From: Methanoculleus horonobensis
Lineage (GTDB): Archaea > Halobacteriota > Methanomicrobia > Methanomicrobiales > Methanoculleaceae
NCBI RefSeq assembly: GCF_001602375.1
Contig: NZ_BCNY01000015.1
Span: 682,001 to 746,000, forward strand
DNA length: 64,000 nt
Reading direction: 5' to 3'
The stretch's first letter is position 1. Each line of letters begins with the position of its first letter. Below are positions 1 to 64,000 of the stretch, piece by piece. The translations under genes were made by a program, and so were the position numbers. The notes below the pieces were generated by a model. That model was not told where the DNA came from, did no database searches, and worked only from the letters and a program-made list of their open reading frames with translations.

Positions 1-14
1 GATAGAGGTATCCC

Positions 15-1226
15 TTACCAGATAGCGGAATGGAGTTCGTCGTCACGCAAAAAACCCCGGAACGACCGGGTGCCCTGCACCGCACCGATGACCAGCGGTT
101 TCGTCGCCCTCATGAAGGCCGCGAGCGGTGCATGCATCCGGGCGTCGAGGCAGCGGTAGACGAAGTTCCGGAGCGCCGTCTCCGCCCGCAGTTCGGGGAT
201 GAGGCGCCGGCGGAGGAGGGCGGTGTAGGTCGCGGCGAGCGGTGCTCCGGCGGTCAGGTGGCGGTCGACGGCGTGGGCGGCGAGCTCCGCCGTCCGGTGG
301 GCGTAGAAGATCCCCTCCCCGAGGAGCGGGCCCGTAAACCCGGCCGCGTCGCCGACGAGAACCGTCCCCTCGTGGGCCGGGGAAGGGATGTAGTTCCCGA
401 GCGGCAGGAAGCATCCTATCGGTTTCCGGTCGGCGAACGCGGAGAACCCGACGGTCTTCTGGAACGTTTCGAACTTATCGCGGAGGTTGCCGCCGTTTGT
501 CGATAGCAGCCCCCCGATCCCCACGACGATCGCCTCCCTGTTCGGGAAGACCCACCCGTAGCCCCACCGGCAGGCGGCAAGGATCAGGTGGGGCGTCGCG
601 AGGTCGTCATCCAGGCGGATCGCCCCCCCCTCGTCTGCGCGCGCCTCCGCCTCCCTCCGGGGGATCGCGAGTTCCAGCGTCCACCCGAGGTTGCTCTGCC
701 AGCGCTCTCTGTCGACGACGCCCTCCGGGAGGGTGCGTCTGACCCGGCTGTGGACTCCGTCCGCCCCGACGATCACCCGGGCGGAGTACCGGTCGCCGTC
801 CGATGTCGTGACGGTTCGATGGGCGTGGTCGATCGCGGTCACTTCCGCGCCGGTCTGGACTTCCGCCCCTGCCTCTGCCGCCATCGCTGCGAGATAGGCG
901 TCGTAGCGTTCCCGGCTGGTGAAGTAGACCGGCTCGTCGAGGTCTTCAACGAAGATGCGGCGGCTGCCGATATAGAGCGCGTACCCCGTCCCGGTGAAGT
1001 CGATCAGCCCTTCCTGCCGGAGGGCCGGAACCGGGAGGGAAAAGACCCGGTCGAGAAACCGGACGGTCTTCTGGCTGAGGCAGCCCCCACAGACCTTGTT
1101 CCGTGGATACGCCCACCGCTCGAGGAGCGCCACGCTGTGCCCGGCCTCCGCGAGCAGGCAGGCGGCGGTGCTCCCGGCGGGCCCGCCGCCGACGACGACC
1201 GCATCGTATTCGGGCCGACTCTCCAT
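15..1226 (-). CDS. FAD-dependent oxidoreductase, geranylgeranyl reductase family
   Basis: This is a cytosolic or membrane-associated flavoprotein of the COG0644 (geranylgeranyl reductase) family, about 403 residues, which is typical. An N-terminal Rossmann FAD site (VVVGGGPAGS) is followed by the family motif KVCGGCLSQKT, a central WGYGWVFP motif and a late GDAAGFTGPLLGEGI segment that binds FAD. Family members saturate isoprenoid chains of archaeal lipids or act on other polyprenyl or quinone-like substrates; the substrate here cannot be read from sequence. The start is placed at the ATG preceded by GAGGAGA rather than at the in-frame GTG 33 bases upstream. The gene diverges from the radical SAM gene that follows. 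It is probably a paralogue of the main lipid reductase, because no lipid-synthesis genes are adjacent. Confidence 0.85.
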   Translation of the reverse strand: MESRPEYDAVVVGGGPAGSTAACLLAEAGHSVALLERWAYPRNKVCGGCLSQKTVRFLDRVFSLPVPALRQEGLIDFTGTGYALYIGSRRIFVEDLDEPVYFTSRERYDAYLAAMAAEAGAEVQTGAEVTAIDHAHRTVTTSDGDRYSARVIVGADGVHSRVRRTLPEGVVDRERWQSNLGWTLELAIPRREAEARADEGGAIRLDDDLATPHLILAACRWGYGWVFPNREAIVVGIGGLLSTNGGNLRDKFETFQKTVGFSAFADRKPIGCFLPLGNYIPSPAHEGTVLVGDAAGFTGPLLGEGIFYAHRTAELAAHAVDRHLTAGAPLAATYTALLRRRLIPELRAETALRNFVYRCLDARMHAPLAAFMRATKPLVIGAVQGTRSFRGFLRDDELHSAIW

Positions 1227-1356
1227 CTCGTCTCTCCTCGCGACGGTAGAGTCCGGCACAGACCATATCTCTTTCCCCCGTGAGAGGAAGGCCGCTCCCG
1301 GACACTTTCACCCTCCGCGGAGCAGGCTCTTGTATTCGCGGGCCGATGCTTCCGGT

Positions 1357-2559
1357 ATGTCCGTCGCGGAGCAGAAACTCACCTACCTCACCGCCGCCGG
1401 GCGGTTCGACATCTGCAGCCCGGGCGAGTGCCTCCAACTCCTCCCGGTCGCGGTCGAGGCCCGAAAGGTCTCTCAAGCGCCGGAGATCCTGCCTGTTCCG
1501 CTCAATACCCTTCGTACCTCTCAGGAAGCCCTCGGTGGTCTCGAGGATCCGGATGCGCGACCCGTGATCGCTCCCTACATCTCCTACAACCGCCGAACGG
1601 GCGGGTGCGGGCGGATGCTCAAGATGCTCCTCAACGGCACCTGCTCTTACGACTGCGCCTACTGCCCCGTCCGTACCCGGCGGGAGCCGGTGAGTTTCTC
1701 CCCGACGGAGTTCGCCGATACCTTCCTCCGCCTCTGGCGTGACGGGCTCGTCGAAGGACTCTTCCTCAGTTCCGGCATCCCCCGGGACGTCGATTACGTG
1801 ATGCACGACCTCGTGGAGACGGGGGAGATCCTGCGCCGCCGGGGCTACGGCGGCTACCTTCACCTGAAGATCCTTCCCGGTGCAACCCGGGCGGATATCC
1901 ACGACGCCGCCCGCGTGGCCGACCGGATCAGCATCAACCTGGAGACGACGTCGCCCGACCGCCTCGGTGGCATCGCCGGGGTGAAGGACTACCGGCAGGA
2001 CATCCTGAAGCGCCAGTCGTGGGTGGCGGAAGAGAAGCCCGGCGGCCACACCACACAGTTCGTCGTCGGGGCTGCGGACGAGACCGACGCGGAGATCCTC
2101 TCCTCCCTTGCCGACCAGTACCGGCGGATCCGGCCTTCACGGGTCTACTTCTCGGCGTTCCACTCCCTCCCCGGGACTCCCCTCGCGTCGCACCCCGACA
2201 CCCCGGCATGGCGGGCGCGGCGGTGGTACCAGGCCGACTACCTGCTCCGAGACTACGGCATCACGGCCGACGAACTCCGGACTGCTCTCGACGAGGAGGG
2301 GTTCTTCGCGAACCGCGACCCGAAAGCGGTTCTTGCGGCCGGGAGCGCACCGGTGAACGTCAACCTCGCCCCGCGCCGCGACCTCCTCCGCGTCCCCGGT
2401 ATCGGGCCGAAGGCCGCGGACCGGATCCTCAGCCTGCGGAGGGTGCGGCCGTTTGCCGGCCCGGCCGACCTTGCGCGTGCCGGTATCCGGGGGAGGGCCG
2501 CCGGGCGCCATCTCGTATTCAGCGAGCGGGAGACCATCCAGACGAAACTCTTCACGTAA
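1357..2559 (+). CDS. Radical SAM protein with C-terminal helix-hairpin-helix (DNA modification/repair type)
   Basis: The protein has about 400 residues. A canonical radical SAM cluster motif CSYDCAYC (Cx3Cx2C) sits near residue 94 after the family-like segment YISYNRRTGGCGRMLK. The C-terminus carries a helix-hairpin-helix (LLRVPGIGPKAADRIL) that normally binds DNA non-specifically. This layout matches the putative DNA modification/repair radical SAM family whose genes are often found next to a uracil-DNA-glycosylase-like partner; no such partner is adjacent here. The reaction is unknown. The reading frame is open well upstream, but the ATG at the start of MSVAEQKLTYLTAAGRFD is chosen because that is where family-like sequence begins and because it clears the divergent gene. 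Confidence 0.85.
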   Translation: MSVAEQKLTYLTAAGRFDICSPGECLQLLPVAVEARKVSQAPEILPVPLNTLRTSQEALGGLEDPDARPVIAPYISYNRRTGGCGRMLKMLLNGTCSYDCAYCPVRTRREPVSFSPTEFADTFLRLWRDGLVEGLFLSSGIPRDVDYVMHDLVETGEILRRRGYGGYLHLKILPGATRADIHDAARVADRISINLETTSPDRLGGIAGVKDYRQDILKRQSWVAEEKPGGHTTQFVVGAADETDAEILSSLADQYRRIRPSRVYFSAFHSLPGTPLASHPDTPAWRARRWYQADYLLRDYGITADELRTALDEEGFFANRDPKAVLAAGSAPVNVNLAPRRDLLRVPGIGPKAADRILSLRRVRPFAGPADLARAGIRGRAAGRHLVFSERETIQTKLFT

Positions 2560-2584
2560 CTGTCGTTCCTTCCGAAAAAAAGGG

Positions 2585-3763
2585 TTATCTGACCTTTCCG
2601 AACTCCGTGCTCACGTCTGCGGCCGAGCGGTAATCTCTCTCCTCGAACCGTTCGAGTGCCGCGATCACGGTCTCCGGCGCATCGTTCTTCCGGGCGTGGG
2701 TGATGAGATCCTGCCTGCCCGCCGGATAGTCCATGCCCTTGAGGTAGACCTGCAGGTCGGCGGCCGAGAGGTGGGTGAGAGACGGTGCCTGCGTCCTGGT
2801 TTCGCGAACCTCCCCGGCCGGCGTCTCGATTCCGGTCGGCTGCCGGGTTCGGGCCTCGCCGCCGAACTCCGCGCTGACGTCGGCAGCCGACCGGTAGGTT
2901 CGGTCGGGGAACCCTTCGAGCGTCGTGAGCACGCTCTGCGGCGCGTCATGCTGCCGGGCGTGGGTTACGAGATCCTGTCTCCCTGCCGGGTAGTTCATGC
3001 CTGCAAGGTAGGTCTGCAGCCCGGCGGCCGAGAGACGCCCGGTAGCGGGTTTCGTCGTCGTGGGCCGTTCGACTTCCCGGGGCGCAGTCTCGGTAACAGG
3101 CATCGCCGTCGCGACCCTGCCCTCTTCCACATCCTCGGCTTTCATCATGGAATCGAGCGTCGGCGCATGCGCCTCCGTCACCGGCCGGGTCTCCACCTCC
3201 TCGACGACGGTCTCCCGGGACGGGGGCCCCGTTACGGGCACCGTCGTCCGGGTTCGGCTCTCTTCCACCTCTTCGGCTCGAATCGGCATCTCCTCCCGGG
3301 GTGCCCGCTCCCGCACCTCCACCCGCTCCGTCGTGACGACCTCGCGGGGCGGCGGCTCCGTCCGTGTCACGGCCCGGGCTTCCTCCTGGCTCGGGGGGCC
3401 CACGGGGCGTCTCGACTCGATCAGACTCCAGTTCGCTTCTCTCGGCCAATCCCCCTCCGAGAACCCTGGTTCGTTGTCGAGCCGGTACTTGCTGATGTTC
3501 ACCACGAAGACATCGTCCCCCGGCCGGTAGACCATGGCCTCGATGGGGATCGCGAAATGCTTCGCTCCCAGGCCGAACATGCCGCCGGTCCTGAGCACCG
3601 CATACGCCACCCTCCCCGTCGGTAGACCTACCCGCAGGCTCGAGATCTCGCCGAGGTCATAGCCCTCCGGGTTCTTCACCCGTTTCCCCACGACATCATC
3701 GGATGAGAAGAACTCCTGCCCCTCCGTCCTCCGCACCTGCTGCTCCAGAATCGTTTCAGCCAT
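2585..3763 (-). CDS. PRC-barrel protein with two DUF2795 repeats
   Basis: The protein has about 392 residues. Residues 15-110 form a PRC-barrel domain (VGKRVKNPEGYDLGEISSLR, then GAKHFAIPIEAM), a small beta fold also found in photosynthetic reaction centres and RimM. A low-complexity hydrophilic linker rich in E, R, T and P follows, then two DUF2795-like repeats of about 55 residues, each with the pattern LSAADLQVYLKGMDYPAGRQ followed by HAR and RSAADVSTEFG. There is no signal peptide or membrane span. It is a paralogue of the next gene, 195 bases away on the same strand. The start at MAETILEQQ is preferred because GGTGG lies just before it; an ATG 36 bases upstream lacks this. The function is unknown; stress or desiccation-type roles are only speculation. 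Confidence 0.8.
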   Translation of the reverse strand: MAETILEQQVRRTEGQEFFSSDDVVGKRVKNPEGYDLGEISSLRVGLPTGRVAYAVLRTGGMFGLGAKHFAIPIEAMVYRPGDDVFVVNISKYRLDNEPGFSEGDWPREANWSLIESRRPVGPPSQEEARAVTRTEPPPREVVTTERVEVRERAPREEMPIRAEEVEESRTRTTVPVTGPPSRETVVEEVETRPVTEAHAPTLDSMMKAEDVEEGRVATAMPVTETAPREVERPTTTKPATGRLSAAGLQTYLAGMNYPAGRQDLVTHARQHDAPQSVLTTLEGFPDRTYRSAADVSAEFGGEARTRQPTGIETPAGEVRETRTQAPSLTHLSAADLQVYLKGMDYPAGRQDLITHARKNDAPETVIAALERFEERDYRSAADVSTEFGKVR

Positions 3764-3957
3764 TGCAACCACCATACCCTGTTCGAAGGCGATCTTCACC
3801 CTCGCGCAGAGCGGGCGATGCGTGTTGCGACTATTTAACAGTTCCCCGGTTCCGGGACGGGGCTACCGACGAAGAGTTCTCCGCCATAGAATGGGCGTGC
3901 CGGGGAGGTTGGGAGGGGTGTTTCCCGGCTGCCCCCCATAGCGGCGGTTCCTCCCCG

Positions 3958-5628
3958 TCACCTGATCTTTCCGAACTCCGAGCTCACGTCGGCGGCCGAC
4001 TGGTATGTCCGGTCGGAGAATCCTTCGATCACCGAGATAACGTCATCCGGGGCATTGTTCTGCCGGGCCCGGGAGACGATCTCCTGCTTGCCTGCCGGGT
4101 AGTCCATGCCCTTGAGGTAAACCTGCAGGTCTGCGGCGGAGAGACGGGTGAGGGACGGTGCTGTCCTCCGTGTCGTGGGGGCCTCCTCGACGTGGGTTTC
4201 AGGCCGGACCACCTCTTCTCTCCGGACCTCCTCCGTGGTGACCCCGGGCTCCCGCCGTGTCTCCATCACGGACGACTGCTCCCCGCGGACCTCTCTCCCG
4301 AACTCCGTGCTGACATCGGCGGCCGACTGGTATCTTCGGTCAGAGAAGCCCTCTATCGCCGAGATAACATCCTCTGGGGCATTGTTCTTCCGGGCCTGGG
4401 CGGCGACCTCCTGCTTGCCTGCCGGGTAGTCCATGCCCTTGAGATAGACCTGCAGGTCGGCCGCAGAGAGACGGGTACGGGGTGGTACCGTTCTGGTCGT
4501 GGGTGCCTCTTCGCGGACTTCCTCCACGGTAGTCTCGCGAACCTCCTCCATCCTGGTCTCGCGGACCCGCCCGGCAGGCACCTCGATTCCGGTCGGCTGC
4601 CGGGTTCGGGCCTCGCCGCCGAACTCCGCGCTGACGTCGGCAGCCGACCGGTAGGTTCGGTCGGGGAACTCTTCGAGCGTCGTGAGCACGCTCTGCGGGG
4701 CTTCATGCTGCCGGGCGTGGGTCACGAGATCCTGTCTTCCCGCCGGGTAGTTCATGCCTGCAAGGTAGGTCTGCAGCCCGGCGGCCGAGAGGCGCCCGGC
4801 AGAAGGCCCGGGGGTCATACGCGATCGTTCGAGTCCCGTTGTCGGCCGGGCCGCCGGCGGCCCCTCCATCGCGGCCGCCGGCTCTCTCCTGACTTCCTCG
4901 ACGACGGTCTCCCGGGGCGGCGTCTCGACTATCCGCTCCCTCCTGACCTCCCTGACGCCGGACTCCCGGGCTGGCGGGGCCTCCGTCATCACCGGCCGCT
5001 CCTCGACAGGCTGTGTCGTCGGGTGCTCTCCCCAGCCGCGTGCGACCGTCTGGACCGGCGGAGGCGTCGGAACGACCCTCTCCCTGCTCGGGGGCGCGGT
5101 CTCGGCCGGTGCCGTCGCGCCTTTCACTGCTGCCCCTGTCACCGCTGCGCCCGTCATCGCTGTGCCGGTGGCCGCTGCTGCAGCCGTGCCCACCCCCCGT
5201 GACGGCGGAACCTCCCTCTCCGTTACCGGGGCCGTGGGTTCCGCTGCCGCACGTGCCGGGGGCGGTGTCCTGACCAGGCTCCAGTCCGCTTCACGCGGCA
5301 TCCTGTCCCGGGAAAACCCGGAAGAACTGTCCAGCGTCCTCTTGTCTGCGTCCACGATAGCACTCCTCTCCCCGGGGCGGGTACGAACCGCCTCCCAGGG
5401 GATGGCGAAATGCTTCTCCCCGAATCCGAGGATCCCGCCGTAGGAGAGCACCGCATACGTGACACAGCCGCTGTCGCGGTCTATCGCGACATCGCTGATG
5501 TCGCCGAGGCTCTCTCCTTCCGGGTTTCGCACCTTGATGTCCCGGATGTCGTGGGCACGCATCAGGTTCACCGTCTCTTCCCGTGCCGGCCGGGTCTCCA
5601 GCACTGATCCCATCTGTTGTTCTGCCAT
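3958..5628 (-). CDS. PRC-barrel protein with three DUF2795 repeats
   Basis: The protein has about 556 residues and is the larger paralogue of the downstream gene. An N-terminal PRC-barrel (VRNPEGESLGDISDVAID, GEKHFAIPWEAV) is followed by a long A/P/T/R/E-rich linker with an alanine-rich stretch, then three DUF2795-type repeats, two sharing YLKGMDYPAGKQE and one closer to the repeats of the neighbour (YLAGMNYPAGRQDLVTHAR). The linker contains repeated acidic-basic VREE/RRE segments. The ATG at MAEQQMGSV is preceded by GGAGGGAG at ideal distance, whereas the ATG five codons upstream would place that ribosome site inside the gene. The pair probably arose by duplication with repeat exchange, because one repeat is nearly identical between the genes. 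The function is unknown. Confidence 0.8.
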   Translation of the reverse strand: MAEQQMGSVLETRPAREETVNLMRAHDIRDIKVRNPEGESLGDISDVAIDRDSGCVTYAVLSYGGILGFGEKHFAIPWEAVRTRPGERSAIVDADKRTLDSSSGFSRDRMPREADWSLVRTPPPARAAAEPTAPVTEREVPPSRGVGTAAAAATGTAMTGAAVTGAAVKGATAPAETAPPSRERVVPTPPPVQTVARGWGEHPTTQPVEERPVMTEAPPARESGVREVRRERIVETPPRETVVEEVRREPAAAMEGPPAARPTTGLERSRMTPGPSAGRLSAAGLQTYLAGMNYPAGRQDLVTHARQHEAPQSVLTTLEEFPDRTYRSAADVSAEFGGEARTRQPTGIEVPAGRVRETRMEEVRETTVEEVREEAPTTRTVPPRTRLSAADLQVYLKGMDYPAGKQEVAAQARKNNAPEDVISAIEGFSDRRYQSAADVSTEFGREVRGEQSSVMETRREPGVTTEEVRREEVVRPETHVEEAPTTRRTAPSLTRLSAADLQVYLKGMDYPAGKQEIVSRARQNNAPDDVISVIEGFSDRTYQSAADVSSEFGKIR

Positions 5629-5778
5629 CGTCTCTCCCTCCAACTCGTTTTTCTCGAAGAGGTTACCCCCTCAAGGCGGGGGAGTAGATGTTCGAGGATA
5701 CTTAAGGGTTTCCGGCCCTGGCAAACCGGCCGGTGCCCGTAGGTAAAAAGAAGAAAGGGTGGGATCCCGGCCCGGATC

Positions 5779-7086
5779 TTACGGTCGGGCGTAGCGGAGG
5801 ATGAGTTCGGTCGCCGCCCTGATATCCCGCCCCTGCTTCCTTGCCTCGGCGAGGTAAGTGTTGTAGACCTCGTCGGTCACGAGCCGCAGTTGCGGGCGGA
5901 AGAGATCGGCGTGCATCATCAGGTCGAAGCACCGCGCCTCGCTCTCGGTCAGGCTGAGCGCCCGGTACTCCCCGGTATGCGGCACGAACGCCGGGTTTCT
6001 GTCGCGGGGCGTCCTGACCGCGAGGTCGGCGAGCGGTGTCGCCGGGATGGGCTCGGCGCTGCTCACGAAGACGTCGTCGAGGGAGAGTGCGGCGATGAGA
6101 TCCTTCGTCGCCTCGTAGTCCCGCTCCGTCTCCCCGGGGTAGCCGACGATGAAACTCCCCGCAACGCGAAGGCCGTGCTCCCGGCACCGTTCCACCGCCT
6201 CCCCGACCTGCCGGACGGTCGCGCCCTTGCCCATCATCCGGAGCACCCGGTCGCTCCCCGACTCGATCCCGAAGAAGACCCACCCGATGGTGTACTGCCG
6301 GACGGCGTCCAGGATCTCGTCGGTGATGCAGTCGACGCGGATGTCGGGAGAGGAGACGTTCTTCTGCCCCATCACCTCCGCCATCGAACGGAGGAGGCCG
6401 ATGAAGGCTTCCGGGTTCATCTCCCCACCGGTGGAGCCGTAGAGCGATCCTGTCCCCCCGGAGACCGAGAGCCTCGTCGCACCGTGCGCGGAAAAAGCCT
6501 TCACCTCCTCGACGATGCGATCAAGCGGCCGGCTCCGGATCGCCCTCCCGAAGAACCGGGGCACCTGACAGAAGGTGCATCCCCCGATGCACCCCCGGTG
6601 GGTCTCGATGTAGGCGCTCGCCCCCCTGACGCTCTGGCTCCCGATGTCGTCCGGGATCAGGGGGAGCGGACGATCCATCGACGCCGGAGGGGCAGGGGGC
6701 ATCACGACCGGCCGGCCGGCGTCGAGGAACGCGATCCCCGAAAGATCGGGCGAGACCCCCTCCTCGACGAGCCGAACCACCGTCTCCTCGCCCTCGCCGA
6801 CGACCACCGCGTCGGGGGCGAGCTCCCCGAGCACCATCTCCGGTGCGGCCGAGACCGGCCCCCCGACGTAGACCACCCCTCCGCGCTCGCGGTGCGCCCG
6901 GACCAGGTCGCGGATCGCGGGGTCGAGGAGGTGCTGGGTCGAGAAGAGGCTCATGAGCAGGATCGAATCGCCCGGGGCGGCGGGCGTCCGGGTGAGGGTG
7001 ACCCGGTGTCCCGCGTCGCGGAGGACACCGCCGATCAGCATGGCGCCGTAGGTGTAGATGCCGGGAGAGAGGATCGTGATCTCCAT
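5779..7086 (-). CDS. B12-binding domain/radical SAM enzyme, candidate MCR glutamine C-methyltransferase
   Basis: The protein has 435 residues. The first 130 residues form a Rossmann-like cobalamin-binding region (PGIYTYGAMLIGGVLRDAGH). The radical SAM cluster motif CIGGCTFC follows near residue 166 in the context ETHRGCIGGCTFCQVPRFFG, and then a TIM barrel. It resembles the MJ_0865 family of methanogens, whose members have been linked to C-methylation of the active-site glutamine in methyl-coenzyme M reductase (the MgmA activity). That family assignment is from memory of motif patterns and not from a search. The gene stands alone, with PRC-barrel genes downstream in position but on the same strand. 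Another B12-radical SAM function is possible. Confidence 0.7.
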   Translation of the reverse strand: MEITILSPGIYTYGAMLIGGVLRDAGHRVTLTRTPAAPGDSILLMSLFSTQHLLDPAIRDLVRAHRERGGVVYVGGPVSAAPEMVLGELAPDAVVVGEGEETVVRLVEEGVSPDLSGIAFLDAGRPVVMPPAPPASMDRPLPLIPDDIGSQSVRGASAYIETHRGCIGGCTFCQVPRFFGRAIRSRPLDRIVEEVKAFSAHGATRLSVSGGTGSLYGSTGGEMNPEAFIGLLRSMAEVMGQKNVSSPDIRVDCITDEILDAVRQYTIGWVFFGIESGSDRVLRMMGKGATVRQVGEAVERCREHGLRVAGSFIVGYPGETERDYEATKDLIAALSLDDVFVSSAEPIPATPLADLAVRTPRDRNPAFVPHTGEYRALSLTESEARCFDLMMHADLFRPQLRLVTDEVYNTYLAEARKQGRDIRAATELILRYARP

Positions 7087-7132
7087 GATACAGTATCGCC
7101 GGAACAGTATACAAAAGGTGGGGATCTGCCGG

Positions 7133-7810
7133 TCAGAGCGGCACGGGCTGCCTGAACCGCCGGGCCTCGGCGACGGTATGGGCGCCCCGGTCCGATGCGG
7201 CGATCAACCGTGCCTGGAGTCGCATGATGTCGGCGATGACGGGTTGCGGGCGCTTCTCCAGAGTCTCCGCGACAACGGCGCGGGCCTCCCGGAACCTTCC
7301 CGCCCGGCGGAGCAGATCGGCGAGGACGGCCTCGTCCGCCCCCTCCAGGACGGCCAGCCGCTCCCCCTTCTCCCACCCGCGCCGCAGGAGATCGGCGGCA
7401 CGTTTCCGGCAGATCCGGGCGGGCACATCCGCCCCCTCGTCGTCGCAGACCCAGGCGGCATGGAGGGACGCCCACGCAGCCTGGGCCAAAAGACCGAGAT
7501 CTTCCTGGATGATCGACCAGCAGAGGAAGGTGTTTGCAATTCCAGGGAACTTCCGGGCGTCGAGCTGCCAGCGGTAGCGCGGGAGTTTCACCACGTCGGC
7601 CGCTCCTTCCGGTGCCTTGCCCGGGTCGGGCGCGCAGTAGCCGCAGGACGGACACCGTTTCACCCATGCATAGATGGTCGATCGCAGGGGTTCGGCGGGG
7701 CGGGTGTCGAGGTCGCGCGACCCGACGCTGCCCGCGGCCTCGGGGATGGTGAACCGGCAGGCCTCGCCGCAGACTGCGCAGGTGGTATTGAGGTGACGGA
7801 GGTGGATCAT
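7133..7810 (-). CDS. DUF2225-like zinc-binding protein
   Basis: The protein has 225 residues. It begins with a zinc-ribbon-like arrangement, CAVCGE at residue 11 and CPSCGYC near residue 53, which are separated by a predicted beta-rich segment. The remainder is helical and rich in alanine, arginine and leucine, with repeats reminiscent of TPR pairs. This layout resembles DUF2225 proteins of archaea and clostridia, which have no assigned biochemical function. There is no membrane segment. It lies between the B12-radical SAM gene and the ABC-2 export genes on the same strand, with gaps of about 45 and 66 bases, so co-transcription is possible. Confidence 0.6.
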   Translation of the reverse strand: MIHLRHLNTTCAVCGEACRFTIPEAAGSVGSRDLDTRPAEPLRSTIYAWVKRCPSCGYCAPDPGKAPEGAADVVKLPRYRWQLDARKFPGIANTFLCWSIIQEDLGLLAQAAWASLHAAWVCDDEGADVPARICRKRAADLLRRGWEKGERLAVLEGADEAVLADLLRRAGRFREARAVVAETLEKRPQPVIADIMRLQARLIAASDRGAHTVAEARRFRQPVPL

Positions 7811-7876
7811 CGATGGGCTGAATGACCTATCCGCCGATATATAGTTTGCCCACGATGGAATGCGGCGAGATGACGG

Positions 7877-8953
7877 CTATGCTGGAACCCCTTCCCCGAC
7901 CCGGCGGGCGTAAGCCGTTACCGCCCACCCGAGGAGGGCCGTTACGCCCGCGACCAGAAGAAGGATCAGCCAGTGGACGGGGCCGGCGGTGTCCACAGCG
8001 AGCCTGACCATGAGGTTCAAGGGGTTGTAGGGGACGGCCATGACGAGGAGGAAGACCACGACGAGCGCGGTCGAGAAGATGAACTGGGCGCTCGTCCGTT
8101 CGCGGTAGTGGAGCGCCACGAGAGCCCCGAGCAGGATGAGGAAGAGCCCGCCCACCGAGGCGTGGAGGAGGATCGCGGCGGCGTTATCGACCGCGATGCC
8201 GTTGAACCCGAGGAGGAGGAGCCAGGCTCCGGCCTGAACCGGAACCAGAACCTCGCAGGCGGCAACCTTCCCCCAGACCATCTCCGCGAACGTGACCGGC
8301 GTCGACATCAGCGTCTCGAGCGTCTGGCGCTGATACTCCTCGGTGATGAGGTCGATGATCAGGGCGGCCGAGACGATCGCCGGGAGGAGGACGAGCAGCG
8401 GAATGAGGAGGCCGTAGACGAACTCGAAGAAGTTCTCGCCGCCCCCGGACTCGGGGAAGTTCAGCGAGACCGGGAAGGCGGTCATCCGGTCGGCCCTGAC
8501 CTCCCGCAGTTCCTTCTCGTAGCCCTGGAGCACCTCTTTCACCTTGACGTTGATGACGCTCGACTGCAGGTCGTTCTGGATGAGGTAGAGCGTGACCATG
8601 ACCGCCCCATCTGCGTCGGGCGGGGTGTCCGGGACGTAGACCACCGCCGAGACCTGCCGTTCGCGGAGCGCCGCAAGCGCCTGGCCGAGATCCATCCGGT
8701 GGAGGATGAGGTCGTCTCTCTTCTCGAACTCGTCGATGAGCGGTGAGTCCGCCCCTGCGTAGCCGACGCCGTAGGCAATCGTCGAGTAGCCCTCGATCGC
8801 CTCCGGGTCGTACATGGCGGTGAGCCCCACCATCAGAAACGACGAGAACATCGCGATAAATACCTGCAGGAGGATCGCAAAGACGATCGTCTTCTCCGAC
8901 GAGAGCCCCAGGAGTTCCTTCTTCGCGACGATGCCGACATGACGCGCGTTCAC
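7877..8953 (-). CDS. ABC-2 type transporter permease
   Basis: This is a 358-residue membrane protein. One transmembrane helix near the N-terminus (VFAILLQVFIAMFSSFLMVG) is followed by a large external domain of about 140 residues and then five hydrophobic helices from residue 185 to the end. This is the standard shape of ABC-2 permeases of the NatB/YhaP type. Its start codon overlaps the stop of the upstream permease gene as ATGA, so the two are translationally coupled. The divergent ATPase gene about 1.9 kb upstream probably completes the exporter. The substrate is not visible from the sequence. Confidence 0.85.
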   Translation of the reverse strand: MNARHVGIVAKKELLGLSSEKTIVFAILLQVFIAMFSSFLMVGLTAMYDPEAIEGYSTIAYGVGYAGADSPLIDEFEKRDDLILHRMDLGQALAALRERQVSAVVYVPDTPPDADGAVMVTLYLIQNDLQSSVINVKVKEVLQGYEKELREVRADRMTAFPVSLNFPESGGGENFFEFVYGLLIPLLVLLPAIVSAALIIDLITEEYQRQTLETLMSTPVTFAEMVWGKVAACEVLVPVQAGAWLLLLGFNGIAVDNAAAILLHASVGGLFLILLGALVALHYRERTSAQFIFSTALVVVFLLVMAVPYNPLNLMVRLAVDTAGPVHWLILLLVAGVTALLGWAVTAYARRVGEGVPA

Positions 8954-10755
8954 AGGAGCGCCCCCATGAGGAAGTGAAGGTTATAGAGGCTGTGCACCAC
9001 GCTCGCCGCGATGAGCCCCGGCCCGTAACCCTGCCGTCCCCAGAGCAGGAGGAAACCGCCGGTGATGAGCACCCCCGTGATGTGGAGGAGGAGCGGCATC
9101 CAGAGTACCTGGAGGGAGAGGAAGAGGACGCTCCCGAAGATCGACTCGGTGATCTGGGCGAGCGTGGCGAAGAGGAGGAGTTTTTCACCGGCAAGGAACC
9201 CGAACCCGATCGCGACCGCCGCGAGGAGCAGGTTCCTCGACGTCAGGAACCCGGGCCGCTCCCGTGCCACCGCATACAGCCCGATCGACTTCGCGAACTC
9301 CTCGATGAACGCCGCAGAGACCGTCAGGAGGACGAGGGAGAGCGGCATCGGGATGTTGAAGAAGAGGACGAGCGTCAGCATCTGGGCCATGAAGACGAAC
9401 GGTATCGTGAAGCCGGCGAGCAGGAAGAGCGAGAGGTGCGGGTGATCGCGGCTTATCCCGGCCGAGACGAAGTCAGCGAGCCTTGATGCGAGCGGTTTCT
9501 GTGAGAAGAGCCGCTCCTCGCGGAAGTTCGTGATGCCGACGTAGAAGAGGATGATGCTCGTTGCAAAGAAGAGGACGGTCGAGTAGACATACTCCATGGC
9601 GGTGAACCCGTCGCCCTGGATATCGAGGACGACCAGGGTGAGGGGCGAGATGATGCTGATGACGTGGGTGTTCGCAAAGACCGTCGGGAAGAAGAGGTAC
9701 GACGTGGCGAGGGTCGAGAAGAAGATCGAGACGAACGAGAGTTCCTTGAAACTCCGCGAGGCCATCCCGATGATCAGGGCGTTTGCGAGGAAGAAGAGGA
9801 TGACCGGGACGAGCGGGAGGAGGATGGTCATCGGCGCCCCGGCAAAGAGGGTGATCGCGGCGGCGATGAGGATCATGATCGTGAAGTAGGGGAGCGCTTT
9901 GCCGACGACGATCGCGGCCGGCCGGATGGGGGTGGAGAGGAGGGCTTCCCCGGCCCGTCCCACCCGCTCGTTCATCACGCTCATCATGAAGAACTGCGAG
10001 GTGAAGTAGAGCGGGAAGATGAAGACGAAGACCAGGATGATTGCGTCGAAGGGAAGCGGTGCCGAGAGCTCCGAGGGCGTCCTGAACTGCTCCATGGGCG
10101 AATCGCCCGAGACGACGCCGGTGTAGCGTTCGAGAGGGTGATTGCTCCCCGTATCCGCAAGGTGCTCGCGGAGGGTCTCTTCGGAGACGGGCATTGCCGA
10201 TGCCGGCGGCGTCACCGCCTCGACCGGGCCCGAAGGTACCGGCGGTCTTCCGGCATTCGCCGGGGCGCCGACCTGCTGCCCGCTCTGGGTCGCCAGGAAG
10301 TCGATCTCGCTCTTCACGTACTGAAGATCGATCCAGAGCGGGTAGGCGGCGAAGAGGTCGGGTTCTCCTGCGGCCACGTAGGAGACGTAGCCCTCGTAGC
10401 CGCGTTCGAGCGTCTTTAAGGCCGCCCGCCCTTTCTCCGTGTCGGCGGCGTAGACCTCGCCCTGCAGGATGATAATGTCGTACGCGAACCGGTTCTCCCA
10501 GAGGGATGCCCCGCTATCGAGGTAGGCAGTAAAACGGCTGTCGGGAGCGACGATCCGGGCGATCTCGGGGTCGTCGATGCCGATGCGGTACATGCCGTCC
10601 TGCATATGGACGCCGCTCTGGGCGGCAAATGCCGTTACCAGCATCAGGAGAACGAGAAGCCCCGCCGCAAGCGGGAGGATGCTTCTCCCCATCGTGGTCA
10701 TCGACCGGTTCATCTCCCAGACGGCGATCGTCCGGATAGAGGAGGCAAGACTCAT
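8950..10755 (-). CDS. ABC-2 permease fused to a PrsW-like intramembrane protease domain
   Basis: The protein has 601 residues. Residues 1-410 look like an ABC-2 permease: an N-terminal helix, a long external domain with an acidic and proline-rich middle, then a six-helix block beginning near FDAIILVFVFIFPLYF. From about residue 430 a second membrane block carries features of PrsW/CPBP-type proteases: FIEEFAKS (EExxK), FGFLAGEK, and histidines in LLLHITGV and SVVHSLYN. These are the residues expected to bind metal or support catalysis in PrsW-like enzymes. The gene overlaps the second permease by ATGA and diverges from the ATPase gene. The fusion implies that export and proteolysis, possibly of a peptide substrate, are linked. 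The activity of the protease half is inferred only. Confidence 0.8.
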   Translation of the reverse strand: MSLASSIRTIAVWEMNRSMTTMGRSILPLAAGLLVLLMLVTAFAAQSGVHMQDGMYRIGIDDPEIARIVAPDSRFTAYLDSGASLWENRFAYDIIILQGEVYAADTEKGRAALKTLERGYEGYVSYVAAGEPDLFAAYPLWIDLQYVKSEIDFLATQSGQQVGAPANAGRPPVPSGPVEAVTPPASAMPVSEETLREHLADTGSNHPLERYTGVVSGDSPMEQFRTPSELSAPLPFDAIILVFVFIFPLYFTSQFFMMSVMNERVGRAGEALLSTPIRPAAIVVGKALPYFTIMILIAAAITLFAGAPMTILLPLVPVILFFLANALIIGMASRSFKELSFVSIFFSTLATSYLFFPTVFANTHVISIISPLTLVVLDIQGDGFTAMEYVYSTVLFFATSIILFYVGITNFREERLFSQKPLASRLADFVSAGISRDHPHLSLFLLAGFTIPFVFMAQMLTLVLFFNIPMPLSLVLLTVSAAFIEEFAKSIGLYAVARERPGFLTSRNLLLAAVAIGFGFLAGEKLLLFATLAQITESIFGSVLFLSLQVLWMPLLLHITGVLITGGFLLLWGRQGYGPGLIAASVVHSLYNLHFLMGALL

Positions 10756-10835
10756 GGTAATCCCAGGCGGCGCTAGAGAACCATATTTCTGTGCAGCAAC
10801 CTATTAGTAGCCATCGGCAACATAAGGGGTACCGG

Positions 10836-11723
10836 ATGATCACGGCCCGCTCTCTCGTCAAGCATTACGGCGACTTTCCGGCTCTCGACGACGTCACGTT
10901 CGACCTCGACGACGCACGGATACTCGGGGTTATCGGGCATAACGGCGCCGGGAAGACGACGCTCCTGAAGATCATGGCCGGCCTTATCTCACCGACGGCA
11001 GGAAGCCTCGCCGTCGACGGGGTTGATGTTGTCAGAAGGCCGCTCGACCTGAAACAGAACCTGGGGTACCTCCCCGAAGAGTCGCGGCTCTACGAGACGA
11101 TGACCACGGACGCGTACCTCGCGTTCTTCGGCGAGATCTACGGCCTCTCGAAGCCGGCCATCCGCGAGCGGCGCGAGGAACTCCTCGATTCGCTCGCGCT
11201 CGATGCGGACAACAAGAAGATCGGGGAACTCTCGAAGGGGATGAAGCGGAAGGTCGCGATAGCGCGATCGCTGATGCACGACCCGGGGCTGCTCATCTAC
11301 GACGAGCCCACCTCCGGCCTCGACCCCATGACCTCGCGGTCGGTGCTCGACTACGTCAAGGATCTCCGCGACCGGGGCAAGACGGTGATCTTCTCCGCCC
11401 ACAACCTCTTCCAGGTGGAGGAGGCCTGCGACCTCGTCCTTATCCTGCGCCGGGGGAAGGTGGTGGCGAAAGGCACCATGCCCGAACTCCGGGAGACCTT
11501 TGGTTCGCTCACCTACCAGGTCTTCTTCCGGGTGCCCGATCCGGCGGCGTTCGCGACGTCGGTCGGCTATGCCGCTTCCGACGGGCGGTACCTTGCCGAG
11601 GCGCGTTCCGTCGAGGAGTTGAACCGGACGACCGCGGCGCTTGCGGCTGACGGCGCGACGATCGAGCGGATCGAGTCGCACTACCCGACACTCGAAGAGA
11701 TGCTCTTGAAGATTGGGCGGTAA
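10836..11723 (+). CDS. ABC transporter ATP-binding protein
   Basis: The protein has about 295 residues. The Walker A motif GHNGAGKTT is followed by the Q-loop, the signature motif LSKGMKRKV, Walker B LLIYDEPTSGLDP and the switch histidine in VIFSAHNLFQ. A C-terminal extension of about 80 residues follows, as in NatA-type exporters. The start is placed at the ATG preceded by AAGGGGT, because the upstream in-frame codons before MITARSLVKHYG match nothing. The gene is divergent from the two ABC-2 permease genes and is their probable partner. The intergenic region of 80 bases must hold both promoters. Confidence 0.92.
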   Translation: MITARSLVKHYGDFPALDDVTFDLDDARILGVIGHNGAGKTTLLKIMAGLISPTAGSLAVDGVDVVRRPLDLKQNLGYLPEESRLYETMTTDAYLAFFGEIYGLSKPAIRERREELLDSLALDADNKKIGELSKGMKRKVAIARSLMHDPGLLIYDEPTSGLDPMTSRSVLDYVKDLRDRGKTVIFSAHNLFQVEEACDLVLILRRGKVVAKGTMPELRETFGSLTYQVFFRVPDPAAFATSVGYAASDGRYLAEARSVEELNRTTAALAADGATIERIESHYPTLEEMLLKIGR

Positions 11724-12139
11724 GAGCAGGGTATCTCTCCCCCTCTCGGGGAATCGCGACCCCCCTCGAACGCTGCGAAATACCAAGAATCCGCTCTTTT
11801 CCGACCTTGCTGCCTTACCTGCGGGAGGAGGTGTGGAAAGGGGAGTCTCCAGTTTTCTCCTCCCCATGCAACGCTCTTGCGGGTTTTCCGCCGGGACAGA
11901 TTTTATATAGCAGCGGCATATATGTGCCTTCACAACCCCGTTCCCGTTACAGCAACCGGCCTCCCGTGAGAAAACCCGGCGTGGGTGGAGGGTGGCGGGG
12001 GTTGGCCGTGTGGCCGGGCGTCCCGTCCGCAATGGAGAGCCCGCTCTGCGGTGGATATTCGCACGAACCGAACAGTCGCAACCTGAAGTGACAAAGAATC
12101 GATCTCGGGTGCAAAGGATGAAGAAAATCGGGTGTTCGA
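11724..12139. other. Intergenic region with an orphan TATA-like box
   Basis: There are about 416 bases between the ABC ATPase gene and tRNA-Lys. A TATA-like sequence, ATTTTATATAG, lies at about 11902-11912 on the plus strand. The 200 bases downstream are GC-rich with no convincing open reading frame before the oppositely oriented tRNA. It may drive a small RNA or may be fortuitous. No known RNA family was recognised. Confidence 0.35.
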
Positions 12140-12213
12140 CGGGCCTGAAGGGATTTGAACCCTTGGCCTACGGATTAAGAGTCCGTCGCTCTGCCGAACT
12201 AAGCTACAGGCCC
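12140..12213 (-). tRNA. tRNA-Lys (CUU)
   Basis: The minus strand folds into a full cloverleaf. The acceptor pair GGGCCTG/CAGGCCC, D-arm (GCTTAGTTCGGCAGAGC), anticodon stem CGGA/TCCG with loop CTCTTAA (anticodon CUU) and T-arm GGGTTCAAATCCC are all present. The discriminator base is G and no CCA is encoded. There is no intron. Confidence 0.95.
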
Positions 12214-12248
12214 ATGCGTCTGACCTAACAGTGTTGCATGGGAAACAG

Positions 12249-12260
12249 TATAAACTTTAT
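12249..12260 (+). promoter_or_regulatory. TATA box of the TrkA-N/DHH gene
   Basis: The sequence TATAAACTTTAT lies about 45-50 bases before the chosen ATG. With normal archaeal spacing it would start transcription near position 12280, which argues that translation begins at the later ATGs rather than at the upstream in-frame one. Confidence 0.5.
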
Positions 12261-12302
12261 GGAATCTTCCAGAAAATCGCCGAAATGGAATCCCTTAATA
12301 CC

Positions 12303-13787
12303 ATGAGAAGTTACACCATTGTACGCATGCCTGAGGCGGTCCAGAACGTTTCGAAGGAACGTATCAAATACATCATTCTTGGCTGCGGAAGCACCGGCTA
12401 TAACGTCGCCGAGGAGCTCGAGCAGGAGAACGAAGATCTCATCATCGTCGATAAGGATCAGAAGCGGGTAGAAGATCTCCGCGATCAGAAGTACGAAGCG
12501 CTCGTTCGCGACCTCCGTGACCCGAACTTCATGGAAGGGCTGCCCGTGCCGGAGGTCGCGTTCATCCTCGCGAACGACCGGGAGGCCAACCTGACCGCGC
12601 TCCAGACCGTCAAGAACCGGTACCCGGCGACCTATGTCATCGCACGCGCCACCGACCCGGTCAGCGTCGACCTCCTCCAGCAGGAAGGCGCCGATATCGT
12701 CCTCTACCCGCAGGAAGTGGTTGCGAGAACCGCCATCCACCACATCCGGAAACTTCAATCATCGAGGCTCGCTCTGCGGCTCTACGATATGCTCGCCTCC
12801 TGGGAGGGGATGCTCTGCATCGTCACCCACCTGAATCCCGACCCCGACTCGATATCGAGCGCCATGGCACTCTCGATGATCGCGCGGCACGCGAGCCGCA
12901 ACAAGCTCAACTGCCGCATCGTCTACGAAGGGGATATCGGGCACCAGGAGAACCGGGCGTTCATCAACCTTCTCGATATCAAGCTGGAGCGGCTCACCCC
13001 CCAGATCCTCGAGGAGTGCGACTACATCGCTCTCGTCGACTCGTCGGGTCCCGGCGTGAACAACGAGCTCCCCAAGTCGACCCGGGTCAACATCATCATC
13101 GACCATCACAAGAACGGCGAGCACCCGTCCACGGTCGCCGACTTCATCGACATCAGGCCGGGGGTCGGCGCCACGGCGAGCATCATGACCCAGTACCTGA
13201 TGGAGCTCGATATCCCGGTGAACAAATCGGTGGCCACAGCGCTCCTATACGGTATCCGGGCCGACACTCGCGACTTCAAGCGGAACGTCACCCCCCAGGA
13301 CCTCAACTACGCGGCGTTCCTCCTTCCCCTGACCGACTCGGATCTCCTCGATAAGATCACCTCCCCGTCAATGTCGCTCGAGACACTGGAGATCATCGGG
13401 AACGCCATCCGGAACCGCCGGCTCAAGAGCGGCTACCTCTTCTCGAACGTCGGCTACATCAGGAACCGCGACGCTCTCCCGCAGGCGGCCGATATGCTGA
13501 TCCACCTCGAGGGCGTGAACACGGCGCTGGTCTACGGCATCAGCGACCAGAACATCATCATCTCGGCGCGAAACAAGGATATCCGGCTCCATCTCGGCAA
13601 CGTGATGGCCGAGGCGTTCGGGCCTATCGGTGAGGCCGGCGGGCACGCCACGATGGCGGCCGCCCTGATACCGCTCAACTACTTCTCGATGGCGAAGGAG
13701 AAGGAAGGCCTGCTCGAACTGATCATCGATCCGATCCTGAAGAGGTTCTCGAGCATCGTCGGCCTGGACGACGAGGACGGACAATGA
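12303..13787 (+). CDS. TrkA-N / DHH-DHHA1 phosphoesterase fusion protein
   Basis: The protein has about 494 residues. Residues 15-135 form a TrkA-N (RCK-type) NAD-binding domain starting with IKYIILGCGSTGYNVAEEL. A DHH phosphoesterase domain follows with VTHLNPDPDSISSAMAL, ALVDSSGPG and the signature IIIDHHK, and then a DHHA1-type domain with GEAGGHATMAAALI. DHH enzymes cleave phosphodiesters such as nano-RNA, cyclic dinucleotides or pAp. The RCK domain suggests ligand control by a nucleotide. The start is uncertain: in-frame ATGs occur at 12285, 12303 and 12327, and 12303 fits the TATA position. The stop overlaps the mptE start as ATGA, giving a three-gene operon. Confidence 0.85.
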   Translation: MRSYTIVRMPEAVQNVSKERIKYIILGCGSTGYNVAEELEQENEDLIIVDKDQKRVEDLRDQKYEALVRDLRDPNFMEGLPVPEVAFILANDREANLTALQTVKNRYPATYVIARATDPVSVDLLQQEGADIVLYPQEVVARTAIHHIRKLQSSRLALRLYDMLASWEGMLCIVTHLNPDPDSISSAMALSMIARHASRNKLNCRIVYEGDIGHQENRAFINLLDIKLERLTPQILEECDYIALVDSSGPGVNNELPKSTRVNIIIDHHKNGEHPSTVADFIDIRPGVGATASIMTQYLMELDIPVNKSVATALLYGIRADTRDFKRNVTPQDLNYAAFLLPLTDSDLLDKITSPSMSLETLEIIGNAIRNRRLKSGYLFSNVGYIRNRDALPQAADMLIHLEGVNTALVYGISDQNIIISARNKDIRLHLGNVMAEAFGPIGEAGGHATMAAALIPLNYFSMAKEKEGLLELIIDPILKRFSSIVGLDDEDGQ

Positions 13788-14404
13788 GGTTCTCGGACTG
13801 GGAGCCTCACTACACCGCAATTTTAGAGTATTTCGGATTCGAGCGCGAGGCGGACGAGGCGGCCGCCCGTCTGCTCGCGGATCTTGCCAGGCGCGACGAT
13901 CTCGGGCTGCTTGAGGCGCTCATCCGGGGGAGGCCGGTGACGGTCTGTGGGAACGCCCCATCCCTTCCCGGGGAGCTCGACCGGATCGAGGGGACGATCC
14001 TTGCCGCCGACGCGGCGGCGGAGGTGCTCGCGGATCACGGTATCCGGCCGGACGCGGTCTTCACCGACCTCGACGGGGCGACGGACGTCTTCATCGACCT
14101 CTCGGAGCAGGGGACGGTGATGGTCGTGCACGCCCACGGCGACAACCTTCCGCTCCTCCGCCACTGGGTTCCGCGTATAACGGGGCCGCTCGTCGCGACC
14201 ACGCAGGCGGCACCGCTCGCGCACGTCCACAACTTCGGCGGGTTTACCGACGGCGACCGGGCGGTCTTTGCCGCCGACGAACTCGGGGCGGCGAGCGTCC
14301 GGATCGTCGGGTTCGATCTCGCCGACAAGAACGTCGATCCCCTCAAGCGGGGAAAACTCTACTGGGCGGGGCAACTCCTCCATCTGATCGGGTATGACCT
14401 CTAA
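13784..14404 (+). CDS. mptE: 6-hydroxymethyl-7,8-dihydropterin pyrophosphokinase MptE
   Basis: The protein has 206 residues with the archaeal DUF115 pattern. A glycine-containing nucleotide site (VTVCGNAPSL), an acidic TILAADAAAEVL segment, a second acidic motif DAVFTDLDGAT, and the C-terminal RIVGFDLADKN and KRGKLYWAGQLL segments match the MptE family. The enzyme transfers diphosphate from ATP to 6-hydroxymethyldihydropterin in the pathway to tetrahydromethanopterin, the C1 carrier of methanogenesis. It overlaps the preceding DHH gene by four bases and the following radical SAM gene by 11 bases, so the operon is tightly coupled. Confidence 0.88.
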   Translation: MRFSDWEPHYTAILEYFGFEREADEAAARLLADLARRDDLGLLEALIRGRPVTVCGNAPSLPGELDRIEGTILAADAAAEVLADHGIRPDAVFTDLDGATDVFIDLSEQGTVMVVHAHGDNLPLLRHWVPRITGPLVATTQAAPLAHVHNFGGFTDGDRAVFAADELGAASVRIVGFDLADKNVDPLKRGKLYWAGQLLHLIGYDL

Positions 14405-16040
14405 CGCCCTCATCATCGACGGCTACGTCGACGAGCCCGCTTGCCTCGGCGTCGCGCCCTATATCTCCCCGTACATCCGCGAGGTCGCCGGCGTCCTCGC
14501 CGGGCACGGCTATGCCGCCCGCTACGTCACCATCGACCAGGTCCGGGCCGATCCCTCGATCGTCGCCGGCTACGGCCGCGGCGATCTCGTGGTGATGATC
14601 GCCGGGCTGACGGTGCCGGGGGCCTACATCGGGGGGAAGCCCGCGACCCTGACGGAGATCCAGCAGCTCGGGATCCTGCTCCGGCAGCCGACCACGGCGA
14701 TCGGCGGGCCGATTGCCTTCGGCTACGCTCCCGGAGGCGGGAAGAAGGCGATCCGGCAGGCGATAGCCGGGTTCGACGTCACGCTCTCGGGGTCGCCTGC
14801 GGTCGCGCTGGATACCTGGCTCTCGGGCGGCGAGCCTGCCGGGGCGGGCGATTACTCTCTGACCGATCCCTGGTGCGCGGCGGGTGCCGGTATCATCGTA
14901 CAGCACCCGGCGTTCCCCTACGTAATGTGCGAACTCGAGACCGCGACCGGGTGCTCGCGGGCGACGGTCGGGGGGTGCTCGTTCTGCACCGAGCCGTTCT
15001 ACGGGCTCCCGCGCTACCGGAGCATCGAGGGGATTGCGGCGGAGGTGGCGGCGCTCCATGCGGCGGGCGCACGCCACTTCAGGCTCGGCCGGCAACCGGA
15101 CCTCCTCGCCTACAAAAGCAGCGGCGGCGGGGAGTTCCCGCTCCCGCGCCCCGAAGCACTCGAAGCACTCTTCTCGGCCGTCCGGGAGAACGCCCCGGAT
15201 CTCAAAACCCTGCACATCGACAACATCAACCCGGGCACCATCGCCCGGCACGAGGATGCGGCACGGGCGGCGCTCGGGGTGATCGTCGCCGGCCACACCC
15301 CCGGCGACACCGCGGCGTTCGGGATGGAGACCGCCGATCCGGCGGTTGTCGCGGCCAACAACCTCAAGGCCATGCCGGACGATGTCTTCCGCGCGATCGA
15401 GGTCGTGAACGAGGTCGGGGGGAAGCGGACGAAGGGTATCCCGGAGCTCCTTCCGGGCCTGAACTTCATCGTCGGTCTTGCAGGGGAGACGCCGGCGACG
15501 TTCGACGCAAACGAGGCGTTCCTCCGCCGGGTGCTCGATGCCGGTCTTCTCGTGCGGCGGGTGAACATCCGGCAGGTGATGCCGTTCGAGGGAACGAAGG
15601 CTTACGAGGAGAACACCCTCGGAAGGCACGACGCCCGGTTCCGCTCCTTCAAGGAGTGGGCGCGGAAGGAGTTCGACGAACCGATGCTCCGCCGGGTCTT
15701 CCCCGTCGGCACCGTCCTTTCGGAGGTCGTCGTCGAAGTCACGGGCAAGCCGTCGTTCGGCCGGCAGATGGGCTCGTACCCCATCCTCGTCGGAATCCCC
15801 CTCGACCTCGCGGAAAGGGCGGTAATCGACGCTGTCGTGGTCGACTGGGGGATGCGGTCGGTGACGGCCCTCCCCTGTCCGGTGGAGGTCAACACCCTGC
15901 CGGTAGCGGCGCTCCGGTGGATCCCGGGGGTGGGGAAGAAGAGGGCCGCGACGATCGCCGCCCGCCGGCCTTTTAAGAGCCTTGAAGAGTTCCGTGAGGT
16001 CGCGGGGGAGACGGGGATCGAGGACGTGATGAGGTTTTAG
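14394..16040 (+). CDS. Radical SAM protein with helix-hairpin-helix tail (COG1031-like)
   Basis: The protein has 548 residues. The N-terminal 190 residues resemble a cobalamin/Rossmann-type domain (VVMIAGLTVPGAYIGGKPAT). A cysteine cluster CSRATVGGCSFC follows, spaced Cx7Cx2C rather than the canonical Cx3Cx2C. The remainder is a radical SAM barrel, and the C-terminus has a helix-hairpin-helix (LRWIPGVGKKRAATIAARRP). It matches the widely conserved but uncharacterised euryarchaeal family COG1031 by layout. The gene overlaps mptE by 11 bases. DNA or RNA binding is suggested by the tail only. The reaction is unknown. Confidence 0.8.
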   Translation: MTSNALIIDGYVDEPACLGVAPYISPYIREVAGVLAGHGYAARYVTIDQVRADPSIVAGYGRGDLVVMIAGLTVPGAYIGGKPATLTEIQQLGILLRQPTTAIGGPIAFGYAPGGGKKAIRQAIAGFDVTLSGSPAVALDTWLSGGEPAGAGDYSLTDPWCAAGAGIIVQHPAFPYVMCELETATGCSRATVGGCSFCTEPFYGLPRYRSIEGIAAEVAALHAAGARHFRLGRQPDLLAYKSSGGGEFPLPRPEALEALFSAVRENAPDLKTLHIDNINPGTIARHEDAARAALGVIVAGHTPGDTAAFGMETADPAVVAANNLKAMPDDVFRAIEVVNEVGGKRTKGIPELLPGLNFIVGLAGETPATFDANEAFLRRVLDAGLLVRRVNIRQVMPFEGTKAYEENTLGRHDARFRSFKEWARKEFDEPMLRRVFPVGTVLSEVVVEVTGKPSFGRQMGSYPILVGIPLDLAERAVIDAVVVDWGMRSVTALPCPVEVNTLPVAALRWIPGVGKKRAATIAARRPFKSLEEFREVAGETGIEDVMRF

Positions 16041-16162
16041 GGGGGGTTCTTTAGTGGCGGTAGTTCTTTTCAGGAGTCGCGTTTGTCCGTATCTGGCTGC
16101 GCTCAAACTCCACTCCTGAAGAATAGGGTTCCTGTGGTGCTCACCTCCCCCGCTTTAAGTCA

Positions 16163-16620
16163 GTTGCAAACCCCATCTACGGATTTCCATCGGCCATCGC
16201 CACGCACTGCCCGCCCCCGAAGGGGGCGGAACGACTTCCCCGCAGGGGAAGGAGTTTGAGCACCGTCAGGTGCGAATGAGGAGCGCGAAGCGCGGGCGGT
16301 GGGGGGCTATTTGAGGAGAGGCATCTGGTGTGAGATGACAGGGGAGGGGGGATGCTCCCCCCTCCCCACCTGATGGTGGTCGAACTCCGGGCGTTCCGCC
16401 CATCGCACTCCCCGTCAGCCCCTCGCACCTAACGGTGCTCGTGCTCCTGCCCTTCAGCCAGTCGCACTCCCCCAATGGCGATATCCCCTCGAAATCCGTG
16501 CATGGGGTTATGCGATGTTCCAACGGAACGACTTTCCGTAGGATGCAATGGCCCGATGGGCAGGAATTCGAGGAGTTTGGGCGCATCTCAAACCCCTGCC
16601 GATCTGTCCGTCACACCTTC
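16163..16620. repeat. Dispersed mosaic hairpin repeat, copy 1
   Basis: This is non-coding sequence between convergently oriented genes. It shares long words with the regions near 22.1 and 38.2 kb, including the 20-mer ATCGCACTCCCCGTCAGCCC at 16402 (also at 22414 and 38455). It is built from short inverted repeats such as GCACCTAACGGTGC and GAGCACCGTCAGGTGC. It shares a CTCCTGCCCTTC-AGCCAGTCGCAC block with copy 2 and GACAGGGGAGGGGGGATG with copy 3. No transposase, terminal repeat or target duplication is visible. Positions 16041-16162 hold nothing recognisable. Confidence 0.75.
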
Positions 16621-16634
16621 GAAAAATTGCCTGA

Positions 16635-17771
16635 CTATTCCTCCTCCCGCAGTTCCATCACCCGCAGAACGTCCGTCCGGGTCACGATCCCGACCAGGGT
16701 GTCGTTCTCGACGACGGGAATCCTCCCGATCTCCTGGCCGGTTATGATCCGGAGCGCATCGATGAGCGGCGCCGACGGCGGGAGGGCGGTCGGGTTCCGG
16801 GTCATGACGTCGCGCACCTGCATCGCCTCCCGGTCGATCGGCGAGATCTTGTGGACGTCGGCGAGAGCGATGATCCCGACGAGCGATCCCCTATCCACCA
16901 CCGGGAATCCGAGGTGCTTCGTCTCGTACATCATGTCCACCACCCGGGGCAGCGGCAACGTCGGTTCCACGGTGACGACGGGGCTGCTCATCGCGTCGGC
17001 GACCGTGACATCCTGCAGCAGGACGTTGTAGCGGAGGAACGTGGCCTCCTGGTTCGCCCCGATGTAGATGAAGAAGGCGATGATGATCAGGATGGGATTC
17101 AGGAGCAGGAGCCCCACGATCCCGAAGAGGACGGCGAACCCTTTCCCGACGTCGGCGGCGATCCGGGTCGCACGGGAGAGCGGCATCCGGCGGGCGAGCC
17201 ATGCCCGCAGCACCCGTCCTCCGTCCATGGGGAACGCCGGGAGGAGGTTGAACCCGAAGAGCAGGACGTTCAGGAGCCCGAGGTAGCCGAAGGTGAAGAT
17301 CAGGACGCCGGCGACTCCCGGATCCAGATTGATCGCCGCAACGACATAGACGAGGGCGGCGGAGATGATGCCGACCGCAAGGCTCGTCATCGGTCCCGCG
17401 AGCGCCATGGGAAGTTCGATCTTCGGATCCGGCATCGTCTCCTCCATCTGGGAGACGCCGCCGAGGATGAGGAGCGTGATGCTATGGATCTCGATCCCCT
17501 TCGCTTTCGCGATGAGCGAGTGAGCCATCTCGTGAATGAAGACGCCGAAGAAGAGGCCGAGCGCCACGACGATCCCGAGAATATAGGGGTTGAACCCCTC
17601 CGTGATCAGCGTCATATCGATAGGGACACCGAAGAGTGCCTGGATCAACTCGGTCGTGAGCACGATCTGGCTCCCGATGATCCAGGCGAAGAGGGGGATC
17701 ACCAGGAGGAAACTCCAGTGCAGTTTGACCGGAATCCCGGCCAGGGTGCCGATCTGTAGCGACGCTTCCAT
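16635..17771 (-). CDS. Site-2 protease family metalloprotease with CBS domain pair
   Basis: The protein has 378 residues. About six transmembrane helices carry the zinc-protease motif HEMAHS (HExxH) near residue 80 and the third-ligand motif FPMDGGRVLRAWLA near residue 183. The C-terminal 120 residues form two CBS motifs (DAMSSPVVTV with FPVVDRGSLVGIIAL, and DVMTRNPTAL with IPVVENDTLVGIVTR). Such S2P-CBS proteins cut membrane-anchored substrates, and the CBS pair is thought to sense adenosine nucleotides. The gene is divergent from the small PRC-barrel gene through a 52-base promoter region. Confidence 0.92.
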   Translation of the reverse strand: MEASLQIGTLAGIPVKLHWSFLLVIPLFAWIIGSQIVLTTELIQALFGVPIDMTLITEGFNPYILGIVVALGLFFGVFIHEMAHSLIAKAKGIEIHSITLLILGGVSQMEETMPDPKIELPMALAGPMTSLAVGIISAALVYVVAAINLDPGVAGVLIFTFGYLGLLNVLLFGFNLLPAFPMDGGRVLRAWLARRMPLSRATRIAADVGKGFAVLFGIVGLLLLNPILIIIAFFIYIGANQEATFLRYNVLLQDVTVADAMSSPVVTVEPTLPLPRVVDMMYETKHLGFPVVDRGSLVGIIALADVHKISPIDREAMQVRDVMTRNPTALPPSAPLIDALRIITGQEIGRIPVVENDTLVGIVTRTDVLRVMELREEE

Positions 17772-17823
17772 GAAAAGGAGTATCTTTTTATCATTTATAG
17801 TAATATACCTTCAGAGGATACCG
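17772..17823. promoter_or_regulatory. Divergent promoter region, S2P protease / PRC-barrel gene
   Basis: This AT-rich 52-base spacer holds TATA-like boxes in both directions: ATTTATAGTAA on the plus strand about 25 bases before the PRC-barrel ATG, and ACTATAAATGATAAAAAG on the minus strand before the protease ATG. The boxes overlap, so the two genes may compete for transcription initiation. Confidence 0.5.
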
Positions 17824-18087
17824 ATGAGAACCCAGATCACAGAGATGTTCGGATTACGCGTCTATACCGACAGAGCTGTCTTTATCGGGAATGTTGACGA
17901 TGTCGTGCTTGATGTGGACCAGAAGAAGATCGACGCCCTTGCGGTCGGCGAGCTCAACCCCGAGATCGGGGAGGTAAAGGGCTACAACGGGCTGCAGATC
18001 CCCTTCCGCGTCGTAAAGAGTGTCGGGGATATCGTCATCGTCCGCCACATCCCCGGGCTCTTCAAATCCCCGGCAAAAGAAGACTGA
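17824..18087 (+). CDS. Small PRC-barrel domain protein
   Basis: This is an 87-residue single-domain protein with the PRC-barrel pattern GLRVYTDRAVFIGNVDDVVLD followed later by PFRVVKSVGDIVIV. Similar stand-alone PRC-barrel proteins are common in methanogens and have no assigned biochemical function. The first ATG after AGAGGAT is used; the reading frame is open further upstream but runs into the divergent protease gene. The thg1 gene follows after five bases, so the two are probably co-transcribed. Confidence 0.88.
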   Translation: MRTQITEMFGLRVYTDRAVFIGNVDDVVLDVDQKKIDALAVGELNPEIGEVKGYNGLQIPFRVVKSVGDIVIVRHIPGLFKSPAKED

Positions 18088-18092
18088 CCACG

Positions 18093-18854
18093 ATGTCCGG
18101 GGCTCCTGGCCGATACAATATGGATACCGGGGATCGCGAGATCTTCTCGAACCTCACGATCTTCCCCCCTGTTTTTCTCCGACTCGACGGTCGCGCCTTT
18201 CACCGCCTGACACGTGTGCATAACCTCAAAAAACCGTTCGATCCCGCCTTCAACGAGAGCATGCGGTCGGTCTGCCGCTACCTCCTCACCGGGAGCGGTC
18301 TTTCCCCCGTATTCGCTTACACCTTCTCCGACGAGATCAGCCTCTACTTCTCGACGCTGCCGTTCTCCGGGCGGGTGGAGAAACTCGACTCCGTGACCGC
18401 CGCGGCTGCGGCGAGCAAACTCACGATCGAACTCGGGTGCACCGAACCCCTTGCGTTCGATGCCCGGACGATCCCTGCGGCGGGAGAGTTTGCGGTCGAA
18501 TACCTTGTCTCGCGTCAGAACGAAGCGTGGCGCAACCACATCAACGCCTACTGCCAGAACGCGCTCGTCTGTGAGGGGATGACCACCCGTCAGGCCGCCG
18601 CGGCGCTCCGGGGGATGCAGTCCGAAGCCATGCACGAGATGATGTTCGAGCGGGGCGTCAACCTGGCGGCAACGCCGGCGTGGCAGCGGCGGGGGACGCT
18701 CCTCTACCGGGACGAGTGCATAAAAGAGGGGTATAACCCCCTGACGGGGGAGACCGTCGAGGCTGTACGGGCCTGCATCCGGGAACCGGAGGAGACGCCT
18801 CTCTTCTCCACCCCGGAGGGCGCGGCCCTGATCCGGTCACTCACCGGCGCGTGA
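18093..18854 (+). CDS. thg1: tRNA-His guanylyltransferase (Thg1/TLP family)
   Basis: The protein has 253 residues. The palm-type metal-binding motif FLRLDGRAFHRLTRVH is near residue 30 and the second carboxylate motif YTFSDEISLYF near residue 75, as in archaeal Thg1-like enzymes. These polymerise nucleotides in the 3'-5' direction; archaeal members add or repair G at the 5' end of tRNA. The C-terminal segment YRDECIKEGYNPLTGE is also family-like. The gene overlaps the convergent ileS stop by 18 bases. An alternative start lies nine codons downstream. Confidence 0.88.
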   Translation: MSGAPGRYNMDTGDREIFSNLTIFPPVFLRLDGRAFHRLTRVHNLKKPFDPAFNESMRSVCRYLLTGSGLSPVFAYTFSDEISLYFSTLPFSGRVEKLDSVTAAAAASKLTIELGCTEPLAFDARTIPAAGEFAVEYLVSRQNEAWRNHINAYCQNALVCEGMTTRQAAAALRGMQSEAMHEMMFERGVNLAATPAWQRRGTLLYRDECIKEGYNPLTGETVEAVRACIREPEETPLFSTPEGAALIRSLTGA

Positions 18855-21800
18855 GATGCCGATCTGCATCTGCACGCCTTCCACGTCCCAGTCCTTCTCG
18901 AGCGCAAAGGGCTCCGCCGGCTTCCCGCCGTTGCGGCGGACGGTGAGGGCTGCCGCCCGCACCTCCCCGGCGATCTCCTTCTGCCACTCCTCATCTGCGA
19001 TGAGCGAGGCCACCCGCTCGTCGGCGACGTCCACGGCCGCGACGATGAAGTCGTCGACGTTCAGGTCGAGCTGGCGCCGCATCTCCTGGATCCGCCGGAT
19101 CACCTCGCGGGCGTATCCCTCGGCCTCCAGCGCCGGCGTGAGGGTGACGTCGACGTAGACCGTCGCGTCCTTCATGGGCGCGGCAAAGACGCCCTCGGGA
19201 AGGGCTTCCGCGAAGGTGACGTGGCGTTCGGCGATCTCGTAGCCGTCGAGTTGGGCCTTTCCGTCCCGCTCGATGGCGGTTTTCAGGGCGGTGCCGTCCG
19301 CGCTCTCTATCAGCGCTTTGACCTTCGGCCCATCTCTCCCGAACTCCGGGCCGATCGCCCGCATCACAGGTTCTGCCTGCCAGAGGATCCGGTCCCATCT
19401 TCCGGTGACGACCCTGACCGCCCGGGCGTTCGCCCGGTTCAGGGCGAGTTCGTTCAACTCCTCGAGAGCCGTCTTCACCTCGTCGCTCCCGGTGACCACA
19501 ACGGTCTCGGAGATCGGCCAGCGGAGTTTCCGCCTCCCGTTCTGCCGGGCGGTGGCGACCGCGTCGTCGAACGACCGGACGACCTCCATGGAGCTCTCGA
19601 GATCGGGCGCGATCAGGAGTTCGTCCACCCCCGGCCAGTCGAGCATATGGACGCTCTCCGGGTCGCCCGCAAGGCGCAGGTTGCCATAGATCTCCTCGGC
19701 GATATGGGGGGTGAACGGCGCAAGGAGCGCGATCAGGCGGCGCATGACGTAATATACCGTCTCGTAGGCGTACCGCTTCTCAACCGAATCTTCCTCGAGC
19801 CACATCCTCGCGCGGACGAGCTGGACGTACCAGCGGGAGAGATCCTCAAGGATGAAGGAGGCGAGCGCCCGCGTCACCTTATGGAGTTGGTACTCCTGCA
19901 TGTCTCCGGCCGTGGTTCGGGCGAGCGAGTTCACCCGGGAGATTATCCAGCGATCCTCTTTGGGCATATCCTTGATATGCGTCCGGACGAACGAGTCGTC
20001 CCAGAGGCCGCCGTCGCCTGCGGCGGGCTCGAACGAGTCGAGAACCATATACGGGAGCGGGAACCGGTAGACGTTCCAGAGGATGTTGAGCGTCCGGTGG
20101 ATGGTCTTGACGCTGTCCCAGTTGAACTTCAGGTCGTCCCAGGGAGCGTTCGCCCAGAGGACGTAGAACCGGAGAACGTCGACGCCGAACTGGTTCATCA
20201 CTTCTTCGGGCGTCACCACGTTGCCGAAACTCTTGCTCATCTTGCGCCCGTCGGCGTCGAGAGCGAACCCGTGCATCAGGACGCTCTTGTAGGGAGCGCG
20301 GCCGAACGCCACGGTGCTCGCCCCGAGCTGGGAGTAGAACCAGCCCCGGGTCTGATCCTGCCCTTCGGTGATGAAGTCCGCCGGCCAGAGGCGGTCGAAG
20401 GCCTCGCGCTTCCTGGGGAACCCGAGGGTCGCCCACGACGCGACCGCCGAGTCGAACCAGACGTCGAAGATATCGGCGACCCGGCGCATCTCCCCGCCGC
20501 AGGAGCACGGAATGACGATCTCATCCACGTAGGGCCGGTGCGGGTCGGGAACCTTCGCACCCGACCGCTCCTCGAGTTCGGCGATGGTGCCGATGACGGT
20601 TCGCTCGCCGCACTGCTCGCACTGCCAGATGGGGATGGGGATGCCCCAGTAGCGCTGCCGGGAGATGCACCAGTCGCGAGAGTCCTTGACGAAGTCGTGG
20701 AACCGGGCGCTTCCCGCCCACTCGGGGAACCACTTCACCTTCGCGATCTCATCAAGCATCGGTTCGCGGATCTCGGTGGCCTTCAGGAACCACTGTGCGG
20801 TCGCGCGGTAGATGATGGGGGTCTTGCACCGCCAGCAGTGGCCGTAGCGGTGGGTGATCGTCCGCCGGGCGAGGAGGTAGTCGCCGAGCGCGTCGATGAC
20901 GAGGTCGTTTGCGTCCCGGACGTACATGTCGGCGAACGCCCCGGCCTCCCGGGTGAAGCATCCGCCGGAATCGACCGGGCAGAACGCCTCGAGCCCTTCC
21001 TGGATGCCGACCAGATAGTCGTCCCACCCGTGTCCGGGAGCGATATGGACGAGACCGGTGTTCTCGAGCGTGACGTAGTCCGCCGCGACGACCCGGTGCC
21101 GGATCTCCGCCTGGTGGGGAACCTGGCCGGCGAGCGGCGACGTGTACTCCGTTCCGACGAGGTCGCTGCCGCTCGCCCGCTCAAGGACGGTGTAGTCCTG
21201 GTAGCGGCCCATCTTCAGGACGGACTCGACGAGTTCGTCGGCGATCCAGAGGATCTCCTCGCGGCCGTCCTTCTTCGCCGCCACCCGCGCGTAGGTGAAC
21301 GCGGGGCTGACCGCCACCGCGACGTTCGCAGGAAGCGTCCATGGCGTGGTCGTCCAGATCACCAGGTACTCGTTCTCGCGCCCGGTGACCGGGAACTTGA
21401 CGAAGATGGAGGGGTCGGTCTCGTCCCAGTGCTCCACCTCCGAGTCGGCGATCGCCGTCTCGCACCGGGGGCACCAGTTCACGACACGGTGGCCGCGCTC
21501 GAGCAGCCCGCGCTCTTCCGCCCGCTGGACCGCCCACCACGCGGACTCGATGTACTCCGCCTTGATCGTCTGGTAGGGGTCGTCGAAGTCGAGCCAGATG
21601 CCGAGCTGCCGGAACTGCTCGCTCATGATCTCCATGTGCGTCACGGCGAACGTCCGGCACTGCTCGATGAATGCGGCGATTCCGTAATCCTCGATATCCT
21701 TCTTGGAGGTGAACCCGAGCTGGTGCTCCACCTTCACCTCGATAGGGAGGCCGTGCATATCGTAGCCGGCCCGCTCGATGATGTTCCTGCCCTGCATCCG

Positions 21801-22013
21801 GTGGTAGCGGAGGATGGCGTCTTTTAAGATCTTGTTCCAGGCGGTGCCGAGATGGATGTGGCCGGTGGTGTACGGCGGCCCGTCGACGAAAAAGAACGCT
21901 TTCCCATCCTTTCGCACCTCCTGAACGCGTGCATAGGTGTTCTCCCGTTTCCAGGAATCCTGGACCCCCGCCTCAAGTTCGCGCGGGTTATAACTGCCGG
22001 TGACCTCTTTCAC
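18837..22013 (-). CDS. ileS: Isoleucyl-tRNA synthetase
   Basis: The protein has 1058 residues, the usual length for archaeal and eukaryotic-type IleRS. The class I HIGH motif is HIHLG at residues 52-56 and the KMSKS motif is at about residues 591-595. An editing CP1 domain (TTPWTLPANVAVAVSP) lies between them and a zinc-type knuckle CEQCGERT precedes KMSKS. The anticodon-binding domain (NILWNVYRFPLPYMV) and a C-terminal extension follow. It attaches isoleucine to tRNA-Ile in the cytosol. The gene is transcribed alone; the upstream 690 bases carry the repeat region. Confidence 0.98.
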   Translation of the reverse strand: MKEVTGSYNPRELEAGVQDSWKRENTYARVQEVRKDGKAFFFVDGPPYTTGHIHLGTAWNKILKDAILRYHRMQGRNIIERAGYDMHGLPIEVKVEHQLGFTSKKDIEDYGIAAFIEQCRTFAVTHMEIMSEQFRQLGIWLDFDDPYQTIKAEYIESAWWAVQRAEERGLLERGHRVVNWCPRCETAIADSEVEHWDETDPSIFVKFPVTGRENEYLVIWTTTPWTLPANVAVAVSPAFTYARVAAKKDGREEILWIADELVESVLKMGRYQDYTVLERASGSDLVGTEYTSPLAGQVPHQAEIRHRVVAADYVTLENTGLVHIAPGHGWDDYLVGIQEGLEAFCPVDSGGCFTREAGAFADMYVRDANDLVIDALGDYLLARRTITHRYGHCWRCKTPIIYRATAQWFLKATEIREPMLDEIAKVKWFPEWAGSARFHDFVKDSRDWCISRQRYWGIPIPIWQCEQCGERTVIGTIAELEERSGAKVPDPHRPYVDEIVIPCSCGGEMRRVADIFDVWFDSAVASWATLGFPRKREAFDRLWPADFITEGQDQTRGWFYSQLGASTVAFGRAPYKSVLMHGFALDADGRKMSKSFGNVVTPEEVMNQFGVDVLRFYVLWANAPWDDLKFNWDSVKTIHRTLNILWNVYRFPLPYMVLDSFEPAAGDGGLWDDSFVRTHIKDMPKEDRWIISRVNSLARTTAGDMQEYQLHKVTRALASFILEDLSRWYVQLVRARMWLEEDSVEKRYAYETVYYVMRRLIALLAPFTPHIAEEIYGNLRLAGDPESVHMLDWPGVDELLIAPDLESSMEVVRSFDDAVATARQNGRRKLRWPISETVVVTGSDEVKTALEELNELALNRANARAVRVVTGRWDRILWQAEPVMRAIGPEFGRDGPKVKALIESADGTALKTAIERDGKAQLDGYEIAERHVTFAEALPEGVFAAPMKDATVYVDVTLTPALEAEGYAREVIRRIQEMRRQLDLNVDDFIVAAVDVADERVASLIADEEWQKEIAGEVRAAALTVRRNGGKPAEPFALEKDWDVEGVQMQIGISRAGE

Positions 22014-22089
22014 CTCATATCCCTCATATTCAGCACTCTGGTGTACCGTTTGTTGTTGGGGGACAAAGCGTTTTGTACTATGTGGGGTG

Positions 22090-22625
22090 GTGCAGACTCA
22101 CGCGAAGTGCGACGTTCTGTCAAGCTCGCTTCGCTCGCACTCCGCACCCTCCGGGTGCTCGAGCTCCGTTCCTCGAAGCCTGACGGCTTCTCGAACTCCT
22201 GTTCTGCGGACAGTCGTTCTCCGGAACGTCGCACTCCGCACCCTCCGGGTGCTCGAGCTCCGTTCCTCGAAGCCTGACGGCTTCTCGAACTCCTGTTCTG
22301 CGGACAGTCGTTCTCCGGAACATCGCACTCCGCACCCTCCGGGTGCTCGAGCTCCGGGCGTTCGCACCTTCGGTGCTCATGCTCCCGCTCTGGCGACCGG
22401 TCGCATTCCGCCCATCGCACTCCCCGTCAGCCCCTCAAAGAACTTCGTTCCTCTCATGCTCCTGCCCTTCGGCCAGTCGCACTCCCCGCGTGGCGATAAG
22501 TGACGTTCCGGCAGGAACGGAGCTGGAGCACCGAAGGTGCGATACCCTATGGAAAACCGTGCATGGGCGTAGCCTGTGCAATGCTCCAGAGCACGGCGTT
22601 CGGCCGGAAGGTGACCCGTAAGAAC
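22090..22625. repeat. Dispersed mosaic hairpin repeat, copy 2
   Basis: This region between the divergent ileS and LOG-family genes belongs to the same family as the repeats near 16.2 and 38.2 kb. It carries the shared 20-mer at 22414-22433 and the same small hairpins (GCACC-TTC-GGTGC; GTTCC-GGCA-GGAAC). The 5' part is an internal 94-bp tandem array. The 3' part shares GTGCATGGG with copy 1 and GTGGCGATA with copy 3. All reading frames stay partly open because the period is not divisible by three, which produces spurious open frames. Confidence 0.8.
22141..22355. repeat. 94-bp tandem repeat (two full copies and a partial third)
   Basis: Units begin at 22141, 22235 and 22329, giving a period of exactly 94 bases. 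The two full units differ at only one position near their ends (GAACGTCGC against GAACATCGC). Each unit contains several short inverted repeats: GCACCCTCCGGGTGC, GAAGCCTGACGGCTTC and CTGTTCTGCGGACAG. The near identity indicates recent expansion. It is not a CRISPR because there are no variable spacers. Confidence 0.9.
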
Positions 22626-22703
22626 AAATCTTCCCCTGTTTCTTGATTCGCACATTGCCACTCCACCCCTCCTTTTATCCCTCACTCCCCCGACATCTCC
22701 CCC

Positions 22704-23186
22704 ATGCAGATTGCAGTCATCGGGCGGGGGGACTGCTCCGGGGAGGAGTACGAAGCGGCGGAGACCATCGGCTACCTCATCGCCGGGAACCGCGAGACCG
22801 TCTGCTGCGGCGGCCTCGGCGGGGTGATGGAGGCCGCCTGCAGGGGTGCAAAAGAGGCCGGCGGAACGACCGTCGGCATCCTCCCGGACACCGGGGAGGG
22901 GAACCCGTATCTCGATATCGTCATCCGTACCGGGATGGGCCACGCGAGGAACGTCGTCCTGGTAAACTCGGCCGACGCAGTGATCGCCGTTGGGGGTGGC
23001 TACGGCACGCTCTCGGAGATCGCCATCGCGCTCAAGACGGAGAAGCCCGTATTCGGCCTTCTGACCTGGAAGATAGAGGGGGTGTTTGTCTGCGCGACGC
23101 CCGAGGAGGCGGTCATCCTCGCAGTTCGCGCAGCACGCCTGTCCCGGCCGTCTCGTAGCCCCCGAGATCCCGGAGAATCTTCTTGA
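22704..23186 (+). CDS. LOG-family (TIGR00725-like) protein
   Basis: The protein has 160 residues. The family motifs GGLGGVMEAA and VGGGYGTLSEIAIAL identify the lysine-decarboxylase-like Rossmann fold. Related enzymes remove ribose 5-phosphate from nucleotides (LOG) or bind DNA-processing partners, but small archaeal members are uncharacterised. The last 25 residues are low complexity (RLSRPSRSPRDPGESS) and lie in a 74-base convergent overlap with the moeA fusion gene, so the native end may have been extended by loss of an earlier stop. Confidence 0.82.
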   Translation: MQIAVIGRGDCSGEEYEAAETIGYLIAGNRETVCCGGLGGVMEAACRGAKEAGGTTVGILPDTGEGNPYLDIVIRTGMGHARNVVLVNSADAVIAVGGGYGTLSEIAIALKTEKPVFGLLTWKIEGVFVCATPEEAVILAVRAARLSRPSRSPRDPGESS

Positions 23187-24984
23187 ACGCCTCCGAGGAG
23201 ACGGTCTCGACGAGGGCCGCGATCCGCGGGTCATCGAGCATCTCGCGGTGCATCGCGAGTTCGTAACGCTCCGTCGCCACCGGGACGAACGCGAGACCGA
23301 GTGCTTTGGCGGCGCTGTAGACCCCCATCCCCGCGTCGACCTCCCCGGTCCGGACGGCAAGCGCCACCGCAAGGTGCGTCGTCACCTCCCGCTCGTAGCC
23401 GGGGATGGATCTCGGGTCGATCCCGCGCTGTGCAAGATGGTGGTCAAGCAGCATCCGTGTCCCCGATCCCCTCTGCCGGTTGACGAACGTCCGGCCGGGC
23501 AGTTCCTCGAACCCGAGGCCCTCGCGGGAGATGACGCCCTGCTGGCGCTCCGCCACGCAGAGGAGGACGAGATCGGCGCCCGGTATGTAGCGCTCCAGGT
23601 AATGGACGTTGTAGGTGCCGTCGGGGGCGAGGAGGTGCATCGGGGCCGCGTGGCACTCCTGCTTCTTCAATGCAATCACCCCGCCCATGCTTCCCGTGTG
23701 GGTGGAGTGGATATCGACGCCGCGCGGCCGCACCAGGTCGGCCAGGTGGTCGAGGGCGGGGTCGTGGCTGCCGGTGACGAGCACCGCCTCCTCCGCCTCC
23801 GCGCGGGGGACGGCGAGCCGGACGTCCACGGTCTCCCCCACCTCGACCCCCTCCTTCTGCGACGGAATCTGCATGTATCCGTTCGCCCGCACCGCGCTCA
23901 TCTGAACGCCCGCTCCCCGTGACTGCGGCACCGCCACCCAGCGGTCGCCGATCCTTCCTGCCGAGAGGAGGACGAACTCGTCGGTCCCGATATCGGAGTG
24001 GAGGCTTGTGGTCAGCCGGGCGGCGACGCGTTCGGGCTCGCGGACAAAGAGGCCGTAGCGGGCGACGAGCGGCATCACGAGCTCGCGGAGCACCGTCGCA
24101 GCGGCAAGGGGATAGCCGGGAAGCCCGATCACCGGCTTTCCCTCGATCCTCCCGACGATCACCGGCTTTCCGGGTTTGATGGCGACCCCGTGCGCCAGCA
24201 CCTCGCCGAGATCCGCGATGATGTCGGCGGTGTAGTCCCGCGTTCCGGCGGACGACCCCGCCGAGACGAAGAGGATGTCGTTCTCCGCGACACCGCGCCT
24301 GACCGCCTCCCGGATCATCCCGTAGTCGTCCGGGACGATCCCGTAGCGGTGCGTCTCCACGCCCGCCTCCGCGAGGACGGACGCGGCCATCAGGGTGTTG
24401 CTCTCCACCACCTTCCCGGGCGGAGGCATCTCGCCTGCCGGCACGAGTTCGCTCCCGGTGGGGATCAGGCCGGCCCGGAGCCTCGTGACCGCAACCTCCG
24501 TGACGCCGTAGTTTGCGAGCGCCCCGAGGTCGTGCGGCCGGATCCGGTGCCCCCTCGGGAGGATCATCTCCGACTCCCCGATATCCTCGCCGACCGGGCG
24601 GATGTGCTGCCAGGGGCTGACTGACTTCCGGACGGTGTAGGTCTCGCCGTCAGGCTTCGACTCGACCCAGACGTCCTCGATCATGATCACTGCATCGTAG
24701 CCGGGCGGAACGATGTTTCCGGTATTGACCCGCGCCGCGTCCGGGAGGGTCACCGGCCGCTGCTCGCTCGCGCCGACGGTATCGGCGCTCTTGACCGCGA
24801 TCCCGTCCATCGCCGAGAGGTGGATGGCGGGGACCGAGAACCGGGCGAAGATGGGCTCTGCGGTGATCCTCCCCACCGCCCCGACATTCACCGGGACGCG
24901 GACGACTCCCGGAACCGCCGAAAAGGAGGCTTTGAGTAACTCCCGCGCCTCCGCGAGCGATATCACCGAGAGGTAACGCCTCAC
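23113..24984 (-). CDS. moeA: MoeA-type molybdopterin enzyme with C-terminal periplasmic-binding-like domain
   Basis: The protein has about 623 residues. Residues 1-400 have MoeA/gephyrin features (DGIAVKS, GNIVPPGYDAVIMIEDV, FVSAGSSAGTRD and GKPVIGLPGYPLAAATVL). The C-terminal 220 residues resemble a LysR/ModA-like substrate-binding domain (THTGSMGGVIALKKQECHAA, RQRGSGTRMLLD). This fusion is common in archaea. It works in insertion of molybdenum or tungsten into molybdopterin; the extra domain may bind the oxyanion. The start is a GTG overlapping the stop of the upstream moeA as GTGA, which shows translational coupling. No ATG is available nearby. Confidence 0.92.
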   Translation of the reverse strand: MRRYLSVISLAEARELLKASFSAVPGVVRVPVNVGAVGRITAEPIFARFSVPAIHLSAMDGIAVKSADTVGASEQRPVTLPDAARVNTGNIVPPGYDAVIMIEDVWVESKPDGETYTVRKSVSPWQHIRPVGEDIGESEMILPRGHRIRPHDLGALANYGVTEVAVTRLRAGLIPTGSELVPAGEMPPPGKVVESNTLMAASVLAEAGVETHRYGIVPDDYGMIREAVRRGVAENDILFVSAGSSAGTRDYTADIIADLGEVLAHGVAIKPGKPVIVGRIEGKPVIGLPGYPLAAATVLRELVMPLVARYGLFVREPERVAARLTTSLHSDIGTDEFVLLSAGRIGDRWVAVPQSRGAGVQMSAVRANGYMQIPSQKEGVEVGETVDVRLAVPRAEAEEAVLVTGSHDPALDHLADLVRPRGVDIHSTHTGSMGGVIALKKQECHAAPMHLLAPDGTYNVHYLERYIPGADLVLLCVAERQQGVISREGLGFEELPGRTFVNRQRGSGTRMLLDHHLAQRGIDPRSIPGYEREVTTHLAVALAVRTGEVDAGMGVYSAAKALGLAFVPVATERYELAMHREMLDDPRIAALVETVSSEAFKKILRDLGGYETAGTGVLRELRG

Positions 24985-26183
24985 CACAGGATCACCTCGA
25001 CCTCTTCGCCGACCTCGAACCCCTCGCTCGATGCCGGGATCCGCACCACCCCCTCGCTCTGCACCAGGGTGTTGAGGAGCCCCGACTTCCCGAAGACCGG
25101 TGTCGCCTCCCCGTTGCCGAGACTGACCCGGACGTAATCCTCCCGCCCGCGGGTGGAGGGGACGTTCTGGGTCAGCCGGGCGCGGACGGTTCGCCGGAAG
25201 ACGGCGGTCTGCCGCATCGCCGCGAGGAGATGGTCGACGACGGCGACGAGCACGACGAAGGCCGAGGCCGGGTGCCCGGGGAGCCCGATGACCGGTTTTC
25301 CGCGTGCCGTCCCGATGATGGTGGGTTTGCCGGGTGCGATGGCGATCCCGTGCACCATCACCTTGCCGAGTTCCGCGACGACCGCCGCGGTGTTGTCCCG
25401 CTCGTCTTTCGACGAGCCTCCCGAGACCAGAACCGCATCGCACCGTTCAAGGGCGGAGGAGACCGCCCGCTTCAGTACCGCCCGGTCGTCCCTGACGATC
25501 CCGAAGTAGACCGGGTGGCAGCCCCGTTCCGTCACGAAGGCACCGGCGAGGTAGGAGTTCGCGTCCCGGACCTCGCCCGGCCCGGGGGCCTCGACGACAG
25601 GGACGAGCTCGTTTCCCGTAGAGATGATCCCGATCTTCGGCATCTTCACCACGCTGACCCGGTCGGCTCCGACCGCCGCGGCAACGCCGATCTCGCGAGG
25701 GGTCAGCACGCGCCCCCGTTCCAGAACCGCCTTCCCTGCCCTGAAATCTTCACCGCCAAAGACCACGTTCTCGCCGGGCGCCACCGGGCGGTGCACCAGG
25801 ATGTCGTCCCCAATCTGTTCGGCGTGCTCGATCATCACCACCGCGTCCGCGCCTGCGGGGAGTGCTCCGCCGGTGGGGACGTACCGGCACGATCCGGGAG
25901 AGATGCTCCCGGCGTCCGCGCTCCCCATCCCGACCCGGCCCCGGCACTGGAGCATCGCCGGGATGGCCTCGGACGCGCCGGTGGTCTCGGATGCGGCGAC
26001 CGCGTAGCCGTCGACCGTCGAGCGGTCGAACCCCGGGATGTCGATATCGGCAAGGACATCTCTCGCGAGAACCCGATGCAGGGCGTCTGCGAGCGGGACG
26101 TCCTCGCATCCGGGCGGCGGCGCGATCGTCTGCACCGCCTTTACGGCCTCGGCGACCGATACGACCTCGAGGAAAAGGCTCAT
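24981..26183 (-). CDS. moeA: Molybdopterin molybdenumtransferase MoeA
   Basis: The protein has 400 residues, the normal length for MoeA. Motifs include STVDGYAVAAS, GALPAGADAVVMIEHAEQI, VSGGSSKDERDNTA and GKPVIGLPGHPASAFVVL. It catalyses the final metal insertion into the pterin cofactor used by formylmethanofuran dehydrogenase and formate dehydrogenase. The start at MSLFLEVVSV overlaps the stop of the 60-residue gene upstream as ATGA. The three genes therefore form one coupled operon. The window's fwdBA genes are a likely client of this cofactor. Confidence 0.95.
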   Translation of the reverse strand: MSLFLEVVSVAEAVKAVQTIAPPPGCEDVPLADALHRVLARDVLADIDIPGFDRSTVDGYAVAASETTGASEAIPAMLQCRGRVGMGSADAGSISPGSCRYVPTGGALPAGADAVVMIEHAEQIGDDILVHRPVAPGENVVFGGEDFRAGKAVLERGRVLTPREIGVAAAVGADRVSVVKMPKIGIISTGNELVPVVEAPGPGEVRDANSYLAGAFVTERGCHPVYFGIVRDDRAVLKRAVSSALERCDAVLVSGGSSKDERDNTAAVVAELGKVMVHGIAIAPGKPTIIGTARGKPVIGLPGHPASAFVVLVAVVDHLLAAMRQTAVFRRTVRARLTQNVPSTRGREDYVRVSLGNGEATPVFGKSGLLNTLVQSEGVVRIPASSEGFEVGEEVEVILW

Positions 26184-26362
26184 CTGAAGCAGCCCAACTG
26201 ACAGCCGCGGATCTTTATTCTCGGTTCGCGCTGGTTGCAGTACCGGGCGATATCCATCTTCGGGATGCTGTACTTCTCCGATATCTCGAAGGCCTGCGGG
26301 CAGGTAATCTCGTCTACTATGCCGTATGCCTCGAAGGCCTCCCGTATCTTGTCCTCGTCCAT
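26180..26362 (-). CDS. Small conserved-looking protein with C-terminal CQLGC motif
   Basis: The protein has 60 residues starting MDEDKIREAFEAYG. Predicted helices resemble a short helix-turn-helix (CPQAFEISEKYSIPKMDIARY) and the tail IKIRGCQLGCF has a CxxxC pair. The stop overlaps moeA as ATGA, so it is the first gene of the moeA operon. The function is not recognised; a metal-binding or regulatory role in molybdopterin metabolism is suggested only by position. An ATG 54 bases upstream is less likely because its extra residues have no such pattern. Confidence 0.75.
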   Translation of the reverse strand: MDEDKIREAFEAYGIVDEITCPQAFEISEKYSIPKMDIARYCNQREPRIKIRGCQLGCFR

Positions 26363-26456
26363 AGTACCCACATGATATGCCGCAAGGGAGATAGGATTTA
26401 CTATCGCGCCGGTCAAGCACTACCATTTAGCAGCCCCGCGACCCACATTGTACCCG

Positions 26457-27770
26457 ATGCGGATCGCGCTGATCAATTCGGAACAGGACGCTGCAGGGGT
26501 GAACATCAGGCGCCACCTTGAAACCCTGCTCGCGGCGTGCAGGGGGTGGCCGCTTGCCGAACGGCACGAACTGACGTTCTATGAGGTCGCAGGAAGGCTG
26601 ATCCACCAGGACCGGATCGATACGGAGGTCGATGCCGATCTCATCCTCTTCATATCCCGGCACGCGAGCGTGCACCAGACGCCCGCCCTGACCGTGCACG
26701 TCACCGGCAACTACGAGACCGCCGACCTCGGCGGGGAGCCGGGAAAACTCGCTCCGGCGGCTCCCGCGTGGATGCACGCAATCCTTCATAACCTCGCCGC
26801 CCGCGCCCCGGAGGGCTACCGGGTCTCCTACGAGGTGACGCACCACGGCCCGACGGAACTCTCGACGCCCTCCCTCTTCGTCGAGATCGGGTCGACCGCG
26901 ACCGAATGGGCCGATCCGGTCGCCGGAAGGGCGGTGGCGGAGAGCATCCTCGCCGCGGAGCCAGAGGAGACGATCAATCTCCTCGGTTTCGGCGGCACCC
27001 ACTACGCCGTGCGGCAGACCGAGATCGCCCTCTCCTCCCGGGGCGCCTTCGGGCACATCGTTCCGACCCGACAGATCGGCGCGATCGATCCCGCTCTCCT
27101 CCGGGCGATGCAGGAGGCGAGCGGCGCCGTGGCAGCCTACATCGACAGGAAATCACTCTCCCGGGACGAGGCCGGGCGGATCGAGCACCTGCTCGGCGGT
27201 GCCGCCATCCCTCTCCTCTCCGAGTCGGAGATCCAGGAGGCATCCGGCCTTGCGTGGGCCACCTATCTCCGGGTCAGGTCTCTCGCCGAAGAGGTCGCTC
27301 CCGGGTCACGCGTCCGCATCCACAACCTCAGAGGAGAGGGGAATCCCGCCGTGGTGCGGATCGCTCCCGGGTTGATTGAAGAAACGATCAAATCAGACAA
27401 GTCGGGTTTTCTCAACGGTCTCGACCGATTGCCGGTCGTTCATCTCTCGGAAGGCTCGAAGGAAGTTCTATCGACGTTCATCTGCTTTGAAAACGAGTCG
27501 TCCCGACTCGCAAGTGATATAACTACCCTGTGTGTAAAACTCTTACTTATCTGTGAAAATGCTGTTATCGACGGTGATCACCTCGTCCTTCGGAAGGTGC
27601 GGTTCGACCCTGAGAAGGCGCGCAGGCACGGGATCCCCAAAGGGCCGCTCTTTGCCATGCTTGCCGGCGGAAAGGCGGTCGATATCGAGGGGAGGAAGGT
27701 CACACCCGATGCAGTGCAGACAACCAGCGTGAAGCGGATACATATTCCGGGATTGGAGAGTTACATATGA
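26457..27770 (+). CDS. dtdA: D-aminoacyl-tRNA deacylase (archaeal DtdA type) with C-terminal extension
   Basis: The protein has about 437 residues. Residues 1-270 show the DtdA/GEK1 pattern: [40 protein letters not shown] and [17 protein letters not shown]. The enzyme hydrolyses D-amino acids from mischarged tRNA and binds zinc. The last 165 residues form an extra domain ending in [20 protein letters not shown] and [10 protein letters not shown], a motif resembling the tail of RNase Z. The ATG is preferred to a TTG nine bases upstream. The stop overlaps ftsZ as ATGA. Confidence 0.88.
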
Positions 27771-28864
27771 AATCCATCGTAGAAGAGGCACTTTCACGGG
27801 CGCGAGAGGAGCAGCGCTTTGCTGAGCCCACGGAGGTCGACAAGGATCTTGAAGATCTCCTCATGGAACTCAGGACTGAGATCGCAGTCGTCGGGTGCGG
27901 GGGCGGCGGTTCGAACACAGTGACCCGGATGGCGGATGAAGGCATCAACGGGGCACGGCTGATCGCTCTCAACACCGACGCGCAGCATCTTGTCAGAACA
28001 CGGGCGGAGACCCGGATCCTCATCGGAAGGCAGAGAACCCGCGGTCTTGGCGCGGGCTCTATCCCCCAGGTCGGCGAGGAGGCGGCCCTCGAGAACGAGG
28101 ACGAGATCAAGCAGGCTGTCCAGGGATGCGACATGGTCTTCATCACCACCGGACTCGGGGGCGGGACCGGTACCGGCTCAGCACCCGTGGTCGCGAAGGC
28201 CGCGAGAGAGGAGGGCGCACTGACCATTGCGGTGGTCACCCTGCCGTTCACGGTGGAAGGCGCTATCCGGGGCCAGAATGCGGAGGCCGGTCTCGAGCGG
28301 CTCCGTGAGGTGGCGGATACCGTCATCGTCGTCCCGAACGACCGGCTGCTGGAGGTCGTGCCCCGGCTTCCGCTCCACGCGGCGTTCAAGGTCTCGGACG
28401 AGGTGCTGATGCGGGCGGTCAAGGGCATCACCGAGCTCATCACGATGCCCGGTCTCGTGAACCTCGACTTTGCCGATGTCCGGACGGTCATGGAGCGGGG
28501 AGGCGTCGCGATGATCGGGATGGGTGAGAGCGACAGTGAGGACAAAGCCGCCGACTCGGTCAAGAAGGCGCTGCGCTCCCCGCTGCTCGATGTCGATATC
28601 TCCGGGGCGAGCGCGGCTCTCGTCAACGTGGTCGGCGGGCCCGATATGACGATGTCCGAGGCGGAAGGCGTCATCCAGGAGGTCTACGACCGCATCGATC
28701 CCGATGCCCGCATCATCTGGGGTGCTCAGGTTGACCCCGACATGCAGGGCAAGATGCGGACGCTGCTCGTGGTCACCGGCGTCCGGTCACCACAAATATA
28801 TGGGAGAAACGAGAAGAGTATGCCGCGCATGATGAAACAGTTTGAGATCGACTTCCTGAAGTGA
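27767..28864 (+). CDS. ftsZ: Cell division protein FtsZ
   Basis: The protein has 365 residues. The tubulin signature is [18 protein letters not shown], the N-terminal nucleotide site is [15 protein letters not shown], and the T7 loop [11 protein letters not shown] supplies catalytic residues for GTP hydrolysis on polymerisation. An N-terminal extension of about 35 residues precedes the GTPase core, typical for archaeal FtsZ1. It assembles the division ring at mid-cell. It is translationally coupled to dtdA upstream and followed after six bases by secE. Confidence 0.97.
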
Positions 28865-28870
28865 GCCGGT

Positions 28871-29080
28871 ATGATGGATTATAAAGAGACGTTAGAGGAA
28901 GTAAAGTCGTTCAGGATCGAGGAGGAACTCTTCAAGAAGTACTGGCGGGTGCTGAAACTGGCACGGACGCCGACTCGCGACGAGTTCTCCAAGATTGCCG
29001 TCGTGGCGGCGGCCGGGATCATGCTCATCGGCCTTGTCGGCTTTATCATATACGAGATCATGCTGGTACTGCCCAAATGA
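28871..29080 (+). CDS. secE: Protein translocase SEC61 gamma subunit SecE
   Basis: The protein has 69 residues. It has an amphipathic N-terminal helix, then KLARTPTRDEFSKIAVV and a single C-terminal membrane helix (AAGIMLIGLVGFIIYEIML), which is the standard archaeal SecE layout. It holds the SecY channel together in the membrane. Two adjacent ATGs are possible starts. Its stop overlaps the start of spt5 as ATGA, the order secE-nusG-rpl11 being conserved across prokaryotes. Confidence 0.95.
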   Translation: MMDYKETLEEVKSFRIEEELFKKYWRVLKLARTPTRDEFSKIAVVAAAGIMLIGLVGFIIYEIMLVLPK

Positions 29081-29559
29081 TGGATATGGTTGAGAGTACA
29101 AACCGGATATACGCGATAAAGACGACCGCAAAGCAGGAGCGGACGGTCGCCGACAACATCGATAAGGTGATCCGCGAGCAGAAGGACATTCACGTGGTGG
29201 CCGTCATGGTTCCCGAGGAACTGAAGGGCTACGTCCTCGTGGAGAGCCCGGACTCCATCGCCCGGATAGAGCAGCTGGTGGAGATGATCCCCCATGCGCG
29301 CGCGGTGGTGCACGGCTCGACGGCCCTCTCCGAGGTGGAGCATTTCCTGGTGCCGAAGAAGGCAGTCAGCGGCATCACCGAGGGCACTATCGTCGAGATC
29401 ATTGCAGGTCCGTTCAAGGGCGAGAAAGCGGTCGTCAAGCGCGTCGATTCCGGAAAGGAAGAGATTACGGTCGAACTCTATGAGAGTATGATTCCGATCC
29501 CGATTACGGTCCGTGGCGACTCCGTTCGCGTCGTGGAGCGGTCGGAAAACATTTCCTGA
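29077..29559 (+). CDS. spt5: Transcription elongation factor Spt5 (NusG)
   Basis: The protein has 160 residues. An NGN domain (IYAIKTTAKQERTVADNI, then ELKGYVLVESPD) is followed by a KOW motif (GTIVEIIAGPFKGEKAVVKR). Archaeal Spt5 binds the clamp of RNA polymerase with Spt4 and raises processivity. There are three closely spaced in-frame ATGs; the first overlaps the secE stop. The gene precedes the ribosomal stalk operon but a promoter separates them. Confidence 0.97.
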   Translation: MMDMVESTNRIYAIKTTAKQERTVADNIDKVIREQKDIHVVAVMVPEELKGYVLVESPDSIARIEQLVEMIPHARAVVHGSTALSEVEHFLVPKKAVSGITEGTIVEIIAGPFKGEKAVVKRVDSGKEEITVELYESMIPIPITVRGDSVRVVERSENIS

Positions 29560-29677
29560 ATAATATAACGTTCATCTTCTTTTTTCCCCGCCGCGTTCCG
29601 CGTTATCGGCAGCGATGCAACTCCCGGCGGCCGGGCGCTACGTTGAATGCGGGCCGGTGCGCCACCCGGGTACTGTA

Positions 29678-29687
29678 CTTTAAATCC
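29678..29687 (+). promoter_or_regulatory. TATA box of the L11-L1-L10-L12 operon
   Basis: CTTTAAATCC lies about 70 bases before the L11 start codon. Normal archaeal spacing would give a leader of about 45 bases, which contains a small hairpin. Confidence 0.5.
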
Positions 29688-29719
29688 TCCCACGTTGACC
29701 TTAGATAACCCAGGCAACT

Positions 29720-29734
29720 ATTCCCCTGAGGAAT
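29720..29734 (+). promoter_or_regulatory. Small hairpin in the L11 operon leader
   Basis: ATTCC-CCTGA-GGAAT forms a five-pair stem ending six bases before the ribosome site GGTGAAC. It could modulate initiation or bind a ribosomal protein, but it is short and shows no clear match to a known L1 or L10 target. Confidence 0.35.
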
Positions 29735-29753
29735 AATCAGCTGGTGAACTTGT

Positions 29754-30230
29754 ATGGCAGAAACGGTCGAGGTATTGGTACCCGGTGGCAAGGCAACAGC
29801 AGGCCCGCCTCTGGGGCCCGCGCTCGGACCTCTCGGTATCAACGTGAAGGCTGTCGTCGACGAGATTAACAAGAAAACAGCCGAATTCAACGGCATGCAG
29901 GTGCCGGTGACGGTTACGGTCGACGATAAGAAGAACTTCACGATTGAGGTGGGCATTCCGCCCACGACGGCGCTCGTCATGAAAGAGGCCGGTATCACGA
30001 AGGGTTCGACAGAGCCGGGTGCTTTAGTGGCGGGAGATCTGCCACTGGAGGCCGCTGTCCGTATTGCCCGTATGAAGTTTGATGGCATGCTCTCGTACGA
30101 TCTGAAGTCCGCGGTCAAAGAGGTCCTCGGAACGTGCGTGAGTGTCGGTGTCACCGTCGAGGGGAAGAAGCCCCGCGAGATGATCCAGGCCGTCAACAAC
30201 GGGGAGTACGACAGCGTACTCGTCGCATAG
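29754..30230 (+). CDS. rpl11: Large ribosomal subunit protein L11
   Basis: The protein has 158 residues. The N-terminal domain [21 protein letters not shown] and the C-terminal rRNA-binding domain with [12 protein letters not shown] are diagnostic. It binds the GTPase-associated centre of 23S rRNA. It is the first gene of the stalk operon, with L1 following after 51 bases. Confidence 0.98.
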
Positions 30231-30281
30231 ATGTCAGACAACCATAGAAGATCGTGAGGTCGTGTACTATGGAGGCAAAGG

Positions 30282-30923
30282 ATGGTTGATAAAACCAGTA
30301 TACAGGAAGCCGTGAAGACGGCCCTCTCAAAGGCTCCGGAACGGAAGTTCAAGGAGAGCGTGGATATCACCGTCAACCTCAGGAATATCGACATGTCCCA
30401 GCCCAAGAATCGTATTGATGAGACGATTCTCCTCCCGAACGGTTTTGATAATATCAAGATCGCAGTTCTCGGGAAGGGCGATATCACCACACAGGCAAAA
30501 GAGGTGAATGTGGACCTCATCATCGGACCTGAGGAGATCGAGCGGCTCGGGGGAGAGCCCCGCGAAGCGCGCAAGATGGCGGATGAGTACCGGTTCTTCC
30601 TTGCCGAGACGGCAATGATGCCTCTCGTCGGCCGTTATCTCGGTGTCAGGCTCGGTCCGCGTGGACGGATGCCGATGCCGGTTCCGCAGGGAATGGACAT
30701 CCGGCCGATCGTCCAGCGTCTGAGGAGCTCCGTGAAGATCCGGACGAAGGATAAGAAGGTCTTCCACACGAAGGTCGGTTCCTCCGGAATGACCCCCGAG
30801 CAGATAGCCGAGAACATCGATACGGTTATCCGGAGGGTCGAGTCCGTGCTCGAGAGCGGAGCGATGAATATCCACTCAGTCTACGTGAAGACGACCATGG
30901 GGCCGGCAGTGAGGGTGATCTGA
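30282..30923 (+). CDS. rpl1: Large ribosomal subunit protein L1
   Basis: The protein has 213 residues, with the L1 pattern GRYLGVRLGPRGRMPMPVPQ and the C-terminal region ENIDTVIRRVES followed by VYVKTTMGPAVRV. It binds the mobile L1 stalk of 23S rRNA and in other archaea represses its own operon by binding the mRNA. The start follows GGAGGCAAAGG closely. Its stop TGA overlaps the L10 start codon (TGATG). Confidence 0.98.
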   Translation: MVDKTSIQEAVKTALSKAPERKFKESVDITVNLRNIDMSQPKNRIDETILLPNGFDNIKIAVLGKGDITTQAKEVNVDLIIGPEEIERLGGEPREARKMADEYRFFLAETAMMPLVGRYLGVRLGPRGRMPMPVPQGMDIRPIVQRLRSSVKIRTKDKKVFHTKVGSSGMTPEQIAENIDTVIRRVESVLESGAMNIHSVYVKTTMGPAVRVI

Positions 30924-31951
30924 TGGCGCTCTATACGCACCACCTGCCCCGGTGGAAGAAGGATGAAGTAGAAGAGATCAAGCGCGGTATCGAGGAGCAC
31001 TCGCTCGTCGGCGTCGTGGACATGTATGGCATTCCCGCCTCGCAGGTCCAGCAGATCCGGCGGAACCTCCGCGGCACGGCGAGGGTGAAGATGGCAAGGA
31101 ACACGCTGATCGAGCACGCCTTAAACGAGCTCGGCGGCAGCGTCGCGGCCTTAAACGACCACGCCGACGGCCAGAGCGCTCTGATCTTCACGAACGAGAA
31201 TCCTTTCAAGCTCTTCAAGCTGCTCGAGAAGACCAAGACGAAGATGGCGGCGAAGCCCGGCGAGACAGCTCCCGAGGATATCGTCATCCCGAAGGGTCCG
31301 ACCAGCTTCAAGCCCGGCCCGATCGTGGGCGAGCTCCAGCAGGTGGGCATTCCCGCAGCCATTGAGGGCGGAAAGGTCAAGATTCGCGAGACGAAGACGG
31401 TCGTGAAGAGGGGCGAGGTCATCAACAAGAAGGTTGCCGACGCTCTCGTGAAACTCGGCGTCAAGCCGATGGATGTCGGCCTCATCCTGCAGGCCGCATA
31501 CTACCGGGATACCATCTTCACGCCGGACCTGCTCGCTATCGATGAGGACGCCTACGCGAACAACATCGTGCTCGCGGCCCAGCAGGCGTTCAACCTCTCG
31601 GTCAACGCCGTCATCCCGACCAGGCTTACCGTCGCGGCCATCATCGGCAAGGCGGTGCGCGAGGCCCGGAATGTGGGCGTCGAGGCGAGTATCTACGAGA
31701 AGGATATCGTCGACCTGATCATCGGGCGGGCACAGCGCGAGATGCTGGCCGTCGCGCTCGCGGCGCAGGGCCGTGGGTTCGAGCTCGATGAGGCGACCCT
31801 GAAAGCCGCATCGGCTGCGACCGCTGCGGCACCCGCGGCAGCAGCCCCGGCGGCAGCCGAGGATAAGCCCGAGGAAGAAGAGTCTGAAGAGGAGAAGAAG
31901 GAAGAGGATGAAGAGGGCGGCATGGCCGGTCTCGGCGCCCTCTTCGGCTAA
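30923..31951 (+). CDS. rpl10: Large ribosomal subunit protein L10 (P0 type)
   Basis: The protein has 342 residues, the long archaeal/eukaryotic P0 form. The N-terminal RNA-binding domain (VVDMYGIPASQVQQIRRNLR) is followed by the P0 insertion domain (IVIPKGPTSFKPGP), the L12-docking helices, an alanine-rich hinge and the acidic tail ending [11 protein letters not shown]. The tail is shared with L12, which recruits elongation factors. It starts on the stop of L1. Confidence 0.98.
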   Translation: MALYTHHLPRWKKDEVEEIKRGIEEHSLVGVVDMYGIPASQVQQIRRNLRGTARVKMARNTLIEHALNELGGSVAALNDHADGQSALIFTNENPFKLFKLLEKTKTKMAAKPGETAPEDIVIPKGPTSFKPGPIVGELQQVGIPAAIEGGKVKIRETKTVVKRGEVINKKVADALVKLGVKPMDVGLILQAAYYRDTIFTPDLLAIDEDAYANNIVLAAQQAFNLSVNAVIPTRLTVAAIIGKAVREARNVGVEASIYEKDIVDLIIGRAQREMLAVALAAQGRGFELDEATLKAASAATAAAPAAAAPAAAEDKPEEEESEEEKKEEDEEGGMAGLGALFG

Positions 31952-31979
31952 TATCATTTCAAAAAGAGGTGAATGAACT

Positions 31980-32297
31980 ATGGAGTATATCTACGCTGCA
32001 CTGCTCCTGCACAACGCAGGCAAAGATGTAACTGAAGAGAATGTGACTGCTGTCCTGAACGCGGCCGGTGTCGCGGTCCAGGATGCCCGCGTGAAGGCGC
32101 TCGTCGCCGCACTCGAGGACGTGAACATCGAGGAGGCCATCAGCAAGGCCGCCGTCGCGTCCGTCGCCGCTGCCCCCGCCGCAGCCGCTGCCCCTGCAGC
32201 CGCCGCGCCAGCAGCCGAGGAAGAGGCCGAGGAAGAGGGCAAGAAGGAAGAGGAAGAAGAGAGCGGCATGGCCGGTCTCGGCGCCCTCTTCGGCTAA
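31980..32297 (+). CDS. rpl12: Large ribosomal subunit protein L12 (P1 type)
   Basis: The protein has 105 residues: [20 protein letters not shown] begins the helical dimerisation domain, then an alanine-rich hinge and an acidic EEE/KKEEE stretch lead to the conserved tail [11 protein letters not shown]. An AGAGGTGA ribosome site precedes the start, as expected for a protein made in several copies per ribosome. A thymidine run follows the stop. Confidence 0.98.
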
Positions 32298-32300
32298 ACC

Positions 32301-32310
32301 TTTTTTCTTT
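32301..32310 (+). terminator. T-run terminator of the stalk operon
   Basis: TTTTTTCTTT begins four bases after the L12 stop codon. Archaeal RNA polymerase stops at such runs without needing a hairpin. The next gene is convergent and begins 190 bases later. Confidence 0.6.
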
Positions 32311-32485
32311 CGCCTTTAACGAACCGGTTGTCTTCGCGGTTCGAGTGACGTTCCACTCTCGCCAGACCTTTTAGAATGCTTCTCCGGGCAGCCGTGCGTC
32401 TTTTTTCGGTATTACGCTGCCAGGCGGGTGATCTACGGGGAAAAAGAGGGCTTCTGTCCGATCACAACCCGCGGGCTACGGGATC

Positions 32486-34696
32486 TCACTTCTCCACGCT
32501 CCCGCCGTAGACCACCTGCCCGAAGCTGATGCAGCCGTCGCCGAGCGGGTAGTCCCTGTTCATGATGAACTCGAGCCCGGCGGCACGGATCTCTGACCGG
32601 ATCGTCTCCCGGATCGCACGGTTGTAGGCCACCCCGCCCGAGAGCGCCACCCGGGGGATCCCTCGTTCTTCGGCCGCCCGGACGGCCATCGCGGCGACGC
32701 CACGGGCGAGGTTGTGCTGGAGCGATGCGGCGAGATCCTCGGCCCGCTCCCCTGCGGCTGACCTCCGGTATGCCTCAGAAAGGAGCGAGCGGGTCGAGAG
32801 AACCTCGCAGCCGCCGTCGCCCCGCCGGTATTCAATCTCCCAGGCCGAGGGCTTCCCGGCGTGCGCCGCGGTCTCGAGTTTCATCGCCGGCTCCCCGTCG
32901 TAGGTTCGCTCCCGGCAGATCCCGAGGAGGGCCGCGGCGGCGTCCAGCACCCGGCCGGTGCTCGATGTCGCGGCGACGTTCAGCCCCCGCTCCACCTGCC
33001 GGACGAGGACGGCAAGTTCGATATCGCTCCAGCCCCGCGCTGCAAGGAGGTCTCTCACCCCCGATGTCGGGAGGATGCCGTAGAGCATCCGTTCCGGGAA
33101 CCGGGTGGCGAGGTCGCCGCCCGGCATCGGGACGACCTCGAGGTGGGCGACCCGGTCGAGGTGGGGTACCTGTCCGGCGAATACCTCCCCGCCCCAGATC
33201 GTGGCATCGTCGCCGTAGCCCACCCCGTCGATCGCGATCCCGACGCACTCCTCCCGGGTCGTGGCGGCGATGTGCGCCCGGTGGTGCTGGACGGCGAGGA
33301 GCTCCGCCCCGGTCGCTTCGGCAACCTCCTTCGCGTAGCGGGTCGAGAGGAACTGCGGGTGGAGGTCGTGGACGATCCGGTCGTACCTGGCGCCGGTGAG
33401 GCCGCCGAGTCTCTCCGCCGTCTCCTGCAGGTAGGCGAGGGTCTGGGGGTTCCTGACGTTTCCGACATGCGGGGAGGTGATGCAGAAACCGCCCTTGTAG
33501 ATGGAGACGTTCGCGTTCAGTTCCGGGCCGACGCCGAGGATGCATCCTTTGCCGAGGTCGATCGCCTCCCGTTTCGGGGCGAGGCCGCGGGAGAGCCGGA
33601 TGATGTAGCCGTCCCGGACGACGGAGTCGTCGCACCGGTTGACGATCCGGCGGTCGTGGGTGAGGATGTAGTCCACCTGCCCCGGAAGCCGCTTGAGAGC
33701 GAGACCGAGATCGGTGATCATCGGGTAGCCCGGCAGGTTCGCGCTCGTCATGATGAGGAGCGGGTGGGCGAGGTTCGCGAAGAGGAGGTGGTGCAGCCCG
33801 GTGTAGGGGAGCATGCATCCGATGGTGTGGAGGTCTGATATCGCCGGGAGAGACGTGGGATCACGCTTTTCGAGCACCACGATCGGGCGAGCCCGGGAGT
33901 GGAGGATCGCCCGCTCTTCGTCCGAGACGATCGCGAGCCGTTCCACCTCCTCCGGGGTCGCCATCACTGCGAGGGGTTGTTCCGTCCGGCCGAGGCGGCG
34001 TTTCAGAACCCCCGCCGCCTCCTCGGTGCAGGCGATATGAAATCCCCCGATCCCGCGGATGGCGACGATCGAGCCCGCGTCGAGGAGGGCCGCCGCTTCC
34101 CGGATGGGGTCTCCCGCCACCGCCGTTCCGTCGGCCCGGAGGAGGGCGAGACCCGGCCCGCAGGTCGTACAGGCGATCGTCTGGGCGTGGTGGCGGCGGC
34201 ACGACGGGTCGGTGTACTCCCCCTCGCAGGCGGGGCAGACCGGGAACTCCGCCATCGACGTACGCTCCCGGTCATAGGGGATGGTATTGATGATGCTGTA
34301 CCGGGGCCCGCAGTTGACGCAGGACGTTGCCCAGTACCCCTCGTATCGGCCGCCCTGCGCGAAAATATCGGCGATGCAGTCGTCGCAGATGGCGACGTCG
34401 GTCGGGATGAACCCCGAGAGGCTCCCGGAGTTGCTTTCGAGGATGGTAAACCCTTCGGTCTGCCCGCCGCGCAGATTCTGGACATCTACGGAATCTATCT
34501 GAGATAATGGCGTTCCTTTAGAAACAGCCACCAGAAACTCCTCGAAGCGCTCGCCGAACGCATGGATCTCGACCTCGCTCCCGAGGTTTTTGACCGTCCC
34601 CGTGATCCCGAATTCCCTCGCTTTTGCATAGACAAAGGGACGAAACCCGACGCCCTGGACGATGCCCCGGATGATGATTATGCCACTGGTACGCAT
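32486..34696 (-). CDS. hypF: Carbamoyltransferase HypF
   Basis: The protein has 736 residues with the full HypF order: an N-terminal acylphosphatase domain (GIVQGVGFRPFVYAKA), two Cys4 zinc knuckles (CDDC...CVNCGPRYS; CPACEGEY...CTTCGPGLAL), a YrdC-like domain (VAIRGIGGFHIACTE) and a Kae1-like domain (HHRAHIAATTREE, ALSGGVAYN). It makes thiocarbamate on HypE for the CN ligands of NiFe hydrogenases. No other hyp gene is adjacent. It diverges from a regulator gene. Confidence 0.97.
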   Translation of the reverse strand: MRTSGIIIIRGIVQGVGFRPFVYAKAREFGITGTVKNLGSEVEIHAFGERFEEFLVAVSKGTPLSQIDSVDVQNLRGGQTEGFTILESNSGSLSGFIPTDVAICDDCIADIFAQGGRYEGYWATSCVNCGPRYSIINTIPYDRERTSMAEFPVCPACEGEYTDPSCRRHHAQTIACTTCGPGLALLRADGTAVAGDPIREAAALLDAGSIVAIRGIGGFHIACTEEAAGVLKRRLGRTEQPLAVMATPEEVERLAIVSDEERAILHSRARPIVVLEKRDPTSLPAISDLHTIGCMLPYTGLHHLLFANLAHPLLIMTSANLPGYPMITDLGLALKRLPGQVDYILTHDRRIVNRCDDSVVRDGYIIRLSRGLAPKREAIDLGKGCILGVGPELNANVSIYKGGFCITSPHVGNVRNPQTLAYLQETAERLGGLTGARYDRIVHDLHPQFLSTRYAKEVAEATGAELLAVQHHRAHIAATTREECVGIAIDGVGYGDDATIWGGEVFAGQVPHLDRVAHLEVVPMPGGDLATRFPERMLYGILPTSGVRDLLAARGWSDIELAVLVRQVERGLNVAATSSTGRVLDAAAALLGICRERTYDGEPAMKLETAAHAGKPSAWEIEYRRGDGGCEVLSTRSLLSEAYRRSAAGERAEDLAASLQHNLARGVAAMAVRAAEERGIPRVALSGGVAYNRAIRETIRSEIRAAGLEFIMNRDYPLGDGCISFGQVVYGGSVEK

Positions 34697-34753
34697 TGAG
34701 ATTTCAGCAAAAATTTATGGAGTTATACCACCATATAACAATAGGGTATCGCA

Positions 34754-35266
34754 GTGACGGGACATATTAAAATTCTTAACGATCCAGTAGAACTGGTTCC
34801 TCTTCTCATAACGTTCAATAATGTCGATTATAAAAAGATCTACGAGCTCCTGAACAAGGCCTGGCTGACCGAGGAAGATCTGGTGGCGTATGCCGGCCCC
34901 TCGACAGTGACCGAGTGCCTTGCTATCCTCAAGAAGGGAAACCTGATCGAAGAACAGTGGCGGATGCCCAAGCCCGGAGAGAAGCCGTTGAAGGAGTACC
35001 GCGCGACATACAGCAAGTTCCGGGCCAGTTTCCAGTGTTCCATGGGCGATATCGGAGATCTGCTGCACATCGCCGTCTCGAACGACGAGGGTCTCCGCAC
35101 GATTGTGGACTCGGTCGAGCAGGAGATCGTGGCCGGAACCACCTCCATCGGCGATATCTCCCGAAAATACGGGGTCAGCCCCACTTTCATCAAGGGACTG
35201 GCGAAGAGGATCCCCGGTCTCGACGTGAAAGGGCAGGGAATGGTGCTGCTTGACCGAATTCACTGA
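34754..35266 (+). CDS. Winged-helix transcriptional regulator (archaeal)
   Basis: The protein has 170 residues and a GTG start. It has two helix-turn-helix-like segments: residues 30-60 (LTEEDLVAYAGPSTVTECLA) with a wing rich in K and E, and a C-terminal segment TSIGDISRKYGVSPTFIKGL. It is probably a DNA-binding regulator of a type common in Methanomicrobia. The stop overlaps the next gene by 17 bases, so it is co-transcribed with a second regulator and a helicase. The ligand or target is unknown. Confidence 0.7.
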   Translation: MTGHIKILNDPVELVPLLITFNNVDYKKIYELLNKAWLTEEDLVAYAGPSTVTECLAILKKGNLIEEQWRMPKPGEKPLKEYRATYSKFRASFQCSMGDIGDLLHIAVSNDEGLRTIVDSVEQEIVAGTTSIGDISRKYGVSPTFIKGLAKRIPGLDVKGQGMVLLDRIH

Positions 35267-36059
35267 CGACCCTCTTTACGTCATCCTGCGCAGCAAACGG
35301 GAGGCCACCCGGTTCCAGATTCTCGTAGAGGTCGCTGAACACCAGCCGGCCGTCCGCCAGCAGGAGATCGCCGCGAAACTCGGGGTGACGCCTCAGGCCG
35401 TCTCCGAGTACATCCGGGAACTGGTTGACGAAGGGCTGGTCACCGCTCATGGCCGGGGCCGCTACGAGGTGACGAAGAACGGGATCGAGTGGGTTCTGCA
35501 TCACGCCGAGGCGCTTGAGTCCTACGCCCGCCACGTCAACCGCGATATCATCCAGCAGGTGGCGGTCTGGACGGCCATCGCCCGGGACGATATCCGGAAG
35601 GGGGATACGGTCGGTGTCTTCATGCAGGACGGGTGGCTTTATGCAACGAAAGAAGAGCAGAGCGCCACCGGCCTCGCGACCATGGACGCGGCACCGGGAG
35701 AAGACCTCGGCGTCGCCCAGTTGAACGGCATCATCCAGCACGAGGAGGGGCTCATTCACGTCTGCAAGGTGCCGCGGGTGGAGCGGGGCGGGTCCCGGCA
35801 GGTCAGCACGGATCTTCTCCGCGAGGCGATCCGGGACGTCGAGATGGTGGGCGCCGTCGGCCTCGAATCCTACGTGGCCCTCAGGAAGGCGGGCATCGAG
35901 CCGGATATGTTCTTTGGCTCAAGGGAAGGTGTCGTCGAAGCGGCGTTTCACGGTCGGGAGTGCGCAATTTTTATCGTCGATGAGGAGTTTACCGATTTCC
36001 TCAAACGTCTGGAGACGGTGGGGCTCACCTACACGATCCACGACCTGATCCCGTCATGA
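35250..36059 (+). CDS. MarR-like winged-helix protein with uncharacterised C-terminal domain
   Basis: The protein has 269 residues and appears to start at TTG. Residues 18-75 form a winged helix (QQEIAAKLGVTPQAVSEYIR). The rest is a conserved-looking alpha/beta domain with SYVALRKAGIEPDMFFGSRE and a late FIVDEEFTDFLKRLE, possibly ligand-binding. It overlaps the preceding regulator by 17 bases and the helicase by four (ATGA), an arrangement that suggests a shared function in DNA transactions or stress. No cysteine cluster or membrane helix is seen. Confidence 0.75.
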   Translation: MTEFTDDPLYVILRSKREATRFQILVEVAEHQPAVRQQEIAAKLGVTPQAVSEYIRELVDEGLVTAHGRGRYEVTKNGIEWVLHHAEALESYARHVNRDIIQQVAVWTAIARDDIRKGDTVGVFMQDGWLYATKEEQSATGLATMDAAPGEDLGVAQLNGIIQHEEGLIHVCKVPRVERGGSRQVSTDLLREAIRDVEMVGAVGLESYVALRKAGIEPDMFFGSREGVVEAAFHGRECAIFIVDEEFTDFLKRLETVGLTYTIHDLIPS

Positions 36060-38065
36060 AAGTCATTGTCCAGCCCCAGAAAGGCACGTATAAACTGTTG
36101 TTCGTCGAAGGCGGCCGTGTCGAAGGTTCGGGTTTCGTCGACCTGACTGCGACCCCGAAGGGTCAGCGGCCGAAGAACTTCAAGATGCGCCGGCGCGGCA
36201 AACAGCTCAAGCCCACCCCGACCCGCGATCTCATCGCCCTGTTGCGCCGCTCCTCGGTGCTCCTTGCAGCGAGGAGCCCTGAGTTCGAGTCGTTCCTTGC
36301 CGATCTCCAGATCTCATGGTCGCGGATCAATATCTGCCGGTTCTGCCAGCTCGAGGACCGGTTCGTGCCGGTCGACAGGACGACCGGTGTGCGGTACGGC
36401 GGCGAGTGGATCTGCATGGAGTGCGCAAAGCGTGAGATGCGCCGGGAGCTTGGTTACCTGGGGAAGTTCGGCGGCTCGGTGCTCGTCCACCTGGAGAAAC
36501 TTCTCGTTCAGGTTCGCGATCTCGACCGGGTGCTGGCGTCGGTGGGGCCCGAGCACCCCGACCGGAAGCGGACGCTCTTTGACCGGCTCGAGGCACACGA
36601 GGTTCAGGAGACCGCCCATATCACCGACCTGCCGTTGCCTCCCGCATTCGCGAAGGCCGCCGGGGTCGAGTACCTGATGCCCGTCCAGCAGCTCGCCGTC
36701 CAGAACGGCCTCCTCGAGGGGCAGCACCTCCTGGTCGTCGCGGCCACTGCGAGCGGCAAGACCTTCATCGGGGAGATGGCCGGGATGAAGAACTTCCTCG
36801 AAGGCCGGGGGAGGACGCTCTTTCTGGTTCCGCTGGTCGCGCTCGCGAATCAGAAGTATCAGCGGTTCCGCGACCGCTACGGCCATCTCGTCCGGGTCAC
36901 GCTGCAGACCGGGGTGAGCCGTCTCAACCTCCCCGAGACCCGATCCTCAGGGGACCGGGACGTCAACGCTCCCGTGGTGGTCGGAACCTACGAGGGAATC
37001 GACCACGCTCTCCGGACCGGGCGATCCTTGAAGGATATCGGGACCGTCGTCATCGACGAGGTGCAGATGCTCGAAGACCCGGAGCGCGGCCACCGTCTCG
37101 ACGGACTGATCGCCCGGCTCAAGCACATCGCGCCCGAGGCTCAGTTCCTCTATCTCTCGGCCACGATCGGGGCTCCCGGGCTGCTCGCGGAGAAACTCCA
37201 GGCAAACCTTGTCCGCTACGCGGACCGGCCGGTCCCGCTCGAGCGCCATCTCATCTTCGTCGAGAGAAACAAGAAGATCAACTTCATCAAGCAGATGGTC
37301 GCCGAGGAGTTCAAGATACGGTCGTCGAAGGGCTACCGCGGCCAGACGATCGTCTTCACGAACTCCCGCGCCCGCTGCCACGTCATCGCCGACGCCCTCG
37401 GAAAGAACGCCGCCCCCTACCACGCGGGGCTGACCTCCCAGGAACGCCGCGACGTCGAGCGGCGGTTTGCAAACGGGGAAGTTGCCGCCGTCGTGACCAC
37501 GGCGGCGCTTGCCGCAGGCGTCGATTTCCCTGCATCGCAGGTGGTCTTCGATGCCCTGGCGATGGGCATCAAGTGGCTCACCGTCCAGGAGTTCCACCAG
37601 ATGATGGGTCGGGCGGGCCGTCCGGACTTCCACGATCTCGGCCGGGTGGTCATCCTGGCCGAGCCCGGGGGATCCTACTCCCGGGCGTCCGGGAAGACCG
37701 AGGAGGAGGTCGCCGTCGGCCTCCTGCGAGGCGAGATGGAGGAGGTCGCGCCCGAGTACGACATGGAGCAGAGCACGGAGGAGTTCGTCGCGAACGCCGT
37801 GGTCTCGAACGGCGACGAGCAGCAGGTCATCAAGATGACCCGCGCGATGGTCGGGACGCTGGAGCCGGCCCTCCCCACGCTCCTCGACTACGGTCTGGTC
37901 AAGCGGCGGGCAGGGCGTATCGAACTCACCGATATGGCCCGGGTGATGGCCGAGCACTTCATCGGCGCCGAACGGTTGATGGAGATCATGGATCTCGTCC
38001 GGCGCATGGACGATGCGGCCGAGATCGTCGCGGAACTCGAGTGTGCCGAGGAGACGACGCCGTAG
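36056..38065 (+). CDS. Superfamily II DEAD/DEAH helicase (COG1202-like)
   Basis: The protein has 669 residues. An N-terminal region of about 210 residues includes a zinc knuckle, CRFC at residue 96 and CMEC at residue 122. The helicase core then shows Walker A VVAATASGKTF near residue 228, motif II VIDEVQ near 333, SATIG, and motif VI MGRAGRPDFHDLGR near 518. A winged-helix-like tail follows. It matches the archaeal helicase family COG1202, probably acting in DNA repair. It is the last gene of a three-gene operon with two regulators. Confidence 0.88.
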   Translation: MKVIVQPQKGTYKLLFVEGGRVEGSGFVDLTATPKGQRPKNFKMRRRGKQLKPTPTRDLIALLRRSSVLLAARSPEFESFLADLQISWSRINICRFCQLEDRFVPVDRTTGVRYGGEWICMECAKREMRRELGYLGKFGGSVLVHLEKLLVQVRDLDRVLASVGPEHPDRKRTLFDRLEAHEVQETAHITDLPLPPAFAKAAGVEYLMPVQQLAVQNGLLEGQHLLVVAATASGKTFIGEMAGMKNFLEGRGRTLFLVPLVALANQKYQRFRDRYGHLVRVTLQTGVSRLNLPETRSSGDRDVNAPVVVGTYEGIDHALRTGRSLKDIGTVVIDEVQMLEDPERGHRLDGLIARLKHIAPEAQFLYLSATIGAPGLLAEKLQANLVRYADRPVPLERHLIFVERNKKINFIKQMVAEEFKIRSSKGYRGQTIVFTNSRARCHVIADALGKNAAPYHAGLTSQERRDVERRFANGEVAAVVTTAALAAGVDFPASQVVFDALAMGIKWLTVQEFHQMMGRAGRPDFHDLGRVVILAEPGGSYSRASGKTEEEVAVGLLRGEMEEVAPEYDMEQSTEEFVANAVVSNGDEQQVIKMTRAMVGTLEPALPTLLDYGLVKRRAGRIELTDMARVMAEHFIGAERLMEIMDLVRRMDDAAEIVAELECAEETTP

Positions 38066-38067
38066 GG

Positions 38068-38075
38068 TTTTTTTT
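38068..38075 (+). terminator. T-run terminator after the helicase gene
   Basis: Eight consecutive thymidines begin three bases after the helicase stop codon, which is the usual archaeal termination signal. Confidence 0.6.
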
Positions 38076-38176
38076 GAGGCTGTCGGGAGAGCCGCCTGGA
38101 AAAGATGGCTCTCCCAGAAACCGCGTTTATTTGTGCGCTTAAAGTTTACTTGTCCCCCTGTTTCACGTTTCGGGAC

Positions 38177-38510
38177 GTTGCAACCCCGTGCACGGATTTC
38201 CACCGGACATCGCACCTTCGGTGCTCCAGCTCCGTTCCTGCCGGAACGTCGCTTATCGCCACGCACTGCCCCCGCCCCCGGGGCGGGGTGCGACGGGCTG
38301 TAGGGCCGGAGCATGAGCACCGAAGGTGCGGAGGAGGAGGCCGGAGGCCGGGTGGGGTGGGGGTTACAGGCATTCATTCCGACGTGGAGACAGGGGAGGG
38401 GGGATGCTCCCCCTCAAACCCTACCGGCTTCTCGTGCTCCGTTCCTGCCGGAACATCGCACTCCCCGTCAGCCCCACCCCCACGTGGCGATAGCCACCAC
38501 GGTCCACTGT
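38177..38510. repeat. Dispersed mosaic hairpin repeat, copy 3
   Basis: This is intergenic sequence between the helicase gene and the convergent sensor gene. It shares CGGATTTCCA-CGG-CATCGC and CGCCACGCACTGCCC with copy 1, the 20-mer ATCGCACTCCCCGTCAGCCC at 38455 with both other copies, and GTGGCGATA with copy 2. It contains both orientations of the hairpin GCACC-TTC-GGTGC and the GTTCC-TGCC-GGAAC stem twice. Positions 38511-38632 show nothing recognisable. Confidence 0.75.
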
Positions 38511-38632
38511 ATTTGGACTCTCTTGTCTCAACAGGTCTATTGGCGATCAACAGCACTGCAGTATTCTCAACCATCACTGCAGGTTCACTGGCTTCTCACA
38601 TCCCGGCCGGGTACAGCCCAAACCCCCTCTTC

Positions 38633-39649
38633 CTACCGATACCTCTCCAGATACTCCCGCACCTTCTCCGACTCCACCCAGCCTTCGTCGAGTTGCTTGA
38701 GGATCGCCTTGATCTGCCGGACCTGCTCGCGGATCTTCTCCGCCCGCGGATCATCGATGAGGTCGGCCATCCCCTGGACGACCTGAAGGGGGTTTCTGAT
38801 GTGGTCGGTCAGAACTGCGAACTGCTCGATGTTCCTCTCGATCTGCCGGTATGCCTCCATCCTCTCCCGCTCGATCCTCTCCCGCTCTTTCATCTCGCGC
38901 CTGAGGTTCTCGTTTGCCGCCCGGAGTTCATCTGTTCGTTGCGTCACCAGTTCCTCAAGGCGGTAGCGGTAGTCCAGCAACTCCTTCTCGGCCCGCCGCC
39001 TCTCCGTCACGTCCCGGGCGATGATGAGGATGGCCGGCGTGCCCCCGAGGGTGATGCGGTGGATGCTCGCTTCGACGGGGATCCGGTTGCCCTCCCGGGG
39101 GATCAGGTCGGCGGAGTGCAGGCGCAGGTCGCCCTTCTTGAAGTCGCTCCGGATGAGGATGACCGATCCCGGGGCGAGGGCGAAGAGTTCGTCCCGGGTA
39201 TACCCGAGGCACCGGCAGGCGAGCGCGTTCGCATCCAGTACCCGGTAGGGCGTCCCTTCCCTCCCGACGGCACATACCAGCAGGAAATCGTTTCCGCTAT
39301 CAAAGAGGAGACGGTAACGGTCCCTGCTCTCCTGGAGATCGCGCCGGGAACGGTCCAGTTCTCCGAGCATCAGGTTGACCTCGTCCACAAACCGCGAAAC
39401 CGGGTCGCCCCGGGCGGCAGGGAAGCGGGCCGGGGGACTGCTCGTTGACCTGATACCTTCGATGCTTGAGTCCATGCCGGCGATGCGTGCGGCGACTTCC
39501 CGCTCCTTGAGCCAGATTCCGAGCAGCCCGAAGGCGATGCAGACGACGAGGAGTTCGATGAGCAGAACGCCGGGAGAGGTCAGGATATCGCCGGAGATGC
39601 CAAACGGGAGAATAAGCGCGAAGGGGATCCGGTTGCGAGGCCGGGGCAT
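38633..39649 (-). CDS. Membrane PAS protein with histidine-kinase dimerisation domain but no ATPase domain
   Basis: The protein has about 338 residues from the chosen start. One membrane helix near the N-terminus (VLLIELLVVCIAFGLLGIWL) is followed by a PAS domain (ESRDRYRLLFDSGNDFLLVC to IIARDVTERRRAEKEL), a coiled coil, and a final segment FAVLTDHIRNPLQVVQGMAD that resembles the phospho-acceptor helix of methanogen sensor kinases. The protein then ends after about 45 residues, so the HATPase domain is missing. In-frame ATGs at 39706 and 39778 could extend it. It may act as a decoy, a phosphotransfer partner or a remnant. Confidence 0.75.
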   Translation of the reverse strand: MPRPRNRIPFALILPFGISGDILTSPGVLLIELLVVCIAFGLLGIWLKEREVAARIAGMDSSIEGIRSTSSPPARFPAARGDPVSRFVDEVNLMLGELDRSRRDLQESRDRYRLLFDSGNDFLLVCAVGREGTPYRVLDANALACRCLGYTRDELFALAPGSVILIRSDFKKGDLRLHSADLIPREGNRIPVEASIHRITLGGTPAILIIARDVTERRRAEKELLDYRYRLEELVTQRTDELRAANENLRREMKERERIERERMEAYRQIERNIEQFAVLTDHIRNPLQVVQGMADLIDDPRAEKIREQVRQIKAILKQLDEGWVESEKVREYLERYR

Positions 39650-39997
39650 ACGGTAGGCCGGGGGGGAAAAAGCGGGGGACAGGGGGTGGTCGTTGCAGGA
39701 GGCCATGCCGTTATACCGAGTCGCATATACCGGGGCAGATTCCTGCCCGTGGCCTGCGGGACTGACCGGGGAGGTCATCCGGTCGCCCCGCAGGTGTCTA
39801 CCGTGGTGGTTCCGGGGCGCTTTTTATCCGTGCGCCTTTGTATCCCATGATAGTAAATGTAGTATATATATGTTGCCTATACGGGGGAGAAGTTTACAGC
39901 GTAAATTCGATTTTTTATATCGGTTGAGGGGACCTTGCGGGACACCGAAGCAGGTGTGTCGGTCTTTTGGCAGACTGATCCGGGGGGCGGAGGAGAC
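39650..39997. other. Intergenic or 5' region of the PAS gene with TATA-like boxes
   Basis: On the minus strand, GGATAAAAAG near 39830 and an AT-rich stretch with TATATATA near 39862 could serve as promoter elements for the PAS gene, which would leave room for the longer start at 39778. No other gene or repeat is visible. Confidence 0.35.
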
Positions 39998-41191
39998 CTA
40001 TCCGGACCCGGGACTCTCATTCTTATCGGCTGCGCGGGCGCTCCTCTGCATCATCACCGCGAAGATCACGGTTCCGAGGAGGCTTATCGCGCCGCCTACG
40101 TAGAAGACGGCGTCGATGCCGATGTAGTCCATGAAGACGCCCCCCATCAACGGTGCGATGATCATGCCGATCCCGAAGACCGTGTTGTAGGCGCCCATCG
40201 AAGTTCCCATCCCGATCGTTCGGCCCGCATCGACCGTCAGGGCCATGATGGCCGGCTGCTGGATGGCCCCCCCGATACCGACGAAGGAGGTGATCAGGAG
40301 CAGGGGGCCAAACGATCCCGATAGAGGAATCACAGCGATCGCCAGCGCTGTTATTGCCGAACCCACGACGATCAGGGTGACCTTGTTCCCGGTATCGGTG
40401 ATCCTTCCCATCGGCACCTGGAGGAGCGCCATCAGGAAGGTGTTCGCGGAGAGGACGATGCCCACCTCGGTGGGACTGATCGCGATCAGCGGGCCGAAGA
40501 TCGGAATGAAGACCATCATGCCTCCACGCCCGAGTGCGCTGATGAAGGAGAAGACCATGACCCCCCGCATGACCGGGAGCCTGAGGATCTCCCGGAGCGG
40601 GACCGCGTTCCCTTCGGAAACCGTGAACGTGCCGCTTTTCGCCTCCGGAAGGGAGATGCCGACGAGGAGCGTGGCGAACGCCGAGAGGGCGGCCATGACG
40701 TAGAAGACCGAGTCCAATCCGAACGTGTCGTTCAGGAAGCCCCCGAGCAGCGGCCCCATCCCCATGCCGAGGAACATCGAGATGGAGAAGTTCCCCATAT
40801 GGCTCCCCTCTTTCCCCTTCTCCGAGAGGTCGGCGACGTAGGCCATGGCTATCGGGACGACCATGGCCGATGCGAGGCCGTGGGCGAAGCGGACTGCGGT
40901 GAGCGAGTAAACACTGTCGACGATGATATACGCAAGCGACAGAACCGCGTACGCGAACATGCCGATGAGGATGATCCATTTCCTCCCCCGGCGATCGGAT
41001 ATCCGGCCGATGATGGGCATGAAGACCGACCGGGAGAGAGCAAAGGCTGAGAAGATGATGCCGAGCCAGATGCCGGTCGCACCGAGGTTCTCCGCGTAGA
41101 TGGGCAGCAGCGGGCTGACGATCCCGAGCCCGAGCATGGTGGCGAAGACGGAGATGAATAAGACGTTATAGATGCGTTTGGCGGTATTCAT
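39998..41191 (-). CDS. Major facilitator superfamily transporter
   Basis: The protein has 397 residues with about twelve hydrophobic helices. The motif between helices 2 and 3, GRISDRRGRKWIILIGM, is the MFS signature loop, and the second half repeats it as GRITDTGNKVTLIV. It resembles drug-efflux type MFS proteins of archaea. The substrate cannot be predicted. It stands alone between the PAS gene and the methyltransferase gene. Confidence 0.9.
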   Translation of the reverse strand: MNTAKRIYNVLFISVFATMLGLGIVSPLLPIYAENLGATGIWLGIIFSAFALSRSVFMPIIGRISDRRGRKWIILIGMFAYAVLSLAYIIVDSVYSLTAVRFAHGLASAMVVPIAMAYVADLSEKGKEGSHMGNFSISMFLGMGMGPLLGGFLNDTFGLDSVFYVMAALSAFATLLVGISLPEAKSGTFTVSEGNAVPLREILRLPVMRGVMVFSFISALGRGGMMVFIPIFGPLIAISPTEVGIVLSANTFLMALLQVPMGRITDTGNKVTLIVVGSAITALAIAVIPLSGSFGPLLLITSFVGIGGAIQQPAIMALTVDAGRTIGMGTSMGAYNTVFGIGMIIAPLMGGVFMDYIGIDAVFYVGGAISLLGTVIFAVMMQRSARAADKNESPGSG

Positions 41192-41309
41192 GCAAGTTAC
41201 ACTCGAATAAGGATCAGGCCCGCGAATCGGGTCTGCGGGGGGTTGTTCTACAGTTGCGGGGAAAAGAGTTGGTGGTACTGCGCCTTATATATTAGGTCGC
41301 GGTTCGGAA

Positions 41310-42146
41310 TCACATCTGGTGTGCGACGCAGCACCACCGGTCGTAGAGCGGATCACGCCGGTTCTCGAAGATCTCGGTCTTCCTGCCTTCTCGTGTGCAC
41401 CACTCTTCCACTCTGGCAGCCTCCTCCTCCGTGCCGACGGTGATCAGCGTCTCGCTGGTGAGAGCGAGGAGGTTCGCGACGATCGTTCTCCAGAGGGTTG
41501 TATTGTAGGAGTAGATCTCCCCGACCATGAAGGCCGCGCCGAGGGGAACCGGGTCGATATAATGGGACGCCTTCTGCGCGTCGATGCAGATGGTGTCTGA
41601 GGGCACGAGACGCCCTTTCGAGAGGCCGAGCGCGAGGAGCGCCGGATCGTTGTCGTAGGCGAGCGCCCGCACCCCTCCCGCCCGGAGAGCCGCGGTGCCG
41701 ACCCCCGACCCGCAGCAGCAGTCGAGACAGGGTGTTCCCGCGCGGTCGCCCCAGACCTCGTCGAGGAGGTCGCGGATCTTTCCTTCCCGGTCGTGGCGGA
41801 GGTCTTCGAGGGCGGGGAACGTGGTCGCCAGCAGTTCCGTGCTGTAGTACTCGCGGACCGCCGAGAGCCATCTCTCCCGGCTCTCCTGGTAGATCTCGCC
41901 GCCGACCGCCTCGAAACACTCGATGGCGGCGAGCGTCGGCTCCCGGAAGAGGAACGAGGCTGCGTGCCACCCCTCGTCGTCGTGGAGCGCGAGCGCGATC
42001 GGCTCCTCCTTCTCGTCGACCAGGAGGCGGCCCTCGTCCGGCGCTATCCGGAGCAGCAGCAGCGTGCACGAGTCTACCGCCAGGTCCGAAAACGACGGCT
42101 CGACCAGCCGGCACCCCTCGACCTCGAGGATCTCTGCAACCTTCAT
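41310..42146 (-). CDS. SAM-dependent methyltransferase-like protein
   Basis: The protein has about 278 residues. The first 120 residues are an unassigned alpha/beta region starting MKVAEILEVEGCRLVEP. A class I methyltransferase motif I, CLDCCCGSGVGTAAL, is at about residue 146, followed by a plausible acidic strand LAYDNDP and a later VGEIYSYNTTLWRTI. The substrate is unknown. Its ATG overlaps the stop of the bactofilin-like gene (ATGA), so the two are coupled. The frame is open further upstream but that part lies in the neighbour. Confidence 0.75.
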   Translation of the reverse strand: MKVAEILEVEGCRLVEPSFSDLAVDSCTLLLLRIAPDEGRLLVDEKEEPIALALHDDEGWHAASFLFREPTLAAIECFEAVGGEIYQESRERWLSAVREYYSTELLATTFPALEDLRHDREGKIRDLLDEVWGDRAGTPCLDCCCGSGVGTAALRAGGVRALAYDNDPALLALGLSKGRLVPSDTICIDAQKASHYIDPVPLGAAFMVGEIYSYNTTLWRTIVANLLALTSETLITVGTEEEAARVEEWCTREGRKTEIFENRRDPLYDRWCCVAHQM

Positions 42147-42997
42147 GCCGCCCGCCTCTCGATCTTCATGCCGCCCGGCGCCCGGATGACCCCGTCCACG
42201 CGTGCGTCTTCGTGCAGGGTGAGACGTTTGCAGGAGACGTTCCCGAGGATATGCACTTCCTGCTCGATCGTCACGTCGCCGTCGCTCTGGACGTCGCCGT
42301 GAACGGCCGTTCCTCTGGCGATGCTCGCACCTTCGCGCGCATGAAGGCTCCCGAAGATCGTCGTCTCCTCCCGGACGGCGATCGAGCCGGCGCGGATGTT
42401 CCCGTGCAGCCGGCACCCGGCCCCGACAGCCATCTTCTCCGGAACGGCGAAGGTCTGCATGTTGAGGACGGCGCCGCCCGGGATCATCAGCGGCGTGGCG
42501 GTGGGAGTGGTCTCGTCGTCGTCGCCGAAGAGTTTCTCGAGGACGGAACTCAGCTCTTCCTCCTTCTCGATCCCGAGGACGGCCACCAGGTACATCACGA
42601 TGTAGATGATGACCGGCATCGGGTTTCGGATGGAGATCCAGCCTTTCGCCTCGAACCCGCGCTCGATCTGGACGTTGTCCCCGATATCGAGGTCGCCCTT
42701 GACGACCAGTTTGCCCAGGATCTTCACCCCTTCGCCGAGGTAGGCGTCCTCCTCGACGACGACGTCCCCGTTGATCTCGCACCAGTTGTCTATCCTGGCG
42801 TCGCCGCTTGCAACGATGTTGCCGTTGATCTTGCTGAATTCACAGACCACGACATCGTTGCCGAAGAGGCCGTAATCGATCCGGCACCGCTCGCCGATGA
42901 CGATATCCTGTTCGGTCTTGAGCGTCCTCTCCTGGAGCTCGGTATTGTCCGGGAGGGTGCAGCCCTTGATCCAGTCGTGGTCTCCTGTCGGTTCCAT
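42143..42997 (-). CDS. Bactofilin-like / polymer-forming repeat protein
   Basis: The protein has 284 residues made of short beta-helix-type repeats such as INGNIVASGDARIDNWCEIN, VVEEDAYLGEGVKILGK and GNIRAGSIAVREETTIFG. Two repeat blocks are separated by a hydrophobic stretch (PVIIYIVMYLVAVLGI) and an acidic linker. Such right-handed helices form filaments (bactofilins) or acyltransferase cores; no acyltransferase active site is evident. The hydrophobic insert may anchor it to the membrane. It is coupled to the methyltransferase downstream. Confidence 0.7.
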   Translation of the reverse strand: MEPTGDHDWIKGCTLPDNTELQERTLKTEQDIVIGERCRIDYGLFGNDVVVCEFSKINGNIVASGDARIDNWCEINGDVVVEEDAYLGEGVKILGKLVVKGDLDIGDNVQIERGFEAKGWISIRNPMPVIIYIVMYLVAVLGIEKEEELSSVLEKLFGDDDETTPTATPLMIPGGAVLNMQTFAVPEKMAVGAGCRLHGNIRAGSIAVREETTIFGSLHAREGASIARGTAVHGDVQSDGDVTIEQEVHILGNVSCKRLTLHEDARVDGVIRAPGGMKIERRAA

Positions 42998-43013
42998 TTA
43001 CCCGGTATAATCT

Positions 43014-44249
43014 TCATGCCCCATACTTATGACTCTTATTAATTAGATCCAGGGTGATCGGCATGAGATCGCGGCCGCGGATACGGTGAAGCCCACCCTC
43101 CGCGCACGAGATCTCGTCGAACCGGTTCGTCCGGTCGATCCGGACGCCCGGCCCCCGGATGACGACCGGAACCGGGTCGGCGCTGTGGTCTTTGACCGAG
43201 CAGGGCGTGCTGTGGTCGGCGCAGATGACGATCAGCGTCTCCTTGAGATCGAGCAGCGGCGCGAGGGCCTTATCAATCACTTCGATGAAGTCGCGTTTCT
43301 GGATGCCTTTGCCGTCGTGACCGGCCTCGTCCGCGCCCTTGATATTCATCAGCACGAAGTCCTTCCGGCCGAGTTCGCCTATCGCCGCCCGCACCTTGGC
43401 GTCGAGATCGGAGTCGGCCGACCCGGTCGTCCCCGGCACCGGGATGTGCTCGAGCCCCACGACCTTCCCGATCCCGGAGATGAGGGTGGCCGCCGAGATG
43501 ACGCTCCCGGAGAGCCCGTAGCGCTCGGAGAACTGCGGCAACTCGCCCATCTTTCCGGCACCCCGGATCAGGAGGAGATTTGCGGGCGGCAGTCCTTCCT
43601 CCATTCGCCGGACGTTCATCGGGTGGTGATACAGGATCTTGCCTGACTGGCGGATGAACTCGTTGCAGGCATCGGCGGTCTTTCTGTCCGCCGGGTCGTC
43701 GGTGCAGGGCCGAATCGTGAGCGGCTGCACCCCCTCTTTCTTCGGGTCGTTCGAAGAGACCTTATCGCCGAGCCCTTCCCCGACGAGAGCGAGGGCTGCC
43801 CGGTGGCCGGCGCCCGCCTCGAACCGGAACTCCAGGCCGAGCGCCGAGAGGTCGACGCCGTCCCGGATGGCCTCTGCAAGCGGTTCCGTCCCGGATATCC
43901 GGCCGGCCCGGCGGTCGGTAACGAGGCCGTCCGCGTCCACGGTGCCGAAGTTGCACCGGAAGCCGATCATCCCGGCGGTCATGTGGATGCCGGTTCCTTC
44001 GGCCTCGAGCGGGCCGCGGCCGGTGTAGAACTCCTGCGGCGGGTAGCCGAGCAGGGCGAGGTGGGAGGTGTCGGACCCGGGCCGTATCCCGGGCGCGACG
44101 GAATCCATGATCCCGCATATGCCTTCAGCGGCGAGCCGGTCGAGAACCGGGGTTCGTGCGGCGGCGAGGGGGGTCAATCCGTCCAGCGCTTCGCAGGGGC
44201 GGTCGGAGATCCCATCCAGTACCAGGAAGAGAACCTTCTCAGCAATCAT
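43014..44249 (-). CDS. apgM: 2,3-bisphosphoglycerate-independent phosphoglycerate mutase, archaeal type
   Basis: The protein has 411 residues, normal for ApgM. Alkaline-phosphatase-fold metal motifs are present: VLDGISDRP at the N-terminus, the catalytic serine region GSDTSHLALLGYPP, KGADEAGHDG and VICADHSTPC. It interconverts 3- and 2-phosphoglycerate in glycolysis and gluconeogenesis. It starts upstream of the bactofilin-like gene with a 16-base gap, so they may be co-transcribed, but a functional link is not evident. Confidence 0.95.
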   Translation of the reverse strand: MIAEKVLFLVLDGISDRPCEALDGLTPLAAARTPVLDRLAAEGICGIMDSVAPGIRPGSDTSHLALLGYPPQEFYTGRGPLEAEGTGIHMTAGMIGFRCNFGTVDADGLVTDRRAGRISGTEPLAEAIRDGVDLSALGLEFRFEAGAGHRAALALVGEGLGDKVSSNDPKKEGVQPLTIRPCTDDPADRKTADACNEFIRQSGKILYHHPMNVRRMEEGLPPANLLLIRGAGKMGELPQFSERYGLSGSVISAATLISGIGKVVGLEHIPVPGTTGSADSDLDAKVRAAIGELGRKDFVLMNIKGADEAGHDGKGIQKRDFIEVIDKALAPLLDLKETLIVICADHSTPCSVKDHSADPVPVVIRGPGVRIDRTNRFDEISCAEGGLHRIRGRDLMPITLDLINKSHKYGA

Positions 44250-44276
44250 CGAGAACAGATGAGATCCGTAACGTGA

Positions 44277-44726
44277 TTACTCTTCCCGGTAGGCAACCGA
44301 GATCCGGGTCGCCGGATAGCCCTTCTCCTTCTGGACGAGTGCCAGGCACCGCTCGATCCGGAGAAGCGCCTCCTGTGCGAAGATCTCGCTCTCCTTGCGG
44401 CGCTCCTCCCCGCACCCGAGCATGATGAGGATGTTGGCCGTCTTGATGATCTCGGCCGAGAGACACCGGAGTTCTCCAGCGAGTTCCTCGCCGAGGACTG
44501 CTCTCATGTCGCACGCGCAGTTATAGAGCTGGTGCGAGCACTGCTCGAGCATCGCGTTCGAGGCGAGAACCCGGGCGCTGCCGCTCTCCCTCTCCCGGAG
44601 TTCGTCCCACTCCCGGTGGAACCGGACAATCATCCTCACGATGATCCCCCGCGCCATCGTCTGCTGCTCGTCGAGACCCTGACGATTGAGCACGACCCGG
44701 TTCGTTCTCCGCCCTTCGACCATCAT
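44277..44726 (-). CDS. Uncharacterised helical protein
   Basis: The protein has about 149 residues. It is mostly alpha-helical with many charged residues (FHREWDELRERESGSARVLA) and a hydrophobic middle including LEQCSHQLYNCACDM, which holds three cysteines in a cluster. There is no signal peptide or membrane span. The start is fixed by a perfect GGAGGTGA five bases before the ATG; an in-frame ATG 36 bases upstream would place this site inside the gene. No family is recognised. It sits between apgM and the ribosomal S3Ae cluster. Confidence 0.7.
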   Translation of the reverse strand: MMVEGRRTNRVVLNRQGLDEQQTMARGIIVRMIVRFHREWDELRERESGSARVLASNAMLEQCSHQLYNCACDMRAVLGEELAGELRCLSAEIIKTANILIMLGCGEERRKESEIFAQEALLRIERCLALVQKEKGYPATRISVAYREE

Positions 44727-44860
44727 TGCCGTCACCTCCCTCTCGTCTTCCGGCGGATGCATACCCCGTCATGGAGCATATACCCTTCGCGCCGTTCCCG
44801 CCGGGTGAGCGAGGGGGCGTGAAGGCAATGGGATTGCAAAAATAAGGTGAGCAGCCGGCC

Positions 44861-45454
44861 TTATATGGCCGCAACCTGCTCGAGTTTGGACTTGGTGATC
44901 TCGACCCGGCGGATCGGGTAGATCGTCTTGACGACCTTGAAGATGTCCCGGGCCATGTCGCCGGAGACGATCTCCTTGACCAGGGTCTCGAAGTCGCTCT
45001 CTGCCGCCCTGGCAGCGAGGGCCTGCGAGATTGCCTGCCGTACGGCGTGCACCTGGCTCTGCTCGGCCCTCGAGAGGGTGAGACAGACGACCGTCACCCG
45101 CAGGAGTTTCTTGTCCTTGCTGACGATCGGGTGGATGGTGTCGATGCGGGATGCCCGCCGCTTGACCATCGACCGGAGGTAGTCGCGGGTCACTTCGTGC
45201 CCGACGAACTCGGTGTACGCGGCGTCGCCTGCGACGTTGTTGATCTTGAACCTCATCTTGATGTGGGACTTGGAGTAGTCCTGCACGACTTCGCCGAGCG
45301 TAGCGGTCATGACGCGGCCGACCATGTTCTCGGGGTCGGCGGAGATGGCGTCACCGATCTCGGCTTTGCCGAAGGCGTCGGGTACGTAGACACGGTACCA
45401 CTTCTTGGCCTTCCAGCCTTCCAACCTTCTTCCAACCTGTTTCTTCTTTGCCAT
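44861..45454 (-). CDS. rps3ae: Small ribosomal subunit protein S3Ae (eS1)
   Basis: The protein has 197 residues and shows the eS1 pattern: KKKQVGRRLEGWKAKKWYRV, MRFKINNVAGDAAYTEFVGH and RDYLRSMVKRRASRIDTI. It is an archaeal/eukaryotic-specific protein at the mRNA exit of the small subunit. It is the last gene of the cluster rps15-DHH-pcc1-rps3ae, a widely conserved archaeal order. Confidence 0.97.
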   Translation of the reverse strand: MAKKKQVGRRLEGWKAKKWYRVYVPDAFGKAEIGDAISADPENMVGRVMTATLGEVVQDYSKSHIKMRFKINNVAGDAAYTEFVGHEVTRDYLRSMVKRRASRIDTIHPIVSKDKKLLRVTVVCLTLSRAEQSQVHAVRQAISQALAARAAESDFETLVKEIVSGDMARDIFKVVKTIYPIRRVEITKSKLEQVAAI

Positions 45455-45472
45455 GGTATCACTTCTCTCTTA

Positions 45473-45760
45473 TTATCGATTTTTCAGCCCATTTGATCCT
45501 GATTCCACTCCGGACTTCTCCGATCCGCTCTGCCGCCGTCTCGTGGCGGCGCTGCATACGTCCTCCGCGATCGCCAGGTTCATGAGGTAGTCGTCCACCG
45601 AGGCGATGATCGACCTGAGCCTGGTTCCGTCGATCTCGGCCCGCACCCTCTCCTCGATCGCGGTTGTCCGGATCAGGGTGAGGTTGTCGGGTTCGAGTGC
45701 CGCGGCCACGCAGCCGGGGAGGCTGTGCGGCGTCTCGATCGTGCCCTCGATCCGGATCAT
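45473..45760 (-). CDS. pcc1: KEOPS complex subunit Pcc1
   Basis: The protein has 95 residues with the Pcc1 pattern AALEPDNLTLIRTTAIEERV and RLRSIIASVDDYLMNLAIAEDV. In archaea Pcc1 dimerises and tethers two Kae1 units in KEOPS, which makes the tRNA modification t6A. The TsaC/Sua5 enzyme that feeds this reaction is encoded at 57.8 kb. The start overlaps the stop of the DHH gene upstream. The C-terminal tail (GSEKSGVESGSNGLKNR) is longer and less conserved. Confidence 0.9.
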   Translation of the reverse strand: MIRIEGTIETPHSLPGCVAAALEPDNLTLIRTTAIEERVRAEIDGTRLRSIIASVDDYLMNLAIAEDVCSAATRRRQSGSEKSGVESGSNGLKNR

Positions 45761-46974
45761 GCCGGAATCGCCTCCAGGAGCGCTTGCCTGAACCGGTCGG
45801 CCTGATCGGCGGCGATCCGGGCGCCGGCTCTCAGGCGGTGCCCGCCGCCCCGGCCGCCGCACGCCTCCGCGATCGTTCGCATCAGCGCCTCGAGGTCGAG
45901 GTCGATGCCCGGCGGGCAGCGTGCCGAGACGGAGCAGTCATCGCCGTTCCTGCCGATGACGAAGACGGGCCCGGTCTGGACGAAGTCGTTTGCGAGCGCG
46001 TCCGCGACGTCGCTTGCAACACCTCCGTTGTCCACGCTGAAGATGGCGACGCGTTCGTCGAGGCGGCGCGCCCCGCGGATGCCGGCGACGACCTCCTGCC
46101 GGTAGCGGGCGGCGATCTCCCAGGCTTCCTGGATCGCGTGGCTCGAACGGAGACAGAGCGATGCGCCGACATCTCCGTTCCCGGCCTTGCCGCAGGCGTC
46201 GACGACGGCGGTGAGATTCAACGCCTCGTCGATCACCTCCCGGCCGAGGCTGTAGGTGGTGCCCCAGATCCCCGAGAGTGCGGAGGCCGAGGCACTGGGG
46301 GCGGCCGCGAGGACGACCCGGGTGAGGAGCGACTCGGTGTCCATGTCGTCCTCGTCGGTGACCTCGGCAACCAGCGTTCGGGCGGCGTCGGGCTCGCCCG
46401 AGAACCCCGTGAGGTAGGGGTCGACGGCGAGCGCGAGTTGCTCGACGAGCCATCTCCCCGGGAGGCGGAGGCCGCGCCGGGGCGTTATGAACCCGTTCGC
46501 GATGCCTTCGTTCACGATATCCCTGTTCGGGCCGTCGAGTGCCTGGCCGTCCCCGATGATCCCGAGGAGCGCGAGCCCCGCGAGATCCCGGTTGTCTCCC
46601 ATGCGCTGGGCGACGAGGTAGGCCGCGCCGGCCGCCGAGAGGTTCCGGTCGCCGTCGACTCCGGCAAGGTGCGGGTTGACATGATAGTCTCCCTCGAAGC
46701 GGGGCAGGTGGTGATCCACCACCATGACGTCGCCGGGGAGGTCCGTGAGTGCCGATCCAAAGTCGCAGAGAAGCACGCTGCCGTCGCCGGGGAGGTCGGC
46801 CGTGGCGATGCCGGGGCGGATCCTCAGCCGGAACTGTCCGCCCTTGCGGAACATGGCGTGGCAGAGGATGGATGCGGCGGCTATACCGTCGGCATCGTGG
46901 TGCGCCAGCACCTCCACGAACTCCTGTTCGAGCAGGTGGTCGGCCAGGCTTGCAGCAGCGGCGTCAAGCGACAT
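45757..46974 (-). CDS. DHH family phosphoesterase (archaeal RecJ-like)
   Basis: The protein has 405 residues. It has the RecJ-type N-terminal motif LAHHDADGIAAASIL, motif VLLCDFGS, the DHH signature MVVDHHLPRF, DGQALDG, and the DHHA1-type CGGRGGGHRLRAGARI at the C-terminus. Archaeal RecJ-like proteins degrade single-stranded DNA or RNA and can associate with the replicative GINS complex. It overlaps pcc1 by four bases and follows rps15, a conserved archaeal order. Confidence 0.92.
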   Translation of the reverse strand: MSLDAAAASLADHLLEQEFVEVLAHHDADGIAAASILCHAMFRKGGQFRLRIRPGIATADLPGDGSVLLCDFGSALTDLPGDVMVVDHHLPRFEGDYHVNPHLAGVDGDRNLSAAGAAYLVAQRMGDNRDLAGLALLGIIGDGQALDGPNRDIVNEGIANGFITPRRGLRLPGRWLVEQLALAVDPYLTGFSGEPDAARTLVAEVTDEDDMDTESLLTRVVLAAAPSASASALSGIWGTTYSLGREVIDEALNLTAVVDACGKAGNGDVGASLCLRSSHAIQEAWEIAARYRQEVVAGIRGARRLDERVAIFSVDNGGVASDVADALANDFVQTGPVFVIGRNGDDCSVSARCPPGIDLDLEALMRTIAEACGGRGGGHRLRAGARIAADQADRFRQALLEAIPA

Positions 46975-46980
46975 GGATCA

Positions 46981-47439
46981 TCAGCGGGTGAGCAGGATCT
47001 CCGCGGTCTCCGGTTTGTATGTCCAGCCTTCCGGCATCCGTCCGGACTTGACGTAGTACTTGACCAGTCTGCGCACCTTGGACTCGGCGATCTGCAGCTG
47101 ACGCTTGTTGTGGACGTCTTTGTTGTTCTCCGCAAGGTGTTTCCTGATCCCGAGTGCTTTCTGCATCAGGTTCCGAAGATCTTCGGGGATCTCGGATTCA
47201 AGCCCGTTCTCGCGGAGGATTTCGTTTATGCGCTTGCCGGTGGCGAGCTTGACGTCGGGTACGGCGTACCGATCCCGCAGCGCAAGGCCGATCTGGCTGG
47301 TCGACATGCCGTCTTTACGAAGATCAACGACGATCTTCTCGATCTCTGTTGTGTCCGTGTTGGACCACTCGGGAGCCTCCTTCCGGTAGGGCCGGACGGA
47401 ACCACTGGTTCCGCGACGCCGAGCGTACATTCTTGCCAT
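46981..47439 (-). CDS. rps15: Small ribosomal subunit protein S15
   Basis: The protein has 152 residues, the long archaeal/eukaryotic form. It starts MARMYARRRGTSGS and contains the core S15 region GKRINEILRENGL and NKRQLQIAESKVRRLVKYYV. It binds the central domain of 16S rRNA. A GGAGGTG site precedes the ATG with five bases between. The cluster promoter should lie in the region just upstream on the minus strand. Confidence 0.97.
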   Translation of the reverse strand: MARMYARRRGTSGSVRPYRKEAPEWSNTDTTEIEKIVVDLRKDGMSTSQIGLALRDRYAVPDVKLATGKRINEILRENGLESEIPEDLRNLMQKALGIRKHLAENNKDVHNKRQLQIAESKVRRLVKYYVKSGRMPEGWTYKPETAEILLTR

Positions 47440-47510
47440 TCATGCACCTCCGATAGGTATACTATGTTAAGTCCAGAAAAGAGTCCTTTTACTGACTAAT
47501 CTCTGTAATC

Positions 47511-47660
47511 CCGAGCCCTTGCGGGCAGTGCTTCCGGGAGCACGTCGGACTTACCACAGCCAGCACGTAGTCGTGCTGCAGTATCGTTCGCTACAAGATG
47601 CCTTAAGGATATCGGAGGCGTGTCCGGTTCCCCAGAAAATGCGATTCCTGGGGTTTTATC
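47511..47660 (+). ncRNA. Candidate structured RNA or long leader with four hairpins
   Basis: Between the divergent rps15 and sensor-kinase genes, four plus-strand stem-loops follow each other: GCCC-TTGC-GGGC (47515-47526), GTGCT-TCCGGG-AGCAC (47528-47543), CAGCACG-TAGT-CGTGCTG (47561-47578) and CCCCAG with CTGGGG around a 12-base loop (47630-47653), the last followed by TTTTATC. This could be a small RNA with a terminator, or the 5' leader of the kinase gene. No known family is recognised. Confidence 0.35.
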
Positions 47661-47686
47661 ATGTTTTAGAGTGAATCCTATGTATA

Positions 47687-49912
47687 ATGGGTGTTCACCC
47701 GGACTACACTCTCGCGAATGCTCCTGCAAAGGAGCATCTCCTCACTTATGGGATCATCGTCTCCACCCTGCTTGCATTCACCATTACTGCATACTGCCTC
47801 TCCGCGGGGATATTTGTGGTCTGCTCCCACCTCTTCTACGTCCCGATCATACTCGTGTCCTATCGCCATCCCAACCGGGGCATCGCGTTCGCCGGTCTGC
47901 TTGCCGCGGGCTATCTCGCGGGGATCATCGCTCTCTCCCCGGGCAGCGGGTTCGAGATCCAGAATGCCCTGCTCCGAACCGCGCTCTTCTTCGTCGTCGC
48001 TGCAGTCGTGTCGCAACTCTCCGCCCGCCTGCAGGCACGGGAGAACCGGTACCGGGGGATATTCGAGACGTCCGGCGCGGGGCTCTTCCTCTTCTCGCCC
48101 ACGACCGGGAAGATCGAGGAGATGAACCGGGGGTGCGCCGAGATGCTCGGGTATCCCCATGACGCGGTCCCGCCCCTGGATGTTGCTGCGGTCTGGCCCG
48201 GGTATGCCGCAACCCCGGGGGTGAACAGGATTGAGAGCCTGGACTGCACCCTCGCCGGGCGGGACGGGAGACCCTGCCCTGTTCTCCTCTCGGCGAACCT
48301 GCTCCCCGACCCGGATCTGGTCTGCGTGGCGGTCACCGGGACGACGGAGCAGAAGCGGGCGGAGAACCGGCTCCGGCGCTCGGAGGAGACCTACCGGGTC
48401 ATCCTCAACACCTCGGATGTGGGGGTTCTCCTCAGCGATCCGGGCAGACAGATCGTGGAGACGAATGCGGCCGCAGTCCGGCTCTTCGGCGGGGCCGGGC
48501 CGGAAGACCTGATCGGCCGGAACCCCGAAGACCTGATCGCAGAGGGGTCACGTGAGGCTGCCCGGATCTACCGGGAGCGGGTTCTCTCCGGGGAGACGCC
48601 TGCGCCGGCTGAGTGCGTCTTCTGCAGGCTTGACGGCAGTGGGTGGCCCGGGGAGGTCTCGGTCACCCACCTTCCGAGGGACGGCGACGCCCCGGAGCGG
48701 CTGGTTCTCTCTATCCGGGACGTCACCGAACGGCATCGAGCGGCAAAGAGGATGCGGGAGGAGAACCGGCGCCTCTCGATCGTCAACGAGGTGGTTGCCG
48801 CTGCGACTGCGTCCCGCCGGCTAGACACCCTTCTCGGCGCCTCGCTCGAGAAGATCGTCGACCTGCTCGAGTTTGACGAGGGCGCGGTCTACCTGATACG
48901 CCGCGGGAGCGATACGGCGGTTCTCCATGCCCGGGAAGGGGCGGATCCGGTTCTGCCGGAGACGATCCGTCCCGCCGATCTCTTCTGCGGGGCTCCCGTC
49001 CCGGCAGGCGAGGTCTACTGCATCGAGGATTGCCAGGAGCGATACCCTGGCTCCAGCATACGGACTCTTGCCATGGCGCCAATTCCCGGCGATGACGGGC
49101 CGGTGGGCTGGATCGCGGTCGGACGCAGGGTCCGCGATACCGTCCCGGAGAGCGAGCGCGATATCCTCCTCAATATCGGGAAGGAACTCGGCAACGTGGT
49201 CGTGAAGGGGATGCTTCACGAGGAACTGGAAGCGGCGCTCTCGGAGGTCAACCTCTACGTGGATATCCTCACCCACGATATCAACAACGCGAACACCATC
49301 GCACTGGGCTACCTGCAGATGTACCTCGAGTTCGCTGCCGGAGAGGACGGGGCGATGGTCGGGAAGTCGCTTGCGGCCGTTCACCAGAGCAACGAGATCA
49401 TCCGGAACGTATCGACGCTCCGCAGGCTCAAGGCCGGACCCGTGGAACTCGGGCCGGTTCCGCTTGCGCCCGTGATCCGGGGGATCTGCAGTTACCAAGC
49501 GGACGCCCGCGTCACCTGCAACGGAGCGGACGCAACGGTTCTTGCCGACGATCTCATCGGTGAGATCTTCACGAACCTTATCGGCAACGCCGCGAAGTTC
49601 GGGGGGCCGGAGGTTGAGATCGCCATCAGCGTCCGGGAGGAAGGGGAGACGGTCATGGTGACGGTTGCCGACACCGGCCCCGGGATCCCCGACGACCTTA
49701 AGCCGCGTATCTTCGGGCGCTACCAGCGTGGAGAGACCAAGAAGAGCGGGAAGGGCCTCGGCCTTTATATCGTCTGGATGCTCCTCGAACGTTACGGGGG
49801 GAAGGTTCTCGTCGGCGACCGGGTTTCGGGCCGTCCCGGGGAGGGGGCGGCCTTCACGCTCACCCTGCCCCGTTACCGCCCGGCTGCGGCTGCAGGTGAG
49901 CCGAATGTTTAA
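47687..49912 (+). CDS. Membrane-bound PAS/GAF sensor histidine kinase
   Basis: The protein has 741 residues. Three or more hydrophobic helices occupy residues 18-110. Two PAS domains follow (YRGIFETSGAGLFLFS; YRVILNTSDVGVLLSDPGRQ), then a GAF domain (about residues 370-510), an H-box ILTHDINNANTIALGYLQM, and a HATPase domain with NLIGNAAKFGGPE, VADTGPGIPDD and KGLGLYIVWML. It should autophosphorylate on the H-box histidine in response to a ligand in PAS or GAF. No response regulator is adjacent. Confidence 0.93.
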   Translation: MGVHPDYTLANAPAKEHLLTYGIIVSTLLAFTITAYCLSAGIFVVCSHLFYVPIILVSYRHPNRGIAFAGLLAAGYLAGIIALSPGSGFEIQNALLRTALFFVVAAVVSQLSARLQARENRYRGIFETSGAGLFLFSPTTGKIEEMNRGCAEMLGYPHDAVPPLDVAAVWPGYAATPGVNRIESLDCTLAGRDGRPCPVLLSANLLPDPDLVCVAVTGTTEQKRAENRLRRSEETYRVILNTSDVGVLLSDPGRQIVETNAAAVRLFGGAGPEDLIGRNPEDLIAEGSREAARIYRERVLSGETPAPAECVFCRLDGSGWPGEVSVTHLPRDGDAPERLVLSIRDVTERHRAAKRMREENRRLSIVNEVVAAATASRRLDTLLGASLEKIVDLLEFDEGAVYLIRRGSDTAVLHAREGADPVLPETIRPADLFCGAPVPAGEVYCIEDCQERYPGSSIRTLAMAPIPGDDGPVGWIAVGRRVRDTVPESERDILLNIGKELGNVVVKGMLHEELEAALSEVNLYVDILTHDINNANTIALGYLQMYLEFAAGEDGAMVGKSLAAVHQSNEIIRNVSTLRRLKAGPVELGPVPLAPVIRGICSYQADARVTCNGADATVLADDLIGEIFTNLIGNAAKFGGPEVEIAISVREEGETVMVTVADTGPGIPDDLKPRIFGRYQRGETKKSGKGLGLYIVWMLLERYGGKVLVGDRVSGRPGEGAAFTLTLPRYRPAAAAGEPNV

Positions 49913-49945
49913 TCTTCTCCCGGGTCAACATGTAATGGTACCAAT

Positions 49946-50016
49946 GCGATAGTAGTCTAATGGTAGGACAGGGGCTTCCCAAGCCTCTAGTCCGGGTTCG
50001 ATCCCCGGCTATCGCA
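49946..50016 (+). tRNA. tRNA-Gly (CCC)
   Basis: A full cloverleaf is present: acceptor GCGATAG/CTATCGC, D-arm with GGTAGGACAG, anticodon arm GGGGC-TTCCCAA-GCCTC with anticodon CCC, and T-arm CCGGGTTCGATCCCCGG. The discriminator base is A and no CCA is encoded. A TATA-like GTTTAATC lies about 35 bases upstream, after the kinase stop codon. Confidence 0.95.
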
Positions 50017-50065
50017 TGGCTTTTTCTCGCGTTTTCTTGTTCTCCGATCCGGTTCCCCTGTGCTC

Positions 50066-50869
50066 TCACACCCGCTCTTCGTCGCTTTCTATAGCGATCT
50101 CGAACCGGCAGTGATCGAATCCCATCGAGTAGCACCGGGTCTCGACCGCTTCTGCCGGCCGGCCGTGGTGACAGGAGAAAAGCGCCCGGAGGATGCCTGA
50201 GTCGAACGCACATGCAGGTTTCCCGGTGACGGGCAGGTCGGCGCATTCGAAGCAGTCGTAGATGAGGAGGACGAGCGGTTCCGTCTCCGCGATCTCGATC
50301 CGGCCGAGGCGGTGCTCCTCCCAGAACCGGGCGATATTCGCGCAGAACCCTCCCGTATCCGGGTCGGCAACCGCCGGGTAGAGTTCTTCGCCCAGCCATT
50401 CCCCGGCCCGGGTGAGGAGCGGGTCGAGGAGGACTCCCTCCTGCATGAGCGCCACGCGGATCGTCCGAAACGTGAGCCGGTAGAATGCGAAGGGGTCACC
50501 TGACCCGGGTCGATACATCCCTGCATAGGCGGCGAGGTCATCGGCCACCCGCGTCTCAGGTAAGACGCTTGCGACGAGATCGCCGGTGAGGAAGAAGATC
50601 TTTCTCCGGGAGTCCTCCGGGTCGGGCCGCGACCCGATCACGCCCGCCGCCGCGAGGTCCTGGAGGTGCACCGAGACCGTCGACTTGGCCCGTCCCGCAA
50701 GGATGACGAGTTCCTCGAACGTATGCTCGCGCTCCCGGAGGGCCGCGAGGATACTACGCCGCACCGGGTTCCCGACCGCCCGCGTTCCCCCCGGTGTCGA
50801 ATAGAGATCTATGTCACGTTCCGGTCTCGGCCGGCCGGCCCTTCCCCTGCCGATCATTCCTTGCTCCAT
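50066..50869 (-). CDS. msvR: MsvR-type redox regulator (ArsR-like winged helix plus V4R domain)
   Basis: The protein has 267 residues. Residues 25-90 form an ArsR-type winged helix (AVGNPVRRSILAALREREHT; AGRAKSTVSVHLQDLAAAGV). The C-terminal half is a V4R-type domain with a cysteine-rich region YDCFECADLPVTGKPACAFD, SCHHGRP and RCYSMGFDHCRF. Methanogen MsvR proteins sense redox state through such cysteines and control an FprA operon. Here the gene is divergent from fwdBA, and its operator-like element recurs before fprA. The first ATG lies on a TATA-like AGATATATGG, so initiation may be leaderless or at the ATG four codons later. Confidence 0.85.
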   Translation of the reverse strand: MEQGMIGRGRAGRPRPERDIDLYSTPGGTRAVGNPVRRSILAALREREHTFEELVILAGRAKSTVSVHLQDLAAAGVIGSRPDPEDSRRKIFFLTGDLVASVLPETRVADDLAAYAGMYRPGSGDPFAFYRLTFRTIRVALMQEGVLLDPLLTRAGEWLGEELYPAVADPDTGGFCANIARFWEEHRLGRIEIAETEPLVLLIYDCFECADLPVTGKPACAFDSGILRALFSCHHGRPAEAVETRCYSMGFDHCRFEIAIESDEERV

Positions 50870-50877
50870 ATATCTGG

Positions 50878-50938
50878 TCGAAAGGATGATATATCAAATG
50901 TTCGGATATACTAGTACGTTCGTATGACTGCGAACATT
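50878..50938 (+). promoter_or_regulatory. Putative MsvR operator/promoter element, msvR-fwdBA divergent region
   Basis: A segment of about 60 bases shares sequence and spacing with one upstream of fprA: CGAAAGGATGATAT, then ATGTTCGGATAT at 50898-50909, then the dyad GTTCG-N8-CGAAC at 50918-50935 followed by ATT. TTCG/CGAA dyads are the type of site known for methanogen MsvR proteins. The TATA-like core GATATATC is palindromic and could serve both divergent genes, which suits autoregulation. Binding is inferred. Confidence 0.65.
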
Positions 50939-51166
50939 CGAGTGCTTGCTCCAGAACCTGCTCTCGTCGTCTACCCGGCCGGGGCGGCTGGCTGCAACCT
51001 GCGGGAGTGCTGCGACTGTCCACTCCCTGGAACAACCTGCAAGACCGACCTCATCCGCGGTGAGAGAATCGCTCACGCCGGATCCTTGATGCGGATGCCA
51101 ACGCTTAAGGGCAAACATGTTGAGGTGGAGGCCGCCCGGAACGAATCCATTCCCCGACCCACCTGA
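50924..51166 (+). CDS. Possible small Cys-rich protein starting within the operator
   Basis: An 80-codon frame precedes fwdB by 31 bases. It contains CNLRECCDCPLPGTTC, which could bind a metal or iron-sulfur cluster. The ATG lies within the dyad spacer of the operator, so the mRNA would be almost leaderless. Third-position GC is near two thirds, below neighbouring genes but above random for its central part. It may instead be a long fwdB leader. No family is recognised. Confidence 0.35.
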   Translation: MTANIRVLAPEPALVVYPAGAAGCNLRECCDCPLPGTTCKTDLIRGERIAHAGSLMRMPTLKGKHVEVEAARNESIPRPT

Positions 51167-51197
51167 ACCCGTGCCCAAGGTACAGGGGTGAACTCAT

Positions 51198-52511
51198 ATG
51201 ACGAAGACGGTACCCGACGTAATCTGCCCGTTCTGCGGGACGCTCTGCGACGACCTCGAGGTCGTCGTCAGCGATGATGGAAAGGAGATCCTTGAGGTCT
51301 ACAACGCGTGCGCCATCGGCGCCGAGAAGTTCCTCCATTCCCAGGCAAAGGACAGAATCACCCGCCCCCGCATGCGGCAGGAAGACGAGTCCTGGAAGGA
51401 GATCTCGTACGACGAAGCGATCGAGTATACCGCCCAGATGCTCGCCGAAGCAAAGAAGCCCCTGATGTACGGCTGGAGTTCCACGAACTGCGAAGCCCAG
51501 GCCGTCGGCTCGGAGCTCGGCGAGCTGGTCGGAGCGGTCATGGACAACACTGCGACCGTCTGCCACGGAACATCCCTTATCGCGGTTCAGGATATCGGCA
51601 TTCCGAGCTGCACGCTCGGCGAGGTCAAGAACCGTGCCGACCGGATCCTCTTCTGGGGCTGCAACCCGGCACACGCCCACCCACGGCACATGTCCCGCTA
51701 CTCGCTCTTCCCCCGCGGATTCTTCACCGGCAAGGGCCACACCGGCCGCAAGATGATCGTCATCGACCCGCGCCCCACCGATACCGCCCGCGTAGCGGAC
51801 ATCCACCTGCAGGTCGAGCAGGGACGCGACTACGAACTCCTCAGCGCGCTCCGCATGGCGTTCAGGGGCGAGCAGCTCCCCGACGTAGTGGCGGGAATCC
51901 CGAAAGAGCAGATCAACGCGGCCGCCGAGACGCTCAAGAGCGGTCGGTTCGCGATCATCTTCTTCGGCATGGGCGTGACCCAGTCGCTCGGGAAGAACCA
52001 CAACATCGACATCGCCATCGCAGTCACCCGCGACTTAAACGAGTACACGAAAGCAGCCATCATGCCGATGCGCGGGCACTACAACGTCACCGGCTCCGGC
52101 CAGGTCTGGGGCTGGCAGTTTGGGTTCCCCTTCGCGGTGGATCTCTCCCGCGGATTCGCCCGCTACAACCCCGGCGAGACGACCTCCAACGACCTGCTCC
52201 GCAGGGACGAGGTGGACGCCGTCTTCGTCCTCGGCAGCGATCCCGGCGCACACTTCCCGTTCAGTTCGGTCAAGAAGATCTACAACCTCCCGTCAGTCGT
52301 TATCGACCCCCACGAGACCCCGACCACCGAGGTCTGCAAGGTTCATGTCCCGGTCGCCTTCGTCGGCGTCGAGGTGGGCGGGTGCGCCTACCGGATGGAC
52401 AACGTACCGATTGAGACGAGAAAAGTCGTCGAGCCCCCGGAGGGCATGATGACCGATGAAGAGTTCCTGAAACGTGTCCTCACGCGGGTCAGGGAGATCA
52501 AGGGAGTATAA
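51198..52511 (+). CDS. fwdB: Formylmethanofuran dehydrogenase subunit B
   Basis: The protein has 437 residues. The N-terminal iron-sulfur motif CPFCGTLCDD and the metal-pterin region DNTATVCHGTSLIAVQDIG are diagnostic; the metal ligand is cysteine, not selenocysteine. FwdB is the molybdopterin-type catalytic subunit that reduces CO2 to formate in the first step of methanogenesis. A GGGGTGA site precedes the ATG. The fwdA gene follows after three bases. The other subunits (C, D, F, G) are not in this window. Confidence 0.95.
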   Translation: MTKTVPDVICPFCGTLCDDLEVVVSDDGKEILEVYNACAIGAEKFLHSQAKDRITRPRMRQEDESWKEISYDEAIEYTAQMLAEAKKPLMYGWSSTNCEAQAVGSELGELVGAVMDNTATVCHGTSLIAVQDIGIPSCTLGEVKNRADRILFWGCNPAHAHPRHMSRYSLFPRGFFTGKGHTGRKMIVIDPRPTDTARVADIHLQVEQGRDYELLSALRMAFRGEQLPDVVAGIPKEQINAAAETLKSGRFAIIFFGMGVTQSLGKNHNIDIAIAVTRDLNEYTKAAIMPMRGHYNVTGSGQVWGWQFGFPFAVDLSRGFARYNPGETTSNDLLRRDEVDAVFVLGSDPGAHFPFSSVKKIYNLPSVVIDPHETPTTEVCKVHVPVAFVGVEVGGCAYRMDNVPIETRKVVEPPEGMMTDEEFLKRVLTRVREIKGV

Positions 52512-52514
52512 CCG

Positions 52515-54221
52515 ATGGCAGAGTATCTTATCAAGAACGGTTTCGTCTTCGATCCGGTTCTCGGGATCAAGGGCGATAAGGCCGACATCGCTATCAAGGA
52601 CGGCAAGATCGTTGAAACCAGCGCGATCAAGGACCCGAAGGTCATCGATGCGACCGGCAAGACCGTCATGGCCGGCGGTGTCGATATCCATGCCCATGTT
52701 GCCGGTCCGAAGGTGAATGTAGGCAGGAACTTCCGCCCCGAAGACAAGCTCTTCGGCTACAAGGCCAAAAGCGGCATCGAGCGGATGCAGGGCGGGTTCT
52801 CGGTCCCGACGACGATCCGGACCGGCTACAACTACGCCCGCATGGGCTACACGACCGTGATGGAAGCGGCCATGCCGCCGCTCTACGCCCGGCACACGCA
52901 CGAAGAGATCCGGGATACCCCGATCATCGACCAGGGCGCCTACCCGGTCTTCGGGAACAACTGGTTCGTCCTCGAGTACCTGAAGAACCACGAGATCGAG
53001 AACACCGCCGCTTACATCGCCTGGCTGCTTCGCGCCACGAAGGGCTACGCAGTCAAGGTCGTCAACCCCGGCGGCACCGAGGCCTGGGCCTGGGGCCTGA
53101 ACTGCGAGAACGTCCACGACCCGGTTCCCTACTTCGACATCACCCCGGCCCAGATCGTCAAAGGCCTCATCGAGGCGAACGAGTACCTCGGCCTCCCGCA
53201 CTCGATGCACATGCATGCGAACAACCTCGGGAACCCCGGCAACTACACGACGACGCTCGATACATTCCGGCTCTCGGAGGGCATCAAGCCGAACAGCAAG
53301 TTCGGCCGCGACCAGGTGATGCACCACACCCACGTCCAGTTCCACTCCTATGGCGGAGATTCCTGGGCGAACGTGGACTCCCGGACAAAAGAGATCATGG
53401 ACTACGTGAACTCGCACGAGAACATCACCATCGACATGGGTCAGGTGACGCTCGACGAGACCACGACCATGACCGCCGACGGGCCGTTCGAGCACCACCT
53501 CACTGAGCTGAACCACCTGAAGTGGGCGAACACCGATGTGGAACTCGAGACCGGCTCGGGTGTCGTGCCCTACGTCTACAGCCCGAACATCAAGGTCTGC
53601 GCCATCCAGTGGGCCATCGGCCTCGAACTCGCGCTGCTCGCGAAGGACTCCATGCGGGTTTACCTGACCACCGACCACCCGAACGCCGGGCCGTTCATCC
53701 GCTACCCGCGGATCATGAAGTGGCTGATGAGCCGGGAGGCCCGGGAGCAGCAGTTCGATGCCTTCAAGCACAGGGACAAGGTCATCGACGCGACCAACCT
53801 CGCCGGCATCGACCGCGAACTCGACCTCTACGAGATCGCGCAGATGACCCGGGCAGGACCCGCGAAGTCGCTCGGTCTTGCGCACATGTACGGCGGGCTT
53901 GCCCCCGGCCTCGAAGCGGATGTTGCGGTCTTCGACTTCAACCCGAACGAGCCTTACGCGCCCGACGATATCGAGAATGCCTTTTCGAGCGTGCGGTACC
54001 TCTTCAAGACCGGTGTCCAGGTCATCAACGACCACGAGATCGTCAGCAACGGCAACAAGCGGACGCTCTGGGTGAACGCAAAGGTCAACGAGAACCCGCA
54101 GGTGATGCGTGACGTCAAGGAGAAGTTCCTCCGCTATTACACCGTCTCCCTGAACAACTACGAGGTTTCCGGGCACTACCTCCCGAACCCGTATGTCATC
54201 GAGGTTGATGCTACCGGGTGA
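52515..54221 (+). CDS. fwdA: Formylmethanofuran dehydrogenase subunit A
   Basis: The protein has 568 residues of the amidohydrolase fold. Metal ligands are visible in GGVDIHAHVAGPK and MHMHANNLGNPG, the carboxylated lysine lies in KGYAVKVVNPGG, and the catalytic aspartate in YLTTDHPNAGPF. FwdA condenses formate, delivered through a tunnel from FwdB, with methanofuran. It is the second gene of the fwdBA pair. A strong hairpin about 95 bases after the stop may end or protect the transcript. Confidence 0.97.
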   Translation: MAEYLIKNGFVFDPVLGIKGDKADIAIKDGKIVETSAIKDPKVIDATGKTVMAGGVDIHAHVAGPKVNVGRNFRPEDKLFGYKAKSGIERMQGGFSVPTTIRTGYNYARMGYTTVMEAAMPPLYARHTHEEIRDTPIIDQGAYPVFGNNWFVLEYLKNHEIENTAAYIAWLLRATKGYAVKVVNPGGTEAWAWGLNCENVHDPVPYFDITPAQIVKGLIEANEYLGLPHSMHMHANNLGNPGNYTTTLDTFRLSEGIKPNSKFGRDQVMHHTHVQFHSYGGDSWANVDSRTKEIMDYVNSHENITIDMGQVTLDETTTMTADGPFEHHLTELNHLKWANTDVELETGSGVVPYVYSPNIKVCAIQWAIGLELALLAKDSMRVYLTTDHPNAGPFIRYPRIMKWLMSREAREQQFDAFKHRDKVIDATNLAGIDRELDLYEIAQMTRAGPAKSLGLAHMYGGLAPGLEADVAVFDFNPNEPYAPDDIENAFSSVRYLFKTGVQVINDHEIVSNGNKRTLWVNAKVNENPQVMRDVKEKFLRYYTVSLNNYEVSGHYLPNPYVIEVDATG

Positions 54222-54315
54222 GGCGCGTTGCAACTATCATGCGAGTCGTTACTCCCCCGGGCCGGTCATACCACCTCCATTCCGTTCGCCGGAACGGCCG
54301 CATAGTATAACCTGA

Positions 54316-54337
54316 GGTTCCCGAGAGTTCGGGAACC
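54316..54337 (+). terminator. Strong hairpin downstream of fwdA
   Basis: GGTTCCCGA-GAGT-TCGGGAACC forms a perfect nine-pair stem. No T-run follows, so it may be a transcript-stabilising 3' end rather than a terminator. The rest of 54222-54506 holds GC-rich inverted repeats but no gene. Confidence 0.45.
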
Positions 54338-54506
54338 CGGGGTGTCGGTTATCGCCGGCACCTCTCACCACCGCTCGATACCCCTCTTTTCCGGGCCCGG
54401 CCGGCCGGGTCATGATGCAGCGGTACCGGTCCGGGCAGAAGTGATCGATCTCGCGGTTCCGGCCTGTTCTCCACCCCGCGCTCATCTGGCGCTCCCCGGA
54501 TCAAGA

Positions 54507-54565
54507 TCGAAAGGGTGATATGAGATATGTTCCGATATTGGTATGTTCGTATTATGACGAACATT
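54507..54565 (+). promoter_or_regulatory. Putative MsvR operator/promoter element upstream of fprA
   Basis: This 59-base block matches the msvR-fwdBA element: CGAAAGGGTGATAT, ATGTTCCGATAT at 54527-54538, and the dyad GTTCG-N8-CGAAC at 54545-54562 followed by ATT. The dyad ends 16 bases before the fprA ATG, so a bound regulator would block initiation. It supports a common regulator for fwdBA and fprA. Confidence 0.7.
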
Positions 54566-54578
54566 GTGAGGAACAACC

Positions 54579-55793
54579 ATGATGGCTAAAGAACTCGCCC
54601 CCGGCGTCCACTGGGTCGGGGCTATCGACTGGAATCTCCGTGAGTACCACGGCTACACCCTCCCGGGAACGACCTACAACGCCTACCTCGTCCGGGGCGA
54701 GAAGACGGCGCTCATCGACGGGGCCTACCACGGGTTCGAGGGAGAGGTTCTCGGCCGCATCGGGGCTGTCTGCGACCCGGGCGTGATCGACTACATCGTC
54801 GTAAACCACATCGAGATGGATCATTCCGGAACTCTGCCCGAGTTCGTTCGCCGGATGCCCAACATCCCGATCTACTGCACGGAGCGGGCCCGTGCCGGGC
54901 TTGCCCGCCATTACGACACGAAAGGATGGAACATCAAGGTCGTCAAGTCCGGCGACACCCTCGACCTCGGGGGGAAGACACTCGTCTTCCTCGAGGCGCC
55001 GATGCTCCACTGGCCCGACTCGATGTTCACTTACCTTGCCGAGGACGCCATCCTCTTCCCGAACGACGCCTTCGGGCAGCACGTCGCGAGCGCCGCCCGG
55101 TTCGACGACGAGCTCGGGCGCGACGCGGCGATGGTCCACGCGCAGAAGTTCTTCGCGAACCTGATCGTGCCGCTCGCGCCGAAGGTCCTGAAGAAACTCG
55201 CCGAGGTCGGGGGGCTCGGGATCGATATCAGGATGATCGCGCCGAGCCACGGCGTCATCTGGCGGTCGTATGCCGGGGATATCCTCGAGGCATACACCGA
55301 CTGGAGCCGGGGGGTTGCAAAGGATAAGGTCACGATCGTCTACGACACCATGCACGGCTCGACCACGATGCTGGCGAAGGCGATCGCCGAGGGGGTCATG
55401 GCCGAGGGCGCCGACGTCCGGGTCTGCCTCCTCGCCGACGGGCGCTACGAAGGAACGCACCGGAGCGACATCGTCACGGATATCCTCGACTCGAAGGCGG
55501 TTCTCGTCGGGTCGCCGACGCTCCAGGACGAGGTCCTCCCCACGGTGGCGGGGTTCCTCAGTTACCTCCGCGGGCTTCGACCCGGCCGGTTGGGGGCGAA
55601 GAAGATCGGGTGCGCGTTCGGGTCCCACGGCGGTATGGGGGGCGCGGTTGCTCAGGCGGAGGCGGCCCTGAAGGCGGCCGGGATCGAGGTGATCGACGGC
55701 GGGTTCCACGTGAACTACCGCCCGGACGGTGACGAGATTGCCCGGGCTTACGAACTCGGGCGGAGGGTGGCGCGGGAGATCCGCATCCGGTAA
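54579..55793 (+). CDS. fprA: A-type flavoprotein FprA (F420H2 oxidase)
   Basis: The protein has 404 residues. The metallo-beta-lactamase domain has the di-iron ligands NHIEMDHSGTLPEF, then HWPDSMFTYL and the late SHGVIWRS; the flavodoxin domain starts at VYDTMHGSTTMLAKAIAEGV. Methanogen FprA uses reduced F420 to reduce O2 to water, protecting the cell. Two consecutive ATGs follow GTGAGGAAC. The shared operator upstream and the adjacent msvR gene suggest redox control. Confidence 0.95.
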   Translation: MMAKELAPGVHWVGAIDWNLREYHGYTLPGTTYNAYLVRGEKTALIDGAYHGFEGEVLGRIGAVCDPGVIDYIVVNHIEMDHSGTLPEFVRRMPNIPIYCTERARAGLARHYDTKGWNIKVVKSGDTLDLGGKTLVFLEAPMLHWPDSMFTYLAEDAILFPNDAFGQHVASAARFDDELGRDAAMVHAQKFFANLIVPLAPKVLKKLAEVGGLGIDIRMIAPSHGVIWRSYAGDILEAYTDWSRGVAKDKVTIVYDTMHGSTTMLAKAIAEGVMAEGADVRVCLLADGRYEGTHRSDIVTDILDSKAVLVGSPTLQDEVLPTVAGFLSYLRGLRPGRLGAKKIGCAFGSHGGMGGAVAQAEAALKAAGIEVIDGGFHVNYRPDGDEIARAYELGRRVAREIRIR

Positions 55794-55921
55794 CACCGCC
55801 TCTCCCTCCTTTTCTTCCACCCTTCCCCGGCCGCGCAGGACGGAAGATGTAATCATGATGAGCGGTACCTACCTGCCGTGCTGCCGAACGGGACGAGCGT
55901 TCCATGGGGGGAGGTGCGGGC

Positions 55922-56980
55922 ATGAAGCGCCGCCTCTGGATCGGGCTCTCGCTCCTCCTCAGCAGCGCGGCTCTCATCGGGCTGCTCGCAGCGACCTTCA
56001 CCCCGGCAACACGGGCCTACCTCGGGGAGGTCGGCGTCGCCGCCCTCCTCCTCGCCCTCGCGCTCCGGGGCGGTTCGATTCTGTGCCGGGTGGTGCGGAT
56101 CGGCGTCATCTGCCGCGGCCTCGGCTATACCGTGCCGTTATCGAGCCTCGCGATCACCCAGAGCCTCTCGCTCTTCGCCGGGTCGCTCACCCCCGGCCAG
56201 GTCGGCGGCGAACCCGTCCGGATCCACCGGCTCTCGCGTGCCGGGCTCGCCGTCGGGGACGCCGTCACCGTCGTCGTCGCGGAGCGGGTGCTCGACCTCG
56301 CGGTCTTTGCCTCCCTTACCTTCGCAGCCCTGTTTGCCGTCCGACATCTCTGGGGCTACCTCGCCGCGACCGTCCTCTACCCGGTGGCGGCCTTTCTCGT
56401 CCTTGTCTTCGTCCTTCTGCTCGCGCTCGTCGTCCTGGTCCGTCGCCCGTCCCTCGCGAACCGGATCATCGGCGGCGCTGCCGTCCGGGTGCTCGACCGG
56501 TGCGGCCGGAGCCGGCGCTGGCTCCGGTTCTGTCCCGGCTCGGACGGTGCGGAGAGGCTTACGGAGCGGATTGCCCGCGAGACCGAGATCTTTGCCGCGA
56601 GTTCTGCCCGGTTTGTGAGGGCCGATCCCCGGGCGCTCGGCGGCGCGATCTTGATAAGCATCCTCGACTGGGTCTTTCTCTTCTCTACGGCGTCGGCGCT
56701 GCTCGTCGCTCTCGATCTCCCGCCGTCCTTTCCCGAGTCGTTCCTCTTCCAGGGCATCCTCCAGATGATCGCGGCCGTCCCGCTCATCCCCGGCGCGGCG
56801 GGGATCGCGGAGCTCGGCGCCGCCACGCTGTACAGCCGGATCGTGCCCACCTACCTCCTCGGCCTCTTCGTCGTCCTCTGGCGGCTGATCCTCTACTTCC
56901 TCAACATCCCGCTCGGCTTCCTCGCGGCGGCTCTTGCGGCGAGGGAGAAGGCGGACATGCAGGGCACCGAAAACCTATAA
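55922..56980 (+). CDS. Flippase-like membrane protein (UPF0104/AglD-type)
   Basis: The protein has about 352 residues with seven to eight predicted membrane helices and the family pattern GGSILCRVVRIGVICRGLGY, SLSLFAGSLTPGQVGGEPVR and IPGAAGIAELGAATL. Relatives are called lysylphosphatidylglycerol synthase-like or flippase-like; archaeal AglD members affect lipid-linked glycans. The start at MKRRLWIGLSL is preferred because GGAGGTG lies just before it. It is followed by an ACT-domain gene after 100 bases with its own promoter possible. Confidence 0.82.
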   Translation: MKRRLWIGLSLLLSSAALIGLLAATFTPATRAYLGEVGVAALLLALALRGGSILCRVVRIGVICRGLGYTVPLSSLAITQSLSLFAGSLTPGQVGGEPVRIHRLSRAGLAVGDAVTVVVAERVLDLAVFASLTFAALFAVRHLWGYLAATVLYPVAAFLVLVFVLLLALVVLVRRPSLANRIIGGAAVRVLDRCGRSRRWLRFCPGSDGAERLTERIARETEIFAASSARFVRADPRALGGAILISILDWVFLFSTASALLVALDLPPSFPESFLFQGILQMIAAVPLIPGAAGIAELGAATLYSRIVPTYLLGLFVVLWRLILYFLNIPLGFLAAALAAREKADMQGTENL

Positions 56981-57080
56981 CCCTTAGAGACCAAAATCTA
57001 TCCATTAACGCGGATATGACGAAAAATACCCAGTTCGTGAAACGATCGGAGGACGTTTCGCTATCCTGCCGGGGAGGGTC

Positions 57081-57758
57081 ATGACCACCGATACCGAAAT
57101 GTATGCCCTGAGTATCATCACCGAGAACAGGGCCGGCGTGCTGCGCGACGTGGCCACGGTGATGGCGGATTACCGGGCAAACATCCAGATGATCCAGCAG
57201 TCGATCATCGCCTCCGGCCCGAACACCGGGAAGGCCTACCTCTACTTCGAGTTCGAGGAGTGCGGGGATCACGGCAGACTCATCGCCGACCTGGCACGGG
57301 TGCCGTCCGTCGTCGACGTCACCATCTACCCGCCGTTCTCCCGGATATTCGGCTCGAGGGTGATCATCATCGGCGGCGGCGCGCAGGTGGCGCAGGTGGC
57401 GATGGGCGCCGTGAACGAGGCGGACCGGCACAACATCCGCGGCGAGCGGATATCGGTGGATACGATCCCGCTCGTCGGGGAGCAGAACCTGGCGCTCGCC
57501 GTTGATGCGGTGGCGCGGCTCCCCCGGGCGTCGATCCTGGTGCTCGCCGGGTCGCTGATGGGCGGCGAGGTCTCGCGGGCGGTGGAACGAGTCCGGGCGG
57601 CGGGCATCCCGGTGATTGCGCTCAAGATGGCCGGGAGTGTTCCTTCGCACGCCGACCTGATCGTGACCGATCCGATCCAGGCGGGGGTCTTTGCCGTGAT
57701 GCACGTCAGCGGCAAAGCCGTCTTCGATATCAACCGCGTGAAGGGGCGCGAGTTCTGA
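57081..57758 (+). CDS. ACT-domain protein, predicted allosteric regulator (COG2061-like)
   Basis: The protein has 225 residues. Residues 8-75 form an ACT domain (YALSIITENRAGVLRDVATV). The remainder (SRVIIIGGGAQVAQVAMGAV, SILVLAGSLMGGEVSRAVER) is an alpha/beta domain conserved in methanogens. It has been proposed to regulate homoserine dehydrogenase or related amino-acid metabolism, but no direct evidence is in the sequence. Its stop overlaps the start of the YrdC gene (TGATG). Confidence 0.82.
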   Translation: MTTDTEMYALSIITENRAGVLRDVATVMADYRANIQMIQQSIIASGPNTGKAYLYFEFEECGDHGRLIADLARVPSVVDVTIYPPFSRIFGSRVIIIGGGAQVAQVAMGAVNEADRHNIRGERISVDTIPLVGEQNLALAVDAVARLPRASILVLAGSLMGGEVSRAVERVRAAGIPVIALKMAGSVPSHADLIVTDPIQAGVFAVMHVSGKAVFDINRVKGREF

Positions 57759-58333
57759 TGGATCCGATCGATATGGCCGTACGGGTGCTCTCGCGCGACG
57801 GGCTCGTTGTCTATCCCACCGAGACGGTCTACGGTCTCGGGGCGGACGCCCTCTCGGAGGACGCGGTGATGCGGGTGTACGAGGCCAAGAACCGGCCGGT
57901 GGGCAAACCGATATCGGTCGCGGTCTCGGATATGGAGATGCTTGCCGCCGTCGCGGTGGTGGACGATGCCGCCCGGGCGTTCATCGAGCGGTTCCTGCCC
58001 GGCCCGGTGACGGTGCTCCTCCCGGCGAAGTCCTGCCTTCCGACGGTGCTGACGGGCGGAACCGGTCTCATCGGCATACGGTGGCCCGACCACGAGATCG
58101 CCCTTGCCATCATCTCGCGGTATGATGCGCCGATCACGTCCACCAGCGCAAACATCTCCGACGATATCCCGCCGACCCGCCCCGAGGAGGTCTCCGTTCC
58201 CCACGACTACCTGGTCGACGGCGGGGAACTCCGCGGGACGCCGAGCACGGTGGTGGATCTCCCTGCCCGGCGCGTCCTGCGCAAGGGCGCGGAATGGGAA
58301 GCGGTGAAAGCGTTCCTGGAGACCCTGGGGTGA
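57758..58333 (+). CDS. L-threonylcarbamoyladenylate synthase (YrdC/TsaC family)
   Basis: The protein has 191 residues with the YrdC core: YPTETVYGLGADAL, KNRPVGKPISV (ATP-binding KxR), RWPDHE and TSTSANISDD. It makes threonylcarbamoyl-AMP, which KEOPS transfers to A37 of tRNA. Pcc1 of KEOPS is encoded at 45.5 kb. It starts on the stop of the ACT-domain gene and is followed after three bases by a nucleotidyltransferase gene, so the three form an operon. Confidence 0.93.
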   Translation: MDPIDMAVRVLSRDGLVVYPTETVYGLGADALSEDAVMRVYEAKNRPVGKPISVAVSDMEMLAAVAVVDDAARAFIERFLPGPVTVLLPAKSCLPTVLTGGTGLIGIRWPDHEIALAIISRYDAPITSTSANISDDIPPTRPEEVSVPHDYLVDGGELRGTPSTVVDLPARRVLRKGAEWEAVKAFLETLG

Positions 58334-58336
58334 TTC

Positions 58337-59263
58337 ATGCAATCGGTACGACTCCGTGACTTCATCGAGGACCGCGAGGGCTGCCTCTATGCGGTCTCGA
58401 ACTACGACAACGCCGGGCGCATCGGGTGCATCCTCCGCTACGTCCCCGACGCGGCCGGGGAGCGGACGAACTGTGCCGGCCGGCGGTACCATAAATACGA
58501 TTTTGCCGAGTCTTTCGACTGGGTTCGGGCGCACAGGCCGGAGTACCTGGACGGTGTTCACCGGGTGCCCTACTGCGATGTGGCCCGGGTCTACAAGCCC
58601 GAGGAGGAGATCGCCAATGTGGCAGCGCGGAATGTCCGGGTGGCGCGGCTCCTCGCTCACCTGGCCCTCCCGGCGGGCTCGTTCGGGTGCACGGGTTCCC
58701 TCCTCTGCGGCCTCGAGAACGACGCGTCGGACATCGACCTGGTGGTCTACGGCGACGCCTGGTTCGTCGCCCAGCGCCGGCTCCGCGACCTGGTGGGGAG
58801 GGGGGCGATCCCCGCGATGAGCACCGCGATGTGGCGGAAGGTCTACGACAAGCGAGTGCCCGAGATCTCCTTCGACGCCTTCGTCCTGCACGAGCAGCGG
58901 AAGTGGAACCGGGGCGAGTTCGAGGGAACCTACTTCGACCTCCTCTACACCCGCGCCTATGAGAACCTGGACGCGGTTCCGGCGGGTGCGGGGAAGGTTC
59001 TTGGCCGGGCAGCGATCGAGGCGACGGTCACGGACGCGTCGCTCTCCTTCGACAGCCCGGCGGTCTACGCGGTGGATCACGATGAGATCTCCCGGATCCT
59101 CTCTTTTACCCACACCTACTCGGGCCAGGCGCTCGCGGGGGAGGTCATCGAGGCGAAGGGCGTCGTGGAGGAGCACGGCCACGAGCGGTGGCTGATCGTC
59201 GGGACGACCCGCGAGGCGAAGGGCGAGTACATCGTCTCGAAGACGCTGCTCGAGAGCGTTTAG
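58337..59263 (+). CDS. Nucleotidyltransferase-fold protein (COG1665-like)
   Basis: The protein has 308 residues. A DNA-polymerase-beta-type signature, FGCTGSLLCGLENDASDIDLVVYG split over residues 113-137, gives the GS...DxD metal site of nucleotidyltransferases. Flanking regions NYDNAGRIGCILRYVPD and SFTHTYSGQALAG are typical of the archaeal COG1665 family, whose function is unknown. A GGGTGATT site precedes the ATG. It ends convergently, overlapping the Cas4-like gene by four bases. Confidence 0.82.
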   Translation: MQSVRLRDFIEDREGCLYAVSNYDNAGRIGCILRYVPDAAGERTNCAGRRYHKYDFAESFDWVRAHRPEYLDGVHRVPYCDVARVYKPEEEIANVAARNVRVARLLAHLALPAGSFGCTGSLLCGLENDASDIDLVVYGDAWFVAQRRLRDLVGRGAIPAMSTAMWRKVYDKRVPEISFDAFVLHEQRKWNRGEFEGTYFDLLYTRAYENLDAVPAGAGKVLGRAAIEATVTDASLSFDSPAVYAVDHDEISRILSFTHTYSGQALAGEVIEAKGVVEEHGHERWLIVGTTREAKGEYIVSKTLLESV

Positions 59264-59922
59264 AAGAGGTCGGAGAGCCGGCGGGGGCCGGCGGTGCACC
59301 GTTCGAGGTGCGGGCAGCCCTCGCAGGGCGCCCGGAGGGGCCGGGGCGGGAGTTCGCCTGCGACGACCCGTTTTGCCGCCCGGATCGCCTTGATCATCTC
59401 CCGCCGGTCGCGGGGCTGCGGCTCGACGTAGCGGCAGACGCCGCTTGCGACGTACTCGACGTAGCCGCCGGCGACGGGGCGGCCGAGGGTCTCCTTGAGG
59501 CAGGCAACGTAGCAGGCGATCCGGAGCCGGTCGGTGTTGTAGACCCCGGTCTTCGGCGCGGCGCTCGACCGGGCGACGGCGAACGTGCCGTCCTCGAAGA
59601 TCTTATCGACTCTCCCCCGGATGCCGAGGGTGTCGGACTCGACGCCGAGGTCGACCTGGACGGGCCGCTGCCATTTGGTCTCGCTGCAGGCGGCGATGCA
59701 CTCGTCGAAGAGTTCCCTGACGTCCTCCGTTGCTTCGGGGAGGACGCAGAGGATCTCCTGCCAGATCTCCTCCGGTTCCAGGAGTTCCCCGAGGTGCGTC
59801 GAGACCTGTTTGCAGACGGTGTAGCGCGGCGACTCCGGGTGCTCCTCCGAGCGCTCGAAGTAGTAGCGCCGGGGGCAGGTGTGGCAGGCGACGACGCCGG
59901 ATACCGGGATGTAGTCGGTCAT
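59260..59922 (-). CDS. Orphan Cas4-like (PD-(D/E)XK superfamily) protein with altered catalytic motif
   Basis: The protein has 220 residues. N-terminal CHTCPRRYYFER and C-terminal CEGCPHLERC place four or more cysteines as in the iron-sulfur cluster of Cas4. The metal-binding GRVDKIFEDG is present, but the expected ExK strand reads FAVARSSAAP, lacking the glutamate and lysine. No CRISPR array or cas gene is nearby. It may be a non-nuclease iron-sulfur protein or act in repair. It converges on the nucleotidyltransferase gene. Confidence 0.7.
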   Translation of the reverse strand: MTDYIPVSGVVACHTCPRRYYFERSEEHPESPRYTVCKQVSTHLGELLEPEEIWQEILCVLPEATEDVRELFDECIAACSETKWQRPVQVDLGVESDTLGIRGRVDKIFEDGTFAVARSSAAPKTGVYNTDRLRIACYVACLKETLGRPVAGGYVEYVASGVCRYVEPQPRDRREMIKAIRAAKRVVAGELPPRPLRAPCEGCPHLERCTAGPRRLSDLF

Positions 59923-60035
59923 TGGCAGGGTTCCGTTTGAGAGGAACTACGCCCTCCCGCTATTTAGCGGGGTATGCTCCGCACCGGCGGCGACCGCGCC
60001 AAGACCAACTCTTATGCCGGAGCGGGTCACAGAAG

Positions 60036-60338
60036 ATGGGTATGGCAAACCGCGAGATATCGGTCAACATCCCCGGCAATCTCGACCCGGTCTACTCCAA
60101 CCGCATCCAGATCGCCTACAAGGAGGACGAGTTCACGTTCCTCTTCCTGCACGAGATCCCCGGCATGAACCAGGCGCGGGGGAAGGCAATCGTCTCGATC
60201 AGCCCCCGGCACGCGAAGAACCTGGTGGAGGTGCTGGCGAAGAGCGTCGCCGACTACGAGCAGAAGTTCGGCAAGATAACCGCCCCGGAGGCCGCCGCAC
60301 AGCAGGAGAGCAACGTCACCATCCGGGGGTACTCCTGA
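60036..60338 (+). CDS. DUF3467 family protein
   Basis: This is a 100-residue protein matching the DUF3467 pattern: VYSNRIQIAYKEDEFTFLFL, then SPRHAKNLVEVLAKSVADYE and KFGKI. These small cytosolic proteins occur in bacteria and archaea without known function. Starts at MGM or at MANREI two codons later are both possible. The reading frame is open upstream, but conserved sequence begins here. tRNA-Thr follows. Confidence 0.85.
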   Translation: MGMANREISVNIPGNLDPVYSNRIQIAYKEDEFTFLFLHEIPGMNQARGKAIVSISPRHAKNLVEVLAKSVADYEQKFGKITAPEAAAQQESNVTIRGYS

Positions 60339-60411
60339 GCGGGGCCGGGTCGGCGGGCCTCCGGCAGGTGATACCTTTTTAATTCCGGACGTACAATATT
60401 CTAGGGCAGTC

Positions 60412-60483
60412 GCCGCTGTGGCTTAGCGGTATAGCGGCTGATTCGTAATCAGCAGGTCGGGGGTTCGATTCCCCCCAGCGGCT
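60412..60483 (+). tRNA. tRNA-Thr (CGU)
   Basis: The cloverleaf has acceptor GCCGCTG/CAGCGGC, D-arm GCTTAGCGGTATAGC, anticodon arm GCTGA-TTCGTAA-TCAGC with anticodon CGU and T-arm GGGGGTTCGATTCCCCC. The discriminator base is U and no CCA is encoded. TTTCGTTTTT follows as a likely terminator. Confidence 0.95.
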
Positions 60484-60856
60484 TTCGTTTTTGGTCAAAT
60501 CCCTTGGAGAACGCTTATCCCCCTGTTGTCCGACTCTTCAATCATGAGGACAACCAGTGAACCTATCCCGCCACGCACGATTTCCATCATATCAAGATCA
60601 TCAATGTAGATCGCTCGATTTTACGTGATTATGTACTCGCAGGTGCTCCTGAAGACGACTGCTGGGAATTGGTGATATATTAGAGACCCAATGTCTCCTT
60701 TGAGGGGATGCGCTATCTCCGATAAAGCACTATCGTACATTTTTGCCCGTAGTGTGAGCAATACTGCCAGAACTTGCCTTAATCTTAAAACTGAGTGGAG
60801 AACGTGCATAATTCACTTTCCAGTGAACTCGCGGATTCTCGATACATTAAAGACTC
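60484..60856. other. AT-rich intergenic stretch with possible gene remnants
   Basis: No intact gene is seen. One plus-strand frame of 38 codons ending near 60680 reads like a protein C-terminus (HDFHHIKIINVDRSILRDY) without a start, which suggests a decayed gene. Base composition is clearly lower in GC than the flanking DNA. Confidence 0.3.
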
Positions 60857-60862
60857 TATAAA
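60857..60862 (+). promoter_or_regulatory. TATA box before the structured RNA element
   Basis: CTCTATAAATCG places a good archaeal TATA box so that transcription would start near 60885, just before the stem-rich element at 60891. Confidence 0.45.
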
Positions 60863-60890
60863 TCGATAAAATATGCAGCCCATTCGGCTA

Positions 60891-60944
60891 AGAGGTGGGC
60901 CACCGGGGAGAACGTGGGCAAGCACGCCCGGCGCAGTGACCTCT
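60891..60944 (+). ncRNA. Candidate structured RNA (three nested stems)
   Basis: AGAGGT pairs with ACCTCT at the ends, CCGGG with CCCGG inside, and CGTG with CACG around a GGCAAG loop, giving one long interrupted hairpin of about 54 bases. The 5' arm can also fold alone as GGTG-GGC-CACC, so two states are possible. It is GC-rich within AT-rich DNA and follows a TATA box. It may be a small RNA or a leader element of the peptide gene 130 bases downstream. No known riboswitch class is recognised. Confidence 0.4.
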
Positions 60945-61043
60945 CGTGTGGAATATGCATAATGCAATTGGAAGTTGCAAATAATGCATACGTCCGTACC
61001 TTGATATACCTTGCGTTTTTGAAGGGGAGCCCAAGCTCGCCGC

Positions 61044-61066
61044 CGCGGTCAGCCTCCGCGAGGAGG
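61044..61066 (+). promoter_or_regulatory. Alternative hairpins controlling a Shine-Dalgarno site
   Basis: CCTCC-GCGA-GGAGG (61053-61066) is a perfect GNRA-loop hairpin that buries the ribosome site of the peptide gene. CGCGG (61044-61048) can instead pair with CCGCG (61056-61060), which uses the same bases and would free GGAGG. The two folds exclude each other, a layout typical of translational switches or thermosensors. Confidence 0.45.
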
Positions 61067-61073
61067 TGGTAAT

Positions 61074-61181
61074 TTGGCTGAAGACATCATCGAGGTAATC
61101 GTTTCGATAATTACTGCGCTTGTCATCCTTGTCTTTGGGATCTGGCTCGTCGCAGAAATCTACAACATCCTTTACATCTAG
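61074..61181 (+). CDS. 35-residue single-span membrane peptide (TTG start)
   Basis: The peptide begins MAEDIIEVIVSIITALVILV and ends EIYNILYI, with one hydrophobic helix at residues 8-29 and an acidic N-terminus. GGAGGTGGT precedes the TTG by three bases, a strong signal. A T-run lies about 18 bases after the stop. Codon use is less GC-biased than in core genes. It is not recognised; it could be a regulatory or toxin-like peptide of the SLATT neighbourhood or an unknown membrane subunit. Confidence 0.6.
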   Translation: MAEDIIEVIVSIITALVILVFGIWLVAEIYNILYI

Positions 61182-61390
61182 GGGTCAGAGCATTCAATTT
61201 TTTTTAAATTTGTATAATATAGGATCTGAGTGTCTGCTGGTTGGACAGATGTGTACGGGTATCCTGGGGGAACTGAACGATAAATGTTGAGGTATTCGCT
61301 CTGCCGCGTCCGGCCGGATGGGGCGAGAAAGTGAGCCGATTCCGGCGCAAAATGGGAGGTTCGCCTTTCTGCACATCATACCTGGCTTCT

Positions 61391-61999
61391 TTAGAATAGC
61401 CAGTTCCAGATCCTCATCTTATAATGCTTATTTATGCTGATATTGGGGTCCCCGTCGAGCATCTTGCTCACCTTCACCTTCATCTTATAGCCTTTTTTGA
61501 TCTTCAAGAACGTTTTGCTGAATAAGACGTTCGGCGTCATTACCTGGTTGAGGTAGCCATACTGCTCCTTTATCGATTCCAGTTTCATGGCGGCTGTGAC
61601 CTCGTCGCAGTCCCTTGCTCCCGTATCCGTGAACGTATGGCAGTCCCGTATGAAGTCCGTAAGGATCTTCACTCCCTGCTCGTTCTTGTTCTTCGTCTCG
61701 GTCAGGTTCAGTATTTTGTCGGAGAACGAGATGATAAATATCAGGAAACCCAGGAATGCAATCACGTTTCTCGTGTCCTGCTCGGTGTGGAAGGGAAGCG
61801 AGAGCGAGATCAGGATATCGGGGTCCACGATACTTAAAAAGGCGATAGATGCCGAGAAGAAGAGGATGGAAAGCGACAGGCCGGTCGAGATCCATTTATA
61901 TTTCCTGCACTGGTACGAGCAGATCTCTCTGATCAGCCCGGCCTTGTCCGCTAACCTGTTAATCTCGGCAACGCAATCTTCTATGGTTTTTCCGCTCAT
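61391..61999 (-). CDS. Two-span membrane protein, SLATT-like
   Basis: The protein has 202 residues. A helical N-terminus with CRKYKW precedes two membrane helices (residues about 37-57 and 79-97) and a charged helical C-terminal half (ETKNKNEQGVKILTDFIRDC). This shape resembles SLATT domain proteins, two-helix effectors thought to disrupt membranes in nucleotide-signalled defence systems. GC content is low, in keeping with acquired DNA. Its ATG overlaps the stop of an upstream short frame as ATGA. No nucleotide cyclase is found nearby, so the defence role is inference. Confidence 0.6.
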   Translation of the reverse strand: MSGKTIEDCVAEINRLADKAGLIREICSYQCRKYKWISTGLSLSILFFSASIAFLSIVDPDILISLSLPFHTEQDTRNVIAFLGFLIFIISFSDKILNLTETKNKNEQGVKILTDFIRDCHTFTDTGARDCDEVTAAMKLESIKEQYGYLNQVMTPNVLFSKTFLKIKKGYKMKVKVSKMLDGDPNISINKHYKMRIWNWLF

Positions 62000-62187
62000 T
62001 TGAGTTCCTCGCAGTTGTAATCAATCATCGACGAATACATTTTAGATCGTTTCAGGTGCGTTCTCCCCGGAATCAGCGTAAAGAGGCGTAATGAGAGATC
62101 CTGCTCGGGAAAATTTGCGTAGGTTAGCGGCGGAATCGATACCGCCATCGAAGAAGAGCGGGCACCGTTTTGACATCGTCTGACCAT
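61996..62187 (-). pseudogene. Possible 3' remnant of a gene coupled to the SLATT-like gene
   Basis: A short frame ends with the segment LRLFTLIPGRTHLKRSK and the residues NCEELK, and its stop overlaps the SLATT-like start as ATGA. No ribosome site precedes any of its start codons, and upstream the frame soon closes. The arrangement suggests the 3' end of a larger lost gene, perhaps the enzyme partner of the membrane protein. It could also be a genuine small gene. Confidence 0.3.
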
Positions 62188-62353
62188 CTAAATGGATTAA
62201 TTAATTGGATATATATGTTCCGGAACTTCTTTTGCCCCGGATCGTTCCGGGAACAGTTATCCGCTGTCCCGGGGTTGAACGGGCTCACCTCCTGACGAGG
62301 AGCGATCCAGAAGATGGATATGAGATCCCCGCCCATCTTTCCCCTGAATTCTC

Positions 62354-62545
62354 ATGGGAAACGACACCGGCACACTGGCAATCACCATCTCCCTCCTCGG
62401 CATCGCGTTCGTGCTACACTTCTCGGCAGCACCCTACTACTTCATCGGATCGGCGCCGACGGGGTTCGGCACCGGGACGCTCGGCCTGATGATCTGCGTC
62501 CTCGGGGTGCTTCTCGGCGGGTTTGCCGCCGCAAAGAGGGAATGA
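62354..62545 (+). CDS. Small two-span membrane protein
   Basis: The protein has 63 residues with hydrophobic helices at residues 8-29 and 42-59 and a short basic end AAAKRE. Third codon positions are strongly GC-rich as in core genes, which supports coding. No clear ribosome site precedes the ATG. It converges on the reductase gene with an 11-base gap. The function is unknown. Confidence 0.65.
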   Translation: MGNDTGTLAITISLLGIAFVLHFSAAPYYFIGSAPTGFGTGTLGLMICVLGVLLGGFAAAKRE

Positions 62546-62556
62546 GGGCCGACCCC

Positions 62557-63222
62557 TCACTTCTTCGCGGCGTAGACCAGATGCACCGTCCCCTGCTCCA
62601 TCGGCACGGCCTTCTGGAGTTCGAGCGCCGTCTGTCCCCCTGCCCGGCCGAAGAGTTTCTTCTCTCCTTCACCGGCGATGACCTGATAGACGATCAGGCT
62701 GATCTTATCCGCGATCCCCTCACGGATCAGGACGTCGTTTAACTCGGGACCGGAGTCCGAGACCACCCGCGTGATCCCGAACCGCTCCCCGAGTTCCCGG
62801 AGAGCCGCCCTGAGGTCTACCCGCTCCGCGCCGCACCGGATGAACGGGTACTCCCGCTCGCGGAGGTAGTCGAGGTAGTCCACCGGAGTCGCCTCCGAGA
62901 CGAGGACGACGACGTCTTTCGTGTGCTCCATGTTCCGGTAGAAGTGGAGCAGGTTCTTGAGTATGCCCCTGCTGTCGACGAGGACGAAGATGGGCCGGGG
63001 GTCGTCCGGCCGGACCCCGGGCCGGTGCCGGTCGGCCTCCGTCTCGGGCTCGTTGATATCCATGAAGAGCTCGATCCCGGTCTTTGCCGTGGCCGAACCC
63101 GCGAGGACCGCCCCAGCCTCGAAGGCCAGGAGCGCACCGTAGTGCAGCCCGAGATCGACCTCAAAGCCTCGTACCGCGTGATCGAGGCTCACGCTATTGT
63201 GGATGATGACTTCCGGACACAT
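62557..63222 (-). CDS. RibD C-terminal-type reductase (diaminopyrimidine phosphate reductase-like)
   Basis: The protein has 221 residues with a dihydrofolate-reductase-like fold: IHNSVSLDHAVRGFEVDLGL, FEAGAVLAGSATAKTGIELF, and VVSDSGPELNDVLIREGIAD. Archaeal relatives reduce the ribosylaminopyrimidine intermediate of riboflavin and F420 synthesis with NADPH. Some family members have other, unknown substrates, so the exact reaction is uncertain. It diverges from the HD-domain gene at the window end. Confidence 0.8.
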   Translation of the reverse strand: MCPEVIIHNSVSLDHAVRGFEVDLGLHYGALLAFEAGAVLAGSATAKTGIELFMDINEPETEADRHRPGVRPDDPRPIFVLVDSRGILKNLLHFYRNMEHTKDVVVLVSEATPVDYLDYLREREYPFIRCGAERVDLRAALRELGERFGITRVVSDSGPELNDVLIREGIADKISLIVYQVIAGEGEKKLFGRAGGQTALELQKAVPMEQGTVHLVYAAKK

Positions 63223-63329
63223 GCAGGATGGATACGCGCGTTCGGGATATAGCCTGCGCAGGTTCGCACCCCCCGGCCGATACAGAAAGCCCTATCCCCT
63301 TTCCCGGCCGAGAACTCTTCACTGGTACC

Positions 63330-64000
63330 ATGGAGATCCCGCCCCACATCGCCGACCGGATGGCCCGGAGGATGGCCGACCGGGAATCGCTCCTCTCGCC
63401 CCGGGCGACCCGGAACGCCGATTACCTCAGGCGGTCCGGCCGCAAACCCGAGGACCCGATCATCCGGCCGCCGTTCTTCCGGGACGCCGACCGGATCGTC
63501 CACTCGAAGGCCTACTCGCGCTACATCGACAAGACCCAGGTCTTCTACCTCGTCGAGAACGACCACATCACCCACCGCGTCCTCCACGTCCAGCTCGTCT
63601 CGAAGATCGCAAGGACGATCGGGCGTGCCCTCAGCCTGAACGAGGATCTGATCGAGGCGATCGCCCTCGGCCACGACATCGGGCACGTGCCCTACGGCCA
63701 CCTCGGGGAGAAGTTCCTCGACGAGCTCTGCGCCGAGCACGGGCTCGGGGGGTTCCGGCACAACGTCCAGAGCGTCCGGTTCCTCGACGTCGTCGAGGAC
63801 TGCGACCTCACGCTTCAGGTGCTGGATGGGATCCTCTGCCACAACGGCGAGGTCCACGACCAGAGCCTCGTGGTCGAGGGCGAGGCCAACTGGGACTCGT
63901 TCGCGGAGAAACTGCAGAGGATCGAGAACGGGACCGACGCCCTCCCCCTCACCGCCGAGGGGTGCGTGGTGCGGATCGCCGACAGCATCTCCTACCTCGG
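63330..64000 (+). CDS. HD-domain dGTP triphosphohydrolase-like protein (partial)
   Basis: The gene runs off the window after about 223 residues. The segment THRVLHVQLVSKIARTIGRA followed by AIALGHDIGHVPYGHLGE is the HD-domain metal motif of dGTPase family enzymes, and HSKAYSRYIDKTQVFY precedes it as in that family. The start ATG follows the AT-poor GGTACC; no strong ribosome site is seen. It should hydrolyse dNTPs or related nucleotides in the cytosol. The 3' end is missing. Confidence 0.88.
   Translation, partial: MEIPPHIADRMARRMADRESLLSPRATRNADYLRRSGRKPEDPIIRPPFFRDADRIVHSKAYSRYIDKTQVFYLVENDHITHRVLHVQLVSKIARTIGRALSLNEDLIEAIALGHDIGHVPYGHLGEKFLDELCAEHGLGGFRHNVQSVRFLDVVEDCDLTLQVLDGILCHNGEVHDQSLVVEGEANWDSFAEKLQRIENGTDALPLTAEGCVVRIADSISYL

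Follow-up and report, generated by a model that had tools for sequence, protein, structure and literature searches.

The question raised by the spacer between ileS and a LOG-family gene in Methanoculleus horonobensis is what the near-identical tandem repeat within it is, and how it came to have a period as odd as 94 bp. The locus lies in a window (the whole stretch of DNA analysed, 64,000 nt) for which TRF returned eight rows, the strongest, and the only one in this spacer, being a tandem array at 22135-22356 with a period of 94, 2.4 copies and 99% matches (score 437, against 72 for the runner-up). The initial annotation had described a near-identical 94-bp array at 22141-22355; its period and near identity are confirmed and its location stands, with bounds that fall 6 and 1 bases short of those from TRF. 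The single base said to separate the two full units (22135-22228 and 22229-22322) is also borne out, being G22228 in one and A22322 in the other. Our answer to the question is that the array very probably arose by tandem duplication in place, within a single copy of a nested hairpin-repeat family that is dispersed and non-coding. In kind it is ordinary, i.e. a recent minisatellite expansion within a hairpin repeat: prokaryotic satellites and minisatellites are head-to-tail, near-identical copies with a period of >30 nt, which is the arrangement found here. A CRISPR array was considered and rejected, as the units abut and match throughout, leaving no unique spacers between repeats.

The array sits within a larger island of hairpin modules, the features of which are as follows (window coordinates).

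22014-22703, no strand: spacer of 690 bp separating the divergent ileS (which starts at 22013 on the minus strand) from the LOG-family gene (which starts at 22704 on the plus strand)
22118-22650, no strand: hairpin-module island, ~530 bp, missing in four relatives (from alignment to those relatives; right edge +/- ~20 bp)
22124-22138, minus strand: anchor GCGAGCGAAGCGAGC, closing the module series on the ileS side
22135-22143, minus strand: linker GGAGTGCGA, with copies at 22229-22237, 22323-22331 and 22415-22423, which bounds the modules at spacings of 94, 94 and 92
22135-22228, minus strand: 94-bp unit 1, made up of linker, B hairpin, linker and A composite
22144-22158, minus strand: B hairpin GCACCC-GGA-GGGTGC, with more copies at 22238-22252 and 22332-22346
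22168-22228, minus strand: A composite, a closing helix GTTCC/GGAAC round the hairpins 22199-22213 and 22175-22190, forming a three-way junction
22229-22322, minus strand: 94-bp unit 2, one base off unit 1
22323-22414, minus strand: third module, 92 bp, with the same B hairpin and another A hairpin (GGGCG/CGCCC) holding another nested unit
22420-22434, minus strand: anchor GGGGCTGACGGGGAG, closing the module series on the LOG side
22504-22540, plus strand: family hairpin pair in the opposite orientation, at the island's LOG-side end (from sequence and inverted repeats, with one such hairpin on either strand)

Linkers from 22135 to 22485 lie on the minus strand throughout and the hairpin pair at 22504-22540 is reversed, and the island as a whole is therefore a mixed-orientation cluster. 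A partial third unit had been read at the end of the array, which does not survive closer inspection: 22323-22356 is the B half of another module (22323-22414) with a different A half, and no truncated copy is present. It had also been argued that a period indivisible by three excludes a protein repeat. This was too strong, since overlapping ORFs of 86, 89, 136, 141 and 167 aa span the array wholly or partly, on both strands. The array is still better read as non-coding, given its absence from orthologous spacers and the way the family keeps clear of coding-like ORFs.

Each unit had been credited with at least three small hairpins. In unit 1 these are present, as one separate hairpin and two inside the three-way junction, and the unit folds with z-scores of -3.1 (plus strand) and -3.3 (minus strand) as RNA, and of -2.7 and -3.0 as DNA; the third module (22324-22416), however, folds weakly (z -1.5, with 16 of 200 shuffles as good). 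There is no window-wide excess of hairpins, with 54 triloop hairpins (stems >=6) compared with 80 in one Markov control. At the genus loci, chosen for the most part because they hold repeats, 133 of 290 strand-merged hairpins with stems >=6 have a GNA triloop. When stems >=5 are taken, the closing pair is C-G in 174 of the 252 GNA hairpins at these loci, and the 5' flank of the 252 ends mostly in GA (G 0.63, A 0.61). GNA and GNNA loops have been described as forming exceptionally stable DNA mini-hairpins (PMC4686876).

The pairing of the A composite was followed in an alignment of 26 copies, taken from the 30 that are near full-length among 69 distinct ones (left out were four that repeat aligned rows and 39 that are partial or interrupted). 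Paired bases occupy 98.5% of cells over the 26 rows, compared with 25-48% when the structure is slid along the alignment. Cells with double changes number 16 against a shuffled mean of 3.9, and the covariation score is 0.183 against 0.128, neither being reached in any of 500 shuffles. Pairs changed on both sides number 5 against 2.9, which was equalled in 36 of 500 shuffles, and the number of pair types was equalled in 141 of 500. In these aligned copies, three measures therefore give strong covariation support for the A composite and two give weak support.

The island is absent from four related genomes. Their ileS-LOG spacers are 158 bp (G006, G012 and G008) or 157 bp (G032) long, and the window aligns with all four up to 22117 and again from the LOG promoter region onwards. 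G006 and the window share 95.6% identity across 2203 bp towards ileS; towards the LOG gene the figure is 92.5%, across 849 bp. With a single genome per species in these locus comparisons, the island was most likely gained after the split from the sister lineages. In principle the island might instead have been lost there, but the close likeness of the empty spacers to one another makes this less likely. Other members of the genus carry different insertions in the same spacer. The G011 spacer (L084) holds a 45-bp family array that runs the other way and has a stretch of 172 Ns within it; this spacer matches the M. sediminis one (L109) in length and motif count.

Across 29 aligned spacers, conservation is good over ~75 bp beside ileS and partial at a TTTTATC-like box before the LOG gene, so that insertions collect between the two promoters. 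A conserved TTTGT...ACAAA at 22049-22067, about 36-54 bp upstream of ileS, is a candidate promoter or regulator site in the same 29 spacers. Scans of the spacer for sigma-70-type promoters and terminators gave no match, the promoter model being bacterial and of little meaning for an archaeon. Rfam gave four matches in the window at gathering score, none of them at the array or island; one, at 47505-47577, is an S15-Methanomicrobia ribosomal protein leader (73 bits). The two nearest LOG-family proteins in named records are from Methanoculleus (97 and 96%).

The modules of the island belong to a family that is dispersed and largely confined to the genus Methanoculleus. In the M. horonobensis assembly (2.45 Mb in 15 contigs, with the array internal to an 888-kb contig) the 94-mer has at least 32 matches, from 40 of 67 first-look candidates scored, and matches were found in 26 of 35 genus genomes. 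An exact 24-base signature, comprising the linker, the hairpin GCACC-GNA-GGTGC and GA, occurs in 27 of the 35 (509 copies). Outside the genus it was found in 1 of 197 genomes of the order, and the control gave no match. Read on the minus strand, the family has a grammar in which GGAGNNYGA linkers (linker form GGAGNNCGA) connect hairpins whose loops are mostly GNA or GNNA. Linker pairs 10-35 bases apart number 13 in the window, nine of them in the array, where 0.14 are expected; in the whole genome there are 84 against 8 in a reversed control, some of the 84 being plainly chance coding matches. Family copies are also intergenic: 48 of 49 distinct hairpin-bearing matches (L003-L050 and the window, after dropping matches lacking a 5-bp hairpin) fall outside coding-like ORFs. 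Of 9800 random positions there, 6968 fall inside, the coding mask being a heuristic from codon composition. Elsewhere in the window, a further family cluster lies at 16229-16470, where a 42-nt hairpin pair adjoins the GGGGCTGACGGGGAG anchor, and one lone family module lies at 38432-38464. Contigs C8 and C14 of the assembly start in or near family copies (L004, L018), and copy numbers may for this reason be understated.

Tandem growth is not peculiar to the ileS-LOG spacer. Other M. horonobensis loci contain TRF arrays with linker motifs at periods of 87, 45, 39 and 38 (97-100%); a fifth row with a linker motif (period 150, 69%) looks unrelated. The 87-bp array (L005, 872-1331) is a family array of 5.3 copies at 99%, and is missing in all seven of the other genomes where matches were obtained for both neighbouring genes (G003, G005, G006, G007, G011, G026 and G028); at six further loci in this comparison the upstream gene was unmatched. 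A longer array is found in another species, with seven consecutive signature copies at 46-bp spacing (G009:C1:262761-263060) preceded by one at 262698. By eye, module clusters at several loci (L005, L203, L202) often lie inside a larger repeat with long complementary arms round TATCGCCA or TGGCGATA.

How the 94-bp unit was built up can be followed from the distance between the two anchors. The sequence examined contains 38 distinct copies of GGGGCTGACGGGGAG (or GGGGCTGACAGGGAG), eight of which have GCGAGCGAAGCGAGC within 420 bases. The anchors are 1 nt apart at L075, 47 at L061 (which has another second hairpin), 48 at each of L012, L014, L015 and L077, 93 at L203, and 281 in the window. The 48-nt form consists of hairpin A and hairpin B, and L012 holds an unfilled GTTCC-GCA-GGAAC hairpin. 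In the 93-nt form a two-hairpin unit sits in the loop of A, which accounts for the step from 48 to 93. The window series consists of three filled modules of 92, 94 and 94 bp from linker to linker. The unfilled A hairpin of the third module, GGGCG-GAA-CGCCC, is present at L051, and also at L014, L015 and L077. Pairs of filled and unfilled hairpins exist between paralogous loci, chosen by eye from 189 raw candidates, many of which resemble exchange between linkers. As these pairs are mostly paralogous and hand-picked, we infer the order of events from them rather than reading it off directly.

In the proposed sequence of events, a base module of hairpins A and B (~47 bp) would have stood between GGAGTGCGA linkers, and a second two-hairpin unit (~45 bp) would have entered the loop of hairpin A, giving ~92-94 bp. 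Identical linkers 94 bp apart could then have allowed slippage or unequal exchange, leaving two near-identical units beside the third module. Slippage or unequal exchange is proposed because each 94-bp unit ends at GGAGTGCGA linkers, repeats on which such events could readily act, and the proposal is supported by a 32-nt difference between linker repeats at the apparently orthologous L020 and L055, together with the four further linker-bearing TRF arrays. The island itself most likely entered spare room between back-to-back promoters after the sister species had split. Single hand-picked pairs resemble 3-nt target duplications (GGA, GAA, GAG, GAC). In a test restricted to perfect hairpins with stems >=5, in which the 94-bp units of the window were not among the 41 units, 3-nt target duplications were seen in nine of the 41, compared with a shuffled mean of 5.7 and maximum of 11, which is not significant; the borders of nested units are therefore not fixed, and strict transposition is unproven. 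Terminal inverted repeats, a feature of MITEs, were not evident by eye in the units of this test.

At alignment column 33, in the inner stem of the A composite, the two window rows have A and the other 24 of 26 rows have G. The units share a common descent, and one was copied from the other, because this stem substitution is shared by both and absent in the 24 other aligned rows. The private substitution, with the absence of the island in four relatives, supports the recent expansion suggested in the initial annotation. The ongoing homogenisation offered there as an alternative is neither demonstrated nor required; the identity of the third 34-bp piece says little in its favour, since two other places in the genome carry these 34 bases at 100%. 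Those copies of the 34-bp B segment, at C13:274844 and C13:63545, could equally be cited for gene conversion among dispersed copies, which would have homogenised the units without duplication in place. We regard this as quite improbable given the substitution private to the two units, and among the candidates scored the best other genomic copies reach 96% over 75 bp. An artefact of assembly is very unlikely. Some family copies or arrays do lie at contig starts (C8:44; 1-165 of L018 on C14) and the L084 array contains its 172-base run of Ns, but the units here differ by one base, the 222-bp array is internal to the 888-kb contig, and comparable arrays are present in other assemblies.

A selected function at the ileS and LOG promoters, with structured RNA or DNA serving as a regulator, insulator or protein-binding array, would fit the compensatory changes that maintain base pairing and the presence of a 45-bp family array in the same spacer of G011. 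Kept pairing is, however, also expected if the hairpins themselves spread, the G011 array is reversed and made of other modules, and the four relatives have no island at this locus. The family also occupies many unrelated spacers and the island has no Rfam match, which leaves a functional element improbable; the island is probably without function for the cell. Most unlikely of all is a REP/REPIN (BIME) cluster moved by a RAYT (Y1) transposase. The many-copy small intergenic palindromes, the mosaic clusters and the one reversed hairpin pair at 22504-22540 are in its favour, but flank frequencies show no GTAG/CGTC foot, and Y1_Tnp has no match in M. horonobensis and a match, below cut-off, in only 1 of the 14 genomes with at least 10 signature copies.

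Enzymes that might move the repeats were sought across the 35 genus genomes. The M. horonobensis genome has no match for Y1_Tnp (RAYT), RVT_1 (PF00078) or IS110 (PF02371). Y1_Tnp is matched in seven of the 35 genomes (six over cut-off) and its count falls with signature count (rho -0.42, p 0.012), and REP/RAYT mobilisation was rejected. Reverse transcriptase (PF00078; 3 of 35 genomes, rho 0.08 in the 35 and 0.26 in the 24 that are >=90% complete, neither significant), IS110 (8 of 35, rho -0.35 against signature count) and DDE_Tnp_1 (PF01609; 31 of 35, with one match in M. horonobensis, rho -0.26) were likewise set aside. For no family of the four does the count increase significantly with repeat number in the 35 genomes, in correlations that ignore kinship and carry no multiple-test correction. 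Signature counts themselves rise with completeness (rho 0.45 in the 35 genomes, 0.11 in the 24). Viral carriage was also rejected: one IMG/VR contig has the exact signature, in surroundings of low-complexity frames of GC-rich repeat, and this was taken as chance.

Returning to in-place duplication within a nested family, how the family itself spreads invites a more tentative suggestion. It is conceivable, though we would not rank it as probable, that Methanoculleus harbours a self-nesting mobile DNA, in which a ~45-nt pair of GNA/GNNA hairpins enters the loops or arms of hairpins of its own kind to build branched trees, with no need of RAYT or reverse transcriptase, and in which the hairpins may act as exceptionally stable single-stranded DNA. 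The odd period of 94 bp is explained by a hairpin module of ~47 bp with a hairpin pair of ~45 bp within it. The coexistence of unfilled, filled and multiplied states of one module offers a readable record of cluster growth, and in a repeat-rich archaeal genus that is mostly without the usual palindrome-mobilising enzyme, spread becomes a testable question. The arrays could also act as copy-number typing markers for Methanoculleus.

Small dispersed repeats of cyanobacteria are also tiny and dispersed. We recognised no description of the Methanoculleus hairpin family in the open-access PMC literature, and the passages on repeats, intergenic regions, transposons and palindromes in the M. marisnigri JR1 genome paper do not mention such repeats (PMC3035220). 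A survey of prokaryotic satellites lists 21 satellites for M. marisnigri (8.47 per Mb, 71.4% with repeats >30 nt), including families of 45 and 51 nt (PMC6749651), and the likeness lies in long-period tandem arrays in the same genus. In its account of transposed non-coding satellites, the sole archaeal case named is Methanocella conradii (PMC6749651).

REP, REPIN and BIME elements are described as intergenic palindromes of 20-40 bp, present in many copies, in mosaic clusters and in tandem arrays (PMC3733652, PMC3116915), and the Methanoculleus family likewise consists of small palindromes in many intergenic copies. REPINs have also been reported to insert into or beside other REPINs (PMC3733652, PMC3116915). 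Unlike these elements as described, the family has no GTAG/CGTC foot, its loops are mostly GNA or GNNA, and the array linkers lie on one strand; the M. horonobensis genome, moreover, lacks a RAYT match. As to the alternating orientation of a BIME, the island has all its linkers from 22135 to 22485 on the minus strand and one opposite hairpin pair at 22504-22540. The GC clusters, double-hairpin elements and repetitive hairpin-forming elements of mitochondria are similarly made of one or two hairpins, mostly intergenic and conserved in structure, and they too merge into clusters and have an unsettled mechanism of spread (PMC4478555, PMC2800124). According to these descriptions they differ in that the mitochondrial elements vary in their loops, whereas in the Methanoculleus family the loops are conserved and the stems vary. 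The array is of a familiar kind, but the nested repeat family that holds it is a more unusual variation on the theme of small palindromes.
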